Source of the DNA: Mangrovibacterium marinum
GTDB taxonomy: Bacteria; Bacteroidota; Bacteroidia; Bacteroidales; Prolixibacteraceae
DNA length: 64,000 nucleotides
Reading direction: 5' to 3'
Assembly: GCF_003046625.1 (NCBI RefSeq)
Contig: NZ_QAAD01000003.1
Location: forward strand, 248,001 to 312,000
The notes beneath the pieces were generated by a model. That model was not told the origin of the DNA, ran no database searches, and worked only from the letters and a program-made list of their open reading frames with translations. Below, in pieces: positions 1 through 64,000 of the stretch; position 1 is the stretch's first letter; every line of letters begins with the position of its first letter. The translations under genes and the position numbers were made by a program.

Positions 1-180
1 GCTGGTATCCGACAAATCCTGATCGACCACATAAATATCGACATTCTTCAGGTCGTAGGTGGCCGCAAATACCAGCACCAGCATCTGCACCAGGGGCAAC
101 ATGACAATCATTCGCAACATGGTTTTGTTCCGTCTGATTTGCGCAAATTCTTTTTGTAATATGTATTTGATCGTTTTCAT
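1..180 (-). CDS. ABC-2 type permease, N-terminal fragment (runs off the window)
   Basis: Reading the minus strand from the ATG at 178-180 gives an open frame of 60 codons to the window edge. It starts MKTIKYILQKEFAQIRRNKT, followed by a hydrophobic stretch and a loop of the type ...YVVDQDLSDTS. This is the N-terminus expected of a YbhR/YhhJ-like ABC-2 permease: a cytoplasmic basic start, the first membrane helix, then the large extracytoplasmic domain. It resembles the permease at 641-1747 (same KEF..I.R.R/N opening and the Y.QS/D-type loop). It would be the second permease half and the last visible gene of the efflux operon. The rest lies outside the window. Confidence 0.85.
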   Translation of the reverse strand, partial: MKTIKYILQKEFAQIRRNKTMLRMIVMLPLVQMLVLVFAATYDLKNVDIYVVDQDLSDTS

Positions 181-184
181 ATAG

Positions 185-640
185 AGCTACAAGTTTTTAG
201 CTGCAAGCTTCAAGTCGAAAAGACTTATTCGTTAGTTTTCAAACTTCGTAAAAGACCGGAAATCATTTTTTGTTCTTCCTGAACTTTATCGACCAATTCA
301 CCAAATTTATCATTCGAAAGAAACTCCAATTTATTGGCAATAATGAGTTGTGTTTCCAGCTCAAAGGCTGAACCCAGCGAAATATCCAGAAACCGACCAA
401 AGTCCTTATCTGAATTCCGCCCCGAACCTTCGGCAATATTTGATGGAACCGAAACCGCTGCTCGTCTCATTTGGCTCGTCAATCCATAGATTTCTTCCTT
501 CGGAAAGTCCTGAGAAGAATGATAAACGTCGACAACTACATCGATTCCGTGTTGCCAAACTTTTAGCTTTTTAAAATCTTTCATTATTTCAGTATTTAGG
601 TTTCAAATTTCTTGAAGCTTGAAGCGATCTACTTGCAGCT
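185..640. repeat. Inverted repeat enclosing a four-helix-bundle gene
   Basis: The left arm 185-214 and right arm 611-640 are reverse complements over 30 nt with about 24 matches. The best block is GCAAGCTTCAAG against CTTGAAGCTTG. The arms lie just outside the small gene at 225-584, and the right arm ends exactly where the flanking permease gene ends (stop at 641). The unit therefore looks like a gene bracketed by terminal inverted repeats and sitting between two permease genes of one operon. No target-site duplication is obvious. A transposition mechanism is not shown. Confidence 0.6.
225..584 (-). CDS. Four-helix bundle protein (23S rRNA IVS / S23-like family)
   Basis: A 119-residue protein with the hallmark pattern of the family: FKKLKVWQHGIDVVVDVY at the start, then FPKEEIYGLTSQMRRAAVS, SNIAEGSGR and a C-terminal helix rich in Glu/Lys. 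These proteins fold as four-helix bundles. They are known from intervening sequences in 23S rRNA genes and are related to the Avd accessory protein of diversity-generating retroelements. No enzymatic activity is established. It sits between two ABC-2 permease genes, in the same orientation, inside an inverted repeat (185-640). No reverse transcriptase is nearby, so an Avd role here is unlikely. It is one of three different members of this family in the window. Confidence 0.9.
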   Translation of the reverse strand: MKDFKKLKVWQHGIDVVVDVYHSSQDFPKEEIYGLTSQMRRAAVSVPSNIAEGSGRNSDKDFGRFLDISLGSAFELETQLIIANKLEFLSNDKFGELVDKVQEEQKMISGLLRSLKTNE

Positions 641-1747
641 TCACTCTAACCTCACCTTAAACTTCTTCACCGCAACCACCACAAAAAACGCAGTCATGCC
701 CAGTAACACCAACGTTTCTTTCCAGACGTAGGCCATGCCAACGCCTTTGAGCATGATGTTCCGAAGGATAATGATAAACCATTTGGGAGGCATAATATTG
801 GAGACAATTTGTAAGGGCAGTGGCATATTTTCGATGGAAAAAATGAAACCCGACAACAAGATTGTTGGCAACATCAACGCTATTACAGAGATAAACATGG
901 CCACCATCTGCGTTTTAGCCAATGACGAAATCATGATGCCCAAGCTAAGGGCCATGAGGATAAAAAGTATGCTTTCGCCCAACAACAACCCCCAACTCCC
1001 CTTGATTGGCACTCCAAAAACGAAATGTCCAATCCCCAAAATAACGAGGGCATTGATAAAAGATAAGACCAGATAGGGTGTCACTTTTCCCAGAATGATC
1101 TGGGACGGACGAAGCGGCGACACCAGCAGAATCTCCATGGTCCCGAGTTCTTTTTCGCGGGTGATGGAGATGGAAGTCATCATGGCGGAGATCAACATCA
1201 GAATCATCGCCATGATGCCTGGAACAAACATGTAAACCGACTTCAGGCCTTCGTTATAAACCATGCGGACTTCCGGCTCAATTTGCATCGGCAGGTGCAG
1301 GTTGCCCATTTGTTTGAAAATATAATCGTTGATGATTCCGGTGGTGTAGGTGGCCAACATTTTTCCGAGGTTCGGATCGGAGGCATCGGCAATGATCTGC
1401 ACATCGGCTTTTCCCTCGCGCTGCAGCTTCCGGCTAAAATCGCGTCCGAACACCAGCACTTCCTTTACCTTGCCTTGTTTAAAAATGGCTTCAATATCCG
1501 CCGTGCTCTCCAGATTCTGGTCGAGCAAAAAGTAACCGGACGACATCAGCTTGGTCGTGATCTCCTGCGTTACTTCATCTTTCGACTGGTCGTAGATGGC
1601 AATGCGCGCATCTTTAATCTCGTTGGTAATCACTGTTCCAAACAGCATAAGCTGAATGATCGGAATCCCAAACAGGATGATCATTGTCCGCCGGTCGCGA
1701 AAAATGTGAAAGAATTCTTTTTTGACAAAACCGAGAAAGCGATCCAT
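641..1747 (-). CDS. ABC-2 type transporter permease
   Basis: A 368-residue membrane protein of the YbhS/YbhR/YhhJ type. It has an N-terminal amphipathic/basic segment (MDRFLGFVKKEFFHIFRDRR), one transmembrane helix at about residues 23-43, and a large extracytoplasmic domain to about residue 170. A C-terminal block of five hydrophobic helices includes the family signature REKELGTMEILLVSPLRP at about 200-217. With the fragment at 1-180 it should form the heterodimeric channel powered by the ATPases at 2251 and 3433. The adaptor and TolC genes upstream indicate tripartite efflux across both membranes. It is the fifth core gene of the operon. A GxxExxY gene cassette separates it from the ATPase gene before it. 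Confidence 0.93.
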   Translation of the reverse strand: MDRFLGFVKKEFFHIFRDRRTMIILFGIPIIQLMLFGTVITNEIKDARIAIYDQSKDEVTQEITTKLMSSGYFLLDQNLESTADIEAIFKQGKVKEVLVFGRDFSRKLQREGKADVQIIADASDPNLGKMLATYTTGIINDYIFKQMGNLHLPMQIEPEVRMVYNEGLKSVYMFVPGIMAMILMLISAMMTSISITREKELGTMEILLVSPLRPSQIILGKVTPYLVLSFINALVILGIGHFVFGVPIKGSWGLLLGESILFILMALSLGIMISSLAKTQMVAMFISVIALMLPTILLSGFIFSIENMPLPLQIVSNIMPPKWFIIILRNIMLKGVGMAYVWKETLVLLGMTAFFVVVAVKKFKVRLE

Positions 1748-1766
1748 ATTCTATTTTATTTTTGCT

Positions 1767-2241
1767 AACCACAGAGTTACACTGAGTTTTTCACAGAGTA
1801 TCACAGAGCAGCTAATTAGCAAGTCTTTTTATTCCGTGTTTTAATGAAGCTACGTTGAAATTCAGCAATAAGCCAATTTTGCATCCGGACAGTTTCAAAT
1901 AAGTCAAAACCTGAGCAATATGAACGTCCGACAATGCTTCAACCGATTTGATTTCAACAACAACTTTGTTTTCAACAAGCAAATCAATTCGGTACCCAGC
2001 ATCTAATTTCACGTCTTTGTACACCAGGGGCAACGCTTTTTGCTTTTGAACCAAAAATCCTGATTGGATCAATTCATAAAATAAACATTCTTCGTAGGCA
2101 CTTTCCAACAACCCAGGCCCAAGCGCAGAATGGACGTTGTAAGCACACCTTAAAATTTGTTCTGTAATTTTATTAATTTCCATAATCTGTCGAATTTATT
2201 ATCTGTGAAACTCTGTGTTTTCCTCTGTGTCCTCTGTGGTT
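1767..2241. repeat. CACAGAG inverted repeats enclosing a GxxExxY gene
   Basis: The left arm 1767-1808 (opens AACCACAGAG, repeats CACAGAG) and the right arm 2203-2241 (closes CTCTGTGGTT) are inverted copies of the same short-period sequence. Both contain three to four CACAGAG-type units. The right arm read on the opposite strand matches a gene-less copy at 4487-4523 at about 35 of 37 positions. The gene 1812-2183 fills the space between the arms almost completely. Arrangement: operon gene, arm, nuclease-like gene, arm, operon gene. I treat this as a candidate mobile or selfish cassette. That status is inferred. Confidence 0.65.
1812..2183 (-). CDS. GxxExxY protein (PD-(D/E)XK nuclease-like)
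   Basis: 123 residues. The family-naming motif is visible as GLLESAY at about residues 24-30, within GPGLLESAYEECLFYEL. Downstream, RIDLLVENKVVVEIKS supplies an Asp followed by E-x-K, the layout of the PD-(D/E)XK nuclease superfamily to which this family is assigned. The protein is full-length for the family (about 120-130 aa). Its function is unknown; a DNA or RNA endonuclease activity would be an inference from the fold. It lies in the same direction between an ATPase and a permease gene of the efflux operon and is flanked by inverted CACAGAG repeats, so it is probably a passenger and not a transporter part. Confidence 0.88.
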   Translation of the reverse strand: MEINKITEQILRCAYNVHSALGPGLLESAYEECLFYELIQSGFLVQKQKALPLVYKDVKLDAGYRIDLLVENKVVVEIKSVEALSDVHIAQVLTYLKLSGCKIGLLLNFNVASLKHGIKRLAN

Positions 2242-2250
2242 AAAATTGGC

Positions 2251-3045
2251 TCAGTCGGTCCGTGTTGCCCCGCGTGCCAACTGCAAAAACACCCCATTCA
2301 TATCTTCCGAATTGAATTGCTTTTTCAGGACATCGGGAGTGTCGAGGGCGGCGATGCGGCCATCCACCATAATGGAAACCCGGTCACAGTATTCCGCCTC
2401 ATCCATGTAGTGTGTGGTCACAAAGATGGTCTTCCCCTCGGCAGCAGCTTCGTAGATAAAATCCCAAAACTGGCGGCGGGTAATCGGGTCAACACCGCCC
2501 GTTGGCTCGTCCAGAAATACGATTTGCGGATCATGCAACAATGCGATCAAGAAAGAAAGTTTTTGCCTCCATCCCAACGGTAACGATGCAATCAGCTTAT
2601 CACGTTCGGGCTCCAGACCAAGCTTCTTCAGCATCCGGTCTTCCTTTTCCTTCCGCTGCTGACGCGACAACCCGTAAATACCGGCGTAAAAGCGAATATT
2701 CTCGGCAATCGTCAGATCCTCGTACAACGAAAACTTCTGGCTCATGTAACCAATATTCCGTTTGATCAATTCAGCCTGTTTGTACACGTCGTAACCACCG
2801 ACTGTGAGTTCACCGGAGGTTGGGCTGCTCAAACCGCAAAGTATCCGCATGGCGGTGGTTTTCCCGGCACCATTCGCTCCAAGGAAACCAAAAATCTCCC
2901 CTTTGTAAACCTCGAAAGTCAGGTGGTCATTAGCAACAAAGTGCCCGAATTTCTTGACGAGATTTTTGACTGATATGACAGTTTGCAAGTGTTCAGTCAC
3001 AGTCGCGGTGTTCAGTGCGCTCGTATCAGTTTTATCCTCTTTCAT
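2251..3045 (-). CDS. ABC transporter ATP-binding protein (efflux, second ATPase)
   Basis: A 264-residue nucleotide-binding protein. Walker A is GANGAGKTTAMRIL (about residue 56-69), the Q-loop is YMSQKFSLYEDLT, Walker B is IVFLDEPTGGVD and the switch His is in VTTHYMDEAE. The signature motif is degenerate: LPLGWRQK replaces the usual LSGGxxQ. A signature of this kind also occurs in the C-terminal ATPase half of YbhF/YhiH-type exporters, so it fits the second subunit of an ATPase pair. The start overlaps the stop of the preceding four-helix-bundle gene by an ATGA-type overlap, which implies translational coupling. Partners are the ATPase at 3433 and the permeases at 641 and 1. Confidence 0.93.
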   Translation of the reverse strand: MKEDKTDTSALNTATVTEHLQTVISVKNLVKKFGHFVANDHLTFEVYKGEIFGFLGANGAGKTTAMRILCGLSSPTSGELTVGGYDVYKQAELIKRNIGYMSQKFSLYEDLTIAENIRFYAGIYGLSRQQRKEKEDRMLKKLGLEPERDKLIASLPLGWRQKLSFLIALLHDPQIVFLDEPTGGVDPITRRQFWDFIYEAAAEGKTIFVTTHYMDEAEYCDRVSIMVDGRIAALDTPDVLKKQFNSEDMNGVFLQLARGATRTD

Positions 3046-3419
3046 GATTCTTTTTCGTTACAACCAAATTTGCCCGGGTGTTGAATCATGTAATTGATTA
3101 GCCTGCCAACTTCCTTGGTTTCATCAAACATTTCCTCGTGCTGCTTAGCTGAAATATAGTCGCATGCCAATGCGAAATCTAACCAAACAGCCGTTTCACT
3201 ATTCTCTCCATCGGAATCCGTCAACTTGCTAATAAAGTGTCTCACATATATTCTTTTCCTGTAGGCTTCAGCAATGTTGGCACAAACAGACCGCGACGAT
3301 CTCCGAACCTGGTCAGTTAGCGAATAGGTTTCTTCTTTCGGGAATCGTTTCGAAAGTTGAAATATCTGCATCGATAAACTGAACGCTTTTTGATATGCCA
3401 ATAACTCTTTAAAATCCAT
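3042..3419 (-). CDS. Four-helix bundle protein (IVS/S23-like), second copy
   Basis: A 125-residue relative of the 225-584 protein but clearly a different subfamily. It begins MDFKELLAYQKAFSLSMQIF and contains FPKEETYSLTDQVRRSSRS and ANIAEAYRKR, the family core. The function is unknown. It lies between the two ATPase genes, which in related exporters are fused into a single protein or immediately adjacent. Its stop overlaps the ATG of the next ATPase by 4 nt, and its start lies 13 nt after the previous stop. The upstream side carries the 6-bp GAGACT array (3457-3561). No second repeat arm can be recognised downstream, because the gene runs straight into the next one. Confidence 0.9.
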   Translation of the reverse strand: MDFKELLAYQKAFSLSMQIFQLSKRFPKEETYSLTDQVRRSSRSVCANIAEAYRKRIYVRHFISKLTDSDGENSETAVWLDFALACDYISAKQHEEMFDETKEVGRLINYMIQHPGKFGCNEKES

Positions 3420-3432
3420 AACGATTTATTTT

Positions 3433-4473
3433 TTATCCGTTTCTACTGCGTCCCCTCTGAGACTGAGACTGAGACTGAGACTGAGACTGAGACTGTGACT
3501 GAGACTGTGACCGCGACTGAGACTGAGACTGAGACTGAGACTGAGACTGCGACCGCGACTGTACACTTTCACTCTCCCCCATCAGTGCCATAAACACATC
3601 CTCGATTCCGGCTTTGATGAATGAAGATCGCACCTGCTGATGATTGAGTTTTTCGAGATGTGCTTTTACTTCGTCCGGTTGAAGCTGATTGTTCGACGGC
3701 GTGATGTGCACAAACTGACCAAAGGCGTAGGCTGTTTCCACTTGATCCCATTGGCGCAAATCCTGAATCAGCCGGTGCATCTCGTGGGAGCGGGCAGCCA
3801 AAAGCGGGCGATCGTAGTCGTTGACGATTTGTTCCGGCGAATTAATGCTGAGAATATCCCCTTTTTGCATCAAGGCAACACGGTCGCACAAACCAGCCTC
3901 GTCCATATAAGGCGTCGAGACCAAAATGGTAATTCCTTGCTCTTGTAATTTTTTCAGCATCTCCCAGAATTCCTTCCGCGAAACAGCATCCACGCCGGTT
4001 GTTGGCTCGTCGAGCACCAAAATCCCGGGCTTGTGAATCAACGCGCAAGACAGGGCTAGCTTTTGCTTCATCCCTCCGGACAGTCTTCCCGCTAACCGAT
4101 CTTTGAAAGGCTCGATTTGCACATAAATATCGCGGATGAGTTCGTAGTTTTCTTCAATCGTCGTTCCGAAGACCGTTGCGAAAAACGACAAGTTTTCTTC
4201 TACGGTCAAGTCCTGATACAACGAGAAACGTCCCGGCATATAACCCACAATCCGACGAATCTTCCGGTAATCTTTCACCACATCCAGGCCGCTCATCCAA
4301 GCTTGCCCGCCATCCGGCAAAAGCAAAGTCATCAAAATGCGCATCAAGCTGGTTTTGCCAGCGCCATCCGGACCAATCAAGCCAAACAACTCGCCTTTTT
4401 CCACCGAAAAAGAAATGTCCTTCAGGGCCTGAACGTCGTTGTATGATTTCGATATGTTTTCAACTTTAATCAT
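3433..4473 (-). CDS. ABC transporter ATP-binding protein with a Ser-Gln repeat tail
   Basis: A 346-residue protein. It has a canonical nucleotide-binding domain: Walker A GPDGAGKTSLMRIL (about 35-48), signature RLSGGMKQKLAL, Walker B GILVLDEPTTGVD and H-loop position STPYMDEA (Pro-Tyr where His is usual). A C-terminal YbhF-type extension ends near residue 305. After this comes an abnormal tail of about 40 residues made almost only of alternating Ser and Gln/Arg, encoded by the tandem hexamer array at 3457-3561. The tail is absent from normal family members, so it is most likely an intergenic repeat read through in frame. It is the first ATPase of the efflux operon. Confidence 0.92.
   Translation of the reverse strand: MIKVENISKSYNDVQALKDISFSVEKGELFGLIGPDGAGKTSLMRILMTLLLPDGGQAWMSGLDVVKDYRKIRRIVGYMPGRFSLYQDLTVEENLSFFATVFGTTIEENYELIRDIYVQIEPFKDRLAGRLSGGMKQKLALSCALIHKPGILVLDEPTTGVDAVSRKEFWEMLKKLQEQGITILVSTPYMDEAGLCDRVALMQKGDILSINSPEQIVNDYDRPLLAARSHEMHRLIQDLRQWDQVETAYAFGQFVHITPSNNQLQPDEVKAHLEKLNHQQVRSSFIKAGIEDVFMALMGESESVQSRSQSQSQSQSQSQSRSQSQSQSQSQSQSQSQSQRGRSRNG
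3457..3561. repeat. Tandem hexamer array (GAGACT) inside an ABC ATPase 3' end
   Basis: About 17 units of GAGACT with variants TGTGACT and CGCGACT. Because the unit is 6 bp the array stays in frame on the minus strand and encodes (Ser-Gln)n. A short gene-less relative occurs at 44801-44813. The array abuts the four-helix-bundle gene at 3042-3419. Confidence 0.9.
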
Positions 4474-4486
4474 CGTTTAACTATTT

Positions 4487-4523
4487 AACCACAGAGGACA
4501 CAGAGAAAATCACAGAGTTTCAC
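4487..4523. repeat. Solo copy of the CACAGAG repeat, with an adjacent 18-20 bp duplication
   Basis: A gene-less copy of the repeat that borders the GxxExxY gene. It begins AACCACAGAGGACACAGAG and matches the reverse complement of 2203-2241 at about 35 of 37 positions. It lies between the ATPase and adaptor genes of the same operon. Immediately downstream (about 4530-4567) a second, unrelated imperfect direct duplication of GTTCAATNGTAAATT is visible. Confidence 0.8.
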
Positions 4524-4579
4524 GGTGAGCGTTCAATGGTAAATTGTAAATCGTTCAATTGTAAATTACACAACACTGA

Positions 4580-5461
4580 TCACTCAAAATTCACTTCTCC
4601 CGGCATGCCGATTTTCAGGCGGCCATCGTTCTTCACTTTTACTTTGACGGCATAAACCATCTTCACCCGTTCTTCTTTGGTTTGAATGATTTTGGGCGTG
4701 AACTCGGCCTCCGCGGAAATCCAGTCCACCACTCCCGTCAGGTGTTGATTCGTTTTTTTGTCTTCATCGATTAATACCTGCACCTGCTGTCCCAATTTCA
4801 CATGCGGCAGTTGCGCTCCGCTAACATACACCCGAAGGTCCAGCTCCGAAAGATCGGCCAGCTTTACCAGGGCTTTCGAGGGAGCTGCCAACTCGCCCAG
4901 TTCGGTATATTTCTCCAGAATGGTTCCCGTTACCGGGCTTGTAATCACCGATTTTTCCAGCTGATTTTCGGCTGATGCGATCTGTGCCTGCAGTACCGCG
5001 AGCTCGCTGTTAATTGCAGCAAATTGGGTTTGCTGACTTAAAACCTGCTGCCCGAGCACCCGCACCTGGCCGTCGATATCGTCGACCTGCTGTTGCGTTG
5101 CCGCTTTATCGGCAAACAATTTATGCACCCGGTTCTGGCTGATCTTTGCATTTTTCAACTGCTGCTGTAACACATCAATTTCAGCCCGAAGGTTGACTTT
5201 TTTAACAGCCACTGCTTCCACCTGGGCCTGCAATTGTTCAATCTGCAGTTTTACCGTGCTGCTATCGATAACGGCCAGCACATCGCCCTGCTTCACCTGG
5301 CGACCTTCTTCTCCTTCAAAACGCACCAGTTTTCCGGAAATTTCTGAAGAAACAATGGTCTCGTCGGCCTCGAAGTTTCCGTAAGCATCAGATGTTTCGT
5401 CGCCATTTTTGCAGGCTGATGCCAGCACAACGAGCAAGAGTAAAAGATAAATTCGATTCAT
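4580..5461 (-). CDS. HlyD-family periplasmic adaptor (efflux), lipoprotein
   Basis: 293 residues. It starts with a lipoprotein signal (MNRIYLLLLLVVLASAC, Cys about 17), so it is probably anchored by lipid to the periplasmic face of the inner membrane. A biotinyl-lipoyl-like half-motif (GKLVRFEGEEGRQVKQGDVLAVID) is followed by a long coiled-coil hairpin at about 70-170 (LQAQVEAV, LQQQLKNA, LAVLQAQIASAENQL). The second lipoyl half is SPVTGTILEKYTELGELAAP, and a beta-barrel domain ends in KIGMPGEVNFE. This is the membrane-fusion component that links the ABC-2 permeases to the TolC homologue encoded 15 bp upstream. The substrate cannot be deduced; YbhG/YhiI-type systems export drugs or toxic metabolites. 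Confidence 0.92.
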   Translation of the reverse strand: MNRIYLLLLLVVLASACKNGDETSDAYGNFEADETIVSSEISGKLVRFEGEEGRQVKQGDVLAVIDSSTVKLQIEQLQAQVEAVAVKKVNLRAEIDVLQQQLKNAKISQNRVHKLFADKAATQQQVDDIDGQVRVLGQQVLSQQTQFAAINSELAVLQAQIASAENQLEKSVITSPVTGTILEKYTELGELAAPSKALVKLADLSELDLRVYVSGAQLPHVKLGQQVQVLIDEDKKTNQHLTGVVDWISAEAEFTPKIIQTKEERVKMVYAVKVKVKNDGRLKIGMPGEVNFE

Positions 5462-5476
5462 AGTTATGTGTGTATT

Positions 5477-6739
5477 TTATTGTCCGAGTAAATTCTGATA
5501 AGTAATTTTTGCTGCTTCCAGCTGCACTTTGTGTGTTTCAAAAGTGATCCGGGCTGCCAGCTCTGCATTCAAGTCCTGCAAATAATCTGCTGTTGTAATT
5601 GTTCCGTTTTCAAGCTTTGAGGCCGAACTTTTCGCGATGCGTTCCTGCAGTCCGATCAGCTCCCGGTCACTTTTTAGTATTTGTTGTAATTGCTCTATTT
5701 TCCGGCTTTGGCCGTCCAAGGCAATTGTAATATTGCGTTCGAATTGCGCTTGCTCGGTTTGCACCATTTCCTGCTGCAGTTGGATAACCTCTTTGCTGCG
5801 CTTGGTTTGTTTCCAGTCAAAAGGCGTCCAGCTCAGGCCGAGGCCAACCTGGTAATAGGTATCAAAACTATCATTCAGCATATTTAAGGCAGGTCGCCCG
5901 TAGCCCGCCTGACCGAAACCAAACAACTTCGGGTTACGCGCTTTCTGTGTCAAGTCGGCCGACGCGCTCAATAAATCAGCCTGTTGGCGAAACAAATCCA
6001 TTTCCGGACGCACGATTTCCGTATCCGTCCCAATTTCAGAAGTTCCGATTTCGAGATTCTGCAAATCGGAGGGCTCTTTTCCCGTGAGGATTGCCAGTGC
6101 TGCCAATGTTGTTTCCCGGCTGGTTTGTAACTCCAACTGTTGCTGAGCCACCTTGATCAACTCCGCCAAAACCTGGTCTAAATCAGATTGAAGGATTGCC
6201 CCATTAGCGAGAGCGCTTTCCATTTGCAGTTTCCGGGCCTCAAGCGTCTCCTGCTTTTTGCCCAGCAGATCGAGGTTTTGCTGAATCAGGAAACAAGAAA
6301 AAAACAAATCATCCACTTGCTTTCTCACCTGGTACAAACTGACCTCAACGCCCTGCTGGTCGGCCAGATTTTGTGCTTCCTCAACATTTTCGCGTGCTTT
6401 GGATATGCCGCCGTCCCATATATTTTGCTTCACATCCAGGTAGGCTTTGTATTGATCCTTTGAAACCGTCGGAATATCAACAGCCGGCAACGAAATTCCA
6501 ATATGTGTGACATCGGATTGATAACTGGCCTGTGCATTAACCCCCAGCTGCGGCAACCACGCAGTTTTAATGTTGTCCAATTTCAAGGAACTCATCTTCT
6601 GGTACAGTTCTTTTTGTTTGAGCAACGGATGCACATCGCGCGCCCACTCCTGGCAATCTGACAGGCTTACCTCCTGCTGCGCAAAAAGCAACTGAGCAGG
6701 CAGTAACAACAGCATGATTAAACTAATTCTGGTCTTCAT
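5477..6739 (-). CDS. TolC-family outer membrane efflux protein
   Basis: 420 residues with a signal peptide (MKTRISLIMLLLLPAQLLFAQQ). Two OEP-type repeats contain long helices rich in Gln/Glu/Leu and a barrel segment (LFGFGQAGYGRPALNM, YYQVGLGLSWTPFDW). The C-terminus is helical (TADYLQDLNAELAARITFETHKVQLE), as in all TolC-like proteins. It forms the outer membrane exit duct of the tripartite exporter. It is placed between the TetR gene (10 bp away) and the adaptor gene (15 bp away), so these are clearly cotranscribed. Confidence 0.94.
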   Translation of the reverse strand: MKTRISLIMLLLLPAQLLFAQQEVSLSDCQEWARDVHPLLKQKELYQKMSSLKLDNIKTAWLPQLGVNAQASYQSDVTHIGISLPAVDIPTVSKDQYKAYLDVKQNIWDGGISKARENVEEAQNLADQQGVEVSLYQVRKQVDDLFFSCFLIQQNLDLLGKKQETLEARKLQMESALANGAILQSDLDQVLAELIKVAQQQLELQTSRETTLAALAILTGKEPSDLQNLEIGTSEIGTDTEIVRPEMDLFRQQADLLSASADLTQKARNPKLFGFGQAGYGRPALNMLNDSFDTYYQVGLGLSWTPFDWKQTKRSKEVIQLQQEMVQTEQAQFERNITIALDGQSRKIEQLQQILKSDRELIGLQERIAKSSASKLENGTITTADYLQDLNAELAARITFETHKVQLEAAKITYQNLLGQ

Positions 6740-6748
6740 AAATTCGGA

Positions 6749-7360
6749 TTATTCGGGTTGAATAGCTTTCAATACAAACGATTTGACTTCATCTTTGCGC
6801 TCAGCCAGAAACTGTTTCAAAGCTTTATCGTCACCTTTAAAAGCAACATGGTTGATTATCGGACGAACAGCGAATGGAAAAACACACAGTGCAATAATAT
6901 TCACCATCAGATGCTCGGGTTTCATGGGCCTGATTTCGCCCCGGTCCATGGCTTCCTGCAACATCCGCTTTATCGGATCGACGGAAAAACCGGAGCGTTC
7001 GATGAAGCTAAAAAAGGGAGTCGCATCACGATTCACTTCTTTAACAATAAACGCCGGCAAGAACGGATATTTTATCAGCAAGTCGAGATAAGTGCCTACG
7101 GCCTGTTCCAGCTTTTCTGAAAAAGGCAGTTCCGAAAATATGATTTGCCCAATCCGCGGAAAAGCAATGCCGATGAGCTTTGTAAAAATGGCATCGAATA
7201 ACTTTTCCTTACTTCTGAAATAATAGTGAAGCAATGCTTTATTGATTCCTGCCCGGTCTGCAATCTCCTGCATGCGGGCGCCATCCATCCCTTTCTGAAC
7301 AAACACGTCCGTAGCCGCATCAATAATCTTGTCCTCCGTATTGTCTTTTTTAACTTCCAT
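6749..7360 (-). CDS. TetR/AcrR family repressor of the efflux operon
   Basis: 203 residues. The N-terminal TetR DNA-binding domain has the helix-turn-helix RMQEIADRAGINKALLHYYFRSKEKLFDAIF at about 30-60, with the typical Y-F/K-L signature. The C-terminal part is all-helical and is the presumed ligand-binding and dimerisation domain. It is the first gene of the operon and is followed after 10 bp by the TolC gene. Two matching palindromes with TTTAACCA/TGGTTAAA half-sites flank a candidate promoter immediately upstream (7373-7466). This argues for autorepression and ligand-induced efflux. The inducer is unknown. Confidence 0.93.
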   Translation of the reverse strand: MEVKKDNTEDKIIDAATDVFVQKGMDGARMQEIADRAGINKALLHYYFRSKEKLFDAIFTKLIGIAFPRIGQIIFSELPFSEKLEQAVGTYLDLLIKYPFLPAFIVKEVNRDATPFFSFIERSGFSVDPIKRMLQEAMDRGEIRPMKPEHLMVNIIALCVFPFAVRPIINHVAFKGDDKALKQFLAERKDEVKSFVLKAIQPE

Positions 7361-7372
7361 TTTTCTATTTGG

Positions 7373-7390
7373 TTTAACTACTTGGTTAAA
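7373..7390. promoter_or_regulatory. Candidate TetR operator O2
   Basis: TTTAACTA-CT-TGGTTAAA, an imperfect palindrome (7 of 8 arm positions) that matches the half-site of the perfect palindrome at 7443-7466. It lies 13 bp upstream of the tetR start, over the likely transcription start. Confidence 0.65.
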
Positions 7391-7397
7391 ACTGCTG

Positions 7398-7428
7398 CAA
7401 ACCTAAAACATTTCGAAATACAAGTCAA
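7398..7428 (-). promoter_or_regulatory. Candidate Bacteroidota-type promoter of the efflux operon
   Basis: On the minus strand, TAGGTTTG (complement of 7398-7405) matches the Bacteroidota -7 consensus TAnnTTTG. About 20 bp upstream there is a TTG (complement of 7426-7428) at the -33 position. It sits exactly between the two TTTAACCA palindromes. Confidence 0.55.
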
Positions 7429-7442
7429 TAGTTTTGACCAAA

Positions 7443-7466
7443 AAATTTAACCAGGTGGTTAAATTT
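7443..7466. promoter_or_regulatory. Candidate TetR operator O1 (perfect palindrome)
   Basis: Arms AAATTTAACCA and TGGTTAAATTT (11 bp each, perfect) separated by GG. It lies just upstream of the -33 element of the tetR promoter. The length and symmetry are typical for TetR-family operators, and the same half-sites recur at 7373-7390. Confidence 0.7.
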
Positions 7467-7625
7467 CGATTTAAAGTACCCGACAAGCATGAATTCGAAA
7501 GGCAATCAAGCCGTCATTCACCTTGAAAAAGGAAATTAAAAGTAAAAAGCGCAAGAAATACAGCAAAGGGGAACCAAATACTCCATCTCTATTTCTATTT
7601 TTAGCGCGCTTAAAGTACACATGGA

Positions 7626-9317
7626 ATGAAACTTCACCTAAAAATCTCGCTATTATTACTTTCGTTTGCTGCTGTTCTAATCATTTCGTTCACCTCCATC
7701 ACCTACGTTAACCGTGCGGTACAAGATGTTTTCATGAAGGAGAATGAACGCAACCAGGCTCAGATCATCGACAAAGTTATTGCGATTAAATTCGGTTCCC
7801 TCAAGCAAATTGTCGACGACAATTCAGCTTGGGACGAGTTGATCGAATACACGCACAAGCCCGATTCCGTTTGGGCGATTGACAACATCGATTTCATGGT
7901 CAATGTCTTCAACCACTCAACCGTTATGGTTTTTAACCAAGATGACGAGCTTATTCACCAGTTTTCAGATTCGAGCCTCATTGGTTCGTATTATCAGCCA
8001 GACAAGACGGCGATAAAAAACATATTTGCACAATCGGCCTATTGCCACTACTTTCAATATTCAGGCAATCAACTGATTGAGTTTTACGGAGCCACGATTG
8101 TCCCGTCAGCTGATGCAACCGAACGAAAAACCGAACCACAAGGTTATCTGCTGGTCGGTGAAGAATGGGATGAGGCGTACCTGAACAATCTTTACGAATC
8201 GACCGGATTTGACACAGAACTCATTGCGACAACCGACTCTTCACCGATCGAACTCGATCGAGAGCGCGAGTGCATCATAAAGGAGCTCCACGGTGCTAAT
8301 GGAAAAACAGTTGCCAAAGTTGTTTTCAGCCGGGTGAGCCCCATTCAACGGGACCTAAATAACTTTCTCCTCCTGACCCTATTGATCTCCTTCATTGCGT
8401 TATTGGCACTTATTGTCTTCATCCTTTATTTCCGCCGGATTTTAGTTGAACCATTCTCAATAATTAACCGCACACTCGAAACAAACAACCAACGATTCCT
8501 GGATAGACTTCGGTCGAAAACGCCGGAATTTGTTAAGCTGAAAGAACTTATTCTCAACTTTTTCAAACAGCAGGAAGAGCTAAAATCCAACAATGCCCGA
8601 CTGCTCGAATTAAATGGCACAAAGGATAAACTTTTCTCCATTATCGGGCACGACTTGCGTAATCCAATCGGAAATATTTTATCCGCGTCCGGCATCATGA
8701 TTGAATCAATTCAAGAGCAAGATTCTGAAAACATCGAAATCCTTTTGAGTTTAATCGAAAAAGAAAGCGGCGAGGCTTTAAATTTACTGGAAACGCTTCT
8801 AGATTGGGCTAAAACACAAACCGGCAAACTACAGTATTCACCGAAACGAGTCCATTTAAAAGAGATTATTGATCGGGTATCAACCAATTTAAGCTTTTCG
8901 GCCCGCATGAAAGAAATCAAGATTGAAACGGTGGGCAATGTTGATTTTGAAGTTTACGCCGATTACAACATGATTGTAACGATTCTTCGCAATCTGATTT
9001 CGAATGCCATAAAATTTACAAACCCGGGAGGCTGGATCCGAATTTCGGCATTGAGAAATGAAAACGAAATCGAATTCCAGGTTGAGGATAATGGCATCGG
9101 AATGGACGTTAAAGCTGCTGGTAGACTATTTAAAGCCGAAACGAATTATTCGACTTACGGAACCGCCAATGAAAAAGGAACCGGGTTAGGCTTGATAATT
9201 TGTAAAGAGTTTATCGAAAAGCACGGCGGAAGCATCCGTGTTGAAAGCGAAAAAGGGAAAGGGTCCTGTTTTATTTTCAACATCGTGGAAAAGAAAATCA
9301 GCCAACAAGAACAGTAA
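7626..9317 (+). CDS. CHASE4-domain sensor histidine kinase (orphan)
   Basis: 563 residues. One transmembrane helix lies near the N-terminus (about 7-27). An extracytoplasmic CHASE4-like domain follows, with the Asn/Trp/Asp-rich pattern DDNSAWDELIEYTH and DNIDFMVNVFNHSTVMVF. The second membrane helix is at about 243-265. A linker coil leads to HisKA with H-box FSIIGHDLRNPIGNI (phospho-His about 340). The ATPase domain has N-box LRNLISNAIKFTN, G1 VEDNGIGMD and G2 GTGLGLIICKEF. It has no receiver domain and no adjacent response regulator, so its partner is elsewhere. It is transcribed away from the efflux operon with about 265 bp between them. The signal is unknown. Confidence 0.92.
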   Translation: MKLHLKISLLLLSFAAVLIISFTSITYVNRAVQDVFMKENERNQAQIIDKVIAIKFGSLKQIVDDNSAWDELIEYTHKPDSVWAIDNIDFMVNVFNHSTVMVFNQDDELIHQFSDSSLIGSYYQPDKTAIKNIFAQSAYCHYFQYSGNQLIEFYGATIVPSADATERKTEPQGYLLVGEEWDEAYLNNLYESTGFDTELIATTDSSPIELDRERECIIKELHGANGKTVAKVVFSRVSPIQRDLNNFLLLTLLISFIALLALIVFILYFRRILVEPFSIINRTLETNNQRFLDRLRSKTPEFVKLKELILNFFKQQEELKSNNARLLELNGTKDKLFSIIGHDLRNPIGNILSASGIMIESIQEQDSENIEILLSLIEKESGEALNLLETLLDWAKTQTGKLQYSPKRVHLKEIIDRVSTNLSFSARMKEIKIETVGNVDFEVYADYNMIVTILRNLISNAIKFTNPGGWIRISALRNENEIEFQVEDNGIGMDVKAAGRLFKAETNYSTYGTANEKGTGLGLIICKEFIEKHGGSIRVESEKGKGSCFIFNIVEKKISQQEQ

Positions 9318-9400
9318 CCAGACCTGGATGAGAAAAGCATTTCCGAGGCAGTCAAATTGTAATTCCCCCTCGTAATACCCCCTGATTTTCGAGTGCAGGA

Positions 9401-10333
9401 TCATTTTCCAGCCCTTGCTGCCAACCGGTTTGCTTTCCGGTTCGAGTAGTTCATCACCAATAGCGATGAAGCAATCACCAGCATACCGATGATGGAGACA
9501 AGCTCCGGTTTTTCATCGGGCATAATTAACCAACTGAGGATCGCTCCCGAAACCGGGATCAGGAATTTCCAGGTATTCAGTTCCGAAACCTTCACACCCG
9601 GCCGGCCAAGCAGCGTAAACCAGATGGCAAAAGCCGCTGCCGAGAGAAAACTCAGCCAGCCCAGCGACACGAAATATTCGACAGAAACGCCTTTCAACCC
9701 ATAGCCTTCAATCGGAATTGAAATAACGACCAGGGCAAGTCCTCCGAAAAATAAAGATGCTGAACTCAGGACCACCGGCGACAACTGCTTCGGCTTCTTG
9801 GTCACCAACACATTCGCGAAACCGGAAACCAGGTTATTGCACAACAACAGCGCCACCCCAAGCAAACTAATCTGCTGTCCCACCGGCAAATTCGAGCGCG
9901 AAAAAGTGATCAGCGCCACGCCCACAACGCCAAAGATGATACTGATACTTTTCAACCAGTCCATTTTATCGTTGTGCAGCGTGAAATGAGACACCAACGA
10001 GATGAACAAGGGTGATGAACCAATAATCATGGCTGAAGCCGACGCCGGCAGCAAATTAATACCCGAATAAAAGAGCATATAAATCAGTACCGTTTGCAGC
10101 AATGCAACCTTGGCAATGAATTGCCAGGCGCCTTTCAACTGCCCCCAGTATGACTTCAGGTTATTAAAATACATCATAATTAAAAGGCCAGAGATCGTAA
10201 AACGAACACCGGCAAACTGAAAAGGCGTGTGGTACTTCAGGCCGATTTTAACGCCAACGAAGGCCGAAGACCATAGCAAACAGGCTATTACCGCCAGAAC
10301 AACAGTATTTGAAAAAACAGACTTCTTAATCAT
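9401..10333 (-). CDS. DMT superfamily (EamA) transporter
   Basis: 310 residues with ten predicted membrane helices in two EamA repeats. The first opens VLAVIACLLWSSAFVGVKIGL, which is typical of the family, with the internal LPASASAMIIGSSPLFISL and the second repeat SPVVLSSASLFFGGLALVVI onward. The C-terminus is basic and cytoplasmic (NYSNRKANRLAARAGK). It exports or imports small metabolites such as amino acids; the substrate cannot be read from the sequence. It converges with the histidine kinase gene (84 bp between stops) and is divergent from the sigma-factor operon. Confidence 0.92.
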   Translation of the reverse strand: MIKKSVFSNTVVLAVIACLLWSSAFVGVKIGLKYHTPFQFAGVRFTISGLLIMMYFNNLKSYWGQLKGAWQFIAKVALLQTVLIYMLFYSGINLLPASASAMIIGSSPLFISLVSHFTLHNDKMDWLKSISIIFGVVGVALITFSRSNLPVGQQISLLGVALLLCNNLVSGFANVLVTKKPKQLSPVVLSSASLFFGGLALVVISIPIEGYGLKGVSVEYFVSLGWLSFLSAAAFAIWFTLLGRPGVKVSELNTWKFLIPVSGAILSWLIMPDEKPELVSIIGMLVIASSLLVMNYSNRKANRLAARAGK

Positions 10334-10510
10334 GCTGCAAAAGTGCCCCTATTTTCTTTGAAAACCCAAACAAATAAATGATTTCGGAGTCGGTTGTCCC
10401 CTTTTCCAGAAGACTAATCCACTTGCAATTTAGCAGGACGACTTTTTGTTGCCTTAGTTTTTTTATCGACGATCGGCAGGCATTTTGTAAAATAAACGTT
10501 TTACAATTAC

Positions 10511-10518
10511 TATATTTG
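10511..10518 (+). promoter_or_regulatory. Candidate -7 box for the sigma/FecR/TonB operon
   Basis: TATATTTG matches TAnnTTTG exactly, 31 bp upstream of the sigma factor ATG. A TTTG lies at 10484-10487, but the 23 bp spacing is longer than the usual 19-21, so the -33 assignment is weak. Confidence 0.4.
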
Positions 10519-10548
10519 TACAAGTACAAACAACCCAACAACCGAAGA

Positions 10549-11055
10549 ATGCACCTGGACAATGATGACAAGCAGTGGTTCGCATCAATTTTTGATCAAC
10601 ATTACGAACACATTCGAAATTACGTGTACTACCTGTCTGGCGACATCACGCTTTCGGAAGACTTGAGCCAGGATGCCTTTCTTCAGATTTGGGAAGAACG
10701 AAAAAGCTTGAACAGAGCAACGGCCCGTTCGTACCTGTTTACCATTGTTCGCCATAATTATTTTAAACACTACCGCCGAAAGGCTGTCAAAATCAATTTT
10801 ATAAACGCTCAAATCAGGGAAGAAGAAAATGAATCGCCTGAATTTATCTTAGAACTGAAGGAATTTGACCATTTATTACAGCGGGCAATTGCTAAAATAC
10901 CCGACAAAACCAGGGCAATATTTTTAATGAGCCGGATCGATTCGATGAGCTATGCCAACATCGCTCACGACCTCAATATCAGCCAAAAGACAGTTGAAAA
11001 ACACATCACTAAAGCCTTAAAGCTTTTAAAGAAGAAAGTGAACCGAAAACTGTAA
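10549..11055 (+). CDS. ECF-type RNA polymerase sigma factor
   Basis: 168 residues from the ATG at 10549 (MHLDNDDKQWF). Upstream in-frame codons exist but read through the promoter region. Region 2 is IRNYVYYLSGDITLSEDLSQDAFLQIWEER, with the DLSQDAFLQ motif for core binding. Region 4 is SMSYANIAHDLNISQKTVEKHITKALKLLKKK, a helix-turn-helix for -35 recognition. This is the Bacteroidota FecI-like type. It is followed 4 bp later by a FecR gene, then by a TonB receptor with an STN domain. This is the standard layout for a surface-signalling regulon in which FecR holds the sigma factor until the receptor binds its ligand. Confidence 0.93.
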   Translation: MHLDNDDKQWFASIFDQHYEHIRNYVYYLSGDITLSEDLSQDAFLQIWEERKSLNRATARSYLFTIVRHNYFKHYRRKAVKINFINAQIREEENESPEFILELKEFDHLLQRAIAKIPDKTRAIFLMSRIDSMSYANIAHDLNISQKTVEKHITKALKLLKKKVNRKL

Positions 11056-11059
11056 GCTC

Positions 11060-11908
11060 ATGAAACAAACAAATATCGATACCGATCAACTGATTTCCGG
11101 CTACAAGGTTCCCGGAACGACGGATAAAGCCAAAATTTACCAACAGCTGTCGCGCAGGATTGACGACAAAACGACGCACAGGCATCAAGATAAAACAGCG
11201 CCCAAAACCAGCTATTGGCTTGGAACTGCTGTTGCCGCAGCTCTGCTTTTAATCTTCTGCCTGATAAACACGCTACGGCCAACACTGGAGATTGCCAACA
11301 AGGAGCAAACAATGCAATTGGCTCAACTTCCGGATAGCAGCCAGGTAAAATTAAAAGTCAACACAACGATAAACTACCGCGAAAGCCTGCTTGATGGCAC
11401 CAGGAAAGTTGAGATGACAGGCGAGGCCTATTTTGATGTCAGCAAGGGAAAGCCATTTTTAGTCCAATTCCCGGGCGGACAATTGAAAGTTTTAGGCACA
11501 CAATTCAACATTCGCTCATACCAAGCGGATTACGGGCGTGTAGATTGCTACGAGGGAGCCGTTCAGCTCAACATTGACGGCAAACAGCTGCTTTTGCATC
11601 CCGGGCAGACGATCCGCTACTCACCGGCTGGTGTAGAAGGCCCCCTTGAGTTCGACATGCAAAAAGCCCTGAAAATACCGGATGACAGCTACCAATGGGT
11701 CAATCGTCCTTTGTCCGAGATCTTATCGCTGATTTGCGCCCGGACGAGCTACGAGCTCATCGCTCCCGAGCATATATTGGAGCGCAGATTTACCGGCACA
11801 CTGAAACTCACAAACGAAAAAATGGCCTTAAGCATCCTGGCGAAGGCTATGAATTTCAACTACGAGATAAACGAAACGAAACTAATCGTCCGTGAAAAGC
11901 TGCGCTAA
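11060..11908 (+). CDS. FecR-domain anti-sigma factor (first copy)
   Basis: 282 residues. There is a short cytoplasmic N-terminus, one membrane helix (YWLGTAVAAALLLIFCLI, about 51-68), then a periplasmic FecR domain (LAQLPDSSQVKLKVNTTINY, MTGEAYFDVSKGKPFLV, VLGTQFNIRSY). The C-terminal DUF4974-like domain is LSEILSLICARTSYELIA...RRFTGTLKLTNEKMALSILAKAM. It should bind the adjacent sigma factor and transmit the signal from the STN domain of the receptor encoded next. It overlaps the receptor gene by 17 bp, so the two are translationally coupled. Confidence 0.93.
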   Translation: MKQTNIDTDQLISGYKVPGTTDKAKIYQQLSRRIDDKTTHRHQDKTAPKTSYWLGTAVAAALLLIFCLINTLRPTLEIANKEQTMQLAQLPDSSQVKLKVNTTINYRESLLDGTRKVEMTGEAYFDVSKGKPFLVQFPGGQLKVLGTQFNIRSYQADYGRVDCYEGAVQLNIDGKQLLLHPGQTIRYSPAGVEGPLEFDMQKALKIPDDSYQWVNRPLSEILSLICARTSYELIAPEHILERRFTGTLKLTNEKMALSILAKAMNFNYEINETKLIVREKLR

Positions 11909-14453
11909 AGCCATATTATTTTTGCTGTTTCTTTCCTGTTTCGCCGGGAGCTACGCTCAGCAAACCGACATTCGGGTAAACGGACATGGCCAATCTCTCT
12001 CGCAGACACTCGAACAGCTTGCTCATAAAAATCAGCTTCACTTTGCCTACGATGCCAACTATTTCTCGGCACTAAAAGTACAGGAAGATATTGAAGCCCG
12101 AAACCTGGCAGAATTTATACAAACCATCTGCAAAAAATACCATCTGAAGGCAGAAGATATTGACGGCACAGTTGTATTGTACCCTAATCCGGAGCCGCTT
12201 CCACCTCCGGTAATCGAAAAAAGAACCTTCTCGGCCGTGGTAATCGACCAAACAAGCGGTGAACCGTTGCGGTACTGCAATATCGGCCTTCAGGGAACAA
12301 ATAACTACGGCACGACAACCAACGAACTGGGCATTTTCAGCACAACAACGAACGGGAATAACGAAATTCAAATCGCGATCAGCCACCTGGGGTACCAGCG
12401 GCTGGATACCATCATCACCATCGGCCGGGAGGACAGGCACATCATCCGTCTACGTCCGTTTACAGTACAAATGGCGACCATTCAGGTCACTCAGCAGGAA
12501 AAAGATGTTGTTGAGATGGGCAACCAAACTGAGCGGATTGCCTTCAATCCCAAACAGTCGGCCAACTTTCCACAGGTCGACAACAGCGACTTGATCAGCT
12601 CCCTGCATCTAATCCCGGGCATTCACTTCATCGGCGGGCAAAGCTCAGGCATTTCCATTCGCGGTAGTTATCCCTCGGAAAACCTGATTGCCCTGGACGG
12701 CATCCCTCTGCTGGAAACCAGCCACCTTTTTGGAAACCTGAGCGTGTTAAACTCAAAGTTTGTCTCGCAGGCCTTCGTGTCGCGCGGTGCTTTTGATGCC
12801 ACTTACGGTGAAAAAATCTCGGGCATTGTTGAACTAACCGGCCAAACAAATTTCTACAAACCCAGCTTCGAGCTATCGGCCAACCTCCTAAATGTCAGCG
12901 CAACGGCAAACATTCCGGTTACCCAAAAACTTTCGTTTTCCGGTGCATTCCGCCGTTCATATATCGATCGCTGGGAAAACTATCTGTACCGATCAATTCT
13001 AAATCAAGCAAGTACCAACGACGAGGCCAGCGTTTCACCGGTTATCCGTTTCGACGACCTCAACCTGAAAATAGCGCTGAAACCATCGGACAAACACCAG
13101 ATTTCGGTCAACTTCATCAACAGCACCGATTTTCAGGAGCGCGATTACATATTCAAGGATCAGTCGCGCTTGTACCGCTACGAGCATGCCGACAGCAACA
13201 ACAAAGGCTTTAGTGCCAATTGGGCTTTCCAGCCCGGCGAAGACTTTCAGCAGCGACTGACTATCGGCTACAACGAACTGCAAAGAAGCACCTTCAAAAA
13301 TGCCGGGATGAGTGAAAACAGCCAGGGAAAAGGAGCTAAAGACGAACTGGACACCGACCACAATTTTCTGAAGGAATTTTCGGCCTCGTGGAGTGGCGAG
13401 CTACACAGCCAGCGATTTACTCACCAAGCCGGATTTGGCGTCAATACCTACGATGTAAGCTACGACTATCTGACCAATAAATCGACGGGCACCAAGCTGA
13501 TGGACTCCATTATTTTTGACAACCAAACAGCCGTTGTTCACGCTTATTTTCAGGAAAAGCTCCGCCTAACACCTCTACTGCAAGCACGTATAGGTCTGCG
13601 CGCAAACTACCTGGGACAAAACCAACAGCTGTACTGGCAGCCTCGCGCAGGCCTAACATACGAGCTAAACAAGAAAATGAAACTCGTATATGCCGGTGGT
13701 CTTTATTATCAATTTCTGAGCCGGATTCGCAAGATTGATATCGACAACAACGTCGATTTGGTTTGGTACCTGCCGGCCGAAGAGGGACAAGGAATCCTGA
13801 AGGCCTGGCAAAATCTGATCGGCTTCCAATATAATTACAATGGCCTAAGCATGAATGTCGAAGCCTATTGGAAAAACACCTCCGGCCGGGCCAACTTGTA
13901 TGCACAGCAAAGCTCGGGGAAAGAAAAAATAATTGACTATTTCCTGCGAAGCGGTCGTTCAATCAATCGGGGAATCGATCTGATGATCCAGTACCGGCAC
14001 GGTAAGTTTACGCACATCATCGGCAGCACGATATCCGAATCAAACGAGCAATTTGAAGGATATTACAATAGCCAATACTACCCCTCATTTTACGACCAGC
14101 GGTTCAAAATACGTTGGTCAGAGCTTTGCAAAATGAACAATTGGCTCTTTTCGGCCAATTTATTCTTCCACAGCGGGAGCCCCTATCTCACTAATAATGA
14201 ACAAACGGCAGATCAACTGTATGAAAGGCTCCCGCATTTCATGCAAATTGACCTCGCCGTGCAACGCAGATTTCAGCTTAAATTTTGTACCTTTAATCTT
14301 GGTTTTTCCTGCATGAATGTTCTCGATCGGAAAAACGTTTTGGAAATTGATTATTTCAATATCTCAAACAACACCGGAAGCTATGCGGTTCGTACCGACA
14401 TTACAGCCATTCAATTTACCCCGGTGTTTTTTGTCAATGTTCTTTTAAAATAA
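11892..14453 (+). CDS. TonB-dependent receptor with STN signalling domain
   Basis: 853 residues. The signal peptide is MKSCAKAILFLLFLSCFAGSYAQQ. The STN (secretin/TonB short N-terminal) domain spans about 28-98 and contains LSQTLEQLAHKNQLHFAYD. A carboxypeptidase-like regulatory Ig domain (VVIDQTSGEPLRYCNIGLQGTN) lies at about 116-195. The plug domain follows (LISSLHLIPGIHFIGGQSSGISIRGS), then a 22-strand-type barrel ending in ...FTPVFFVNVLLK with a C-terminal aromatic-hydrophobic strand. It imports an unknown ligand through the outer membrane and signals to FecR. No SusD partner follows, so a siderophore-like or small ligand is as plausible as a glycan. It is shorter than SusC proteins (about 1000 aa). 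Confidence 0.92.
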   Translation: MKSCAKAILFLLFLSCFAGSYAQQTDIRVNGHGQSLSQTLEQLAHKNQLHFAYDANYFSALKVQEDIEARNLAEFIQTICKKYHLKAEDIDGTVVLYPNPEPLPPPVIEKRTFSAVVIDQTSGEPLRYCNIGLQGTNNYGTTTNELGIFSTTTNGNNEIQIAISHLGYQRLDTIITIGREDRHIIRLRPFTVQMATIQVTQQEKDVVEMGNQTERIAFNPKQSANFPQVDNSDLISSLHLIPGIHFIGGQSSGISIRGSYPSENLIALDGIPLLETSHLFGNLSVLNSKFVSQAFVSRGAFDATYGEKISGIVELTGQTNFYKPSFELSANLLNVSATANIPVTQKLSFSGAFRRSYIDRWENYLYRSILNQASTNDEASVSPVIRFDDLNLKIALKPSDKHQISVNFINSTDFQERDYIFKDQSRLYRYEHADSNNKGFSANWAFQPGEDFQQRLTIGYNELQRSTFKNAGMSENSQGKGAKDELDTDHNFLKEFSASWSGELHSQRFTHQAGFGVNTYDVSYDYLTNKSTGTKLMDSIIFDNQTAVVHAYFQEKLRLTPLLQARIGLRANYLGQNQQLYWQPRAGLTYELNKKMKLVYAGGLYYQFLSRIRKIDIDNNVDLVWYLPAEEGQGILKAWQNLIGFQYNYNGLSMNVEAYWKNTSGRANLYAQQSSGKEKIIDYFLRSGRSINRGIDLMIQYRHGKFTHIIGSTISESNEQFEGYYNSQYYPSFYDQRFKIRWSELCKMNNWLFSANLFFHSGSPYLTNNEQTADQLYERLPHFMQIDLAVQRRFQLKFCTFNLGFSCMNVLDRKNVLEIDYFNISNNTGSYAVRTDITAIQFTPVFFVNVLLK

Positions 14454-14532
14454 AAAATTGAAAAAAAATTCAATTTTGCGGTAGGGTTTTTCCTGGTGAA
14501 AGGATAACTAGTTTCGAACAATGGAATGAACG

Positions 14533-15408
14533 ATGTTTGAAGCGTGCGAAATAATACTACTCTCTACCTCCTCTGCTTCTCCACAGCCGGAGAACAGAAC
14601 AGAGATCATGGTTAAAACGTTTCGCGTTCCTGCAACAAAGGACAAACATACGGCATACAAGGATACTCTGAAAAAGATTGAAGAAGGCAAAAGACGACGG
14701 TTTGGGCACGAAGCTCTATTACTAAGTCCTGTTTATCGAATCGCAATTTCAACCGCTGCTTCTCTCATCCTGATTTTACTTCTTCATCTTTTTCTTTTTC
14801 AACAACACACTTTTCATTCCGGCGATCAATCCAATACATTTCGCTTACCCGACCAATCGCGGGTAATCTTAAGTTCCAACAGCACAGTTCGTTATTCCGG
14901 ATATTTTTGGAATCGTAAAATTCGGCTGGAAGGCGAAGCATACTTCGAGGTAAACAAAGGGAAAAAGTTTATTGTAAAAACAAATGAAGGAAGTATCAGC
15001 GTTTTGGGAACACGCTTTTGGATATCCGAAGACATCCACCAACTAACGGTCAGTTGTTTCGAGGGCAAAGTTTCGTTCGACAACAAGCAGGTTCACCAGC
15101 TTATTGCGGCCGGCACATGTGCCCGTTTCGAAGATAATAAGCTCGTTAGCCGAACAGAAACTACCAGTCTCTATCCTGAATCAGCCTTCTTTTCGAAGCA
15201 GTTTACAGCAGAAAATATAGAAACTGTTCTGGCTGCATTGGAAGATTTTTTTCAGGTTAGCATCCAGCTCGAGGCCAACAAAACCTACTTATTTAGCGGC
15301 AAGCTGGAAACAGCCAATTTGGAGTCGGCCTTAAAAATCATCAGCCGCTCTTTGAACCTTGACTACTCCTTCAGGTCTGACTACGTAATTTATTTAACAG
15401 AAAAATGA
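14533..15408 (+). CDS. FecR-domain protein (second copy)
   Basis: Up to 291 residues; an internal ATG at 14608 (MVKTFRVPATKDK) is an equally possible start. It has one membrane helix (YRIAISTAASLILILLLHLFLF). The periplasmic FecR domain contains FRLPDQSRVILSSNSTVRY, LEGEAYFEVNKGKKFIV and VLGTRFWI, and is followed by a DUF4974-like C-terminal domain (IETVLAALEDFFQVSIQLEANK...FSGKLETANLESALKIISRSLNLDY). It is clearly paralogous to 11060-11908. It comes directly after the receptor and has no sigma factor of its own, so it may tune the same sigma factor or bind a distant one. Its stop overlaps the next start. Confidence 0.88.
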   Translation: MFEACEIILLSTSSASPQPENRTEIMVKTFRVPATKDKHTAYKDTLKKIEEGKRRRFGHEALLLSPVYRIAISTAASLILILLLHLFLFQQHTFHSGDQSNTFRLPDQSRVILSSNSTVRYSGYFWNRKIRLEGEAYFEVNKGKKFIVKTNEGSISVLGTRFWISEDIHQLTVSCFEGKVSFDNKQVHQLIAAGTCARFEDNKLVSRTETTSLYPESAFFSKQFTAENIETVLAALEDFFQVSIQLEANKTYLFSGKLETANLESALKIISRSLNLDYSFRSDYVIYLTEK

Positions 15409-16556
15409 GAAGTATGAGACGAAAGATGAGAACAGCCCTGTTTATTTTATCGGCATTAGCAATCACCCTTTTATCATCGTGTTCAAACAACGATGACGCA
15501 ATAAATCCGGATCATGCAACCACCGGAAGTCTGAAAATCCGCTTAACTGATGCACCCTTCCCCAGCGAACGGGTTGACTCGGTGATCATCACCATCGATC
15601 AGGTGGTTATTAAAAAGATGGATGATCTGACCACCGAAGAAACCGACGAATCCGGCTTTGTTGTCCTGTCTACGGAGTCGCAGGCCTTCGATCTGCTCAA
15701 GCTCCGGAACGGTACTTTTGCCGATATTGCCGACACATCGGCGATCGAAGTCGGAACTTACCGGGAAATTCGCTTACACATTGCCCAAGCGGTCGTGTAT
15801 GCTGATGAAAGCAACCAACCCTTCGACCTGAAAATACCAAGCGGCACCAGCAGCGGTTTGAAAATAAAAATAGACGGTGGTGTTGAAATAAAAGGCAACC
15901 TGGAAGCTGTTGTTTATCTCGATTTTGATGTCAGCCGTTCGTTTTTGGTGCAGGGAAATCCCAAGGATGGAGCCCCGCTGAAAGGCTTTAAATTTAAACC
16001 CGTTATCCGGGCATCGGCGCAGGATCAGAGCGGATCGATTGAAGGAACAGTTTCCATCAACGATTTTGATAATGAAAACAGCGTTAATCCGGAAAGCCTG
16101 CTCGTGGCTATTCTCAACAGCGCGGGAGACACGGTTTCCTCGGCCCAGCCGGATATGGATGGCTACTACGCGGTCATCGGATTGCTCGCAGGTGAATACA
16201 CCGTTGCCCTTTCGGCCGACGGTTACGACGATGTGCAGCTTCCGGCAACGGTTGAACCGATGCAAACAACAACCATCGACATCACCTTAAACGAGACACT
16301 GGCAACAGTTATGGGACAGGTGGAAACATCGGATGGTACAACAACAACAAGTTTAGCCGATGTGACTGTTGAAGTCAAAAATGAATCCCTGTCAACACAA
16401 ACCGACAGCGAAGGCTTGTTTGAGATCAACAGTATTCCTCCCGGCGACTACATAATTAAATTTTCAAAGACAGGCTATGCTCCGGACTCGGTTGAGGTGA
16501 GTTTGGGACTTGGGCAGGTGGAGGATTTGGGAACCTTAACGATGCTCCCGGAATAA
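15405..16556 (+). CDS. DUF4382 domain lipoprotein with carboxypeptidase-like regulatory domains
   Basis: 383 residues. A lipoprotein signal with the Cys after ITLLSS is followed by a DUF4382 domain at about 40-205 (GSLKIRLTDAPFPSERVDSV, VYLDFDVSRSFLV). Two beta-sandwich CarboxypepD_reg-like repeats follow (SIEGTVSINDFDNENSV... and TVMGQVETSDGTTTTSLADVTVEVKN...GLFEINSIPPGDYIIKFSKTGY). It is probably attached to the cell surface or periplasm, with a possible role in binding ligand or matrix. The function of DUF4382 is not known. The ATG overlaps the stop of the second FecR (ATGA), so it belongs to the same operon and ends it, before a strong terminator. Confidence 0.88.
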   Translation: MRSMRRKMRTALFILSALAITLLSSCSNNDDAINPDHATTGSLKIRLTDAPFPSERVDSVIITIDQVVIKKMDDLTTEETDESGFVVLSTESQAFDLLKLRNGTFADIADTSAIEVGTYREIRLHIAQAVVYADESNQPFDLKIPSGTSSGLKIKIDGGVEIKGNLEAVVYLDFDVSRSFLVQGNPKDGAPLKGFKFKPVIRASAQDQSGSIEGTVSINDFDNENSVNPESLLVAILNSAGDTVSSAQPDMDGYYAVIGLLAGEYTVALSADGYDDVQLPATVEPMQTTTIDITLNETLATVMGQVETSDGTTTTSLADVTVEVKNESLSTQTDSEGLFEINSIPPGDYIIKFSKTGYAPDSVEVSLGLGQVEDLGTLTMLPE

Positions 16557-16625
16557 GCTATTAAAAGGCTGCCGCAGACGACAAGCTCTTAATTTACATC
16601 CGCATAACCAAAGCTGTAAAAGCAA

Positions 16626-16664
16626 AAAAGAAAAGGTATCCCTCTTCAGGATACCTTTTCTTTT
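16626..16664. terminator. Bidirectional rho-independent terminator
   Basis: A perfect 16-bp stem, AAAAGAAAAGGTATCC / GGATACCTTTTCTTTT, with a 7-nt loop. It is flanked by A- and T-rich arms, so it serves both the DUF4382 gene (+) and the convergent barrel gene (-). Confidence 0.85.
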
Positions 16665-16714
16665 AGCTTAAAGCCAACGGTGCGCCACAATTTGCTTGCC
16701 GCAGCACGAGCGGC

Positions 16715-17347
16715 CTAAAAATGCCATTCAACACCTAAGCGGGTTGAAAAACGCTTCATATTCGAGTCGTTCTGTTCGTACAATTGTTTGAAATAAAGCG
16801 TGTATTCCGGAGTAAGTGTCACTCCCAGATGCTTATTGAAACTGTATTTCAGGATAGCCGAGCCGGCAAAACCGGCCATTTTATCGGCATAAGAGTTCGA
16901 CACATAATTGCCGTCCGACACCGAGCCATCGGTCTTCGCTGTTTCCTGATCCGAATCGGAAATATATTCCAACTTTAGTCCTGGTGAAAGAAACAACTCG
17001 AACTTATTCTTCGTCCAAACTCTGAAATCAAAGTAGGGACTAATACTGAAATACTTCAGTGTCATGGTTGTTTTTAACAAATTACTACCCGAGTAGTACT
17101 GTCCGTAACTGTACTGCCCTAATACCGAAGCCAAGCGGAAACGCACAACATCCGAAAAATTCATCCCGACAGATGCGCCATAGCTGTACTCATTGCCGTC
17201 ATTGTCGAAAAACTCATAGTTGTTGTAATTGTAATATTTGTCGGTCGTATGATCCCAGCCTGCATTCAGGTTTACAAAAAAACGGGATTGCGAAAAGCCA
17301 ACAACGGGAATAACGGAAATAGCCAGTAAAACAAAATACTTTTTCAT
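16715..17347 (-). CDS. Outer membrane beta-barrel protein, unknown function
   Basis: 210 residues. A cleavable signal peptide (MKKYFVLLAISVIPVVGFSQS) is followed by alternating aromatic/polar strands (GASVGMNFSDVVRFRLASVLG, LKYFSISPYFDFRVW, LFLSPGLKLEYIS, LGVTLTPEYTLYF) ending in Trp-His-Phe (LGVEWHF). This is the layout of a small OmpA/OprF-like barrel with about eight strands. A Tyr/Asn-rich segment (DKYYNYNNYEFFDNDGNEY) forms an external loop. No enzyme motif is present. It is transcribed alone and convergent to the FecR operon, sharing its terminator. Confidence 0.8.
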   Translation of the reverse strand: MKKYFVLLAISVIPVVGFSQSRFFVNLNAGWDHTTDKYYNYNNYEFFDNDGNEYSYGASVGMNFSDVVRFRLASVLGQYSYGQYYSGSNLLKTTMTLKYFSISPYFDFRVWTKNKFELFLSPGLKLEYISDSDQETAKTDGSVSDGNYVSNSYADKMAGFAGSAILKYSFNKHLGVTLTPEYTLYFKQLYEQNDSNMKRFSTRLGVEWHF

Positions 17348-17651
17348 GGTGATTTAAATAGTTATTTGTCACAAAATAGATGTAGCATCAAAGGTGAGCA
17401 TGAACGCAAAAAGGATCAAACCAAACCGATCGATTCGTCGATTTCACCGACGGATGGTTAAATTTTAACGAATCCAAAGGGCGCATTCTCACACTGATTA
17501 TTCCAATATTCCCCGATAAAGTCGCATCACCCTACCGAAGGAATTGCCTATTTCCGATTTTCATCCTAATTTTGCGCTCAATTTGCTGACAGCAAGAATG
17601 TAATCAATTCGGGCAAAGCATCAGTTTTTTAGACAGTTGAAAATTTAAAAT

Positions 17652-18830
17652 ATGAAAAGGGTAGTTATTGGTTTATCGGGGGGTGTTGATTCGAGTGTTG
17701 CGGCTTACTTACTGAAACAACAGGGTTATGAAGTGATCGCCTTGTTCATGATCAACTGGCACGACCGTACCGGAACGTTAACCGGCCAGTGTACCTGGGA
17801 GGACGATGCCTTGATCGCTGAAATGGTAGCCAAGAAACTGGATATGCCTTTCCATATTGTGGATCTGAGTGAGCACTACAAAAAAAGAGTTGTCGACTAT
17901 ATGTTCGATGAATACAGCAAAGGCCGCACGCCCAACCCGGATGTTTTATGTAACCGCGAAATCAAATTCGACATTTTTATGGACGAGTGTCTGAAACACG
18001 GAGCCGACTATGTTGCTACGGGACATTACTGCCAAAAAACCGAGTTTGAAAAAGACGGACAGATGATCTACCAGCTTCGTGCCGGAGCCGACAACAACAA
18101 AGATCAGAGCTATTTTCTGTGCCAGCTGAACCAGGAACAACTCAGCAAAGCTCTTTTCCCGATTGGTCATCTGGATAAACCCGAGGTTCGTAAAATTGCC
18201 GCCGAGCAACAGTTACCTACGGCAACCCGCAAGGACTCGCAGGGCATTTGCTTTGTGGGCAAGGTTGATTTACCAACCTTCCTGCAACAACAACTGGAAC
18301 CCAAAACCGGCAACGTCATTGAGATTCCGGCCAGCTTTATGGCCAAGAAAAAGCAAGTTGAGAAAACATCCGACAATTTCCGGAAACTATGCTTTGCCTA
18401 TCCCTACAAGCCCTGGAATGGCAAAATAATCGGCGAACATCGCGGGGCACATTACTACACCGTTGGACAGCGCAAAGGACTGAACATTGGGGGACACGAA
18501 GAACCGCTCTTTGTTTTAGGAACCGATGTGAAACGCAACATCATTTATGTAGGCGAAGGAAGCGAACATCCGGGGCTTTACCGCGCCGGCTTGTTTATTG
18601 GCAACGAAGAAATCCACTGGATCAGAACCGATCTGGCCATGGAGCTTGACGAAGTTCGCGATTACCAGGTCCGTATTCGCTATCGCCAGCCGCTGGAAAA
18701 AGCCACCTTGTACCGCAAAGAAGAAGGTATTTACATCCTTTTCGAACAGGAACAACGCGGCATTACTTCAGGCCAATTCGCAGCTTGGTACGACGGCAAC
18801 GAGCTAATTGGCTCCGGAGTGATTGCCTAA
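17652..18830 (+). CDS. mnmA: tRNA 2-thiouridine(34) synthase MnmA
   Basis: 392 residues. The PP-loop ATP-binding motif GLSGGVDSSVAAYLL at residues 7-21 opens the protein. The first catalytic Cys lies in TPNPDVLCNREIKF (about 106) and the second in KDSQGICFVGKVDLPTFL (about 206). C-terminal beta-barrel domains follow (YYTVGQRKGLNIGGHEEPLFV, GITSGQFAAWYDGNELIGSGVI). It activates the wobble uridine of tRNA Lys/Glu/Gln by adenylation and transfers persulfide sulfur to C2. It is monocistronic, with about 300 bp upstream of the start, and its ATG is the first credible start. Length and motifs are normal. Confidence 0.97.
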   Translation: MKRVVIGLSGGVDSSVAAYLLKQQGYEVIALFMINWHDRTGTLTGQCTWEDDALIAEMVAKKLDMPFHIVDLSEHYKKRVVDYMFDEYSKGRTPNPDVLCNREIKFDIFMDECLKHGADYVATGHYCQKTEFEKDGQMIYQLRAGADNNKDQSYFLCQLNQEQLSKALFPIGHLDKPEVRKIAAEQQLPTATRKDSQGICFVGKVDLPTFLQQQLEPKTGNVIEIPASFMAKKKQVEKTSDNFRKLCFAYPYKPWNGKIIGEHRGAHYYTVGQRKGLNIGGHEEPLFVLGTDVKRNIIYVGEGSEHPGLYRAGLFIGNEEIHWIRTDLAMELDEVRDYQVRIRYRQPLEKATLYRKEEGIYILFEQEQRGITSGQFAAWYDGNELIGSGVIA

Positions 18831-19186
18831 ATTGAACGACGGCAAAGAACCGCTTTTTTTCGAAGCGGGAAGTTATGATGCTTTTTCGGTGAATGTCCCC
18901 TTTTCTGGGATTCAGAGCCTGTTTTTTCGCTTCCACGTTTGATCAAAAAACATTGACCTGCCGGGCGAATTTTCATTTTCAAGTGGGTTCGACAATAGTT
19001 TGAACGACAAGCACAACAACAGGATATCCGAAAATCATTGGCTTTCTTTCCTGTTGGTGATTCACGGGTTGATAAGCTTTTTAGAAGAAAAATTGGTTTT
19101 TCGCTTTCTATCAAGCAATGCGCCGGCACACAAACTCCAGCTTTCCCGGAAAAATTATAACTTTGGCGGCAACTAAAAAGAAGCAC
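18831..19186. other. Intergenic region between mnmA and yicC
   Basis: About 355 bp without a credible gene. A minus-strand open frame spans it but has no family resemblance. A short hairpin CCGCTT...AAGCGG (18850-18868) follows mnmA without a clear T-tract after it. The stretch around 19047-19068 (TTTCCTGTTGGTGATTCACGGG) resembles the core of the dispersed repeat at 60370 and 42771. Confidence 0.5.
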
Positions 19187-20062
19187 ATGATCAAATCGAT
19201 GACCGGCTACGGAAAAGCCGAATTTGAAACAGGTAACAAAAAGATTACCATCGAACTGAAATCACTGAACAGCAAACAACTGGACATCAACTCTCGTCTT
19301 CCGATGCTTTACCGGGAGAAAGATTTGGTCATTCGTAAAGCAATCTCAGAAAAATTAATCCGCGGGAAGATCGACTTTTCGTTATATATCGAGAATCTGG
19401 GTACAGAAAGTAACTCGGCCATCAACGAATCGATTGTCACAGCCTACTTTAAGCAGATGAGTGAGCTGCAACAAAAACTGGGCTTACCGGTTAGCGAGCA
19501 AATCATGCAAAATATCATGCGTTTGCCCGACACCGTGAAAACCGTTTACGAAGAGCTGGACGAAAATGAATGGATGGCAATTCTGCAAAAAATTCAGTCC
19601 GTTATTGGAATGCTGGACGGCTTCCGGGTGCAGGAAGGCAATGCTTTGGAGCAAGACATCCGCTCGAACATCGCTGATATTCAAAGCCTGCTGAGCCAAA
19701 TTGAGCCATTCGAGAAACAACGCATCGAGAATGTAAAAACACGGATTCAGGATAATCTGAATGAAATTGCTCTGAACGGCAATATGGATAAAAACCGCTT
19801 TGAGCAGGAACTGATCTATTACCTCGAAAAGCTGGACATCAACGAAGAAAAGGTGCGACTGACCAACCACTGTTCCTATTTTCTGGAAACGCTGGACAAC
19901 ACCAGCGATGTTGGTAAAAAACTCGGATTTATCGCTCAGGAAATCGGCCGCGAGATAAACACCATTGGCAGCAAAGCCAACGAAAGCAACATCCAACGCC
20001 TGGTGGTTCAAATGAAAGATGCCCTGGAACGAATTAAAGAGCAGCTGCTGAACGTGCTCTAA
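19187..20062 (+). CDS. YicC family protein (endoribonuclease-like)
   Basis: 291 residues from the ATG at 19187 (MIKSMTGYGKAEFETGNKKI), which gives the conserved family N-terminus; longer in-frame starts upstream lack it. The C-terminal conserved block is ELIYYLEKLDINEEKVRLTNHCSYFLE followed by GKKLGFIAQEIGREINTIGSKAN (DUF1732). Family members have been described as stress-related endoribonucleases. In Bacteroidota the gene is normally directly followed by gmk and nadD. Here a four-helix-bundle gene with flanking repeats separates yicC from gmk. Confidence 0.93.
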   Translation: MIKSMTGYGKAEFETGNKKITIELKSLNSKQLDINSRLPMLYREKDLVIRKAISEKLIRGKIDFSLYIENLGTESNSAINESIVTAYFKQMSELQQKLGLPVSEQIMQNIMRLPDTVKTVYEELDENEWMAILQKIQSVIGMLDGFRVQEGNALEQDIRSNIADIQSLLSQIEPFEKQRIENVKTRIQDNLNEIALNGNMDKNRFEQELIYYLEKLDINEEKVRLTNHCSYFLETLDNTSDVGKKLGFIAQEIGREINTIGSKANESNIQRLVVQMKDALERIKEQLLNVL

Positions 20063-20070
20063 GAGAAGTG

Positions 20071-20520
20071 GAAAGGCAAAAGTAAAAAGGCAAAAAACAA
20101 GGATCAACTTATGGAAAGAGATTTGATGGAAAGGCTTTTCAATTTTGCAGTACAAGTAATCAAATTTTTGCGCGAAATTCCTTCAACTCAAGAAAATCGA
20201 GTTATTCGCTACCAACTGACGAGATCAGCTACTTCATCAGGAGCCAACTACGAAGAATCGCAAGCTGGTAGCTCTAAAGCTGATTTCATCTTTAAAGTTG
20301 AGATCAGTCTCCGGGAAATGCGTGAAAGCAACTATTGGCTGCGGATTATAAAAGCTACTCACTTGGTCAACGATGTTCCGTCGGATCAATTGGATTTTTT
20401 GGTGAATGAATCTGAAGAATTAAAAAAGATATTGGCATCAATCATTAAGAAATCAAAGGACCAATGAGCTCCTCTCATTTTTGACCTTTGACTTTTGACT
20501 TTTGACTTTTAACTTGTAAC
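20071..20520. repeat. Inverted short-repeat arrays flanking a four-helix-bundle gene
   Basis: The left array 20071-20098 (GGCAAAAGTAAAAAGGCAAAA) and the right array 20478-20514 (TTTTGACTTTTGACTTTTGAC) are degenerate complements built from a 7-8 bp unit, AAAAGTC/GGC on one side and its complement on the other. They enclose the gene 20111-20467 and fill the space between yicC and gmk. Gene-less relatives occur at 38214-38320 and 40297-40372. Confidence 0.65.
20111..20467 (+). CDS. Four-helix bundle protein (IVS/S23-like), third copy
   Basis: A 118-residue member of the TIGR02436-like group. It starts MERDLMERLFNFAVQVIKFL, with the core VIRYQLTRSATSSGANYEESQAGSSKADFIFKVEISLREMRESNYWLRII and a Lys-rich C-terminus. 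It belongs to a third subfamily, distinct from 225-584 and 3042-3419. The function is unknown. It lies 48 bp after yicC and 61 bp before gmk, in the same direction, and interrupts a conserved housekeeping operon without breaking its transcription direction. It is bordered by the inverted arrays described at 20071-20520. Confidence 0.9.
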   Translation: MERDLMERLFNFAVQVIKFLREIPSTQENRVIRYQLTRSATSSGANYEESQAGSSKADFIFKVEISLREMRESNYWLRIIKATHLVNDVPSDQLDFLVNESEELKKILASIIKKSKDQ

Positions 20521-20528
20521 TCCGAATT

Positions 20529-21101
20529 ATGCAAAAAGGAAAACTCATCATATTCTCAGCTCCGTCGGGAGCCGGAAAAACAACAATTGTAAAACATCTG
20601 CTGAAGCAGGATTTTGGTTTGGAATTTTCGATTTCGGCAACCAGTCGCGCTCCCAGGCATACCGAAACAAATGGTGTTGACTACTATTTTTTGAGTCCCG
20701 ACGAGTTTCAGCGAAAAGTGAAAGCCGATGAATTTCTGGAATGGGAGGAAGTTTACAAAGGAACCTGTTACGGCACCTTAAAATCGGAAGTTGAACGCAT
20801 CCGCGAGCAAGGAAAACATGTTATTTTCGACGTAGATGTTGTTGGCGGGCTAAACATCAAAAAATACTATGGCAAGGAAGCCTTGGCTGTTTTTGTACAG
20901 CCTCCGTCGATCGAAGAATTGCGCAACCGGCTTGTTGGCCGCTCAACCGATTCGGCTGAAGTCATCGACAAACGAGTTGAAAAAGCCCAATACGAACTGA
21001 GCTTTGCCCCCAAATTCGACCTTGTTCTGGTGAGCGAGGAACTGCGGGTAACACTTGCCAATGCCGAGAAACTGGTAACCGACTTTATCAACGAAAAATA
21101 A
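20529..21101 (+). CDS. gmk: Guanylate kinase
   Basis: 190 residues. The P-loop SAPSGAGKTTIVKHLL (about 9-24) is followed by the GMP-binding region SATSRAPRHTETNGVDYYFL, with the conserved R-x-PR motif and the EFLEWEEVYKGTCYGT segment. The Asp-containing strand HVIFDVDVVGGLNIKK and the lid (RLVGRSTDSAEVIDKRVEKA) complete the fold. It catalyses ATP + GMP to ADP + GDP, an essential step of purine nucleotide metabolism. Length is normal. It is followed by nadD after 5 bp. Confidence 0.97.
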   Translation: MQKGKLIIFSAPSGAGKTTIVKHLLKQDFGLEFSISATSRAPRHTETNGVDYYFLSPDEFQRKVKADEFLEWEEVYKGTCYGTLKSEVERIREQGKHVIFDVDVVGGLNIKKYYGKEALAVFVQPPSIEELRNRLVGRSTDSAEVIDKRVEKAQYELSFAPKFDLVLVSEELRVTLANAEKLVTDFINEK

Positions 21102-21106
21102 GTGGC

Positions 21107-21679
21107 ATGAAGGTAGGCCTGTATTTCGGAACATTCAATCCAATTCATATCGGCCATTTGGCCATTGCCAATTATATGTTGGAATATGCCGGAATCGACA
21201 AACTCTGGTTTGTGGTTAGTCCCCAAAATCCGTTTAAAAATAAAAAACACCTGTTGCAAGACTATCATCGCCTGCAGCTTGTAAACCAAGCCATTGACGA
21301 TGATTTTCGTTTTGCAGCCAGCTCGATCGAGTTCAACCTGCCCAAACCCTCGTATACCATCGACACCTTAACCTACATGCACGAAAAATATCCGCAGCAT
21401 GACTTTTGGTTAATTGTCGGGTCCGACAATCTGGACTCCTTCCACAAGTGGAAAAACTACGAAGAACTATTGGCCAATTACAACATTTTGGTGTATCCGC
21501 GACCCGGATTTCAGGGAAGCGAGTGGCTAAACCATCCTCATGTACATTTGGTAGATGCTCCGCTGATGGAGATTTCGGCGTCATTTATCCGTAAAGCCAT
21601 CAAAGAAGGCCGAGATATCCGACATTTTGTGCCGCAAAAAACATGGAAATACCTGACCGAAATGAATTTTTACAAATAA
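21107..21679 (+). CDS. nadD: Nicotinate-nucleotide adenylyltransferase
   Basis: 190 residues. The nucleotidylyl-transferase motif GTFNPIHIGHL (about 8-18) has the HxGH His pair. KPSYTIDTLTYMHEKYPQHDFWLIVGSDNL is the conserved substrate-recognition block, and the C-terminal signature SASFIRKAIKEGRDIRHFVP corresponds to ISSTxIR. It adenylates nicotinate mononucleotide in NAD synthesis. It is cotranscribed with gmk. Length and motifs are normal. Confidence 0.97.
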   Translation: MKVGLYFGTFNPIHIGHLAIANYMLEYAGIDKLWFVVSPQNPFKNKKHLLQDYHRLQLVNQAIDDDFRFAASSIEFNLPKPSYTIDTLTYMHEKYPQHDFWLIVGSDNLDSFHKWKNYEELLANYNILVYPRPGFQGSEWLNHPHVHLVDAPLMEISASFIRKAIKEGRDIRHFVPQKTWKYLTEMNFYK

Positions 21680-21716
21680 CATTCCGGGCAGGTACCAACT
21701 CCAATTTCAGCTAAAG

Positions 21717-22325
21717 CTATTCGCTTTTAGCCACACCTATCACTCCGATCGCTACCCGTTTGCCGGCTGCTCCGGTTGGTTGCGACACCAAATCATCCTC
21801 GTCGGCATGAACAATGATTCCCCGTCCCAAAATAGACTCAGCCCCATTAAAAGTCATTTCCGGATAAGTCATTTCGTAAACAGCCACGCCTTGCTCATTG
21901 GCCTCCAAATTTCCCAAATCGCCAACGTGCCGAACATCTCCATGCGGAGCCCCGTGGTCATGCCCGGTTGGGTTGAAGTGCCCGCCGGCCGAGGTTCCGT
22001 CGGGAGCAGTTACATCTCCGTACTGATGAATATGAAATCCATGCTTACCGGGTGTTAAGCCTGACACTTGGCCTTTAACGAGCATTCCGGCATCGGTCTG
22101 AATAAAGGTGATTGTACCACTCACGGCGTTCCCTTCGGTAGGCTGAAGGACGCAAATTGCCTTTTCCACACCATTATCGGCCATCTGGGCATGTATGTTT
22201 TCATGCGCCGCCATAACATGATCATGCTCTTTCTCCGGTTTTGCGCCCGAGTTACAAGCCTGAGCCACAAATACCACAATCGCTAACAATAAAGCTGATT
22301 TAAAAAAATTTCCGGTTTTCATCAT
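21717..22325 (-). CDS. sodC: Cu,Zn superoxide dismutase family lipoprotein lacking the conserved disulfide
   Basis: 202 residues with a lipoprotein signal (LAIVVFVAQAC, Cys about 24), followed by a His/Glu-rich linker. Metal ligands are present: HGFHIH, GGHFNPTGHDHGAPHGD, RHVGDLGN (Zn Asp) and GIIVHADEDD (Cu/bridging His), plus the active-site Arg in GKRVAIGVIG. The two cysteines that normally form the intrasubunit disulfide are absent: the loop reads GDVTAPDGTSAGG, and GVIG is preceded by AI where AC is usual. The only mature Cys besides the lipid anchor is in AICVLQP. It is probably periplasmic or surface-exposed and removes superoxide. It is transcribed alone, convergent to nadD. Confidence 0.92.
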   Translation of the reverse strand: MMKTGNFFKSALLLAIVVFVAQACNSGAKPEKEHDHVMAAHENIHAQMADNGVEKAICVLQPTEGNAVSGTITFIQTDAGMLVKGQVSGLTPGKHGFHIHQYGDVTAPDGTSAGGHFNPTGHDHGAPHGDVRHVGDLGNLEANEQGVAVYEMTYPEMTFNGAESILGRGIIVHADEDDLVSQPTGAAGKRVAIGVIGVAKSE

Positions 22326-22734
22326 CGTACATATTTTGTTTTTCCCTTTTATAAACTCATAGCGAAGCGGATTGTTCTCAAACGTCCGGCTCTTTTTAGC
22401 AAGCTTTCGTCTTTCGCCAAAACAGTTCCGGCTTGCTGTTCCTGATCGCTTGTTTTACAACAGCTGCGGAATCCAATGCAAATTACAATTCACGAACAAA
22501 ACGAATGTAGATATTTGTATATTTGGATTCACATTACTCCGAGTTTAGTTCGCTAAGTGCGTCGCATAGGCCAATTAAACCGATGGGTTAAACCGGAAAC
22601 AGTTTAGCCTCCCGATTTCGTCAGAGGATGAATGACTTTGGAAAGGAGAAAACGGTAGCTCGAAACCAACTGGTATCATTTGCCTGAAATTCCTTTTCAA
22701 CCCAAACAAAAAAAGGAATTTTAACCGTTAGAAC
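22326..22734 (+). promoter_or_regulatory. Intergenic region with promoter and long structured leader of the Moco operon
   Basis: TATATTTG at 22518-22525 matches the -7 consensus, so transcription would start near 22532 and leave a leader of about 200 nt. Inside it, GGTTAAAC (22586-22593) pairs with GTTTAGCC (22602-22609). Further G-rich/C-rich segments follow (CCTCCCGATTTCGTC, GACTTTGGAAAGGAG). A leader of this length before a molybdopterin operon suggests riboswitch or attenuation control. I cannot match it to the known Moco motif by eye. Confidence 0.4.
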
Positions 22735-23274
22735 ATGAAACCCAATTGGGCAAACATACTATTAATTGCGGGCTCGGGCCAAAATGCCGGAAAAACCAGT
22801 TTTTTGTGCCAACTGCTCGAACAACATAAAGAAAAACAGCCGATTGCTGTTAAGCTGTCACATCACTTCCATGAGCCAACTCCGGGGCTAATATTATTAG
22901 CCGAAGAACCAGGCTTACAGCTTTTTGAGGAGACGAACAGAACAACCAATAAAGACAGCTCATTGTACCTGCAACACGGCGCATACCGATCATTTTACAT
23001 TCAATGCAAAGACGAATACTTGCAGCAGGCTTTTATTTCGCTACTCCCCTATTTGGAGGCCGACCAACCAATCCTGATTGAATCAGCAGGCCTGCATCAT
23101 GTCATCGATGCAGGCCTGTTTGTCTTCGTCATTAACAACAATATAGCGACAAAACCGGCAACCGAGATTAACCGCAAAATTGCAGATTTGATCATTACTT
23201 CGGATGGAAAGCAGTTTTCGCCAGCTCCGGATCAACTCATATTCGACAAAGCATGGAAAAAAAGACAAGCATAA
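22735..23274 (+). CDS. MobB-like P-loop protein (molybdopterin-guanine dinucleotide accessory)
   Basis: 179 residues. The P-loop variant LLIAGSGQNAGKTSFLCQLL lies at about 9-28. The segment KLSHHFHEPTPG and the later KDSSLYLQHGAY echo KHTHH and DS-x-x-L-x-x-A-GA of MobB. An acidic strand (PILIESAGLHHV) follows. MobB-type GTP-binding proteins assist nucleotide attachment to molybdopterin. It is the first gene of the cluster and overlaps moeA by 22 bp. It is divergent enough that an unrelated small GTPase-like role is possible, but the neighbourhood supports molybdenum cofactor synthesis. Confidence 0.75.
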   Translation: MKPNWANILLIAGSGQNAGKTSFLCQLLEQHKEKQPIAVKLSHHFHEPTPGLILLAEEPGLQLFEETNRTTNKDSSLYLQHGAYRSFYIQCKDEYLQQAFISLLPYLEADQPILIESAGLHHVIDAGLFVFVINNNIATKPATEINRKIADLIITSDGKQFSPAPDQLIFDKAWKKRQA

Positions 23275-24443
23275 CGCTAAACGATGCCTTGACGCAGGCC
23301 TTTCAGGCGGCAAAAAGCTTACCCACCGAAAAGATCAGCTTTTTAAAAGCATCGGGCCGCATTCTGGCCACCGATATTTTTGCAGATGTGAACATGCCAC
23401 CATTCAATAAATCAGCCATGGACGGCTATGCTTGCCGAAAAGAAGATTTAGGTCAATGGTTGAATGTACGAGAGGTGATCCCGGCGGGAAAATCGCCGCA
23501 ATTTAAAAATGAACCGGGAACCTGCTCTAAAATAATGACTGGTGCCGAAGTTCCCGCAGGTGCCGATACCGTTTTTATGGTAGAGCAAAGTGAAGCCAAT
23601 GATCAGCAACAAATCCGTTTTACCGGCAGCAAAACCAACAGCAATATTTGCCTGCGGGGGGAAGATGTGAAAACGGGCGATCTGGTTTTAACAGCCGGCA
23701 CCATGCTCAAAGCACAGCACATCGCCATTTTAGCGGCAGCAGGCTGCACCCGCCCCGAAGTTTACCAAAAGCCCAAAGTAGGCATTATCTCAACAGGTTC
23801 GGAATTGGTAGAGCCCACTGTAGCTCCCCAAGCTTCGCAAATCAGGAACTCAAACGGGCACCAAATGCGTATTCAGGCTGAGCAGTGTGCCTGCGAGGTG
23901 AACTACTACGGAATTGTTGCCGATGAGCTCGAACAAACCCGGCAGCGAATTGCATCGTCGGTAAATGAGAATGATGTAACACTACTTTCCGGCGGCGTGT
24001 CGGTTGGTGACTTCGACTTTGTGCCACAAATTATACAGCAACTGGGCTTCCAAATCCTGTTCAACCAAATGGCTGTAAAACCGGGCAAACACACCACTTT
24101 TGCCATCAACAACGGCAAATACATTATTGGACTACCCGGCAACCCGGTCTCATCATTTATACAGTTTGAAATTTTTGCCAAGCCTTTTTTGTATCGATTG
24201 ATGAATTATACAGCTCCAATGATCGCTCTTCCGCTGCCCTTAGCCAACGATTTTCATCGCAAGAAAGCGGATCGCGAGGAGTATGTGCCGGTAAAAATAA
24301 ACCGTAAAAATGAAGTCGAAACCATTAGCTATCATGGTTCAGCGCATATTCACGCATATCATCAAGCTACTGGTTTTATGTCCATTCCAACAGGAGTAAC
24401 AACAATTTCAAAAGGAGAGACCGTTCATGTTAGACCGCTTTAA
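23253..24443 (+). CDS. moeA: Molybdopterin molybdotransferase
   Basis: 396 residues with four MoeA domains. The N-terminal motif is PPFNKSAMDGYACR, then GEDVKTGDLVL, KVGIISTGSELVEP and the central MPT-binding block VTLLSGGVSVGDFDFVPQII. VKPGKHTTFA and the GLPGNPVSSFIQFEIF segment follow, with a C-terminal barrel. It inserts molybdate into adenylated molybdopterin. It overlaps the mobB-like gene on one side and moaA on the other (17 bp), so it is a tightly packed operon gene. Length and motifs are normal. Confidence 0.96.
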   Translation: MEKKTSITLNDALTQAFQAAKSLPTEKISFLKASGRILATDIFADVNMPPFNKSAMDGYACRKEDLGQWLNVREVIPAGKSPQFKNEPGTCSKIMTGAEVPAGADTVFMVEQSEANDQQQIRFTGSKTNSNICLRGEDVKTGDLVLTAGTMLKAQHIAILAAAGCTRPEVYQKPKVGIISTGSELVEPTVAPQASQIRNSNGHQMRIQAEQCACEVNYYGIVADELEQTRQRIASSVNENDVTLLSGGVSVGDFDFVPQIIQQLGFQILFNQMAVKPGKHTTFAINNGKYIIGLPGNPVSSFIQFEIFAKPFLYRLMNYTAPMIALPLPLANDFHRKKADREEYVPVKINRKNEVETISYHGSAHIHAYHQATGFMSIPTGVTTISKGETVHVRPL

Positions 24444-25224
24444 CAGGCATATCAACTATTTGCGCATATCGGTTACCGACCGGTGTAATCTACGCTGCAC
24501 CTACTGCATGCCGGCGGACGGTATTCAGTTGATGCGCCATGAGGACATTCTCTCCTTCGAAGAAATTGAAGCATTCGCCCGCCTGGCCATCGCTAAAGGA
24601 ATTACAAAGATCCGATTAACCGGTGGAGAACCACTGATCCGCAAAAACATCAGTGAATTAGTTCGTCGTTTGGCAGCCATTGAAGGCCTGGAGGATTTGG
24701 CTTTAACAACCAACGGACTTCTGTTGCCCCAATTCGCTACAGAGCTGAAAGATGCAGGCTTGCAACGCGTGAACATCAGCCTCGACACCATTAATGCGGA
24801 CCGCTATCGCCAAATTACCAGAACCGGCGATCTAAACGCTGTTTTGGCCGGTATAAAAGCAGCGCAACAAGCCGGTTTCGATCCCATAAAAATTAATTGT
24901 GTACTCCTGGGCGAACCGGATGATGAGGTCAAGCGATTAAAAGATTTTTGTTCGGATAATGATTTACAACTCCGCTTTATTCATCAGATGGATCTTCAGA
25001 ACGGCGAATTTTCGAAAGTTGAAGGTGGTGAAGGCGGCAATTGCAGCCGATGCAACCGGGTACGACTTTTGGCTAACGGCGACGTGAAACCATGCCTTTT
25101 TAGCGATTTGGCGTACAACATCGGTCAATTGGGGCACCAACAAGCCTTGGATTTAGCCATTGGCAACAAGCCGCGCTCGGGGACATTCAATAAGTCCGGT
25201 GAATTTTATAATATCGGGGGATGA
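24427..25224 (+). CDS. moaA: GTP 3',8-cyclase MoaA, shortened form
   Basis: 265 residues, about 60 fewer than typical MoaA. The radical-SAM cluster motif DRCNLRCTYCMP (CxxxCxxC) lies near residues 19-30, followed by the SAM-binding GGEPL (RLTGGEPLIRKN). The C-terminal second [4Fe-4S] site is intact as NCSRCNRVRLLANGDVKPCLF (CxxC-x13-C). The missing part lies between RFIHQMDLQNGEFSKVEGG and that site, where usual enzymes carry a 50-60 residue linker ending ..R..G....I... It makes the first pterin intermediate from GTP. The C-terminal GG tail after the cluster is present. A repeat array separates it from moaC. Confidence 0.92.
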   Translation: MLDRFNRHINYLRISVTDRCNLRCTYCMPADGIQLMRHEDILSFEEIEAFARLAIAKGITKIRLTGGEPLIRKNISELVRRLAAIEGLEDLALTTNGLLLPQFATELKDAGLQRVNISLDTINADRYRQITRTGDLNAVLAGIKAAQQAGFDPIKINCVLLGEPDDEVKRLKDFCSDNDLQLRFIHQMDLQNGEFSKVEGGEGGNCSRCNRVRLLANGDVKPCLFSDLAYNIGQLGHQQALDLAIGNKPRSGTFNKSGEFYNIGG

Positions 25225-25341
25225 GTTGTGAGTCGTGAGTCGTGAGTAACGAGTCGTGAGTAATGAGTCGTGAGTAATGAGTAATAGGAAGAAAAGTAAG
25301 TAGCTTTGTTTTTCAATCTCAAGACTCAAGACTCAAGACTA
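25222..25341. repeat. Inverted pair of short tandem arrays between moaA and moaC
   Basis: The left array 25222-25284 is built of GAGTCGTGAGTAA-type 7-14 bp units. The right array 25318-25340 repeats CTCAAGACT, the approximate complement AGTCTTGAG. Together they can fold into a hairpin. There is no gene in between. This is an empty counterpart of the gene-carrying cassettes. Confidence 0.75.
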
Positions 25342-25363
25342 CTAAATTTAAATATGGAATTTT

Positions 25364-25816
25364 ATGAAAAAACTAACACATATCGACGATACCGGAAGAG
25401 CCAACATGGTAGATGTTGGCCATAAAAGCCAACAGAGTCGTTCGGCCACCGCGGAAGGCTTCATTAGCTTGAATGCTGAAACCGTCAAACTAGTTGGAGA
25501 AAATCAGATGAAGAAAGGTGATGTGCTCACCGTAGCTGAAATTGCCGGCATCCAGGGAGCCAAACGAACCAGCGAGCTGATCCCGCTTTGCCATAATTTG
25601 TTGCTTACAAAAGTAGAAGTAAATTGTGCGTTAACGGCATCGGGCGTAAAAGCAACATGCACTGCAAACTGCATTGGCCAAACCGGCGTGGAAATGGAAG
25701 CGCTTACCGGCGTACAAGTTGCCCTTTTAACAATTTACGACATGTGCAAAGCTGTCGATAAATCGATGGTCATCTCAAATGTCCGGTTAACTGAGAAAAC
25801 AAAATCTGACCTTTAA
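25364..25816 (+). CDS. moaC: Cyclic pyranopterin monophosphate synthase
   Basis: 150 residues. The family core is visible: THIDDTGRANMVDVGHKSQQSRSATAEGFI, then KKGDVLTVAEIAGIQGAKRTSELIPLCHNLLL with the conserved Cys-His, and GVEMEALTGVQVALLTIYDMCKAVDKSM. It converts the 3',8-cyclo-GTP product of MoaA into cPMP. It follows moaA after a repeat-filled gap of about 140 bp and precedes the MOSC-MogA gene by 12 bp. Length is normal. Confidence 0.97.
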   Translation: MKKLTHIDDTGRANMVDVGHKSQQSRSATAEGFISLNAETVKLVGENQMKKGDVLTVAEIAGIQGAKRTSELIPLCHNLLLTKVEVNCALTASGVKATCTANCIGQTGVEMEALTGVQVALLTIYDMCKAVDKSMVISNVRLTEKTKSDL

Positions 25817-25828
25817 ATTCAATCCATC

Positions 25829-26764
25829 ATGACGACCAATATTACGATTCTTTCTGTCAACCGATCCGAGAAAAAAGGCACGATTAAAAAGCCCGTTCCG
25901 CAAATTCAGTTAAGCGGAATTGGTGTTGTTGGGGACGCACATTCGGGGAACTGGCACCGTCAGGTCAGTCTGCTAGCCAAGGAAAGCATCGATAAATTTG
26001 CTGCTGAAGCCGGCCGGCAGATTGCTTTCGGGGAATTTGCTGAGAACATCACCACCGAGGGACTGTTGCTGCATACGACAAAACCTCTGGATCGTTTTGT
26101 GGGTGAAAACATCGAGTTGGAAGTCACCCAAATCGGCAAGAAATGCCACGGCGACAACTGCTCTATTTTCCGCGAAGTTGGCAACTGTGTAATGCCCAAA
26201 GAAGGCATTTTTGCCCGGGTTATACGGCACGGTCAACTACAAGCCGGTGAGCAACTGACGTATCAGCCCCGATTCATCCGGGTTAAAATCATCACTCTTA
26301 GCGATCGCGCAAGCCGCGGTGAATATCCCGACAAAAGCGGCCCGCAGATCAGAAACCTAAGCCAAAAGCAGTTCGAATCCATCAACCGAAAATTCCTTTT
26401 CGACCAAAGCTTAATTCCTGATCAGGCAGACTTATTAAAAGCAGAAATAGAAGTTGCTGTCAACAACAAATTCGATGTGATTTTCACCACCGGCGGTACC
26501 GGCATTGGTCCGCGCGACATCACTCCCGACACTGTCCAACCGATGCTGAACCGGGAGATCCCGGGAATCATGGAGCTCATCCGCGTGAAATACGGCATGC
26601 AGAAACCGGCTGCTTTACTCAGCCGCGGAATCGCAGGTGTCATCGATCAAACATTAATTTACACCATGCCCGGAAGTGTCAAAGCCGTCACGGAATACTG
26701 CAACGAAATTTTACCGACCATAGAACATGCCTTATATATGCTTCACGGAATCGACAGTCATTAA
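25829..26764 (+). CDS. MOSC-MogA/MoaB fusion (molybdopterin adenylyltransferase)
   Basis: 311 residues in two domains. Residues 1 to about 145 are a MOSC domain (GVVGDAHSGNWHRQVSLLA, GEFAENITTEGL, and the Cys pair region KKCHGDNCSIFREVGNCVMPKEG). Residues about 150-311 are a MogA/MoaB-like domain (KIITLSDRASRGEYPDKSGP, VIFTTGGTGIGPRDITPDTV, YTMPGSVKAVTEY). The second half should adenylate molybdopterin for MoeA. MOSC domains are found in Moco sulfurases and metal-sulfur carriers. Such fusions of consecutive Moco steps are known in Bacteroidota. moaD, moaE and moeB are not in the window. Confidence 0.94.
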   Translation: MTTNITILSVNRSEKKGTIKKPVPQIQLSGIGVVGDAHSGNWHRQVSLLAKESIDKFAAEAGRQIAFGEFAENITTEGLLLHTTKPLDRFVGENIELEVTQIGKKCHGDNCSIFREVGNCVMPKEGIFARVIRHGQLQAGEQLTYQPRFIRVKIITLSDRASRGEYPDKSGPQIRNLSQKQFESINRKFLFDQSLIPDQADLLKAEIEVAVNNKFDVIFTTGGTGIGPRDITPDTVQPMLNREIPGIMELIRVKYGMQKPAALLSRGIAGVIDQTLIYTMPGSVKAVTEYCNEILPTIEHALYMLHGIDSH

Positions 26765-26773
26765 CCGGCGGTG

Positions 26774-29700
26774 CTAAGCCGTTGTTTTGCCATACTGGCT
26801 TGGCGGAACATGGTAGCGTTCTTTAAACTTTTTACTGAAGTATTTTAAATCGTTAAAGCCACTGGCATAAGCTGCTTCCGACACATTGTAGCCTCCCGAA
26901 AGCAAGTACTGCGCGGCAATTTGCAATTTGGTATTGCGTAAAAATTCAACCGGGCTCATGCCCGTCAGACTTTTCACCTTATTGTAAAAAACAGTTCGTC
27001 CCAAAGCCGTGGCCTTCACAAGAGCATCCACATTAAAATCCGAATCCTGGCAGTTCTCCCCAATCAGGTCGACCAGTTTTTTCAGAAATTCCTCATCCTT
27101 ATTCGTAATCTTCAGTTCACCCTGAAACGGGTTCTTTTTGTTGAAATATGCCAACACATTCTCGCGCTGCCGGACCAGGTTATTCACCACGGTCAACAAA
27201 TATTCCGAGTTGAAGGGTTTAATCACATAAGCTTCTGCGCCGCAATCGATCCCTTCAATCTGCGAATCGACAGCCGACCGGGCCGTCAACATGACTACCG
27301 GAATATGGCTCAAGTCGAAATCCTTTTTAATTTCTTTGGTCATCTCCATGCCATCCACGACCGGCATCATCAGGTCGGTAACAATTAAATCGGGATGTTT
27401 TGCTTTGGCCAGCTGTAACCCTTGTTCTCCGTTTTCAGCCTGTAGTATTTCAAACTCGGGTGACAGAAACGACGCGATATAGTTCCGAATTTCCGACTGA
27501 TCCTCCACCAGTAAAATCGTATGCTTTTTATCGCCCCCAACAACAGGCTCGCCACGCATAGGCTCTGTTTGCCGGCGCAATTCCAGCTCATCGACATGCG
27601 AACCGGTGCGCACCGGTTCCGAACGATGGTCGCTAAGCTCGTCGGCCCGAAAATGCTTTCGCCCCGATTTTACGGTAACAACAAAACGACTTCCCTGCCC
27701 TTCCTCACTCTGAACCTGAATATCGCCTTTGTGCAGCTTCATCAACTCGTAGGAATAGGCCAGGCCAATGCCACTTCCGCTTTGCTCCGGATTGTCATCA
27801 GCCAAAGTTGTAAACCGCTGAAAGAGCATTGGCATTTTATTTTTGGCAATTCCCTTGCCTTCGTCTTCCACGATAAGTTGCACCTGGTTCTTTTTCCGGT
27901 CTTCGACAATTTGTACGGCAATGCGCTTGCCTGCCGGTGTAAATTTAAAGGCATTCGATAAGATATTAAACAGCACCGAATCCATTTTTTCGACATCAAC
28001 CCACACCTTAATTTCGTCGGTATTTTCAGGCAACACAAAATCAATTTGCTTTTGCATCGCCATCTGCCCGAAATTTTGGCAAATATCCCGCACAAACGAC
28101 ACCAGTTCAAGCTCAGCGATCTTCAGCTTCATTTTCTGGTTCTGCACCTTCCGGAAGTCCAGCAGCTGATTAATTAACCGCAGCATACGCTTGCCATTAC
28201 TACTCATCATCTCGATTGGCGCCTTAACAGCAGGCGGCAGGTCGGCCATTCGTTTCAAATCCTCAATCGGCCCGAGCACCAGGGTTAACGGCGTTCGTAT
28301 TTCGTGAGAGATGTTAGTGAAGAATTTCAGTTTAATCTCGTTCACCTTGCGTTCGACTCTCAGGTCGGTGCTCAATCGGTTATATTTCACAAAAATCTTT
28401 CGGGAGGTTTCACCAATCAGCAAAGCCAATAAAATGTAGCTCATATAAGCCCAGCTCGTGCGCCACCACGGTGGCAATATTGTAATATGAAGCTCCCGCG
28501 GGTTGTCGCCCCAGGGACCATCCCAGTTGGCAGCTTTCACTTTAAAGGTGTATTCGCCGGGCGCCAGGTTGGTATAGCTTGCTTTGCGCTCATTGCGCAC
28601 ATTATACCACTGCTCATCAAATCCCTCCAAGGTGTAGGAATAGCGATTTTTCGCCGGATCGAAAAAGCTTAAAGCAGCATATTCGATGCTGAAACTGGAT
28701 TGATCATCTGTTAAAACCAGGTCTTTCACAAAATTGATATGAGTCTTCAAGGGAGCATCCTCGCTGTTATAATCCACCTCCTCGTTGAACAATGAAAAGG
28801 AGGTAAAGACCACCGGAGGTTGGAAAGCCTGAACTTTCACTTCACTTTCGCGAATAATCAACAAGCCATCCAAGGTGCCAAACAATAGCCTTCCGTCGTT
28901 CAATTTACAGCAGGTTCCCTCGGAAAAATTACTGCACATTAACCCATTGTTGGTGTCGTAGTTTTCAAAATCCTTGGTCTGAATATCATAGCGCGAAATT
29001 CCGTTCTCGGTACTTAGCCACAGATTACCGCTTGTGCCTTCCAGTATCCCAAATACCGCATCGTTTATCAGGCCTTCCTGCTCGCTAACATGGCTGAAGA
29101 TCACTTCGTCATCCGAGTTTTGCATAATCCGGTTCAATCCTCCGCCAAAAGTTCCCAACCACATCCGGTGCGTTCCGTCCTCGTACAAATAAAGCAAGTC
29201 GTTATAGCTCAGGCTGCGATCGTAGTTTACATCGTAAAAATAGGACTTGAAAGCCGGGATCGGGTCGCTGATATCGCCGATTAATTCGTTCAGTCCAAAA
29301 GTTGTGGCCGCCCAGAGCGTTCCTCCAAAGTCAACCAACAGGTAACGCACTTCGTTGCTTGACAGCTTACTGTTGCTTGTTGAAATATTCCGAAACCGCA
29401 GGTGGTCGGCAGCCGGATTGTCAATCACATCGATACCCGATCCGTAAGTTGCGGCCAGGATTCGCCCCTGCTGATCTTCCGTTATACAGTAAATGTTATC
29501 GTTGGACAAGGACTGCGGATTTCCTTCCTGATGCCGATAAATTTGAAACGACAGGTCCGCATAGTTTCGGTAGTCTTGTAACGGACGGCTGCTGCGAGCC
29601 AAACCTCCGCCCTTGGACCCCAACCAGATATACCCCTGCTGATCCTGAAGAATGGTGTAGACATTAAAGCGCCCCATGCGGCCGCGAGCGGTAGGGATCC

Positions 29701-31168
29701 CATCGTATTTATGCAGTAAATTAAACTGAGGATCATAGACATACAGTCGCCCGGACTTGGTTGCCAACCAAATGTTCTCCCGGTTATCCTGCGCTATTGC
29801 ACGGATAACATTGTCGCTCAAACTCTCCACTTTCTTTTCGACCTTCAATTGTCGAAACATCGGGTTGGCAGGCACCAGTTTATTAATGCCGCCATTGAAC
29901 TGGCCCGTACCGATCCACAGCAAACCCGATTTATCCTGGGCAACACAATAAGCAATATCGGAGCTCAACGAATTGGGATCATTGGGATCGTTGCGGAAAA
30001 AACGAAACTCCTCCTTGTCTTCGTCGAACAAGCCAAGTCCTCCGCCATGCGTTGCCACCCAAAGGTTTCCATCCCGATCTTCAAACAGAAACTGGCGTTG
30101 CAAGTCAACCAACGACTGAATTTCTTTCGGCACCAGTTGATAGAAAACGGCCTTGCTCAAATCATTTTTAATGCGGCTTATTCCGAAGTCGTCGGTTGTC
30201 ACCCATAGGTTATCTTCGGAGTCTTCATATACATCAACAATCTCTTGTTGCTCCATAAAGCGATTCACCAAGGTCCCGTCCGTTTCGCATATAAACAGCC
30301 CACTCGACATCGTTCCGACAATCAATTTACCGGCGCGGTTAAACTTAACCAGACTCACAACATCATTTAGTCCAGCAACCGATAGCCGTTCAAGTGTGTT
30401 ATGCTTCACATCCAAGCGAACCAAACCATTCCGTCGCGTGCCCAGGTACAAATAGTCTCCGCCAGCTACCCCCGAAGTAAAATTGAATTGGGGCGAAAAC
30501 AGCTCTCCTTTAATCGCTTCATTTTCGGCTGTTGACTTAGGCTGAAAATAGTTGATCCCGGAAGTCGTGCCTACCCAAACTGCTGAATCCCGATCGGCAA
30601 TAATAAAACTGATGGCCGGATTTGCCTGTTGCATTTCCTGTTTAACAGCGATCTCAGCATGACGATAGGGGCTCTCCCCATTCTCCGTATATTTCAGTCG
30701 GTATATCCCGGCATTATTGGTTCCCAGCCATATTTCGTCATCCAATTCCAAAAAGGAGGTCACTTGGGTATTGCGCGGATTTCCCGGTTCCGTTGTTGGA
30801 GGAAACGAATAAAAACGTTCGGTTCGTAAATCCAGATAATGGTAATGTCCGTCATGCGACGCCAGCCAGATGAAACCATGCTGATCTTCCCAAATGGAAA
30901 CAATGCGATTGTTAGTTAACGAATACGGATTATTGTATTGTGTTTTGTAAACCTTGAAATTGTAGCCATCGTAGCGATTCAGACCGTCCATCGTGCCGAA
31001 CCACATATACCCGCGACTGTCGCAAAAAATACTTTGAACGGAGTTCTGCGAAAGGCCATCGTTCGTATTCAACAGCTCGAAACGCTCCACCTCAACAGCC
31101 CAAAGCACGCCGCGAAAGCCAATAAACAGCAGCCCAAAGAAAAGCTTCAAAAATTGCGTCACATTCAT
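26774..31168 (-). CDS. Hybrid two-component system regulator (HTCS), controlling the pectin locus
   Basis: 1464 residues from the ATG at 31166-31168 (MNVTQFLKLFFGLLFIG, a signal/anchor); a 15-codon longer frame upstream is unlikely. The order is: two seven-bladed propellers of Reg_prop repeats (WFGTMDGLNRYDG, WLGTNNAGIYR and so on), Y_Y_Y domain (YTFKVKAANWDGPWG), a membrane helix, and HisKA with FFTNISHEIRTPLTLVLGP (His about 955). Then HATPase (EDEGKGIAKNKM, GSGIGLAYSYELMKLH), receiver (ILLVEDQ...LIVTDLMMPVVDG, Asp about 1264) and C-terminal AraC helix-turn-helix (YNVSEAAYASGFNDLKYFSKKFKERY). It senses a periplasmic oligosaccharide and activates transcription. It is divergent from the GH28 operon. 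Confidence 0.95.
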   Translation of the reverse strand: MNVTQFLKLFFGLLFIGFRGVLWAVEVERFELLNTNDGLSQNSVQSIFCDSRGYMWFGTMDGLNRYDGYNFKVYKTQYNNPYSLTNNRIVSIWEDQHGFIWLASHDGHYHYLDLRTERFYSFPPTTEPGNPRNTQVTSFLELDDEIWLGTNNAGIYRLKYTENGESPYRHAEIAVKQEMQQANPAISFIIADRDSAVWVGTTSGINYFQPKSTAENEAIKGELFSPQFNFTSGVAGGDYLYLGTRRNGLVRLDVKHNTLERLSVAGLNDVVSLVKFNRAGKLIVGTMSSGLFICETDGTLVNRFMEQQEIVDVYEDSEDNLWVTTDDFGISRIKNDLSKAVFYQLVPKEIQSLVDLQRQFLFEDRDGNLWVATHGGGLGLFDEDKEEFRFFRNDPNDPNSLSSDIAYCVAQDKSGLLWIGTGQFNGGINKLVPANPMFRQLKVEKKVESLSDNVIRAIAQDNRENIWLATKSGRLYVYDPQFNLLHKYDGIPTARGRMGRFNVYTILQDQQGYIWLGSKGGGLARSSRPLQDYRNYADLSFQIYRHQEGNPQSLSNDNIYCITEDQQGRILAATYGSGIDVIDNPAADHLRFRNISTSNSKLSSNEVRYLLVDFGGTLWAATTFGLNELIGDISDPIPAFKSYFYDVNYDRSLSYNDLLYLYEDGTHRMWLGTFGGGLNRIMQNSDDEVIFSHVSEQEGLINDAVFGILEGTSGNLWLSTENGISRYDIQTKDFENYDTNNGLMCSNFSEGTCCKLNDGRLLFGTLDGLLIIRESEVKVQAFQPPVVFTSFSLFNEEVDYNSEDAPLKTHINFVKDLVLTDDQSSFSIEYAALSFFDPAKNRYSYTLEGFDEQWYNVRNERKASYTNLAPGEYTFKVKAANWDGPWGDNPRELHITILPPWWRTSWAYMSYILLALLIGETSRKIFVKYNRLSTDLRVERKVNEIKLKFFTNISHEIRTPLTLVLGPIEDLKRMADLPPAVKAPIEMMSSNGKRMLRLINQLLDFRKVQNQKMKLKIAELELVSFVRDICQNFGQMAMQKQIDFVLPENTDEIKVWVDVEKMDSVLFNILSNAFKFTPAGKRIAVQIVEDRKKNQVQLIVEDEGKGIAKNKMPMLFQRFTTLADDNPEQSGSGIGLAYSYELMKLHKGDIQVQSEEGQGSRFVVTVKSGRKHFRADELSDHRSEPVRTGSHVDELELRRQTEPMRGEPVVGGDKKHTILLVEDQSEIRNYIASFLSPEFEILQAENGEQGLQLAKAKHPDLIVTDLMMPVVDGMEMTKEIKKDFDLSHIPVVMLTARSAVDSQIEGIDCGAEAYVIKPFNSEYLLTVVNNLVRQRENVLAYFNKKNPFQGELKITNKDEEFLKKLVDLIGENCQDSDFNVDALVKATALGRTVFYNKVKSLTGMSPVEFLRNTKLQIAAQYLLSGGYNVSEAAYASGFNDLKYFSKKFKERYHVPPSQYGKTTA

Positions 31169-31422
31169 TAAATTTAAAAATCCTAAAGTTGAAAAAAAAC
31201 CGGTCGTCTGCAAAGAATTAACGCGCTAAAATAGCAGTATCAGCAGTAGGAAACCGAAAGCCGGATTCCGCTGGCACAATGCCTTACAACAACTTCAAAA
31301 ACAATTACACCCCCTTTATTGGTCAATTTATCGCCAATAAAAACGCTCCGAATCAACTATGTTTGCCATCGGTTGAAGCAAGAAAATAAAGTTTAGAATT
31401 TATCGCCAAAAATTTTTCAAAC

Positions 31423-32850
31423 ATGAAATCGATCAAATTAATCATCGCACTCGCATTAATCGCCACCTTCAGTTGGTCGGCAAAGGCCATTCAAGACGAA
31501 AAAAAGTGGGCCGAGATCTACCAAATAGTCGATCAGATCCAGGAACCCGTTTTCCCGGATAAAACCTTCAATATTGTTGATTTTGGTGCTAAAGCTGACG
31601 GCACCACCCTGAACACCAAAGCAATTGACCAGGCGATCGTTGCCTGCACCGAAGCCGGCGGAGGTACCGTTCTTGTTCCGGCAGGAACTTTCCTGACCGG
31701 TGCAATTCACCTGAAGAACAATGTAAACCTGCATGTATCCGAAGGTGCAACCTTAAAGTTCTCAACAAACCCGAAGGACTACCTTCCGTTAGTGCAAACC
31801 CGCTGGGAAGGAAACGATGTTTTCAACTATTCGCCACTGATTTATGCCAATGGCCAGAACAACATTGCCATTACCGGCAAAGGAACCGTTGACGGACAAG
31901 GCGCAAGTGATAACTGGTGGACCTGGAAGGGCTCGTCACACTACGGATGGAAAGAAGGAATGCCCAGCCAGCTGGACGAAGGCCGCGGCCGCCCGGCATT
32001 AGACAAATGGGAAAGCGAAGAAGCCCCCTTGTTCGAACGTCAGGCCGGCGATGGTTTTTACCTGCGTCCGCAGTTCATCAGCTTTATCTATTGCACTTCC
32101 GTAAAAATTGAAGGCATTAAAATTACCAACTCTCCCTTCTGGGTAGTACACCCCATCTTGTCGAAAGATATCATCTTCCGTGGTGTGCATATCGAGAGCC
32201 TTGGCCCAAACTCCGATGGTTTCGACCCCGAATCATGTAAAAACGTCCTTGTTGAAGACTGTATTTTCGATACCGGCGACGACTGTATCGCCATTAAATC
32301 GGGGCGCAACTCCGATGGACGCAAACCCAACATCCCAACCGAGAATATGTTGATCCGCAACTGCAAAATGCTGGAAGGGCACGGCGGTGTGGTTATCGGT
32401 TCCGAAATTTCGGCCGGTGCCCGCAACATCTTTGCCGAAAACTGCGAGATGAGCAGCCCCGACCTGGACCGAGCCATTCGGCTGAAGACAAATGCACACC
32501 GCGGAGGTGTTACCGATGGCATTTATGTGCGCAACATTGCGGTTGGCCAGGTTAAAGATGCTGTAATCCGCATCAACTGTATGTACGACACCAAAAGTGA
32601 AGGCATTGGCGATTACATTCCGATGGTGCGCAACGTGTACATCTCGGGAATCAAAGCTGACATGACCGGAAAAACGCCCGCGAAATTTGGCTTGCGCCTC
32701 GAAGGAATCGACGGTGAAAACAGTATCGAGAACATCTTCATCAGCGACTGCAACTTCAATGGCGTGAAAAAAGTTGCCCAAATCAGCAACGTTAAAAACC
32801 TCCGCCTTGAGCATGTTATTATCAACGGTGAAGAAATAAAAGCAGAATAA
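31423..32850 (+). CDS. Glycoside hydrolase family 28 (polygalacturonase-type), first
   Basis: 475 residues with a signal peptide (LIIALALIATFSWSAKA). The fold is a right-handed beta-helix. The N-terminal family motif is VDFGAKADGTTLNTKAIDQAI. Catalytic motifs: NSDGFDPESC (for NTD), TGDDCIAIKSG (the DD pair near residue 284), GHGGVVIGSE (catalytic-site His about 320) and RLKTN (RIK motif, about 353). It hydrolyses alpha-1,4-galacturonan or oligogalacturonides in the periplasm or outside the cell. The pattern resembles Bacteroidetes exo-acting GH28 enzymes of pectin loci. It is the first gene of the operon opposite the HTCS, about 250 bp downstream of the divergent regulator start. Confidence 0.94.
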   Translation: MKSIKLIIALALIATFSWSAKAIQDEKKWAEIYQIVDQIQEPVFPDKTFNIVDFGAKADGTTLNTKAIDQAIVACTEAGGGTVLVPAGTFLTGAIHLKNNVNLHVSEGATLKFSTNPKDYLPLVQTRWEGNDVFNYSPLIYANGQNNIAITGKGTVDGQGASDNWWTWKGSSHYGWKEGMPSQLDEGRGRPALDKWESEEAPLFERQAGDGFYLRPQFISFIYCTSVKIEGIKITNSPFWVVHPILSKDIIFRGVHIESLGPNSDGFDPESCKNVLVEDCIFDTGDDCIAIKSGRNSDGRKPNIPTENMLIRNCKMLEGHGGVVIGSEISAGARNIFAENCEMSSPDLDRAIRLKTNAHRGGVTDGIYVRNIAVGQVKDAVIRINCMYDTKSEGIGDYIPMVRNVYISGIKADMTGKTPAKFGLRLEGIDGENSIENIFISDCNFNGVKKVAQISNVKNLRLEHVIINGEEIKAE

Positions 32851-32879
32851 AGTCTGAACAACAAAGAAATAAATTCCCC

Positions 32880-34103
32880 ATGAAATCGCGCATTGCAATG
32901 CTACTGATGCTGGCTGCCCTGTGGACAGCTTGCTCAAAACCGGTTGGCACAACCATCACCAACCCGCTTAACCAAAAAGTTAACGAGTTAACGGTTGAGA
33001 TAACGACTCCCGAAATTTTACAGGCAGCCGCCTCGATGGAAAGTTTTAAACTGATGGACGGCGAAACCGAAGTGCCCTACCAGCTCATCGCTGAAGGCAA
33101 TCAAATTCAGTCAATCCTGGCCTTGGTCAGTTTTACGCCTGCCGAAGCTAAATTCATCAGCATCGTTGCCGGCCAGCCTGCTGAGTTCCCCAAGAAAACA
33201 CACGCCGAGATTTCGATCAAAGAAGGTGGCGACTGGAAATGGGTAACCAAAAGAAATGGCAACGAGCAGTATGAATACGAAGGTGGCGACTGGAAAAAAA
33301 TAGCGTCACTTTGGGTCGATCCCAAACATACCGATCACTCGTTCGACATTCGTTATGAAGGACCGGGTTGGGAGTCGGATAAAATTGGCTACCGCTTTTA
33401 CCTGGACTGGCGAAATGCGGTCGATATCTTCGGCAAGAAAGTGGACTCGATGGTTTTGCCGCAGGTTGGCCTTGATGGCTTCGATTCGTACCACGAAATG
33501 AGCGACTGGGGTGCCGACATCATGAAAGTAGGCAAAGCGCTTGGTGTCGGCACAATCGCACATTGGGCCAACGCACAGGCCAACCGCGTTGCCCTAACCG
33601 ACAGTTTGTATTCGGAAGTGACCATGGACGGCAGCCTGCAGTCGAAAATTACCACCCGCTATATGGGCTGGCAGTTTGACGGAGGTAAAACCGACCTGAC
33701 TTCGCAACTGACAATCAACGCAGGAAGCTACCTGACCAAATGTGAACTGACAAGCAGCAAGCCGGTTGATAGTCTGGCAACAGGAATCATCAAGATGCCC
33801 GACACGGAAGTATTGAAATCAGCAGACGAAACCGGTGACTGGGCGTATTACGCGACCTTTGGTGTTCAATCGCTGAATAAAGATAACCTGGGCTTGTTCG
33901 TTTTTTATCGTAAAAGTCAACTGGAGTTGTTAACCGAAGATAAGCTCAACCACGTTGTGGTGCTGAAACCGGAGAATAACCAATTAACGTACTACTTCGG
34001 TGGCGCCTGGGAATTGGATTCGTCCAAAATGGATTCGATCGATAAATTGAAAAATCTCTTAGACCAGCAATTAGCCTTGCTAAATGCCGGACTGATTCAA
34101 TAA
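32880..34103 (+). CDS. DUF4861 domain lipoprotein of the pectin locus
   Basis: 407 residues. A lipoprotein signal (AMLLMLAALWTAC, Cys about 19) is followed by an all-beta protein with conserved-looking aromatic/acidic motifs (WKWVTKRNGNEQYEYEGGDWKKIASLWVDPKHTDHSFDIRYEGPGWESDKIGYRFYLDWRNAVDIFGKK). This matches DUF4861, a family found in pectin utilisation loci. Catalysis is not established here; a role on methylated or acetylated pectin or as an unsaturated uronide-acting enzyme would be inference. It lies 29 bp after the first GH28 and is followed by a terminator-like hairpin. Confidence 0.82.
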   Translation: MKSRIAMLLMLAALWTACSKPVGTTITNPLNQKVNELTVEITTPEILQAAASMESFKLMDGETEVPYQLIAEGNQIQSILALVSFTPAEAKFISIVAGQPAEFPKKTHAEISIKEGGDWKWVTKRNGNEQYEYEGGDWKKIASLWVDPKHTDHSFDIRYEGPGWESDKIGYRFYLDWRNAVDIFGKKVDSMVLPQVGLDGFDSYHEMSDWGADIMKVGKALGVGTIAHWANAQANRVALTDSLYSEVTMDGSLQSKITTRYMGWQFDGGKTDLTSQLTINAGSYLTKCELTSSKPVDSLATGIIKMPDTEVLKSADETGDWAYYATFGVQSLNKDNLGLFVFYRKSQLELLTEDKLNHVVVLKPENNQLTYYFGGAWELDSSKMDSIDKLKNLLDQQLALLNAGLIQ

Positions 34104-34118
34104 TTTAGATGCAAGAAC

Positions 34119-34175
34119 GTATTGGCACAACCAGCGGAAAGATTTGTGGAGGAAGCTGTGCCAATACTTCTTTTT
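34119..34175 (+). terminator. Terminator/attenuator hairpin inside the pectin operon
   Basis: GTATTGGCACA (34119-34129) pairs perfectly with TGTGCCAATAC (34157-34167), followed by TTCTTTTT. The loop is 27 nt. It lies 14 bp before the second GH28 gene, in the middle of an otherwise co-directional cluster, so it probably reduces downstream expression or ends a first transcript. Confidence 0.7.
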
Positions 34176-34189
34176 AAGACTGTTGACCA

Positions 34190-35578
34190 ATGAAAACCAA
34201 ACTTATCGCCATTGCCCTCCTCTTCGTTGTTGCATTTTCAGCCTGCCGGCAACAAGCTCAACCTCAACTCGACAGCAAAGAAGCCATCCTGGCACGAATT
34301 GAAGCTCCTGATTTTCCAAAAGACACATTTACGATCACCGATTTTGGTGCTGTCGGCGATTCAGTTACCGACTGTAAACCGGCGATCGACAAAGCAATTG
34401 AAAGCTGTGCGCAGGCCGGCGGCGGAACTGTTCTTGTTCCGGCCGGAATTTGGTTTGTCGACGGGCCCATTCATTTTGAAAGTAAGCTGAACCTGCATCT
34501 TGAAAAGGGTGCAACGATCCGCTTTAGCGCAACACCAGCCTCGTATCTTCCGGTTGTAAGAAGCAGCTGGGAAGGCACCCTGCTGTACAACTACAGCCCG
34601 CTCATTTACGCCTGCGAAAAAGAAAACATCGCCATCACCGGACAAGGAACCATTGATGGTGAAGGTGCAAAAACATTTGCAGCCTGGCACGGCCGGCAAA
34701 AGCCCGACCAACAGCTCAGCCGCCAGATGAACCACAACGGAACACCGGTTGAAGAACGCCTTTTTGGTGAAGGACATTATTTGCGTCCTCAGCTGATTCA
34801 ATTCTTCGACTGTAAAAATATTTTAGTTGAAGGGGTGAAAATTGAAGACTCACCCTTCTGGTGTATCCACCTGCTGATGTCGGAAAACATCACCCTGCGC
34901 GGCCTTCGTTACGATGCACAAAATAAAAACAACGACGGCATCGATCCCGAATATTCCCGCGACATCCTGATTGAAGATATCACCTTCAACAATAACGACG
35001 ATAACGTAGCGGTGAAAGCGGGCCGCGATCACGAGGGTCGGGCAATGAATCGCCCCAGTGAAAATATCATCATCCGTAACTGTCACTTCAAAGGCTTGCA
35101 CGCCGTTGTAATGGGAAGCGAGATGTCGTCGGGGGTGCGCAATGTTTTTGTCGAAAACTGCGACTACGCCGGCTACCTGAAACGAGGCATCTACCTGAAG
35201 TCGAATCCAGATCGCGGCGGTGAAATCTCGAACGTTTATGTGAATAATGTCAAATTCGGGGACGTGCTGGATTGTTTCATGGTCACCTCGAATTACCACA
35301 ACGAAGGCAGCGAGTTCCCAACCAATATTCATTCAATCTACCTGAATAATGTAAGTTGTAAAAAGGCAACGAACTACGGGATCTACATGAAGGGACACGA
35401 ACTGCAAAACATACACGATTTTGTGATCACGGACTTTAAAGTTGATAGTGCCGGACGCGGTGTCCACATCGATCATGCTGAAAATATTGCCCTGAATAAC
35501 GTTTGGGTAAATGGCGAGCAGATCAGCTGGAATCCGGCCAGTTTGCAGGAAAACGCCAGCAGCGATTACGATTATTAA
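34190..35578 (+). CDS. Glycoside hydrolase family 28, second (altered RIK motif)
   Basis: 462 residues. It has a lipoprotein signal (LFVVAFSAC) and beta-helix fold with ITDFGAVGDSVTDCKPAIDKAIESCA. The motifs are NNDGIDPEYSR (NTD equivalent), NNNDDNVAVKAGR (DD pair, about 268), GLHAVVMGSEMSSG (the His kept, flanking Gly replaced by Leu/Ala) and RGIYLKSNPDRGG, where the Arg of RIK is Tyr. The first GH28 keeps Arg there. The changes suggest a different substrate, for example rhamnogalacturonan or a branched uronide, while the acid pair is retained. It is paralogous to the enzyme at 31423 and lies just before an esterase gene (18 bp). Confidence 0.93.
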   Translation: MKTKLIAIALLFVVAFSACRQQAQPQLDSKEAILARIEAPDFPKDTFTITDFGAVGDSVTDCKPAIDKAIESCAQAGGGTVLVPAGIWFVDGPIHFESKLNLHLEKGATIRFSATPASYLPVVRSSWEGTLLYNYSPLIYACEKENIAITGQGTIDGEGAKTFAAWHGRQKPDQQLSRQMNHNGTPVEERLFGEGHYLRPQLIQFFDCKNILVEGVKIEDSPFWCIHLLMSENITLRGLRYDAQNKNNDGIDPEYSRDILIEDITFNNNDDNVAVKAGRDHEGRAMNRPSENIIIRNCHFKGLHAVVMGSEMSSGVRNVFVENCDYAGYLKRGIYLKSNPDRGGEISNVYVNNVKFGDVLDCFMVTSNYHNEGSEFPTNIHSIYLNNVSCKKATNYGIYMKGHELQNIHDFVITDFKVDSAGRGVHIDHAENIALNNVWVNGEQISWNPASLQENASSDYDY

Positions 35579-35596
35579 TGCCGAACAAAAACGAAC

Positions 35597-36571
35597 ATGA
35601 GATATCTAAGCATCCTGTTTTTTCTGACGATATTACTTCCGCTAAGCGTAAAAAGCCAGAACGAATTTCCGCGCGACACGTCTTATTCGGTGTGGTCGTC
35701 GTGGCAAAAAATAAAGAAACACCACCCCGAGGTTACTCCGGTGCAGGAAATCAAGAGCAACAAATTTTTGAGCTTGCGCGATCAGGTGTACCGGCTTCGC
35801 GACAACCGAATTTTACGCATGGACATCTTCCTGCCCAACCATACTCCCGGTGAAAAGCGTCCTTTGGTGATGATGATCCACGGTGGCGGGTGGCGTTCGG
35901 GAGATAAGTCGCACCTGGTCCCTTTAGCGCAGCAGCTGGCTATCGATGGCTATGTTACCGCGTCGGTTGAGCAGCGCCTGTCGATTGAAGCACTTTACCC
36001 GGCAGCGCCGCACGACTTAAAAGAAGCCATCCGCTTCCTGAAACACAATGCCGACATTTATGGCATTGACACCACCCGCATTGCCGTACTGGGAGCTTCA
36101 TCGGGCGCAACAATGGCCAGCCTGATGGCCTTCACCGGCAACAACACGAAATTCGACGATCCGGAAACGGTTTATCCCAATATTTCGGCCAAGGTGCAGG
36201 CATTGATCAACATTGATGGCGTGATCGATTTTACCGACCCGAATGAAAGTGCCAAAGATACCAAACCCGATAAACCATCGGCCGGAGCTATGTTCTTTGG
36301 ATGCACTTATCAAGAATGTCCGGATAAGTGGATCGAAGCTTCGCCGATTCAGTACATCGGGAAAGACGTTCCTCCTACCCTTTACATCAACAGCTCGTAC
36401 CCGCGTTTCCACGCCGGACGCGATGAACTGTTCAAGCTCATGGATCAATACGGAATTTACCACGAGCAGCATGGCTTCGAAAACACACCGCATGCTTTTT
36501 GGCTGTTGCACCCGTGGTTCGACCAAACGCACAGCTATATTCTGAACTTTTTAGATCACATCTTTCAATAA
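35597..36571 (+). CDS. Alpha/beta hydrolase (BD-FAE-like carbohydrate esterase)
   Basis: 324 residues with a signal peptide (LSILFFLTILLPLSVKS). The oxyanion motif is MMIHGGGWRSGDKS (HGGG). The nucleophile elbow is VLGASSGATMASLMAF (GxSxG, Ser about 170). The catalytic His is near the C-terminus in ENTPHAFWLLHPW. It is most similar in layout to BD-FAE/acetyl xylan esterase-like hydrolases. In a pectin locus it probably removes acetyl or methyl groups from galacturonan or side chains, which is inferred from context. It is 18 bp after the second GH28, and the GH43 start follows 11 bp later. Confidence 0.85.
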   Translation: MRYLSILFFLTILLPLSVKSQNEFPRDTSYSVWSSWQKIKKHHPEVTPVQEIKSNKFLSLRDQVYRLRDNRILRMDIFLPNHTPGEKRPLVMMIHGGGWRSGDKSHLVPLAQQLAIDGYVTASVEQRLSIEALYPAAPHDLKEAIRFLKHNADIYGIDTTRIAVLGASSGATMASLMAFTGNNTKFDDPETVYPNISAKVQALINIDGVIDFTDPNESAKDTKPDKPSAGAMFFGCTYQECPDKWIEASPIQYIGKDVPPTLYINSSYPRFHAGRDELFKLMDQYGIYHEQHGFENTPHAFWLLHPWFDQTHSYILNFLDHIFQ

Positions 36572-36582
36572 AACAACAAACA

Positions 36583-38205
36583 ATGAACTTCAAAAAGCTA
36601 CTATCAATTTTCACCTTAACGGTTATTGCCCTTCAACTGAATGCACAGCCGTGGAATGCTGATTTGGGTAACGGCAAATATAAAAATCCGATTCTGTTCG
36701 CCGATTATTCCGATCCGGACGTTTGCCGCGTCGGCGATGATTACTATATGACGGCCTCCAGTTTTAACTGCTCGCCGGGCTTGCCCGTTTTGCACTCGAA
36801 AGACCTGGTAAACTGGAAACTGATTGGTTATGCCCTGCCGGAAGTATATCCTCTCGACCATTTTAGCACCCCACAACACGGCAACGGTGTTTGGGCACCG
36901 TCGATTCGTTACCACAACAACGAACTTTATATCTATTGGGGAGACCCCGACTTCGGCATTTACATGGTTAAAACCCAGAACCCCCAAGGCCCCTGGAGCG
37001 AACCGGTATTGGTGAAAGAAGGCAAAGGTTTAATTGACCCATGCCCAATCTGGACCAAAGACGGAAAAGCCTACTTGTCGTATGCCTTTGCCGGAAGCCG
37101 CGCCGGTGCCAAAACCGTGATCCTGATGACAGAAATGACTCCGAACGGAACAAAAACAATCGGCAACAGCGTCTTGGTGTTCGATGGTCACAACGGCCAC
37201 ACAACATGCGAGGGCACAAAGTTCTATCAACATGGCGATTACTATTACATCATGGCTCCTGCCGGCGGCGTAAAACCCGGATGGCAGTTAGCCCTGCGTT
37301 CAAAAAATATTTGGGGCCCTTACGAAATGAAAGTCGTGCTCCATCAAGGCGACACCAATATTAATGGTCCTCACCAGGGAGCATTGGTGGTGCAGGAAAA
37401 TGGCGACAGCTGGTTCTACCACTTCCAGGATCGCTGGGCGTATGGCCGTATTGTACACCTGCAACCGGTAACCTGGGTCGACGGATGGCCAATCCCGGGC
37501 GTTGACAGCAATAAAGATGGTATTGGTGAGCCTGTCTCGGAATGGATCAAACCCACTGTTGGCCAAAACTACCCGGCGACTCCACTGGTAACAACCGACG
37601 AGTTCAACAGCCACGAGTGGGGACTGCAATGGCAATGGCATGCCAACCCAAGCGTCTATTTTGGTTACATGTCGGCCAACCTGGGGTATTTGCGCCTGAA
37701 CTGTATCCAGCAACCCGACGACTATGTAAGCTTGTGGCAACTGCCCAACCTGTTTTTACAAAAGTTCCCGGCTCCCGACTTCACGGCAACAACTAAGTTG
37801 ACATTCCGAAACCATGAAGAAGGCGACCGCACCGGATTGTTACTGATGGGTGAAGATTATGCCTACATCGGCCTGCAACAAGTTGACGGCAAACTGAAAC
37901 TGATCCACAGCACTTGTACCGATGCCCGTAAAGGCGGAAAAGAAGTTGTGAATCAGTCAATCGATATGGACCAGCAGGAAATTTATTTCCGCGTAACGGT
38001 TAAGCACATTCCTGATTCGCCCGAGCACGATGCGACAGCGCAATTCAGCTATAGTTTGAACGGAAAACGATTCAACAATTTTGGGCCGGCGTTCAAGCCT
38101 CGTGCGGGTCGCTGGATTGGTGCTAAAATGGGCCTGTTTGCAAGCAGCCCCATCCGGACCAACGACTGTGGCTATGCTGATGTAGATTGGTTCAGGGTGG
38201 AATAA
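36583..38205 (+). CDS. Glycoside hydrolase family 43 with C-terminal beta-sandwich
   Basis: 540 residues from the ATG at 36583 (MNFKKLLSIFTLTVIALQLNA, a signal peptide); an upstream frame overlaps the esterase end and lacks a signal. The five-bladed propeller carries the catalytic base Asp in ILFADYSDPDVCRVGDDYYMTASSF, the pKa-modulating Asp in KGLIDPCPIWTKDGKAYLSYAF and the acid Glu in TTCEGTKFYQHGDYYYIMAPAGG. A second domain of about 200 residues (TTDEFNSHEWGLQWQWHANPS... to DVDWFRVE) is the C2 beta-sandwich of beta-xylosidases and arabinofuranosidases. It probably trims arabinose or xylose side chains of pectin. Confidence 0.94.
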   Translation: MNFKKLLSIFTLTVIALQLNAQPWNADLGNGKYKNPILFADYSDPDVCRVGDDYYMTASSFNCSPGLPVLHSKDLVNWKLIGYALPEVYPLDHFSTPQHGNGVWAPSIRYHNNELYIYWGDPDFGIYMVKTQNPQGPWSEPVLVKEGKGLIDPCPIWTKDGKAYLSYAFAGSRAGAKTVILMTEMTPNGTKTIGNSVLVFDGHNGHTTCEGTKFYQHGDYYYIMAPAGGVKPGWQLALRSKNIWGPYEMKVVLHQGDTNINGPHQGALVVQENGDSWFYHFQDRWAYGRIVHLQPVTWVDGWPIPGVDSNKDGIGEPVSEWIKPTVGQNYPATPLVTTDEFNSHEWGLQWQWHANPSVYFGYMSANLGYLRLNCIQQPDDYVSLWQLPNLFLQKFPAPDFTATTKLTFRNHEEGDRTGLLLMGEDYAYIGLQQVDGKLKLIHSTCTDARKGGKEVVNQSIDMDQQEIYFRVTVKHIPDSPEHDATAQFSYSLNGKRFNNFGPAFKPRAGRWIGAKMGLFASSPIRTNDCGYADVDWFRVE

Positions 38206-38213
38206 AGACGAAA

Positions 38214-38320
38214 GGCAAAAGGGTAAAGTAAAAAGGCAAAAGGGTGAAGGCAAAAGACAAAAGAAAGAAGGGAGAAGTAACGCAGGCAACATTCAATCTT
38301 CTTTTTACTTTGCACTTTTC
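38214..38320. repeat. Empty inverted repeat of the GGCAAAAG/TTTTGAC type
   Basis: GGCAAAAGGGTAAAGTAAAA units occupy 38214-38275. CTTTTTACTTTGCACTTTTC (38301-38320) is the opposite arm. AAAGTAAAAAG (38225-38235) pairs perfectly with CTTTTTACTTT (38301-38311). There is no gene between the arms. The units match those flanking the four-helix-bundle gene at 20111. Confidence 0.7.
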
Positions 38321-38369
38321 ACTCTAAACGTTTACCGTCAATATTGAGAGAAAATAAAAATCAACCAGA

Positions 38370-39134
38370 ATGAAAACAAAACTGATTTTACTTGCTGCAA
38401 TTACGCTGCTTCTCGGAGCATGCCAAAGCAGTGAGCCACGCAACGAACAACAAGAAGAAAAGAAGGTAAAAATTTACATGATTGGCGACTCAACCATGGC
38501 CAACAAAGAGGCTAACCGCCGCCCCGAAACCGGATGGGGAATGGTTTTCAACGAATTTTTCAACGCTAAGGTAACGGTTGACAACCATGCGGTAAATGGC
38601 CGAAGCTCGAAAAGCTTTATCGGCGAAGGACGCTGGAAGGAAGTTTACGACCAATTGCAACCGGGCGACTACCTCTTCATCCAGTTTGGGCACAACGACC
38701 AGAAGTTTAAAAGCCCCGATCGTTATACCAACCCCTTTACAACTTACCGCGCCAACTTGGAGCGCTATGTTCGCGAAGCTCGCGAAAAAGGGGCTGTTCC
38801 CATTTTGCTGTCGTCGATTGTGCGCCGCAACTTCAACGAATATGGCTGCCTGATTGACACCCACTCGGACTATCCGTTGGTGACTCGACTGGTTGCTGAT
38901 GCGATGGATGTTCCGTTCATCGACTTGCAGCGGCTCACTGAATTTCGTGTTACAGAATTGGGACCGGATGAGTCGAAACAACTGTACAACTGGCTGGAGC
39001 CCGGTGAAAACGAAAATTATCCGCAAGGTGTTCAGGATGATACGCACCTGAATGATAAAGGAGCGCACGAGATTGCTCAGATGGTCATCGATGAACTGAA
39101 GAAGCAGCACATTCTGGAAAGCTACATCAAGTAA
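38370..39134 (+). CDS. Rhamnogalacturonan acetylesterase (SGNH hydrolase, CE12)
   Basis: 254 residues with a lipoprotein signal (ITLLLGAC, Cys about 18). The SGNH blocks are YMIGDSTMANKEANRRPETGWG (nucleophile Ser in GDST, about 42), NGRSSKSFIGEGRW (Gly block), FIQFGHNDQK (Asn block) and DDTHLNDKGAHEIAQM (Asp-x-x-His dyad). This combination is typical of carbohydrate esterase family 12, enzymes that remove acetyl groups from rhamnogalacturonan I. It closes the pectin operon and is followed by a terminator. A repeat-filled gap separates it from GH43. Confidence 0.93.
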   Translation: MKTKLILLAAITLLLGACQSSEPRNEQQEEKKVKIYMIGDSTMANKEANRRPETGWGMVFNEFFNAKVTVDNHAVNGRSSKSFIGEGRWKEVYDQLQPGDYLFIQFGHNDQKFKSPDRYTNPFTTYRANLERYVREAREKGAVPILLSSIVRRNFNEYGCLIDTHSDYPLVTRLVADAMDVPFIDLQRLTEFRVTELGPDESKQLYNWLEPGENENYPQGVQDDTHLNDKGAHEIAQMVIDELKKQHILESYIK

Positions 39135-39160
39135 ATAATTCTCAATCGAATATTGAAAAT

Positions 39161-39193
39161 GGTCGGTTGCCCTCGGGTGACCGGCCGTTTTTA
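39161..39193 (+). terminator. Rho-independent terminator after the CE12 gene
   Basis: GGTCGGT (39161-39167) pairs with ACCGGCC (39180-39186, one G-T), followed by a T-rich run. Confidence 0.7.
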
Positions 39194-39298
39194 TTGATGA
39201 ACATTAACAATTAACGAGTGCTATTCTTCGCGACGACGGCAACAATCGAGAAGTTTTTCTTGTTGAATAAACAGACTGATTGCTTATTTTAGCAGACG

Positions 39299-40180
39299 AT
39301 GCACAACGAGATTACAACATACGGTTTATTGGATCAGCAGGGTGTTGAGACCAATTTCATTTTAAAAGATATGGGAGCATTGTACGACAAATTTGACGGG
39401 CAACCCGACAAACCACACCGGCACGATTACTTCACCATTCTTTTAATTGAAAAAGCCAAAGGCCAGCACATTGTCGACTTTAAATCGTACGAGCTGTTCG
39501 ACCACAGCCTCTTTTTTATTTACCCGGGGCAGGTACATCAGTTCATGGCCAGTGAACGCCCCGAAGGTTGGGTCATTAACTTCACGCAGCTGTTTTTAGT
39601 AAAAACCGGCATCCCCGACCGGATGATCAACGATGTGTATCTTTTCAACAAGCATGGCGAAACACCGCCGCTCCCGGTTAGCGAAGAAAACTTTCAGCAT
39701 TATAAGGACATCATCCGCCAGATTGAGCAATACAGCCAGATGGATTCGAGCATGAAGGATGATGCGCTGGGGGCTTTGCTCAAGCTGATCCTGGTGCAAA
39801 GCAACAACCATTGCTCGCTGCACAAGGAAAAAAATCCGCAAACCATTGAGGCCGGCAACCAGCTGGTACGCCACTTCAAAGACTTGATTGACCAACACTA
39901 CCACCAACTGCACAAAGTGAACGACTATGCCGAAATGCTGGCCGTAACGGCCGACTACCTCAACAAATCGGTGAAAAGCCTCACCGGCAAATCGGCCAAG
40001 GAATTTATTCTCGATCGTATTTTAGTTGAAGCCAAACGCGTGCTTCTGTTTACCGAAACCACCAACAAAGAGCTGGCTTTTCAACTCGGCTTCGAGGAAC
40101 CCTCGCACTTTAGCAGCTTCTTTAAACGCTACACCAACACATCTCCCATCGACTTCCGCAACACAGCACGCCAAGCCTAG
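39299..40180 (+). CDS. AraC family transcriptional regulator
   Basis: 293 residues. The N-terminal cupin-like sensor segment has HRHDYFTILLIEKAKGQHIVDFKSYELFDHSLFFIYPGQVHQF, the pattern of an AraC-type cupin arm. The C-terminal double helix-turn-helix is ...NDYAEMLAVTADYLNKSVKSLTGKSAKEFI and ELAFQLGFEEPSHFSSFFKRYTNTSPIDFR. It lies behind the pectin locus in the same direction but after a terminator, with no obvious cotranscribed partner; it could modulate that locus. The effector is not known. Confidence 0.92.
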   Translation: MHNEITTYGLLDQQGVETNFILKDMGALYDKFDGQPDKPHRHDYFTILLIEKAKGQHIVDFKSYELFDHSLFFIYPGQVHQFMASERPEGWVINFTQLFLVKTGIPDRMINDVYLFNKHGETPPLPVSEENFQHYKDIIRQIEQYSQMDSSMKDDALGALLKLILVQSNNHCSLHKEKNPQTIEAGNQLVRHFKDLIDQHYHQLHKVNDYAEMLAVTADYLNKSVKSLTGKSAKEFILDRILVEAKRVLLFTETTNKELAFQLGFEEPSHFSSFFKRYTNTSPIDFRNTARQA

Positions 40181-40183
40181 TCG

Positions 40184-40259
40184 AGTTCCAGGTTCCAAGG
40201 TCCAGGTTCCAAGTTTCAGGTTCCAGGTTTCAGGTTCCAGGTTTCAGGTTCCAGGTTTA
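40184..40259. repeat. Tandem heptamer array (TTCCAGG / TTTCAGG)
   Basis: About ten 7-bp units of TTCCAGG with TTCCAAG and TTTCAGG variants start 3 bp after the AraC stop codon. They are extragenic. Confidence 0.85.
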
Positions 40260-40296
40260 AAGCACCGTGCCTACGCCTAATCCGATCCCCTTCCCT

Positions 40297-40372
40297 ATTC
40301 TTTTAACTTTTGACTTTTAACTTCTCACTTTTGACTTTTAACTTTTGACTTTTGCCTTTTATCTTCTTCTCA
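40297..40372. repeat. Tandem array of the ACTTTTGACTTTTAACTT type
   Basis: Roughly nine 7-8 bp units related to TTTTGAC/TTTTAAC, the same unit family as the right flank of the four-helix-bundle gene at 20111. No gene is attached. Confidence 0.8.
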
Positions 40373-40506
40373 CGATACCGGTTTTTTGTAATCTCTGTCC
40401 TGATTTTTATAAATTAAAAGACCTGAGCATCCTCTATCTTTGTATTATCAATTTCAAGCAAAGCCCACGAGGCTAAATTGAAGCAGAAACAAGAAAGGTT
40501 GAAGCC

Positions 40507-41223
40507 ATGAAAACAATTTTACACAAAGCCAACACGCGGGGACATGCCAATCATGGTTGGCTGAACTCGCACCACACCTTCAGCTTTGCCAATTATTACA
40601 ACCCCGAGCGGGTGCATTTTGGCGCGCTGCGGGTATTGAACGACGACACCATTGCCGGGGGAACAGGTTTCGGCACACACCCCCACGACAATATGGAAAT
40701 TGTTTCGATCCCGATTTCCGGAGCATTGGAACATAAGGATAGCATGGGCAACACCGCTGTCATCCAAGCCGGAGAGGTACAGGTGATGAGCGCCGGAACA
40801 GGCATCTTTCACTCGGAATACAATAAAAAGCAGGACGAAGCAAGCCAATTTTTGCAAATCTGGCTTTTCCCGAACCGGAAGAATGTCGCCCCCCGGTACG
40901 ACCAAATATCGATCCGCGAGCTGGAAAAAGAAAACGAGTTCTTTCAAATTTTATCGCCCAACACCGACGATGAAGGCGTTTGGGTACACCAGCAAGCTTG
41001 GTTCAACCTGGGCAATTTCACCCGCGAAACGGCAACAAGCTACAAGCTTCATGCAACCAACTCAGGCCTGTATGTGTTTGTACTGAAAGGTCGGGTTGAA
41101 GTAGAAGGACACGAACTGAGCGATCGCGACGGACTGGGTATTTGGGAAACCAACAGCGTAAAGTTTAAAGCCGAAAAAGACAGCCAGCTTCTGCTTATGG
41201 AAGTACCGATGAACATCAATTAA
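40507..41223 (+). CDS. Pirin family protein (bicupin)
   Basis: 238 residues. The pirin N-terminal cupin is recognisable in MKTILHKANTRGHANHGWLNSHHTFSFANYYNPERVHFG and GTGFGTHPHDNMEIVSIPISGALEHKDSMGN, with metal-binding His residues in HPHDN. It continues with AGTGIFHSEYN (third His) and a C-terminal half (LYVFVLKGRVEVEGHELSDRDGLGIWET). Some pirins act as quercetin dioxygenases and others as redox-sensitive regulators; the role cannot be assigned here. It is followed 44 bp later by the YceI-like gene, so the two are possibly one unit with a role in redox or stress physiology. Confidence 0.94.
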   Translation: MKTILHKANTRGHANHGWLNSHHTFSFANYYNPERVHFGALRVLNDDTIAGGTGFGTHPHDNMEIVSIPISGALEHKDSMGNTAVIQAGEVQVMSAGTGIFHSEYNKKQDEASQFLQIWLFPNRKNVAPRYDQISIRELEKENEFFQILSPNTDDEGVWVHQQAWFNLGNFTRETATSYKLHATNSGLYVFVLKGRVEVEGHELSDRDGLGIWETNSVKFKAEKDSQLLLMEVPMNIN

Positions 41224-41267
41224 AAAAGAAATTAAAACAAATACAAATCATTCAAAATCGAAAAAAA

Positions 41268-41837
41268 ATGAAAACAGTAAAAGTAATCTTAGCAGCAATT
41301 GCCCTGACAGTGGGTTTAGGCGCTCAGGCGCAAACAGTAAACGTTGATACCGCGAAAAGCTCGATCAGCTGGTTAGGTAAAAAAGTAGGTGGTGAACACT
41401 CGGGAACCATTAAGCTGAAAAGCGGTGAGTTAAAATTAGACGGTAGCGCCATTGCCGGTGGTGAGTTCGTGGTGGACATGAACAGCCTGGCATGTACCGA
41501 CCTGACCGATGCAGAATGGAACGGTAAACTGGTTGGCCACCTGAAATCAGACGATTTCTTCGGCGTTGAAAAATACCCGGAAGCTAAATTGGTGATCACA
41601 AACAAAGCTGCGTTCTCCGGCGACAAAGCAACCGTGACCGGCGACTTGACCATCAAAGCAGCGACCCATCCGGTAAGCTTCGTGGTAACAAAAAACGGGA
41701 ATACGTACACTGCCGAAATTACCGTTGACCGCTCGAAATACGACGTACGCTACGGTTCCAAATCATTCTTCGACAACCTGGGCGACAAAGTGATTTACGA
41801 CGATTTCTACCTGACCGTAAATTTGGTAGTCGAATAA
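41268..41837 (+). CDS. YceI family periplasmic protein
   Basis: 189 residues. The signal peptide MKTVKVILAAIALTVGLGAQAQ is followed by the YceI lipocalin-like beta-barrel: VDTAKSSISWLGKKVGGEHSGTIKLKSGEL, GGEFVVDMNSLACTDLTD, HLKSDDFFGVEKYPEAKLVI, VTGDLTIKAATHPVSFVV and SKYDVRYGSKSFFDNLGDKVIYDDFYLTVNLVVE. Family members bind isoprenoid-type lipids in the periplasm. Length and motifs are normal. It ends at a strong terminator. It is paired with pirin. Confidence 0.95.
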   Translation: MKTVKVILAAIALTVGLGAQAQTVNVDTAKSSISWLGKKVGGEHSGTIKLKSGELKLDGSAIAGGEFVVDMNSLACTDLTDAEWNGKLVGHLKSDDFFGVEKYPEAKLVITNKAAFSGDKATVTGDLTIKAATHPVSFVVTKNGNTYTAEITVDRSKYDVRYGSKSFFDNLGDKVIYDDFYLTVNLVVE

Positions 41838-41865
41838 GGAACTTAACAACAGATAGAGAAAAGGG

Positions 41866-41904
41866 AACCCTCGCCGGCGGAAGCTTGCGGGGGTTATTTT
41901 TTTT
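41866..41904 (+). terminator. Rho-independent terminator after the YceI gene
   Basis: AACCCTCGC (41866-41874) pairs with GCGGGGGTT (41887-41895, one G-T), followed by ATTTTTTTT. Confidence 0.85.
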
Positions 41905-41973
41905 CGCGAAAGTCGAAATCGAACGAGCATTTTCCTTGCAGCATGCCCTGCCTGGCCGGGGAAAGCAGCTAGC

Positions 41974-42145
41974 ATCATTTAATAACGCCGCGCTCCGTTG
42001 CGGAAGCCGTCATTAAATAATGAAGAGCTCAACTACCGCCGGGGAAGCCGTCATTAAATAATAACGAGCCCACCTGCCATTGGGGGAACCGTCATTAAAT
42101 AATGAAGAGCCCAACTACCGCTGGGGAAGCTATCATTAAATGATG
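41974..42145. repeat. 41-bp tandem repeat (about 4.5 units) with a palindromic core
   Basis: The core TCATTAAATAATGA-like half-palindrome recurs at 42009, 42050, 42091 and 42132, exactly 41 bp apart, with a partial copy at 41974. The connecting segment is GAGCCCAACTACCGCTGGGGAA-like and diverged between units. No ORF runs through it. Confidence 0.85.
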
Positions 42146-42399
42146 AAGCCACGCGAAAAAGCCGGGAGGCCTAAACCAACGGGCGTCGTTGCTTATCCGA
42201 AAAAACAGGAATAAAAACAGCACACAAAAGCGGCAGAACAGGCTTGCACCCTCGATTCGAGCCGCCTGAAGCGATCACCTGCGCCGCTATCCCGATAAAA
42301 ATTTATCTATAAAAAAAAAATGCTAAATAACATGCGAACATAAAACGAACACAGATCGTAAACCTGACTATTGAAAATGCAGTTCTATTTTGTAAGGAT

Positions 42400-42643
42400 T
42401 AAACAGGAGTGACGAGCGTGGCAGCTCTAAAAAAATTGTATACCCAACCACCCTTCGAACTCCTGTGCCCCCTCGTGCAGGGGGCTTCAGCGGCGTCAAC
42501 AGACTACGATACAGGTTTCTCAAGTGTCACATTGCAACAGAACCAATACGTACAGAAACGTCAGGGAGATTTCCCAACCTTATTGCTCCCTAACCTCGCG
42601 TTGAGAAACCTGCGAACCTCCTTTCGGGGAGGTTCTTTTTTTT
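42400..42643 (+). ncRNA. Candidate structured non-coding RNA with its own terminator
   Basis: A gene-free stretch with a stacked set of complementary segments. CCCCCT/AGGGGG forms a hairpin around 42468-42484. CAGGTTTCTCAA (42512-42523) pairs perfectly with TTGAGAAACCTG (42601-42612) and encloses further hairpins (AGGGAG 42563-42568 with CTCCCT 42586-42591, and the alternative GGGA/TCCC). It ends with a textbook terminator, GAACCTCC / GGAGGTTC plus eight T (42614-42643). The 5' end is uncertain. It does not resemble tmRNA, RNase P or SRP RNA by eye. A short open frame overlaps but looks accidental. Confidence 0.5.
42614..42643 (+). terminator. Rho-independent terminator at the end of the candidate ncRNA
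   Basis: GAACCTCC (42614-42621) and GGAGGTTC (42628-42635) form an 8-bp perfect stem with a short loop, followed by TTTTTTTT. There is no protein gene immediately upstream, so it must end some other transcript. Confidence 0.9.
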
Positions 42644-42688
42644 AAAGTCCCTTCTGCTTTTACCTTCGATCTAATGTACCCACCCTGG

Positions 42689-42737
42689 CCCTCCCTCGCG
42701 AGGGAGGGAAATTCCGACTTTGTCGGAATGGGAGGGT
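42689..42737. repeat. Palindromic extragenic element (two adjacent hairpins)
   Basis: A 20-bp perfect palindrome with arms CCCTCCCTCG/CGAGGGAGGG (42689-42708). It is followed by ATTCCGA-CTTTG-TCGGAAT (42711-42729) and GGGAGGGT, which can pair back to ACCCTGGCCCTCCC. It is a REP-like extragenic element with no associated gene. Confidence 0.8.
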
Positions 42738-42760
42738 CAATCTAATTCAAAAGAATCCAC

Positions 42761-43000
42761 TTTCATCCCTGTTGGTGATTCCAGGGAATCATGAAGTTTT
42801 TTCTATTTCTACTCTTGATCAAAAAGGAACTTTGTCCTACCGGACGGGTTTTCATTTTTCTGTAATGGCTTTAGCCATTCAATACCGATTAGCTTCAAAA
42901 GTGTCGCATCGTATCACTTCGTTCCAATGCTCCTTTTTCAGTCTATCGGCATTATACCGTCCTATTTCAGAGCATAAATTAGCCTTCAAAACGGTATAAT
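42761..43000. repeat. Dispersed repeat, diverged copy (3' part)
   Basis: The start TTTCATCCCTGTTGGTGATT..GGGAATCATGAA (42770-42794) matches 60368-60401, and the end CCTATTTCAG...TTAGCCTTCAAAACGGTATAA (42961-42999) matches 60451-60490. The middle has diverged and is longer here. It is non-coding. Confidence 0.65.
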
Positions 43001-43082
43001 TTGGGTAGCACAAACGATAACACAAAGATTCTCCCGGCCCATACGGGACGGTATTTCCCCTGTCGTCGTTAAGCTACCCAAA
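43000..43082. repeat. Inverted repeat with 10-bp perfect ends
   Basis: TTTGGGTAGC (43000-43009) and GCTACCCAAA (43073-43082) are perfect complements. AACGA/TCGTT extend the pairing inwards after a 3-nt bulge. The 63-bp interior holds further GC-rich complementarity. It is a miniature inverted-repeat structure without a gene. Confidence 0.65.
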
Positions 43083-43202
43083 TAGCATCCCTCCGGGATT
43101 GCAGGAAGCTTTTCGTTTGATTTCGGCCTCGAAAAAATAGGGCACTCGGTCCCAACTCTTCCTCATTAATCAAACGACTTCCTTGAGCGTTGACACTGTT
43201 TT

Positions 43203-43292
43203 GGACAACAACTTGATAACTTTTGACAGCAAGACAACCCAAAAACTTTTGATAACAGCATCGTCGAAAAGTAGTAAACTTTCATTCCTGAT
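43203..43292. repeat. Dispersed repeat, diverged copy (5' part)
   Basis: CAACCCAAAAACTTTTGATAACAGCATCGTCGAAAAGTAGTAAACTTTCATTCCTG-like sequence (here about 43236-43290) corresponds to 60315-60378 with scattered substitutions and an 8-nt gap. It is non-coding. Confidence 0.65.
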
Positions 43293-43336
43293 CGTGATTA
43301 CCAGCTATCCGGTCTGCATCTTTAGAAGCGAGCCTG

Positions 43337-43876
43337 TCAGCTATTTTTTAGAAACTCCTCGCAGCTTAGCAATTTTATTTTCTCTTTGGTTGGTGCCAGG
43401 CGAGCCCAAAGCATATTGAAATATTCCACAGCAAGCATGGCAGTCATCTGCGGGCGGCTGCGGGTTGTGTGTGCATTGGAGATGACCGTAATCAGATAGT
43501 CGCGGCTCAGGCCGGCCTTCACGGTGCAATCGACGCTAAAGTCGGTCGAGCATCCGGTAATCACCAGTTCGTCCACTCCTTTTTCGCGCAGCACTTGATC
43601 CAGCTCCGTTTTGTAGAACGAATCGTTTGCTGTTTTCACAATCACCACATCGTCGGAGCGTTTACCCAGCTCATCGAGGATCTCCCATTCGCTGGTTCCG
43701 GGAATGAAAAAGCCTTCGCGCGAGCCATCGTGCTGAATAAAAATAACAGGTAAGCCAAGGCTTCGGAATCTGGCGGACAACAGATTGATTCGTTCGAGCA
43801 CATTTTCCGCATCGTAACGTGCATCCATCGGGTCGAATGCTCCGCGTTGCATATCCATAATTAATAAAGCTTTCAT
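43337..43876 (-). CDS. Isochorismatase-family cysteine hydrolase
   Basis: 179 residues from the ATG at 43874-43876 (MKALLIMDMQRGAF); a 7-codon longer frame is less likely. The catalytic Asp is in LIMDMQ, the Lys in DVVIVKTANDSFYKTEL and the Cys in VDELVITGCSTDFSVDCTVKAG. The cis-peptide region TGCSTDFSVD is typical of the family. It cleaves small amides or vinyl ethers such as nicotinamide, or related substrates; the exact substrate is unknown. It is on the same strand as, and about 200 bp after, the fumarylacetoacetase-like gene, but a terminator lies between them. Confidence 0.92.
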   Translation of the reverse strand: MKALLIMDMQRGAFDPMDARYDAENVLERINLLSARFRSLGLPVIFIQHDGSREGFFIPGTSEWEILDELGKRSDDVVIVKTANDSFYKTELDQVLREKGVDELVITGCSTDFSVDCTVKAGLSRDYLITVISNAHTTRSRPQMTAMLAVEYFNMLWARLAPTKEKIKLLSCEEFLKNS

Positions 43877-44009
43877 AGTTTCAGGTTTGAATTTCACAGT
43901 TTTTCTTCTTCAGTCAACTTTCTTAAGGTAAGAATTTTGCCGCAGCCAACCAATGAATTTTACCGGTTTTGATTTTTCACCGCCGAAACCGTTCATTCCC
44001 CAAACGAAA

Positions 44010-44040
44010 AAGGAGCATTCCTTCTTCAGAAATGCTCCTT
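44010..44040 (-). terminator. Terminator of the minus-strand FAH gene
   Basis: AAGGAGCATT (44010-44019) and AATGCTCCTT (44031-44040) form a perfect 10-bp stem. On the minus strand it is followed by a run of T (complement of the A-run before 44010). Confidence 0.85.
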
Positions 44041-44083
44041 CCCGTTGTTTTAACCGGATCGGGTTGATGTGGAAATGTCTGGC

Positions 44084-44698
44084 TTACTTCACCTCGAAGT
44101 CGAACATTTTCCGGCCTTCCAGCAGCCCTTCCAGCCGGTCGCCAATAGCGACGGGACCGACACCTGCCGGTGTTCCGGTATAGATTAAATCGCCAATTTT
44201 CAGGGTGAAATAATTCGACACCTGACTAATCAACTCGTCAATATGGAAAAGCATCTGTGCTGTATCGCCGTTCTGAACTACTTCCCCATTCTTTTTCAAC
44301 TCAAATTGAATGTGCCCCACATCGGGCAGTTCGGTTTTCGAAATGAAATCGTTACCGATTACTGCCGACCGATCGAAAGCTTTGGCCTTTTCCCAGGGTA
44401 GTCCCTTCGCCTTCAACTGAGCCTGCAAATCGCGAGCTGTAAAGTCGATCCCCAGGCCAATCTCGTCGTAATAACGGCTGGCAAAGCGGGGCTCAATATT
44501 TTTGCCCAATCGGTTGATGCGCACCACCAACTCGCATTCGTAATGCACATCGCTGCTAAAAGCGGGAATGTAAAACGGGTCGTTATTGCGCAACAAAGCC
44601 GAGTCGGGTTTCATAAAGATGACCGGCTCATCGGGAACGTCATTGTTCAGCTCACGAGCGTGATCGGCGTAATTTCGTCCAATACAAATAATCTTCAT
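44084..44698 (-). CDS. Fumarylacetoacetate hydrolase family protein
   Basis: 204 residues. It starts MKIICIGRNYADHARELNND, and the FAH fold is seen in EPVIFMKPDSALLRNNDPFYIP, HYECELVVRINRLGKNI (HxxxE metal ligands in the E-L pair), GIDFTARDLQAQLKAKGLPWEKAKAFDRSAVIG and YFTLKIGDLIYTGTPAGVGPV. It is of the short YcgM/acylpyruvase type, hydrolysing C-C bonds of acylpyruvates or acting as an oxaloacetate tautomerase/decarboxylase. Metal ligands and the catalytic region are intact. It is downstream of the exonuclease gene on the same strand, with a repeat-containing gap. Confidence 0.94.
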   Translation of the reverse strand: MKIICIGRNYADHARELNNDVPDEPVIFMKPDSALLRNNDPFYIPAFSSDVHYECELVVRINRLGKNIEPRFASRYYDEIGLGIDFTARDLQAQLKAKGLPWEKAKAFDRSAVIGNDFISKTELPDVGHIQFELKKNGEVVQNGDTAQMLFHIDELISQVSNYFTLKIGDLIYTGTPAGVGPVAIGDRLEGLLEGRKMFDFEVK

Positions 44699-44856
44699 GA
44701 TTCAAATTCTAAACTAGTTCCAAGTTATTGGCTGCAAGCTGCTAGAGCGTTCCAACCAATCAAAAATGACAAATTCGGCTATTGTAAATAGCCTGGTCGC
44801 GAGACTGAGACTGTGATTTACAATATTGGCTCCAAGGCCTTTTCTCTCCTCCCCTG
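44699..44856. repeat. Gap holding fragments of two cassette-type repeats
   Basis: GGCTGCAAGCTGCTAGAG (about 44730-44747) resembles the arm AGCTGCAAGCTTCAAG of the 185-640 element. GAGACTGAGACTG (44801-44813) is identical in unit to the array in the ABC ATPase tail. No gene is attached. The resemblance of the first is partial. Confidence 0.45.
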
Positions 44857-45663
44857 CTAGTTGTCTTTCATTCGCAGCTTAATGGCTGTCAGCACCTTTT
44901 TGGTGTACAGCGGAAACTCGCCCTGCATCATCCAACCAAAATAGCCGGGTTGTTCGCGCAGCACCTTCTCAACCGGGATGCCTTTGTTTTTCCCAAAGTT
45001 GAATACCTCAACACCTTTGTCGTTATAAACAATGCGCCCCATAAAATCGACATTGCGATCGTAAGAAGAAAACTCGCACAGGGCATTCACATCGTTTTGA
45101 ATCGGCTTGCTCAACTTTCCTTTGGCATCTTCAAATTCGGTATCCTGGTACATATCCAACTGCGATTTCAGCACCTCGTAGGTTGCTTTGGTATCGGCCA
45201 TGGCGCTGTGGGCATCCTGCAACTCTTGCTGGCAATAAAATTTATAGGCAGCAGCCAGGGTCCGTTTTTCCATCTTGTGAAAAATCGCCTGCACATCCAC
45301 AAATTTGCGCTTTTTAAAATCCACGTCTACGTCTACCCGCAGGAATTCCTCGGCCAGCAACGGAATATCGAAACGGTTGGAGTTAAAACCGGCCAGATCG
45401 CAGCCCTCCATAAATTTCGCCAACGACTTGGCCACTTCCTTAAAAGTCGGGCAGTCTTTCACATCCTGGTCGTAAATACCGTGCACTTTACTGGCGGCTT
45501 CCGGGATGGGCATCTCCGGGTTAATGCGCATCTCTTTGGTTTCCTCGCTTCCGTCGGGCTGAACTTTAATCAAGGCAATTTCGACAATACGATCGGTTGC
45601 CACATTAATTCCGGTTGTTTCCAGATCCAAAAAAATGAGTGGATTCTTCAAATTCAGTTTCAT
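44857..45663 (-). CDS. DEDDh-family 3'-5' exonuclease
   Basis: 268 residues from the ATG at 45661-45663 (MKLNLKNPLIFLDLETTG), which places the ExoI motif where it should be; longer frames run into the dnaN terminator. ExoI is FLDLETTGINVATDRIVEI (Asp/Glu). ExoII is CDLAGFNSNRFDIPLL. ExoIII is DAHSAMADTKATYEVL, with the final His and Asp. A C-terminal domain (VFNFGKNKGIPVEKVLREQPGYFGWMMQGEFP) is typical of the Bacteroidota PolC-like or epsilon-like exonuclease. It probably serves DNA proofreading or repair. It is cotranscribed with or just after dnaN. Confidence 0.93.
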   Translation of the reverse strand: MKLNLKNPLIFLDLETTGINVATDRIVEIALIKVQPDGSEETKEMRINPEMPIPEAASKVHGIYDQDVKDCPTFKEVAKSLAKFMEGCDLAGFNSNRFDIPLLAEEFLRVDVDVDFKKRKFVDVQAIFHKMEKRTLAAAYKFYCQQELQDAHSAMADTKATYEVLKSQLDMYQDTEFEDAKGKLSKPIQNDVNALCEFSSYDRNVDFMGRIVYNDKGVEVFNFGKNKGIPVEKVLREQPGYFGWMMQGEFPLYTKKVLTAIKLRMKDN

Positions 45664-45705
45664 TCTGTTCTTTTTTCGGGCCCTTGAAAAGCCCATTATG
45701 AATAA

Positions 45706-45737
45706 AAAGCCCAACAGAAGGTCTTCTGCCAGGCTTT
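45706..45737 (-). terminator. Terminator after dnaN
   Basis: AAAGCC..ACAGAAG (45706-45719) pairs with CTTCTG..GGCTTT (45723-45737). On the minus strand a T-rich tail follows. It lies between dnaN and the exonuclease start. Confidence 0.8.
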
Positions 45738-45758
45738 CCAAGCTATTTTAGTTACAAT

Positions 45759-46889
45759 TTAAGCATTAATCATCATCGGCATCAGCAGCATCAACACATC
45801 TTCCTCATCGAAATCTTTCTCGGCGGGCAGCAACAAGCCGGCACGTGTTGGGTCCGACAACTCAACACGAACTTCCGATGAGGTAATGTTCGAGAGAATT
45901 TCCAAGAGGAAAGTCGATTTAAAGCCAATTTCAATCTCCTCACCCTCGTACTGACACTTGATGCGTTCAACAGCCGAAATTGAGAAATCGACATCCTGGG
46001 CCGAAATCACCAGTTGATTATCCTGAATGTGGAACTTAATCAGGTTGCTGGCCTGGTTGGCAAATACCGATACACGTTTGATGGTGTTGTAGAACTCCAA
46101 ACGGTCAACCGTCAGTTTATTCTGGTTGTTGGTTGGGATCACCGAGTTATAGGCCGGATAGTTTCCTTCCACCAGGCGGCAAATCAGTTTATAGTTGCTC
46201 AGGTTGAAAAAAGCATTCTTCTCGTCGAACTGCAATTTAACATCGTAATCTTCTTTCAGCAGCAGGTTCTTCAGCAAGGCAGCCGGTTTTTTGGGTAAAA
46301 TGAAGGACGACTCCACTTCGGCCTTGGCATCGGCCCGTTTGTAGCGCACCAGCTTGTGTGCATCCGATGCTACAAAGGTTAAGTCGTCGCTACCCAGTTC
46401 CATAAAAATTCCGTTCATCACCGGACGAAGTTCATCGTCGGCAGTGGCAAACAAGGTACGCTGAATACCACTTTGCAGCACATCGTGCGGAACCTGAATA
46501 GTGGATGCAGAGGCTTCGTTCAGCTCGGGCAATTGCGGAAATTCATCGCCATCCTGACCAACAATACTAAACTTACCATTATCCGAGTAAATATCAATTC
46601 CAAAGGTCTCCAGGTCGAATTTAAAGGTCAAGGGCTGGTCCGGAAATTCCTTCAAGGTATCGTTCAACAGCTTGGCCGGAACAGCAATGTCGCCTTTGCC
46701 TTCCGCATTGTCCAACTCAAGGCTGGTAATCAGTGTTGACTCCAAATCTGAAGCAGTAACCGTTAGCCGATTATCTTCCAGTTGAAATAAATAATTATCC
46801 AGGATGGGTAATGTATTTTTCGAACTGATCACCTTACTGATTGCATTCAGGTGACTGAGTAATTCGGTACTGGAAACAACAAATTTCAT
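45759..46889 (-). CDS. dnaN: DNA polymerase III beta subunit (sliding clamp)
   Basis: 376 residues. The three topologically similar clamp domains can be followed: MKFVVSSTELLSHLNAISKVISSKNTLPILDNYLF (first), a middle domain with FIMPKKP-like SSFILPKKPAALLKNLL and TVDRLEFYNTIKRVSVFANQASNLIKF, and the C-terminal domain ending DEEDVLMLLMPMMI. It encircles DNA and tethers polymerase III. The length is normal (about 370). It stands separate from dnaA, as usual in Bacteroidota, and is followed by the exonuclease gene. Confidence 0.97.
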   Translation of the reverse strand: MKFVVSSTELLSHLNAISKVISSKNTLPILDNYLFQLEDNRLTVTASDLESTLITSLELDNAEGKGDIAVPAKLLNDTLKEFPDQPLTFKFDLETFGIDIYSDNGKFSIVGQDGDEFPQLPELNEASASTIQVPHDVLQSGIQRTLFATADDELRPVMNGIFMELGSDDLTFVASDAHKLVRYKRADAKAEVESSFILPKKPAALLKNLLLKEDYDVKLQFDEKNAFFNLSNYKLICRLVEGNYPAYNSVIPTNNQNKLTVDRLEFYNTIKRVSVFANQASNLIKFHIQDNQLVISAQDVDFSISAVERIKCQYEGEEIEIGFKSTFLLEILSNITSSEVRVELSDPTRAGLLLPAEKDFDEEDVLMLLMPMMINA

Positions 46890-47018
46890 TGATATTTTCT
46901 TTTAGTTTGACTTACCTTAAACAATTGAGCGCTTTTGGCTTTCCACCGCGCGAAACACGAATATACAAACTTTGCTTTGGTTTCCTGTGATTAAATATTC
47001 ACAATTTATACAAAGTAA

Positions 47019-49430
47019 TTAACCACGGTATTTTTTTAGGCGGATCAGCTGAAAGATCAATCCGAATAAAAGAATGATAACCAAGGGTCCCGCCAGGTTG
47101 AGCACTTGCCAATAGGTCTTTTCTTCGCGCAGGCGAACCTTGTCGAGCGAGCGAATCTTAAATACCCGCGAACGCAAGGCCATCATGCCCGAGTTGTCGC
47201 AAAGGTAGTTAACCGCATTGAGCAAAAAAGCTTTATTGCCAAAAGTCTGCTGCGAATATTCGTCGTAGCCCAACGGCTGGGTTCTGATTTGCCCGTTGCG
47301 GCGCGATACTTTATTGGCAATCAGGCTTCCGTCGGCCAGGACAATCATCCGAGCCGACTTCGATTTAGTCAACACCTGAATACCTGGTGAATTCAACTGG
47401 TTGGTCATGCGATTGGCAAAAACCGAAGGAAATTGTCCTTCCAGTAAAACGCCAACCGGAATATTGGACTGCTGAAACAGCTCGCGGGCCGGCGGACTGT
47501 TAATGCTTCGCAGACTAATCTCTTCGGGAGTGCCCACCTTCCGCGAATAAGGCGATGTATGCAGGATGACCGATTTATGCACTTCCGGATTTCGACCAAC
47601 CGTATCAATGGAGCTCACAAACTCCGACTTTAAACTGTTCAGGTTTCGGCTAATCACATGATCATCCGCCGGGGTCAGCAAAGGCGAGTAGTACCAGGGC
47701 GCCGGGCTAAACTTGGGTTGCGATGCCACCGGCGAGGTATTCACCGGAATCAGGATACATTCCACATCTTGCAAGAGATCGGGATTGACCCGAACGCCAT
47801 ACTTAAACAGCTGATCCATCAGGTTCAGGTCGCGGGGGAATGCTATGGTGGTCTCGCCGCGACTTAAACTGTCGAGGCTCACCTGTACCGGATCGAATAG
47901 CCAAAGCAAGTTGCCGCCGCGCATCAGGTACTGATCGATCCAGAATTTTTCCTGTTCGCCAAAAGGCCTTGAGGGATCGGCAATGATTACTGCCCGGGCT
48001 AAGCTGTCGGTCGCAAGAAGCTGCCCGGCTGTTTTTTCGGTTACCCGAAAATTTTCGGATAAGCTACTCCGGATGTCCCAGGTTTCCGCTTCGGACAACT
48101 CGCCCTGTCCGGTTAAAAAGACCACTTCGGGCTTCTCGCCCTGCAACAGCTGCCTGATGACATTCATCAGTTCAAACTCGAGCGTTTCAATTGAATTATT
48201 CAGATTCTGTTCAGCGGCCAATGATGGGTTATTCTTCAGTAAGTTGACACCGATTGTCTGGTCTCCATAGCGGATCACCGCTCCGGGAAAAATCAACTTG
48301 GTAACCGTTCCCTGCTCCTGACTTTGTCGCAAATCGGTAGGTTGAATCCCCAGGGCCACCAGCTGGTTAAACAATTTATTCCGCTTATCGGTATTACTGA
48401 TTTCATAGGGATCGCGCAGTTCGAGCCGCACCGACTGAGCAGCCCAGGCATCCAGATCCTGCACCTTTTCGGCAACGGCTTGCTGCAACTGCCGAAAGCC
48501 CGGCGGCAAATCGCCCGCCAGATACAAATCAACTTTGAGCGGTGCGTCCAGGCCTGTGAGCATCTCTTTCGACACCGGCGAAAGACTGTATCTTTTTTCG
48601 CTGGTTAAATCGATGCGAAAAAACCACTGCGAGCCAAGAGTCATCAGCACCAACACCCCCACCAACAAACCGAGCAGCTTTTTTGTCTGCTGCCGTCGAT
48701 TTTGCTGTTTGCGACGCAACAACATACTGGTTAGCACCAACACAAAAGCTACCGCCACCACAAAATACAGCATATCGCGCGAGTCGAGCACCCCACGGCT
48801 AACCGACTCGTAATGCGCGCTAATTCCAAGTTTCAGAAAAAACGATTTCACGCCCGGCGCGATATTCATCGCCGCAACAAAATCGAAGCCCGTGTAAAAG
48901 AAGAAACATAAAAACAAAGCTGCAATAAAGGCGAACACCGGGTTATCGGTGAGCGATGAAGCCAAAAGCCCCAGTGCAACATAGAAAGCCGCCAGTAGAA
49001 ACAATCCGATAAACGATCCCCAGGCGGCACCGCTATCCCAATTACCAACCGGGTTTCCAAGGTTGTATATCGAATAAAAATAGATGAGTGTAGGCAGTAA
49101 GGAGACCAGCACCAAAAACAAACCCGCCAGGTATTTAGCCCAAACCAGTTGCAATAACGAATACGGCCGGGTGATCAAGATCTCGAGCGTTCCAAGTCTC
49201 TTTTCCTCGGCAAACAAACGCATGGTTAAGGCCGGAATCAGAAACAGAAAAATCCAGGGCGCTAATGAAAAATAGGGACTTAGCGAGGCATATCCATTTT
49301 CGAGCAAGTTGTAAGCACCGGGGAAAACCCACAAGAACAGCCCGTTGGCTATCAAAAATACAAAAGCGACCAGATAACCGGTAATCGATCCAAAAAAGCT
49401 GGTAATTTCCTTTCGAAACAGACTATACAT
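47019..49430 (-). CDS. GldF-GldG fusion (ABC permease plus substrate-binding-like protein)
   Basis: 803 residues. Residues 1 to about 245 are a GldF-like ABC-2 permease with six helices (KEITSFFGSITGYLVAFVFLIANGLFLW, LFAEEKRLGTLEILITRPYSLLQLVWAKYLAG). From about residue 255 a GldG-like protein begins with one membrane helix, a periplasmic domain (DLTSEKRYSLSPVSKEMLTGLDAPLKVDLYLAGDLPPGFRQL) and DUF4350-like segments (GQGELSEAETWDIRSSLSENF, WIDQYLMRGGNLLWLFDPV). A C-terminal anchor ends RLKKYRG. The two are separate genes in gliding flavobacteria. No GldA ATPase lies beside it, so the motor gene is elsewhere. It need not imply motility. Confidence 0.9.
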   Translation of the reverse strand: MYSLFRKEITSFFGSITGYLVAFVFLIANGLFLWVFPGAYNLLENGYASLSPYFSLAPWIFLFLIPALTMRLFAEEKRLGTLEILITRPYSLLQLVWAKYLAGLFLVLVSLLPTLIYFYSIYNLGNPVGNWDSGAAWGSFIGLFLLAAFYVALGLLASSLTDNPVFAFIAALFLCFFFYTGFDFVAAMNIAPGVKSFFLKLGISAHYESVSRGVLDSRDMLYFVVAVAFVLVLTSMLLRRKQQNRRQQTKKLLGLLVGVLVLMTLGSQWFFRIDLTSEKRYSLSPVSKEMLTGLDAPLKVDLYLAGDLPPGFRQLQQAVAEKVQDLDAWAAQSVRLELRDPYEISNTDKRNKLFNQLVALGIQPTDLRQSQEQGTVTKLIFPGAVIRYGDQTIGVNLLKNNPSLAAEQNLNNSIETLEFELMNVIRQLLQGEKPEVVFLTGQGELSEAETWDIRSSLSENFRVTEKTAGQLLATDSLARAVIIADPSRPFGEQEKFWIDQYLMRGGNLLWLFDPVQVSLDSLSRGETTIAFPRDLNLMDQLFKYGVRVNPDLLQDVECILIPVNTSPVASQPKFSPAPWYYSPLLTPADDHVISRNLNSLKSEFVSSIDTVGRNPEVHKSVILHTSPYSRKVGTPEEISLRSINSPPARELFQQSNIPVGVLLEGQFPSVFANRMTNQLNSPGIQVLTKSKSARMIVLADGSLIANKVSRRNGQIRTQPLGYDEYSQQTFGNKAFLLNAVNYLCDNSGMMALRSRVFKIRSLDKVRLREEKTYWQVLNLAGPLVIILLFGLIFQLIRLKKYRG

Positions 49431-49566
49431 AGCTTGCAGGTAGATTTTAGATGTTGTTTTTGTTGCCTTGTTATTGCCCGGTTATCGTCGCTGGTTGGGA
49501 ATAACAAGTTGATTCGGGCACAAAATTACAGATTGTCGGTCGGCTTAGCAAGCGAGGCCCGGCACG

Positions 49567-50694
49567 CTACGAGCGAAGCTTCTGCACAATCAGCTGTGCG
49601 GCCCGTTTAGAAGCACCGGGGCCACCCAGTTTTTTTCGCAACTCGCGATAACTCGCCTCAATTTGACGTCGATACTCCGTATCTCCCAAAATACGCTGTA
49701 ACTCTTTGCGGATATTTCCGGCCGTGCAGTTGTGCTGCAAAAGCTCCTTCACCGCTGTGCGCTGCAAAATAATATTCACCAACGACACCCATTTTATATG
49801 CAGAAAAAACTTGCCGATACCAAAAAACAAAGCACCGCCGGCCATCCGGTAGCAAACCACTTGCGGGCATCCCACAATGGCCGCTTCCAGGGTAACGGTT
49901 CCGGAAGCCACCACCGCCACATCGGACATTTGTAACAGTTCGTTGGTTTTGTCGCGCAACACATTCACATGGTAGCCCGACACCAGCCCGATATAAACAT
50001 GATCCGGTATTCCCGGTGCTGCCGTCACCACAACCTGATGCGAGTTGATTGAATTAACAGCCTTCAGCATCCGCGGCAAGAGCGACTTTATTTCCTGCAT
50101 ACGGCTCCCCGGCACCAAAGCCAGGATAGGCTTGTCGGTTAAATTATTCTCGCGGCAAAACTGTTCGGTCGTTTTTGTCACTTTATGTTCCTCAACCGCG
50201 TCCATGATGGGATTGCCCACAAAATTTACCCGGTGATAATCGTGACTGGCATAAAACTCGGTTTCAAACGGGAAAATAGTAAACATTTCATCTACCAGCT
50301 GCCGGATTTTTTTCACCCGCCCCTCTTTCCATGCCCACACTTTGGGCGATATATAATAATATACCCGAATGCCAACCAACTTGGCAAACTCGGCAATGCG
50401 CAGGTTGAAGCCCGGATAATCGACCAAAATCAACACATCGGGATTAAACTCCAGTAAGCGATCCTCGCAAAGGCGAAAATTTTTTCGAATGGTTTGCAAA
50501 TGCATCAATACCGGAATGAAGCCCATGAATGCCATTTCGCGATAATGCTTGTATAGCTTCATACCGGCTTCCTCCATCAAGTCGCCTCCAAAGCCTCTGA
50601 TTTCGGCTGTCGGATCAGTCTGCACCAACTCCCGAATCAGGTTTGCAGCATGTAAATCGCCCGACGCTTCGCCGGCTATAAAGAAGTATTTCAT
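49567..50694 (-). CDS. lpxB: Lipid-A-disaccharide synthase
   Basis: 375 residues from the ATG at 50692-50694 (MKYFFIAGEASGDLHAANLI). A 19-codon extension upstream is not family-like. The GT19 hallmarks are GEASGDLHAANL, EIRGFGGDLMEEAGMKLY, YYISPKVWAWKEGRVKKI, GNPIMDAVEEHK, VPGSRMQEIKSLLPRML and GTVTLEAAIVGCPQVVCYRM. It joins UDP-diacylglucosamine and lipid X in outer-membrane lipid A synthesis. In Bacteroidota lpxB usually follows surE. Here surE and a small membrane gene are upstream on the same strand but separated by two plus-strand genes. Confidence 0.96.
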   Translation of the reverse strand: MKYFFIAGEASGDLHAANLIRELVQTDPTAEIRGFGGDLMEEAGMKLYKHYREMAFMGFIPVLMHLQTIRKNFRLCEDRLLEFNPDVLILVDYPGFNLRIAEFAKLVGIRVYYYISPKVWAWKEGRVKKIRQLVDEMFTIFPFETEFYASHDYHRVNFVGNPIMDAVEEHKVTKTTEQFCRENNLTDKPILALVPGSRMQEIKSLLPRMLKAVNSINSHQVVVTAAPGIPDHVYIGLVSGYHVNVLRDKTNELLQMSDVAVVASGTVTLEAAIVGCPQVVCYRMAGGALFFGIGKFFLHIKWVSLVNIILQRTAVKELLQHNCTAGNIRKELQRILGDTEYRRQIEASYRELRKKLGGPGASKRAAQLIVQKLRS

Positions 50695-50890
50695 AAAGTG
50701 CTTATGCTTGAAATCTATCAAAAGTAATTTATAAAGTTGAAAGTGCCACATCGCAGCGAAAATATACTCGGCCTATCCGACGCGAATAACCGCAAGTTTT
50801 CGTCTTTAATTAAAAAAGTTGTTTGTTTACCGTACTGAAATATGTACATTCACCTAAATTTTTATTCACCTAACGTTAATATTGCGGAAT

Positions 50891-51169
50891 ATGGAAACCC
50901 AATCTACCAACCAACGCCCGCCAAAAACCTGGCTGGTTGAATCTATTTTAGTGACCATTTTTTGTTGCTTGCCATTTGGCATTGCCGGTATCGTTAATGC
51001 CGCCAAAGTAGAATCGCGCTTTTATGCCGGCGACATCGAGGGATCACAACGCTCCTCCAACGAAGCAGGCAAGTGGACCAAAATCGGCTTCTTCATCGGC
51101 ATTGCAGGCATCGCTATTTACTTCATTTTAATGCTACTCGGAGTTGCTGCTGGATTCCTGGCCAATTAA
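50891..51169 (+). CDS. CD225/dispanin family membrane protein
   Basis: 92 residues from the ATG at 50891 (METQSTNQRPPKTWLVESIL). An N-terminal proline-rich tail is followed by the two-helix dispanin pattern: SILVTIFCCLPFGIAGIVNAAKVESRFYAGDIEGSQRSSNEAGKWTKIGFFIGIAGIAIYFILMLLGV. The re-entrant helix ends with CCLPFGI and the basic loop KxExR, as in bacterial members. The function is unknown; it is a small inner-membrane protein. It is paired with the DUF2752 gene 10 bp downstream, and inserted on the plus strand between surE and lpxB. Confidence 0.88.
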   Translation: METQSTNQRPPKTWLVESILVTIFCCLPFGIAGIVNAAKVESRFYAGDIEGSQRSSNEAGKWTKIGFFIGIAGIAIYFILMLLGVAAGFLAN

Positions 51170-51179
51170 GCGAAAAAGG

Positions 51180-51545
51180 ATGGTGATTGTGGTCTGTCTT
51201 GGGTTCATCATGGCCAACTACTGGCTATTCGACCCGGCAACCACCAATCACTTTCCTTCGTGCCCCTTCAAGGCGCTAACCGGGCTGAAGTGCGCCGGCT
51301 GTGGATCGCAACGTGCGCTCTATCAACTGCTGCACATGAACATTCGCGGAGCATGGCATTGCAATCCGTTATTAGTGGTCATGCTTCCGTATATGCTTTT
51401 CGGAGCCCTGCTCGACCTGATCAAAAATCCTTCGCCAAGCCTCCTGCGCATCCGCAAAAGCTTGTACGGAATCGCGGCAATCTACACTGTACTGGCAATT
51501 ATCGTAGCCTTTTGGATCGTAAGAAATCTGATCGAGCAGCTATAA
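51180..51545 (+). CDS. DUF2752 membrane protein
   Basis: 121 residues from the ATG at 51180 (MVIVVCLGFIMANYWLF). The DUF2752 signature CPFKALTGLKCAGCGSQRALYQLLHMNIRGAWHCNPLLV has the conserved Cys (CPF..TGxxCxGCG..R) and LLH elements. Three membrane helices follow or surround it. The family is unstudied and often found beside dispanin/TM2-type small membrane proteins, as here. It ends 6 bp inside the convergent minus-strand gene at 51540. Confidence 0.88.
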   Translation: MVIVVCLGFIMANYWLFDPATTNHFPSCPFKALTGLKCAGCGSQRALYQLLHMNIRGAWHCNPLLVVMLPYMLFGALLDLIKNPSPSLLRIRKSLYGIAAIYTVLAIIVAFWIVRNLIEQL

Positions 51546-51830
51546 CACTTTAACAAGCATGACCGCGAAGGCATAAACAAAAGTTGCCATAATGACGCCG
51601 CGCGCTGCGAGATCGTATTTTTGCCGGTAGAAATTCAGAAACAGCAAAAGATTAGGCAGTACACACAAGCTTAAAATTTTAAGCAGAGCACCCAACTGCC
51701 AGAGGGTTTGAAGATACTCAGAAAGGCTGACCTCCTGTTTGCTGAAGAAATATAGCAGCACAAATACCACAAGTGGTATGATTAAGCCGGGCACAAAACC
51801 GGTCATGAGTTTGTTTCTGTTCTTTTTCAT
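51540..51830 (-). CDS. Small three-helix membrane protein between surE and lpxB
   Basis: 96 residues. A basic N-terminus (MKKNRNKLM) is followed by three hydrophobic segments (FVPGLIIPLVVFVLLYFF, LGALLKILSLCVLPNLLLFLNFY, GVIMATFVYAFAVMLVKV). No known domain is recognised; the position next to surE suggests the conserved small membrane gene often found there in Bacteroidota. The stop overlaps the convergent DUF2752 stop region by 6 bp. Confidence 0.75.
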   Translation of the reverse strand: MKKNRNKLMTGFVPGLIIPLVVFVLLYFFSKQEVSLSEYLQTLWQLGALLKILSLCVLPNLLLFLNFYRQKYDLAARGVIMATFVYAFAVMLVKVL

Positions 51831-51841
51831 CCTGCTCCGAA

Positions 51842-52606
51842 TTAAAACTGCCAGCTATTCATTTTTTCCAGCGTATTGAAACAGGTCATATCCACCGATA
51901 CCGGCACCACCGAAACTTTTTGATCTTCGAGGGCATGCATGTCAGTTCCTGGCGTATCGGGCTCAAAATTCTTGAAATAGCCGCTCAGCCAGTAATAATC
52001 CTTTTGGTGTGGATCGGTTCGTTTTTCCATTTCTTCAACCCACTTGCCGGCAGCCTGTCGACACAGCTGAATTCCGCGAACCTCACCTTGGGGAATATTA
52101 ACATTTAAGCAAGTGAATTGTGGAAGTCCGTTTTGCGCAACAGCCTGAAAGATTCGCGCCACCCACATTTTGGCTCGGGTAAAGTCGGCATCGGCATCAA
52201 AATCGCATAAGGAAAATCCGATGGACGGAACACCGTGCAGACAGCCCTCCATAGCTGCCCCCATGGTGCCGCTGTATACCACGCTAACCGAGGTATTGGC
52301 TCCGTGATTAATGCCCGACACCACAAAGTCGGGCCGGCGATCGAGCAACTGGTTAAATCCCATCTTTATACAGTCGACAGGTGTGCCGCTACACTTATAT
52401 TCCACATAACCTTCTTCTTCCTCCAACTTACTTGCCCGCAAAGGTTTTCCGGTGGTAATGGCATTCGACATGCCCGACATGGCCGCTTCGGGAGCAATTA
52501 CTACGACATCGCCAAACAGGCGCATCACTTCGGTAAGCTCGCTCAAACCTTTGGCATATATACCATCATCATTCGTAACCAATATCAAGGGACGATCATT
52601 CATCAT
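51842..52606 (-). CDS. surE: 5'/3'-nucleotidase SurE
   Basis: 254 residues from the ATG at 52604-52606 (MMNDRPLILVTNDDGIYAKGL; the next Met is equally possible). A longer frame reads upstream sequence without family similarity. The metal-binding Asp pair lies in TNDDGI. Further SurE blocks are APEAAMSGMSNAITT, SGTPVDCIKMG, SGINHGANTSVSVVYSGTMGAAMEG (Asn ligand), LNVNIPQGEVRGIQLCRQA and a C-terminal GTDMHALEDQKVSVVP. It dephosphorylates nucleoside monophosphates in stationary phase or stress. Length is normal. Confidence 0.96.
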   Translation of the reverse strand: MMNDRPLILVTNDDGIYAKGLSELTEVMRLFGDVVVIAPEAAMSGMSNAITTGKPLRASKLEEEEGYVEYKCSGTPVDCIKMGFNQLLDRRPDFVVSGINHGANTSVSVVYSGTMGAAMEGCLHGVPSIGFSLCDFDADADFTRAKMWVARIFQAVAQNGLPQFTCLNVNIPQGEVRGIQLCRQAAGKWVEEMEKRTDPHQKDYYWLSGYFKNFEPDTPGTDMHALEDQKVSVVPVSVDMTCFNTLEKMNSWQF

Positions 52607-53262
52607 TGCGGGATTTTTCAGTTTCGCGGACAAAGATAATGTAATGCCGGAAATCGACTTCGGGAAATAGCCAAAATAAAAAATTGTGTACAACGAAAAC
52701 ATTATCCTCTAAAGCCATCCCTGCCTGATGGCTAAAAACAGAAGTACCGACACATAACGACACCGAATCCGTCGGTCAACAACCGTTATGCAACAAACTA
52801 CCCAAATTAATTATCATTTGTCACCTACACCAACGCCAAAAGCTTCGCCTACAAAAATAAAACATAACCCTATACCCCGCAGCAACCACAGAGACCTGTA
52901 TTCCAAGACCATTAAACTACAGTAAACCAAGAAAGTCAACAAAACGCTGATTTCGAAAACCAACACACTACGCACAAATGTTTGCCTATTATTTTTCTCG
53001 CCATGGATTCTTTTGTAATTTTTTTCTAAAGATTGTCGTTAAAGTTTAAAATTTCTTTAATATTGTCGTCGAATAGTTAAAATCATTTAAATAATAGACA
53101 GGCGTTTATTGCCCGAAATTGAGCTCGACAGAATCGCATCAGCGCATCTTGTTGCGGGCATAAAAGGGCAAATCATGGCGGATGAAATCACAGGAGAGAA
53201 ACTCTCATGTATATATATGCAGTTTTCAAGCAATGTAAACTTCAAACATTAATTCAATTTTT
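52607..53262 (+). other. Intergenic region upstream of the SusC gene
   Basis: About 650 bp between the surE start and the SusC start, AT-rich and without a credible gene. It should hold the surE promoter and the SusC promoter and leader. Poly-T/A tracts occur around 53010-53100 (TTGTAATTTTTTTCTAAAG, ATTTAAATAATAG). I could not fix a TAnnTTTG box or an operator. Confidence 0.6.
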
Positions 53263-56200
53263 ATGAAAAAAACCTTGTTACGATCCCTTCGTCATGGTCT
53301 GCAAAGATCGATGAAAATGATGACGGTGATCCTGGGACTATGTGCAATCACGAATGCACAAGCAAGCAGCCCGGCCAACACGAGCAACTTGGTCGGAACA
53401 GAGCAAAATCAGGGAAAACTTGTTAGTGGTACCGTGACGGATCAGAACGGCGAACCACTCTTTGGTGTTGCTGTTGCCATCGAAGGAACTTCAAAAGGAT
53501 TGATTACCGATTTCGACGGTAATTTCCGCATTGAAGTACCTGGCGAAAACAGTGTTTTGATTTTCTCCTTTGTTGGATTCGAAACACAAAAAATCACAGT
53601 CGGCAACCAAACAACTTTTAATGTAGTGCTGGCTGAAAATGTTCAGCAGGTTGACGAAGTCGTGGTAACAGCACTGGGTATCAAAAAACAAGCTAAAGCG
53701 CTTGGATACGCCATGACCGAACTGAACGGCGACGACATCAACGTAAACGCCATCAACCCGGTAAACGCCCTTCAGGGAAAAGCAGCCGGTGTTGACATTG
53801 CACAATCGGACGGTGGTATGTTCGGATCGACAAAAGTTTTGATTCGTGGTGCCTCAACTCTGGGAAGCAACAACCAACCGATTTATGTGGTTGACGGAAT
53901 TATCCTGGACAACAGCGTAGCCGATTCAGGTGATGCCGACTGGTCTTCCGCGTCAGACGACTGGGGTAACGAATTGAAAAACCTGAACCCGGACGACTTT
54001 GCATCAGTATCGATTTTGAAAGGTGCTCCTGCAACAGCTCTTTATGGTTCGCGTGGTTTGAACGGTGCAATCGTTATCACAACAAAAAGCGGAAAAGCCC
54101 AAAAAGGCTTAGGTGTATCGGTTTCTCAAACCTTCGGCATCGACCATGTTTACAAGCAACCGGACCTGCAAAACGTCTATGGCGACGGTGCCTTATCAGG
54201 CTGGGTTGACTACGGTGATACCTATATTGGTGAAAATGGTAAACCCCAATACTATGCCTGGCAAAACCAGGAGCAATTCTATTATAATGTTGACGGACAA
54301 CGGAAATTCAACCGTTGGGAAATGGGATTTGGTCCTCGTTTCGACGGCAGTGCAATTTTAGGTTACGACAACGAGATGACAAGCTACAGCGCGGTAAAAA
54401 ACAACTACCGCGATATGTTCGACCTGGGATTCAACACCAACACAAACGTTGCTGTTCAGGGTGGAAACGAAAAAACAACCTTCTACTCGTCGGTATCTTA
54501 CAAACATGCCAACGGAACTTTGGGTAAAAACGAATTCAGCCGCCTGGCATTCCTGGCTAAAGCAACACACAAATTAGCGGATAATGTATCGGTTGAAGCG
54601 AGCATGAACTTCGCCGAGTCGACACCGAAAAACCCGCTGCCAAACGTTGGTGAATACTTCATCAATGGTACCTTCGATCGCGAATACGATCCTTCTTATT
54701 ACAAAAACAAATACAAAGGTTCACACGGAGGTCTGGCTTCATCGAACTATGGCGATGAGTATGCCAACATTCCGGGAAGAGGCCTTTGGTGGGCACTTAA
54801 CGAAAACTCGTCGGTACAACACGAGACTTCGGTACGCCCTTATTTGGCCCTTACCATCGACGCTACAAGTTGGTTGAAGATTAAAGCCGAAGCCAACTAT
54901 AACTATTACTTCACCGACAAAGAAGTGAAGAATCCGAACTCGGGTTACGCCAGAACTTACGAAACCGGTGCAGGTAGCTATAGCATGACTCAAACCACGA
55001 AAAAGCAAACCAATGCCGATATCGCTTTCATGTTCAACAAAACCATTAACGACGACTGGAGCGTAACCGGTTTCCTTCGTGGTGACTACTATGATAACAA
55101 ACAGAGCTACATGGGCACCTGGACCAGTGGTGGTTTGGTTGTTCCCGACCAGTACTTTATCAACAACTCTGTAAAATCGGTTGGTTACAGCTCTTATTTG
55201 TTAGGTAAAAAAAGAATGTTATCACTTGCGGCTCAAGCTAGTGTAGCCTGGAAAAACCAAATTTTCCTGGATGTTACCGGCCGTAACGACTGGTCTTCAT
55301 CCTTGGTTTATTCCGACGGTAGCGGAAACTACTCTTACTTCTACCCATCGGTTAGCCTTGCCGGAATCGTAACTGAAATGACGGACCTGCCCGATTGGAT
55401 TTCGTTCGGTAAAGTGCGTGCTTCATGGGGACAGGTAGGTAACGATACCGAATCGTACCTGATTAACTCGGCCTATTCGCTGGCGACAAGCGAAGTGGAC
55501 GGACAAAAAGTAAACTCGCTGACCATCCCGACAACCATGTATTCACGGGATTTGAAACCCGAAAAGAAAACATCGTGGGAACTTGGTTTAGACTGGAGAT
55601 TTTTGGGTAGCCGTTTAGGAATCGACGCGACCTACTACAAAGAGAATACTCGCAACCAGATTATGAGCATTTCAGTTCCGAATGTTTCGGGTGTGAACAA
55701 CCAGCTGGTGAATGCCGGTAATATCCAAAACCAAGGGATTGAAATCGCACTGCACACCATTCCTGTTAAATCAAACGACTGGCAGTGGGATGTAGACTTC
55801 ACCTATACGAAAAACTCAAGCAAAATTATCTCACTGCACGAAAACGTAGCCAACTACATTTTGCTTGACGGTAATACAAACTACGGAAACTACCGTATTG
55901 GAGCAGTTGCCAAAGTGGGTGGTGCTTATGGTCTGTTGATGACTGACTCGAAAGCTAAAATTGACGAAGCAACGGGTCTTCCGGTATTAAGCTGGAACGA
56001 CACACGCCGAACTGCTTATCAGGAACGAAGCGGAAAAGAAGAGGAAATCGGATCAGTAATGCCTGACTTCCTGGGTTCTGTTTCTACCAAATTGCGTTAT
56101 AAAAACTTCAGCATGCAAGTTGGTCTGGATATGCGTTTTGGTGGCTACGTGGCTTCTTATGGTAGCCGCTACGGTACAGCTTATGGATATACTGAAGCCT

Positions 56201-56721
56201 CGTTAAACGGTTCTGCTCCCGAATACGGTGGTGTAAGCTGGACTTCGAAATTTGACGATATCACCTACTCCGACGGAATCATCCCCGAAGGGATCTTTGC
56301 TGCCGGAACAGCTATCAGCCAGGCTAACGGAACAAGCTACACCGTTGCCGAAGGTGGCGAAACCTACCGCGATCTGTACGAAAAAGGTGTAATTGAGCCC
56401 AACCATGCTTCTGCCTGGAACTATTATATCAACAGCTGGGGCCGTGGTGTTGTCAACGACGACTGGGTGAAAGAACTGGACTATATCGCCCTGCGCGAAG
56501 TATCGTTCTTCTACAACTGCCCGAAAGAAATTGCACAGAAAATCGGTGCCGGTAGTTTAACCTTTGGCTTGTCAGGCCGCAACCTGGGTTACTTGTTGAA
56601 TACGGCTCCTGGTGGTGAAAACCCGGAATCGGTTCGTGGTACATCAGCTTACAACTTCCGGATGCGTTCATACTCGCCCTATACAGCAAGCTATATGTTC
56701 TCAATTTCAGCAACATTCTGA
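53263..56721 (+). CDS. SusC/RagA-type TonB-linked outer membrane protein
   Basis: 1152 residues. The signal peptide is MKKTLLRSLRHGLQRSMKMMTVILGLCAITNAQA. A carboxypeptidase-like Ig domain (GKLVSGTVTDQNGEPLFGVAVAIEGTSKGLITDFDGNFRIEVP) and a TonB-box-like segment VDEVVVTALGIKK are followed by the plug (NALQGKAAGVDIAQSDGGMFGSTKVLIRGASTLGSNNQPIYVVDG). A 22-strand barrel ends in YTASYMFSISATF. It imports an oligosaccharide or peptide with the SusD partner encoded 34 bp later. The length is typical. No degradative enzymes adjoin it, so the substrate cannot be named; the pectin enzymes 14 kb away are the only candidates seen. Confidence 0.95.
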   Translation: MKKTLLRSLRHGLQRSMKMMTVILGLCAITNAQASSPANTSNLVGTEQNQGKLVSGTVTDQNGEPLFGVAVAIEGTSKGLITDFDGNFRIEVPGENSVLIFSFVGFETQKITVGNQTTFNVVLAENVQQVDEVVVTALGIKKQAKALGYAMTELNGDDINVNAINPVNALQGKAAGVDIAQSDGGMFGSTKVLIRGASTLGSNNQPIYVVDGIILDNSVADSGDADWSSASDDWGNELKNLNPDDFASVSILKGAPATALYGSRGLNGAIVITTKSGKAQKGLGVSVSQTFGIDHVYKQPDLQNVYGDGALSGWVDYGDTYIGENGKPQYYAWQNQEQFYYNVDGQRKFNRWEMGFGPRFDGSAILGYDNEMTSYSAVKNNYRDMFDLGFNTNTNVAVQGGNEKTTFYSSVSYKHANGTLGKNEFSRLAFLAKATHKLADNVSVEASMNFAESTPKNPLPNVGEYFINGTFDREYDPSYYKNKYKGSHGGLASSNYGDEYANIPGRGLWWALNENSSVQHETSVRPYLALTIDATSWLKIKAEANYNYYFTDKEVKNPNSGYARTYETGAGSYSMTQTTKKQTNADIAFMFNKTINDDWSVTGFLRGDYYDNKQSYMGTWTSGGLVVPDQYFINNSVKSVGYSSYLLGKKRMLSLAAQASVAWKNQIFLDVTGRNDWSSSLVYSDGSGNYSYFYPSVSLAGIVTEMTDLPDWISFGKVRASWGQVGNDTESYLINSAYSLATSEVDGQKVNSLTIPTTMYSRDLKPEKKTSWELGLDWRFLGSRLGIDATYYKENTRNQIMSISVPNVSGVNNQLVNAGNIQNQGIEIALHTIPVKSNDWQWDVDFTYTKNSSKIISLHENVANYILLDGNTNYGNYRIGAVAKVGGAYGLLMTDSKAKIDEATGLPVLSWNDTRRTAYQERSGKEEEIGSVMPDFLGSVSTKLRYKNFSMQVGLDMRFGGYVASYGSRYGTAYGYTEASLNGSAPEYGGVSWTSKFDDITYSDGIIPEGIFAAGTAISQANGTSYTVAEGGETYRDLYEKGVIEPNHASAWNYYINSWGRGVVNDDWVKELDYIALREVSFFYNCPKEIAQKIGAGSLTFGLSGRNLGYLLNTAPGGENPESVRGTSAYNFRMRSYSPYTASYMFSISATF

Positions 56722-56755
56722 TAGAAAGCATTAAAACTTAAAAAACACAAGAAAG

Positions 56756-58654
56756 ATGAACTATAAAAAAATAGCGGTTTACATGTCCATGGCCGCAGCA
56801 TTGCTTACAACCAATGCCTGCCAAGACAAATTTGCCGACATCAACACCGATCCGGCCAGTATTACAAACGGCGACGTGAATTACCTGTTTACCCAGGCAC
56901 TGATCAACTTTGAGCCTTCCGACTATACCTTTTGGTATTACAACGCTCCCATGATGTACAAATGGGGTGAAATCGGAATCGGTACTACCGGCTTTAATTC
57001 AACCTACCAGGAAACCACCGAATACGGTGGCCAGGGACAACAAACTTACCAGGTGCTGCGCTACGTTCGCGACTTTGAATACCAACTGGAGCAAATGTCG
57101 GCAGAAGAAGCAGCAGGCTACCAGCAACAACTGGCAGCTTTGCGTACGCTGACCATTTACCTGGGTATTTTCGACACCGACATGTACGGCGATATGCCTT
57201 TCAACGAGGCTTGTCTGGCCCGCTATACGAGTCCTTCGTTGTTGACTCCGGCTTACGACACGGTTGAAAGCTTATACAGCCAATGGTTGGAAGAACTGGA
57301 TACTTATGTAACCACATTGACCACCGCAACTGACCAAAACTGGATCGCCAAACAAGATTTGATCTATGGAGGCGATGCTGCAAAATGGGCCAAGTTAGCC
57401 AACTCGTTGCGTCTGAAAATTGCCGTTCGCTTGTTGTCGCAAGACAAAACAAAAGCATTGCAAGTTGCCAAAACAGTTGCCGAAAGCCCTGCCGGCGTTC
57501 TGAATGGTACCGACGACGACTTTGTATTCAACAAAGCTACGGCGGTATCAGACAACGATGGCGACAAAGTTTACCACTTCGGAAACAATGTGTTGAGCAG
57601 CCTTGCACCTACTCAACTGGTGTCTGAGTTCATGCTCGACAATCAGGATCCGCGTATTCGTTTCTTCTTCTCGAAAAACGACTACAACTCGAAAGTTGTA
57701 CAGGCTTTCTTCGATCAGGATATCGAATTGCCTGATTTCATTGCCGACAATGTAGAATATACCGAAGATGCCAACGGCAACAAAACCTTCTCGAACTGGA
57801 AAGGCCTGGGCGAACCTTGGGTACGCTACTATGGCTTGCCAATGGTAATGAATGCCAACCAGGACGGCACTTATGACGGTTACTTCAAGACCAGCCCGTA
57901 CACCTTGAAAAACAGCGAAGGATCGGAATATACTTACGAGGCAACATCTCGTTTCAACGAAGAATTGGTCCGTGGCCGCCTGGACTACACAATCCCGGCT
58001 GCACCGGAAGATGTTCCCGTTACCGACTCTCAGGACAACCCTTGGTGGGGTATGTACATGTCGACTGCCGAAGTAAACTTCTACTTTGCAGAGCTGGCCC
58101 TTTTGGGTGCCGACCTGCCGAACACAGCAGAAGCTTACTATAATGCAGCCGTTGAAGCCTCGGTACAGGAATACGATCGTTTGGCGAGCCTGAACCAAAT
58201 TCCGTATTACGGAAAAACTTATGGCTACGACCCGAATGAAAAAGTAATTGATCTGCAAGACGGAGAAATTGAAACCATGATGACGATGCCTGACGTTGCC
58301 TTCAGTGGATCAACCGCTGAAAAGCTGGAGAAAATCTACGTTCAGGAAATCCTGCACTTCATGTTTGCTCCTTCTGATCAGTTCAACGTTATTCGTCGTT
58401 CAGGTATTCCTGCCCGCAACAGCTCCATGTTCGCATGGACCGACTTCCAGGAGCCCAGCTACACGCAGATTCCTCGTCGTTTCGAAGTGAGCACTCCTTC
58501 GGTAACCGACCTGATGTACGACATCAAAGTAGAGGCATACAGCAATCAGGGATTCACTTCGGGAACCAGCATTCCAACAAACTTACTGAACACCGAGCGT
58601 GTTTGGCAAGATGAAGGTGCACCTAACTTCGGTGAAGGTCCGAATGCACAATAA
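56756..58654 (+). CDS. SusD/RagB-type surface lipoprotein (SusD-like 2)
   Basis: 632 residues. A lipoprotein signal (MSMAAALLTTNAC, Cys about 22) is followed by DKFADINTDPASITNGDVNYLFTQALINFEP, typical of the SusD_2 subgroup. TPR-like helices follow, with a C-terminal region including WWGMYMSTAEVNFYFAELALLGADLPNTAEAYYNAAVEASVQEY and IYVQEILHFMFAPSDQFNVIRRSGIPAR. It forms the lid of the SusC transporter. It is longer than average (about 500-550). It is cotranscribed with SusC and closed by a strong terminator (58704). Confidence 0.94.
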   Translation: MNYKKIAVYMSMAAALLTTNACQDKFADINTDPASITNGDVNYLFTQALINFEPSDYTFWYYNAPMMYKWGEIGIGTTGFNSTYQETTEYGGQGQQTYQVLRYVRDFEYQLEQMSAEEAAGYQQQLAALRTLTIYLGIFDTDMYGDMPFNEACLARYTSPSLLTPAYDTVESLYSQWLEELDTYVTTLTTATDQNWIAKQDLIYGGDAAKWAKLANSLRLKIAVRLLSQDKTKALQVAKTVAESPAGVLNGTDDDFVFNKATAVSDNDGDKVYHFGNNVLSSLAPTQLVSEFMLDNQDPRIRFFFSKNDYNSKVVQAFFDQDIELPDFIADNVEYTEDANGNKTFSNWKGLGEPWVRYYGLPMVMNANQDGTYDGYFKTSPYTLKNSEGSEYTYEATSRFNEELVRGRLDYTIPAAPEDVPVTDSQDNPWWGMYMSTAEVNFYFAELALLGADLPNTAEAYYNAAVEASVQEYDRLASLNQIPYYGKTYGYDPNEKVIDLQDGEIETMMTMPDVAFSGSTAEKLEKIYVQEILHFMFAPSDQFNVIRRSGIPARNSSMFAWTDFQEPSYTQIPRRFEVSTPSVTDLMYDIKVEAYSNQGFTSGTSIPTNLLNTERVWQDEGAPNFGEGPNAQ

Positions 58655-58703
58655 GCCCAATTATTTGTACTGATTACATTCATCGAGTACAAAACAATAC
58701 ATC

Positions 58704-58745
58704 GAATGAGGTTATCGAAATCGGTAACCTCATTCTTCTTTTTTT
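58704..58745 (+). terminator. Rho-independent terminator after the SusC/SusD operon
   Basis: GAATGAGGTTA (58704-58714) and TAACCTCATTC (58725-58735) form a perfect 11-bp stem, followed by TTCTTTTTTT. Confidence 0.93.
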
Positions 58746-58829
58746 ACCCCGCCATGCTGCTTTTTAGCTGTACGACAGCAAAGCCTTTTATCAATATTTT
58801 TTATTTTTGTAACCTCACGTTTACCGACT

Positions 58830-60062
58830 ATGCCTTTAAAAACGCCAGAAAAACTAAAAGATCAAGCATTAAGCGAGCTCAAACGCTATAATTTGCGGAT
58901 GCAGATCATTCGGTTACTTTACAAAAAGAGCCCACAGTCGGCTGTTCAGCTCAGCAAAAAACTAGCGATCAGCCTCCCGTCGACACGGAGTATGCTGAAC
59001 GAGCTGATCGACGAAGAGGTTGTTCTCATTAAAGGAACCGGCGAATCCAGCGGTGGGCGTAAACCGGTGCTTTACAGTTTAAACGGCGAAGCGTTCCACA
59101 TTCTCGCCGTGGAGATGGATCAATACAATGCCCAAGCCGTTATTCTGAACTGTCTGAATGAACCATGCAGCGAGATTTTTCAATTCGACAGCAATATCGA
59201 CGATCCCGAATTTATCAGCAAACTCGACCAGGCCTTCAATCGTCTGGAAACAAGTTCAGGCATCCGCAAAACGCAGGTAAACGCTATCGGCATCGGTATG
59301 CCCGGACTGATCGACCCGCGGACAGGTGTGAACCAAACCATCAAAAATCCGGCACGACGCTCGATTGCTCAGCAGGTTGAAAAACATTTCAAACTGTCCA
59401 CCTATATCGAAAATGATGCACGCATGCAAACCCTCGGCGAGTTTGTGTTCGGCCAGGCCAAAAATTCACAAAATACCCTGGTTATTAACTGGAGCTGGGG
59501 GCTTGGCTTAGGGATGATTATCAACGGCGAAATTTTTGCCGGCAGCAATGGCTGCTCCGGCGAGTTCAGTCATATCCGCGTGGTAGAGGACGGCGAACTG
59601 TGCGAATGCGGCAAACGCGGATGTTTGCAAACAATTACCGGAGCACAGCATTTACTCGATCTGGCTAAACAAGCTATTGCCAACAAAGAAATATCACAGT
59701 TAACCAACGACTTTCAGCACCGCCCGGACGAACTAACCGTCAAGGCTGTTATTGCCAGTGCCCTAAAAGGCGACGAGCTATCAATCAACCTGATCAGCCA
59801 ACTGGGTAAAAATATGGCTTGGGGCTTATCCATTCTGATTCAGCTTTACAACCCCGAACTTATTCTGCTGAGCGGGCCCCTCTCCGCTCCCAAACAATAT
59901 CTGCTGCCGACCATCCAACAGGCTCTGCATCAATATTGCCTGGAGAATATTCTTTCAAACGTCAAAATCGAGATCTCCGCCTTGGCCGAGCATTCGGGAC
60001 TGAAAGGTACCGGAGTTATGGTCTTTAAAAAGCTTTTCAGCACACAGCAGGCAAACCGTTAA
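58830..60062 (+). CDS. ROK-family transcriptional regulator (NagC/XylR type)
   Basis: 410 residues. An N-terminal winged helix-turn-helix (MQIIRLLYKKSPQSAVQLSKKLAISLPSTRSMLNELIDEEVV) is followed by a ROK sugar-kinase-like fold: GTGESSGGRKPVLYSLN, AIGIGMPGLIDPRTG, the N-E-D region IENDARMQTLGEFVFGQAKNSQNTLVINW and WGLGLGMIINGEIFAGSNGCSGEFSHI. The zinc motif CECGKRGCLQTI lies at about 255-266. It is a sugar-responsive regulator. Its place after the SusC/SusD operon, in the same direction and behind a terminator, suggests that it controls that operon. The effector is unknown. Confidence 0.93.
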   Translation: MPLKTPEKLKDQALSELKRYNLRMQIIRLLYKKSPQSAVQLSKKLAISLPSTRSMLNELIDEEVVLIKGTGESSGGRKPVLYSLNGEAFHILAVEMDQYNAQAVILNCLNEPCSEIFQFDSNIDDPEFISKLDQAFNRLETSSGIRKTQVNAIGIGMPGLIDPRTGVNQTIKNPARRSIAQQVEKHFKLSTYIENDARMQTLGEFVFGQAKNSQNTLVINWSWGLGLGMIINGEIFAGSNGCSGEFSHIRVVEDGELCECGKRGCLQTITGAQHLLDLAKQAIANKEISQLTNDFQHRPDELTVKAVIASALKGDELSINLISQLGKNMAWGLSILIQLYNPELILLSGPLSAPKQYLLPTIQQALHQYCLENILSNVKIEISALAEHSGLKGTGVMVFKKLFSTQQANR

Positions 60063-60309
60063 TGCCGATTTGTGTCTGAAGTTGCCCGATAAATCCACCT
60101 CCCTTTTTATCAATAGATCGTTCGATTTTCAGACCATCAGCCATTTATTACAGCTTAATTTAGCGTGTTTGGGCTAACCACTCGACAAATTCATCGAGAA
60201 CAAAAAGCCCGCTGATTATAAAAAGTCAACCAACTATTCTTTTTTCTGAAAGTCTACCACGTAAAGACGCTAAAGCACAATGTCGATAACTGGTTTTGAT
60301 TAGAAGTGG

Positions 60310-60490
60310 AACAACAACCCGACAACTTTTGAGAACAACGACAACAGCATTGTCGAAAATAGTAAACTTTCATTCCTGTTGGTGATTCCCGGGAATCATG
60401 AATGTTTTTTTTGATTTTCATTCCCGATTAATCGGGACGGCATCACACCGGAATATTTCAGCGTGTAAATTAGCTTGCAAAACGGTATAA
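60310..60490. repeat. Dispersed repeat, most complete copy
   Basis: A 180-bp non-coding element just upstream of the ECF sigma gene. It contains the internal palindromes GATTCCCGGGAATC (60385-60398) and TCCCGATTAATCGGGA (60422-60437) and the conserved stretches TAGTAAACTTTCATTCCTGTTGG and TTAGCTTGCAAAACGGTATAA. Two diverged partial copies lie at 43203-43292 and 42761-43000. A short similarity occurs near 19047. Confidence 0.75.
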
Positions 60491-60591
60491 AAAGGAATAA
60501 TCAGCTATTTTCCAAAAAAATACTTTCTTCGGATGTAATGATATTCTGCTCCGCTCGTCATAAATTTGAATGCAACAAAACAAACAAGCGG

Positions 60592-61098
60592 ATGCTAGCC
60601 AGCGAATTTAAAACCAAAGTGCTTCCATTGAGCAGTAAGTTAATGCGATTTGCCTCGCAACTGCTGCACGATCAGGATCAGGCACAGGACATTATTCAGG
60701 ACGTGTTCCTGAAGCTGTGGCAGAAAAAAGACCAGCTGGCACAAGTCGAAAATATGGAAGCTTTTGCCATGCGCATGACCCGCAACCGCTGTCTGGATTT
60801 GTTTAAAGCGAAAAAGCCGGTATTGGCCCAGGACGATTTCATGAAGCAAAAAGCAGTTGCCAGCAGCGATCTGCAACAACAAATTGAACTTTCGGAATCG
60901 GCCTTACTGGTTCGTCAAATAATCCGTGATTTGCCCGACATTCAGCGAACGGTGATGCACCTGCGAGATATCGAGCAATACGAGTACGACGAAATTGCGC
61001 AGATGACCGACTTGACGGTCAATGCCATTCGGGTAAATCTGTCGCGAGCCCGTAAAAAAGTGAGAGATGAACTAATAAAGCAGAACGATGGAAAATAA
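60592..61098 (+). CDS. ECF-type RNA polymerase sigma factor (second)
   Basis: 168 residues from the ATG at 60592 (MLASEFKTKVLPLSSKLMRFA); the longer frame upstream reads the dispersed repeat. Region 2 is LMRFASQLLHDQDQAQDIIQDVFLKLWQKKDQ and region 4 is EYDEIAQMTDLTVNAIRVNLSRARKKV. This is the sigma-70-like ECF type with a cytoplasmic-stress layout. It overlaps the next gene by 11 bp. With the transmembrane anti-sigma-like protein and DUF4252 gene it forms a three-gene set conserved in Bacteroidota. The target regulon is unknown. Confidence 0.92.
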   Translation: MLASEFKTKVLPLSSKLMRFASQLLHDQDQAQDIIQDVFLKLWQKKDQLAQVENMEAFAMRMTRNRCLDLFKAKKPVLAQDDFMKQKAVASSDLQQQIELSESALLVRQIIRDLPDIQRTVMHLRDIEQYEYDEIAQMTDLTVNAIRVNLSRARKKVRDELIKQNDGK

Positions 61099-61633
61099 CC
61101 GCATCAAAGAATTACTGGATCGTTACTTCGACGGACAAAGCAGCCTGAGCGAAGAACAAGAGTTGCACGCCTATTTCAGCTCCGGTGAAATTGATGCCGA
61201 ATTTCTGCCCTATGCTGAACTATTTAACGGAGTGAGCGAACTGCAACAAGATCAGCAGGCACCATCAGAAGAACAGCTGATGGACTACATCCTGGAGCAC
61301 GAACACCGGGAGAAGAGCAAAATACGGTATCTCTGGCAAACCGTTAGCTCCATTGCCGCAGCCCTGCTTATTGCGTTGTTGGTTTATACCTCACAACAAG
61401 ATAAAACACACTGGGACGACAGCTTTAATGATCCGAATATTGCTTACGCCGAAGCCACTAAAACCCTGCATTTTGTTGCAGCCAAATACCAGGCTGGTAT
61501 GGGGCAGCTAAAACCGGTCGCCAAAGTGAGCCAGGCAGTAAAACCGCTGGATAATAGTCTGCAACGCGTTAACAAAGGTTTTCAGCAAGTTGAAGAGCTG
61601 AAACAAATCAATGAAAAACTAAAACAACAATAG
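61088..61633 (+). CDS. Putative anti-sigma factor, single-pass membrane protein
   Basis: 181 residues. The N-terminal cytoplasmic domain is rich in acidic/aromatic residues (IKELLDRYFDGQSSLSEEQELHAYFSSGEIDAEFLPYAELF), reminiscent of anti-sigma leaders. One membrane helix is at about 87-102 (TVSSIAAALLIALLVYTS). A periplasmic tail ends in a coiled-coil-like Gln/Lys-rich segment (VEELKQINEKLKQQ). No catalytic motif. The overlap with the upstream sigma gene and the single helix support an anti-sigma role. That role is inferred. Confidence 0.8.
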   Translation: MENNRIKELLDRYFDGQSSLSEEQELHAYFSSGEIDAEFLPYAELFNGVSELQQDQQAPSEEQLMDYILEHEHREKSKIRYLWQTVSSIAAALLIALLVYTSQQDKTHWDDSFNDPNIAYAEATKTLHFVAAKYQAGMGQLKPVAKVSQAVKPLDNSLQRVNKGFQQVEELKQINEKLKQQ

Positions 61634-61635
61634 CC

Positions 61636-62148
61636 ATGAAAACAACATTAAAAATCTGGTACCGCGTACTTTTCTTTTTGATTGTACTGATCCCCTTTGC
61701 AGGGATGGCTCAAAAAAGCCCAGTCGATAAGCTTTTTGAAAAATATGCCAACAAAGACGGCATGACCACCGTGAATATTAGCGGCGCACTACTCTCGTTT
61801 GCCGCCCAGGCCGATGGAAAATCAGCCGAAGCCGATATGATTTCGCAACTGAAAGGCATCCGAATACTGACGGTCGACGACGAAAGCCTCAACAAATCGC
61901 TCGACTTTTACAAGGAAATGGAAGGCGACAGTTTCTTCAAAAAGAATGGCTACGAGTCGTTGATGGAGATTACCGAGAAAGATGAAGTTGTTCGCTTTTA
62001 TGCCCGCAAAGCCGACAATGGCAAGTTTTCGGAGTTGCTGCTGGTCATCGGTGGCGACGACAACACACTGATCAGCATTCAGGGCGTGATCGATCCGGCC
62101 AACATTGGCAAAATTACCGGAGCGTTGGATATCGACGTCAAGCCTTAA
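61636..62148 (+). CDS. DUF4252 domain periplasmic protein
   Basis: 170 residues. The signal peptide is LKIWYRVLFFLIVLIPFAGMAQ. The DUF4252 core follows: DKLFEKYANKDGMTTVNISGALLSFAA, ISQLKGIRILTV, MEGDSFFKKNGYESLMEI and LLLVIGGDDNTLISIQGVIDPANIGKI. The function is not known. It is 3 bp downstream of the anti-sigma-like gene and clearly belongs to the same operon. Family members are usually found beside such sigma factors, so it may be a regulon-specific envelope protein. Confidence 0.9.
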   Translation: MKTTLKIWYRVLFFLIVLIPFAGMAQKSPVDKLFEKYANKDGMTTVNISGALLSFAAQADGKSAEADMISQLKGIRILTVDDESLNKSLDFYKEMEGDSFFKKNGYESLMEITEKDEVVRFYARKADNGKFSELLLVIGGDDNTLISIQGVIDPANIGKITGALDIDVKP

Positions 62149-62204
62149 CGATTTAACCGGAAAACCGGGCGGTCGGCCCCCTTGCTGAAAGTCCGGTTTT
62201 GTCG

Positions 62205-62372
62205 TTGTAATTCCCCTTGCCACAAGCAAATTTCCTTGCTACAGGAGAAAATTCCTTGTTTTGAGGGAAAATTGCCTCTCTGAAAAGAAATTTCCTACAA
62301 AATGTTAGAAATTTCCCTAAAATCAGGCAGTTTTCCAGCACAAGCGGAAAATTTCCCGCTATTCTAGCAAAA
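62205..62372. repeat. Phased 20-21 bp repeat array (AAATTTCC motif)
   Basis: TTCC within an AAA(A/T)TTCC motif recurs at 62211, 62232, 62252, 62292, 62313, 62333 and 62353, with a variant TTGCC at 62272. Successive spacings are 20 or 21 bp. The tracts between motifs end in C/G-rich bits (CTTGCTACAGGAG, TTGTTTTGAGGG). Eight or nine units are thus phased at two helical turns. No gene is present. Confidence 0.85.
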
Positions 62373-62635
62373 AGCTCATAAAAACAGGAAATCAGTTTCC
62401 ATCGATAGGAAATACTGAAGGCCCATCCTATTTTTCTCCTAACCGATTCAATTTCTCAGTTGCGTCTTCTGAGTGACCTTTTTCCTGGCGTTCAGACTCC
62501 TCACCGCCCAGTGTCGCGACTTTAATAAATAACACACAAATCCTCTTTCTCTGTTTTGTCCATCAGAATTTATTTTTCAAATTTAGATTCGTTCAAAATA
62601 AATTTATTTTTGTGGAAAGCATCAATCTTAAAATT

Positions 62636-63427
62636 ATGAGCCGAAAGCAAGAAATTTGGGGAAAACACGAAGGCAAGACAAGCGAAATAACCAGGCTGCG
62701 TGGTGGCTACTGCTCGCTCGGAATGCAATCCATAACCGGTGGGTGGCTGATTCAGTATGAAAAAGCCAATGAGCTCGCCGGGGAGCTTAGCCTGGGGCTA
62801 ACGACTGACAATCAATCCATCGCCGAGGCTCAGGTATACCAAACCGGACGCTCTTCCGTTTTGCACATTTTGCCGGCCATGCCTCCCAAACCCATTGTTT
62901 TTCGCAATAGCAAAAAGATCAGCATCCGCCAACATCAAAGCCTGCGCATATACCTGGCGGTTCCGCTCTACATTCAGCTGTACTACAAACAGGTTGAAAG
63001 CGACAACTTACTGTGCGAATTTGAAACCGAGCGATTGAGCGATACCTGGTTTGGCGAACCCGACAGCGGAACACCGGCTTTTACCGTTGGCAGCCGTTTT
63101 GCCCTGCAAGCTAAAGAACTGGCAGCACAGCCTCACGAAATTATCGTCCCGGTAAACATCCTCAACAACAGTTCGCAGCTACTCGATCTGCAACGCCTGC
63201 TGGTGCGCGTCGATTTAATGAATATCTACCTGGTAAATCATCAGCTAATCGCGGACCTTGGCACCATCGAGTTTAAAGGACAGGGACATACCGGCCAACT
63301 GAATTTTGCGACCGACAAAACCATTCATGGGGCAACGCCGCATCAAATTGCCAAATCGCGCATCGCCTCCAACCGCACAATCCTGGGACACAGCTTCCAC
63401 GTTATTAAACAAATCACGCAACTTTAA
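62636..63427 (+). CDS. DUF432 domain protein
   Basis: 263 residues from the ATG at 62636 (MSRKQEIWGKHEG). It is a largely beta-strand protein without a signal or membrane helix. It shows the DUF432 pattern (YCSLGMQSITGGWLIQYEKAN, LSLGLTTDN, AVPLYIQLYYKQ, ERLSDTWFGEPDSGTPAFTVG, EIIVPVNILNNSSQLLDLQRLLVRVDLMNIY). The function is unknown. The MscS-type channel gene begins 12 bp downstream. DUF432 and MscS-like proteins are neighbours in other genomes and can be fused, which suggests a regulatory or cytosolic partner of the channel. Confidence 0.8.
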   Translation: MSRKQEIWGKHEGKTSEITRLRGGYCSLGMQSITGGWLIQYEKANELAGELSLGLTTDNQSIAEAQVYQTGRSSVLHILPAMPPKPIVFRNSKKISIRQHQSLRIYLAVPLYIQLYYKQVESDNLLCEFETERLSDTWFGEPDSGTPAFTVGSRFALQAKELAAQPHEIIVPVNILNNSSQLLDLQRLLVRVDLMNIYLVNHQLIADLGTIEFKGQGHTGQLNFATDKTIHGATPHQIAKSRIASNRTILGHSFHVIKQITQL

Positions 63428-63438
63428 CCGGCCTAAAA

Positions 63439-64000
63439 ATGATGCTTATGAACTTTGATTTCGCCCAATACTTCAATACTGAAACGCTCGATAAAATCAT
63501 CCGAATTGCATTTCTGATTCTCTTGTCCGTATTTGTCATTCAGGGCGTTGCCTTTCTGATCAAGCGAAGCATAACGCACCGCCTGTCGAAACAATCGCGG
63601 ATGATTATCAACCGGATCATTGTTTATACCGGTTATACCCTGTTAAGCTTCATGGTGCTCAAAGAGCTAAATTTCGACATTACCGCTCTTTTTGGTGCTG
63701 CCGGAGTAGTCGGGATCATCATTGGGGTAGCCTCGCAAACCAGCATTGGCAACATCATCAGCGGATTCTTTCTGGTGTCGGAAAAATCCTTCGAGCTGGG
63801 CGATGTTGTCCGCATTGGCGACAAAGCCGGCACCGTTTATTCCGTCGATTTGCTGAGCATTAAAATCCGCACCTACGACAACCTACTGCTGCGCATCCCC
63901 AACCAAACGGTCATCAGCAGTGAGCTCATCAATGTCACGCGCTTCCCCATTCGCCGTCTGGATGTTACGGTCGGGGTGGCCTACAAAGAAGACTTGCGGA
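63439..64000 (+). CDS. Mechanosensitive ion channel (MscS family), 5' part
   Basis: 187 codons to the window edge from the ATG at 63439. An N-terminal helix (FLILLSVFVIQGVAFLIKR) and a second helix lead to the pore-lining segment GAAGVVGIIIGVASQTSIGNIISGFFL. The signature of the MscS beta-domain follows: EKSFELGDVVRIGDKAGTVYSVDLLSIKIRTYDNLLLRIPNQTVISSELINVTRF. The TM3 pattern with spaced Gly/Ala is complete. It is cotranscribed with DUF432. The C-terminal cytoplasmic part lies outside the window. Confidence 0.95.
   Translation, partial: MMLMNFDFAQYFNTETLDKIIRIAFLILLSVFVIQGVAFLIKRSITHRLSKQSRMIINRIIVYTGYTLLSFMVLKELNFDITALFGAAGVVGIIIGVASQTSIGNIISGFFLVSEKSFELGDVVRIGDKAGTVYSVDLLSIKIRTYDNLLLRIPNQTVISSELINVTRFPIRRLDVTVGVAYKEDLR

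Follow-up and report, generated by a model that had tools for sequence, protein, structure and literature searches.

The four-helix-bundle (FHB) gene at the beginning of the window, i.e., the whole 64,000-nt stretch of Mangrovibacterium marinum DNA analyzed here, is probably part of a small mobile element, one of the IVS/S23 lineage, whose insertion sites are the junctions separating protein genes and whose unit consists of a repeat array, the FHB gene, and a complementary array. To our knowledge, genes annotated as "four helix bundle protein" occur widely, and no function has been assigned to them. Their bracketing across several phyla, together with the clade-specific repeats that form the brackets, suggests a small mobile element that is widespread and has apparently escaped description. 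No account of repeat arms around FHB genes was found in the open-access literature; the name "23S rRNA IVP" occurs in a figure legend of one paper on CRISPR-linked genes. The initial annotation, which had described the locus as a bracketed cassette, is confirmed in its observation, and its interpretation is supported and extended.

The focal FHB gene (225–584, minus strand) encodes 119 residues and lies between two ABC permease genes of the same strand, an ABC-2 permease gene upstream of the cassette (641–1747) and the start of the next permease gene (1–180). The gene and its arms take up the entire 460-nt junction (181–640, minus strand), which measures only 3–26 nt in 11 uninterrupted relatives. 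The arm downstream of the gene (185–214) is built of the units GCTTGAAG, GCTGCAAG, and GTAGCT, and the inverted arm upstream of it occupies positions 611–640. Both are 30 nt long with a spacing of 396 nt, and the proposed inverse match of about 24 of 30 positions was reproduced exactly (80% complementarity). The left arm starts 5 nt past the start codon of the next permease gene, and the last base of the right arm (640) directly adjoins the permease stop codon (TCA on the plus strand, 641–643), as had been noted. The term "terminal inverted repeat" is not entirely apt: the arms are inverted, but they do not constitute one unique 30-mer, since they are diverged short-period tandem arrays. The protein scores 136 bits against PF05635 (cut-off 33.8) and 129 bits against TIGR02436 (cut-off 24), in keeping with the IVS/S23-like family first assigned to it, and its closest solved structure is the pentameric Xcc0516 (2GSC, E 4e-22).

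Arm strength was scored as the best inverted match between the 150 nt upstream and the 150 nt downstream of a gene, with a threshold of at least 25; as a control, the upstream flank of one locus was paired with the downstream flank of another. The focal pair reaches a score of 30, against a maximum of 25 among 200 shuffles, and 99% of the mismatched flank pairs lie at or below 32. By itself, therefore, this pair is only moderately significant. Several of the individual arm pairs in this genome are weak in the shuffle test; the argument rests on class statistics. Across about 30 genomes of the family, 121 FHB genes have a median score of 30, compared with 16 for both mismatched flank pairs and shuffles. 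Inverted arms reach the threshold at 91 of these 121 genes, whereas arms in direct orientation do so at 14. Among control genes flanked on each side by an intergenic stretch of 50–500 nt, only 4 of 78 reach it, against 75 of 87 FHB genes called by the same procedure. A multi-phylum GTDB set of 78 loci, picked by similarity to the window protein, consists mostly of Bacteroidota and also holds records labelled Caldilineaceae, Planctomycetales, Nitrospirae, Syntrophus, Thiobacillus, Acidobacteria, and more; here, 54 loci reach the threshold and 74% exceed the 95% level of mismatched pairs (i.e., about 70–74%). Inverted arms are thus a class property of FHB genes far beyond chance, although detectable arms are missing at about a quarter of the loci.

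The arms are tandem arrays rather than single palindromes, mostly with a period of 7 nt, and their unit, termed flavour here, differs from locus to locus. In strong arms, the autocorrelation peaks at 7 nt (0.545) and again at 14 and 21 nt, with a smaller peak at 8 nt. Flavour is tied to the gene. Where FHB proteins encoded at non-orthologous sites are more than 60% identical, their genes have arms of the same flavour, with a mean similarity of 0.51 over 17 pairs, against a permutation maximum of 0.36 (0 of 5000 permutations reach the observed value); a few of the 17 pairs come from the same genome region, so not all are independent. The FHB clade and the arm flavour are coupled even at unrelated sites. 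Furthermore, when orthologous sites are compared, the match between left and right arm is better within a locus than across loci in 44 of 54 pairs (Wilcoxon p 3e-7). The p-value is optimistic because the loci were pre-selected for arms and the pairs share loci, but the direction is clear.

The own genome (G000; other G numbers denote compared genomes and L numbers loci), in which the window lies on contig C3, contains 12 PF05635 genes. Nearly all of them are intergenic and bracketed by complementary short-period repeats, with a unit differing per gene: GCTTCAAG at the focal cassette, and GTCATT, GGATTGAT, CTTTTGA, GGATTGAA, CAGTC, and others elsewhere. A second FHB gene of 125 aa (3042–3419, minus strand; PF05635 and bAvd-like) lies in the same operon as the focal one. 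Its one arm, of CAGTC flavour (2984–3030), is inside the following ATPase gene, at its start, and the other, (CAGTCT)n (3528–3571), is inside the part of the upstream ABC gene that encodes an SQSQSQ tail. In this ABC gene (3433–4473), the long SQSQSQ tail is the arm array read in frame into protein. A third FHB gene of 118 aa (20111–20467, plus strand) is inserted between yicC and gmk, with an upstream arm of GGCAAAAGT units (20066–20094) and a downstream arm of TTTTGACTTTTGAC (20487–20515). The same bracket style is found around a gene for a GxxExxY protein (1812–2183, minus strand; PF13366, PD-(D/E)XK), another family without a function known to us, whose downstream arm (1766–1807) consists of CACAGAG units and whose upstream arm (2202–2242) reads CTCTGTG on the plus strand. 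About half of 26 GxxExxY genes are bracketed, often by CACAGAG/CACAAAG-type arms, and the number of GxxExxY genes correlates with that of FHB genes across genomes (rho 0.76). The GxxExxY cassette (1766–2242), located between ATPase and permease genes, is present in G000 and G003; in G001 and G002, gene-less CAGTC-type repeats occupy the site instead.

The focal permease junction is readable in 28 loci. Besides the 11 genomes with an uninterrupted junction, an FHB cassette with GCTT/AGCT-type arms is present in G000, G002, G025, and G013, and the junction is filled differently in others. In G033, the FHB gene is frameshifted, belongs to a different subfamily, and has GTTCGGAGTG-type arms; a gene-less hairpin of this flavour is found in G041, a genome of the same genus. 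Only a short CAGTC-type hairpin is found in G003, while in G001 (L016) a short GAAGCCGCAAG arm remnant is followed by a CCCCGAAGGGGTT palindrome and CACGGAG/CACAGAG-type repeats. The arms are therefore not permease coding ends of uninterrupted relatives, which would have refuted the initial annotation; the empty sites and the arms at homologues support its self-contained cassette in a protein operon. Similarly, the yicC–gmk junction contains cassettes in G000 (window 20063–20528), G001, G025, and G032, and is clean (5–39 nt) in a number of other genomes. At L152 and L158, a nucleotidyltransferase and HEPN-like gene pair, identified by eye, is inserted in this junction, with no obvious arms. 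Since these comparisons were run between species, gain and loss cannot be separated, and the empty relatives are too diverged at the junctions to define a target-site duplication.

Duplication of the cassette as a unit is seen in G020, in which two cassettes at unrelated sites, one in the ABC operon and one after alr, are homologous across arms and gene, with homology fading outside the arms (dS 0.57 and dN 0.04 for the genes). On the favoured reading, the arms belong to the unit. Comparison gives good support for mobility of the cassette as one piece, but no transposition has been observed, and the mechanism and the role of the protein remain inferences. As the copies are diverged, present activity is uncertain.

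It is also conceivable, if unlikely, that short-period repeats of the host form hairpins first and that such arrays, already in place, then receive FHB genes by insertion or by recombination. Indeed, the pattern AGTCGCAGTCGCAGT, with one mismatch allowed, has 127 matches in the own genome, whereas the reversed pattern has 0. CAGTCG hexamer arrays occur at many of its loci (e.g., G000:C12:12898–13386, L298), one array reaching about 0.5 kb, and at the dispersed CAGTC array loci examined no gene brackets were found, all being solo arrays. At the position after alr that holds the CAGTC cassette in G020, a CAGTC array lacking the gene is present in about 10 congeners, and a precedent is offered by IS1272, which is reported to replace inverted repeats (PMC5678879). 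Solo arrays may be the remains of cassettes, or arrays may have preceded cassettes; this keeps an origin from pre-existing hairpins in play. Against it, flavour tracks the FHB clade at unrelated sites, most empty junctions contain no array, and the closest G020 congeners with readable alr junctions include clean empty ones. The 3' end of alr (L245–L264) also displays gene-less hairpins of CAGTC, GTCATT, and GTTACGG flavours, with rapid turnover between species of one genus.

A second explanation, to which we attach equally little weight, acts at the RNA level: as in rRNA intervening sequences (IVSs), the arms on either side of the gene would pair with each other within the polycistronic mRNA, RNase III would cut the stem or the stem would protect the insert, and the arms would stay complementary through selection acting on this stem in the RNA. 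Folding of the cassette RNA, a check raised by the initial annotation, does pair the arms across the gene (z −3.19). There is also a precedent in Coxiella, whose IVS is a 428-nt element with an S23 ORF that is excised by RNase III (PMC4990558). The upstream arms contain 11% C and 28% G and are purine-rich in 63 of 80 cases; being C-poor, left arms cannot fold on themselves but can pair with the right arm. FHB genes are mostly in sense orientation, co-directional with both neighbors in 100 of 118 tabulated loci, yet 6 of the 118 are antisense to both. Moreover, selection in the sense transcript should give an excess of G-U-type over A-C-type mismatches, whereas 80 and 83, respectively, were counted in 2724 aligned arm positions. 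In the absence of such an excess, no selection for arm pairing is detected in the sense transcript.

It is improbable that the FHB gene is an ordinary accessory gene of the operon whose flanking hairpins are terminators or regulators, with no mobility involved. The gene is under strong purifying selection, as this explanation would have it (dN/dS 0.056 between the focal gene and its G002 ortholog, with an overall range of 0.04–0.15), and the yicC–gmk cassette is kept in four genomes of three genera. However, the junctions are empty, decayed, or differently filled in relatives, a duplicate resides at an unrelated site, and the host operons are unrelated. Random similarity in AT-rich intergenic DNA, with which only the moderate significance of the single focal pair would agree, can be set aside almost entirely, being refuted at the family level by the orientation, mismatched-pair, and control-gene tests.

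The mobile-element reading can be compared with several known systems. As far as we know, the origin and spread of rRNA IVSs have been unclear. IVSs with an S23/S23p ORF in Leptospira and Coxiella resemble the cassette in protein family, size, and sporadic presence or absence (PMC4990558), and the focal cassette shares with them an ORF bordered by complementary arms capable of forming a stem. However, IVSs sit in 23S rRNA and the cassette between protein genes: the focal copy is flanked by ABC permease genes, and no Rfam match was found in positions 1–8000 of the window or in 20 arm-poor homologous loci. It further differs by its 12 diverse copies in one genome and by arms made of diverged tandem arrays of about 7 nt with clade-specific flavour. 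The cassette is related to rRNA IVSs and appears to work like them but, by location, is not one.

The relationship to Avd of diversity-generating retroelements, also suggested at the outset, is borne out by PHROG 3206 (E 8e-7). The focal protein is below the threshold of the bAvd Pfam model, which the second FHB protein exceeds; with the Avd equivalog model of NCBIfam at E 0.001, the focal protein is unmatched and the second one scores 36.8 against a cut-off of 80. No reverse transcriptase gene is adjacent, the hits in the own genome being on contigs C11 and C39. Across genomes, FHB and reverse transcriptase counts are unrelated, and 7 genomes with at least 5 FHB genes have no reverse transcriptase. 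A reverse transcriptase as a trans-acting motor was thus rejected, given the lack of a count correlation and its absence from several FHB-rich genomes; the cassette does not need one.

REP/REPIN elements with their RAYT genes occur in these genomes too and are likewise small, inverted, and intergenic, and the Y1_Tnp count correlates with the FHB count (rho 0.66, against 0.49 for genome size). Nevertheless, RAYT/REP identity was rejected because the end structures differ and because G018 has 9 FHB genes and no detected Y1_Tnp. Many Y1_Tnp genes lie between compact palindromes (such as GGTGCAGCGCACC), whereas cassettes are flanked by non-palindromic tandem arrays, and short palindromic REP units are absent from the ends of the focal cassette. 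Among the Y1_Tnp (RAYT-like) genes at L311–L330, many have compact REP palindromes, with several families per genome. Unlike an insertion sequence, the cassette encodes no transposase, the 460-nt insert having room for the FHB gene only. For three FHB proteins, a PADLOC-DB search gave no match, and a role in anti-phage defence was rejected on this basis.

Foldback elements have inverted termini built of short tandem repeats. The eukaryotic foldback transposons (e.g., Tetris, PMC4079207) offer an analogy only, since the cassette is bacterial, about 0.45 kb long, and carries an unrelated coding gene. In Beggiatoaceae, TAACTGA heptanucleotide repeats occur in tandem between genes, as the heptads of the cassette arms do, but they are direct, of a single sequence, upstream of start codons, and not reported to bracket an FHB gene (PMC4679880).

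For the proposed mobile element, with its inverted array of about 7-nt repeats, FHB gene, and complementary array, the following course may be envisaged. In a single-stranded form, either DNA during copying or RNA, the arms would pair as a long stem, and copying or correction across this stem might preserve complementarity while the flavour drifts. The Avd-like FHB protein probably acts on the arms or on a folded intermediate, and its binding to the folded form could promote insertion or maintenance; this role in mobility is inferred because no recombinase is encoded. Gene-less hairpins or single arrays would be the decay products. Several features make the cassette tolerable to operons: its small size, its limits falling between a stop and a start codon, a reading direction that is usually that of the operon, and host genes left intact.

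As a more tentative and broader possibility, which we hold to be rather less than probable, transposase-less mobile elements of this kind may span phyla, their ends being, instead of a fixed sequence, a self-renewing pair of inverted short-repeat arrays and their FHB protein (in parallel, a GxxExxY nuclease-like protein) recognizing its own flavour, with rRNA IVSs as a special case that landed in rRNA. The concerted evolution of arm pairs raises a concrete question of mechanism, namely how copying proceeds across a hairpin. If most FHB genes serve an inverted-array element, whether as its cargo or as its drivers, the family gains a testable biology; this would also explain part of the intergenic repeat litter of Bacteroidota and place rRNA IVSs within a larger class of mobile elements living in protein operons.
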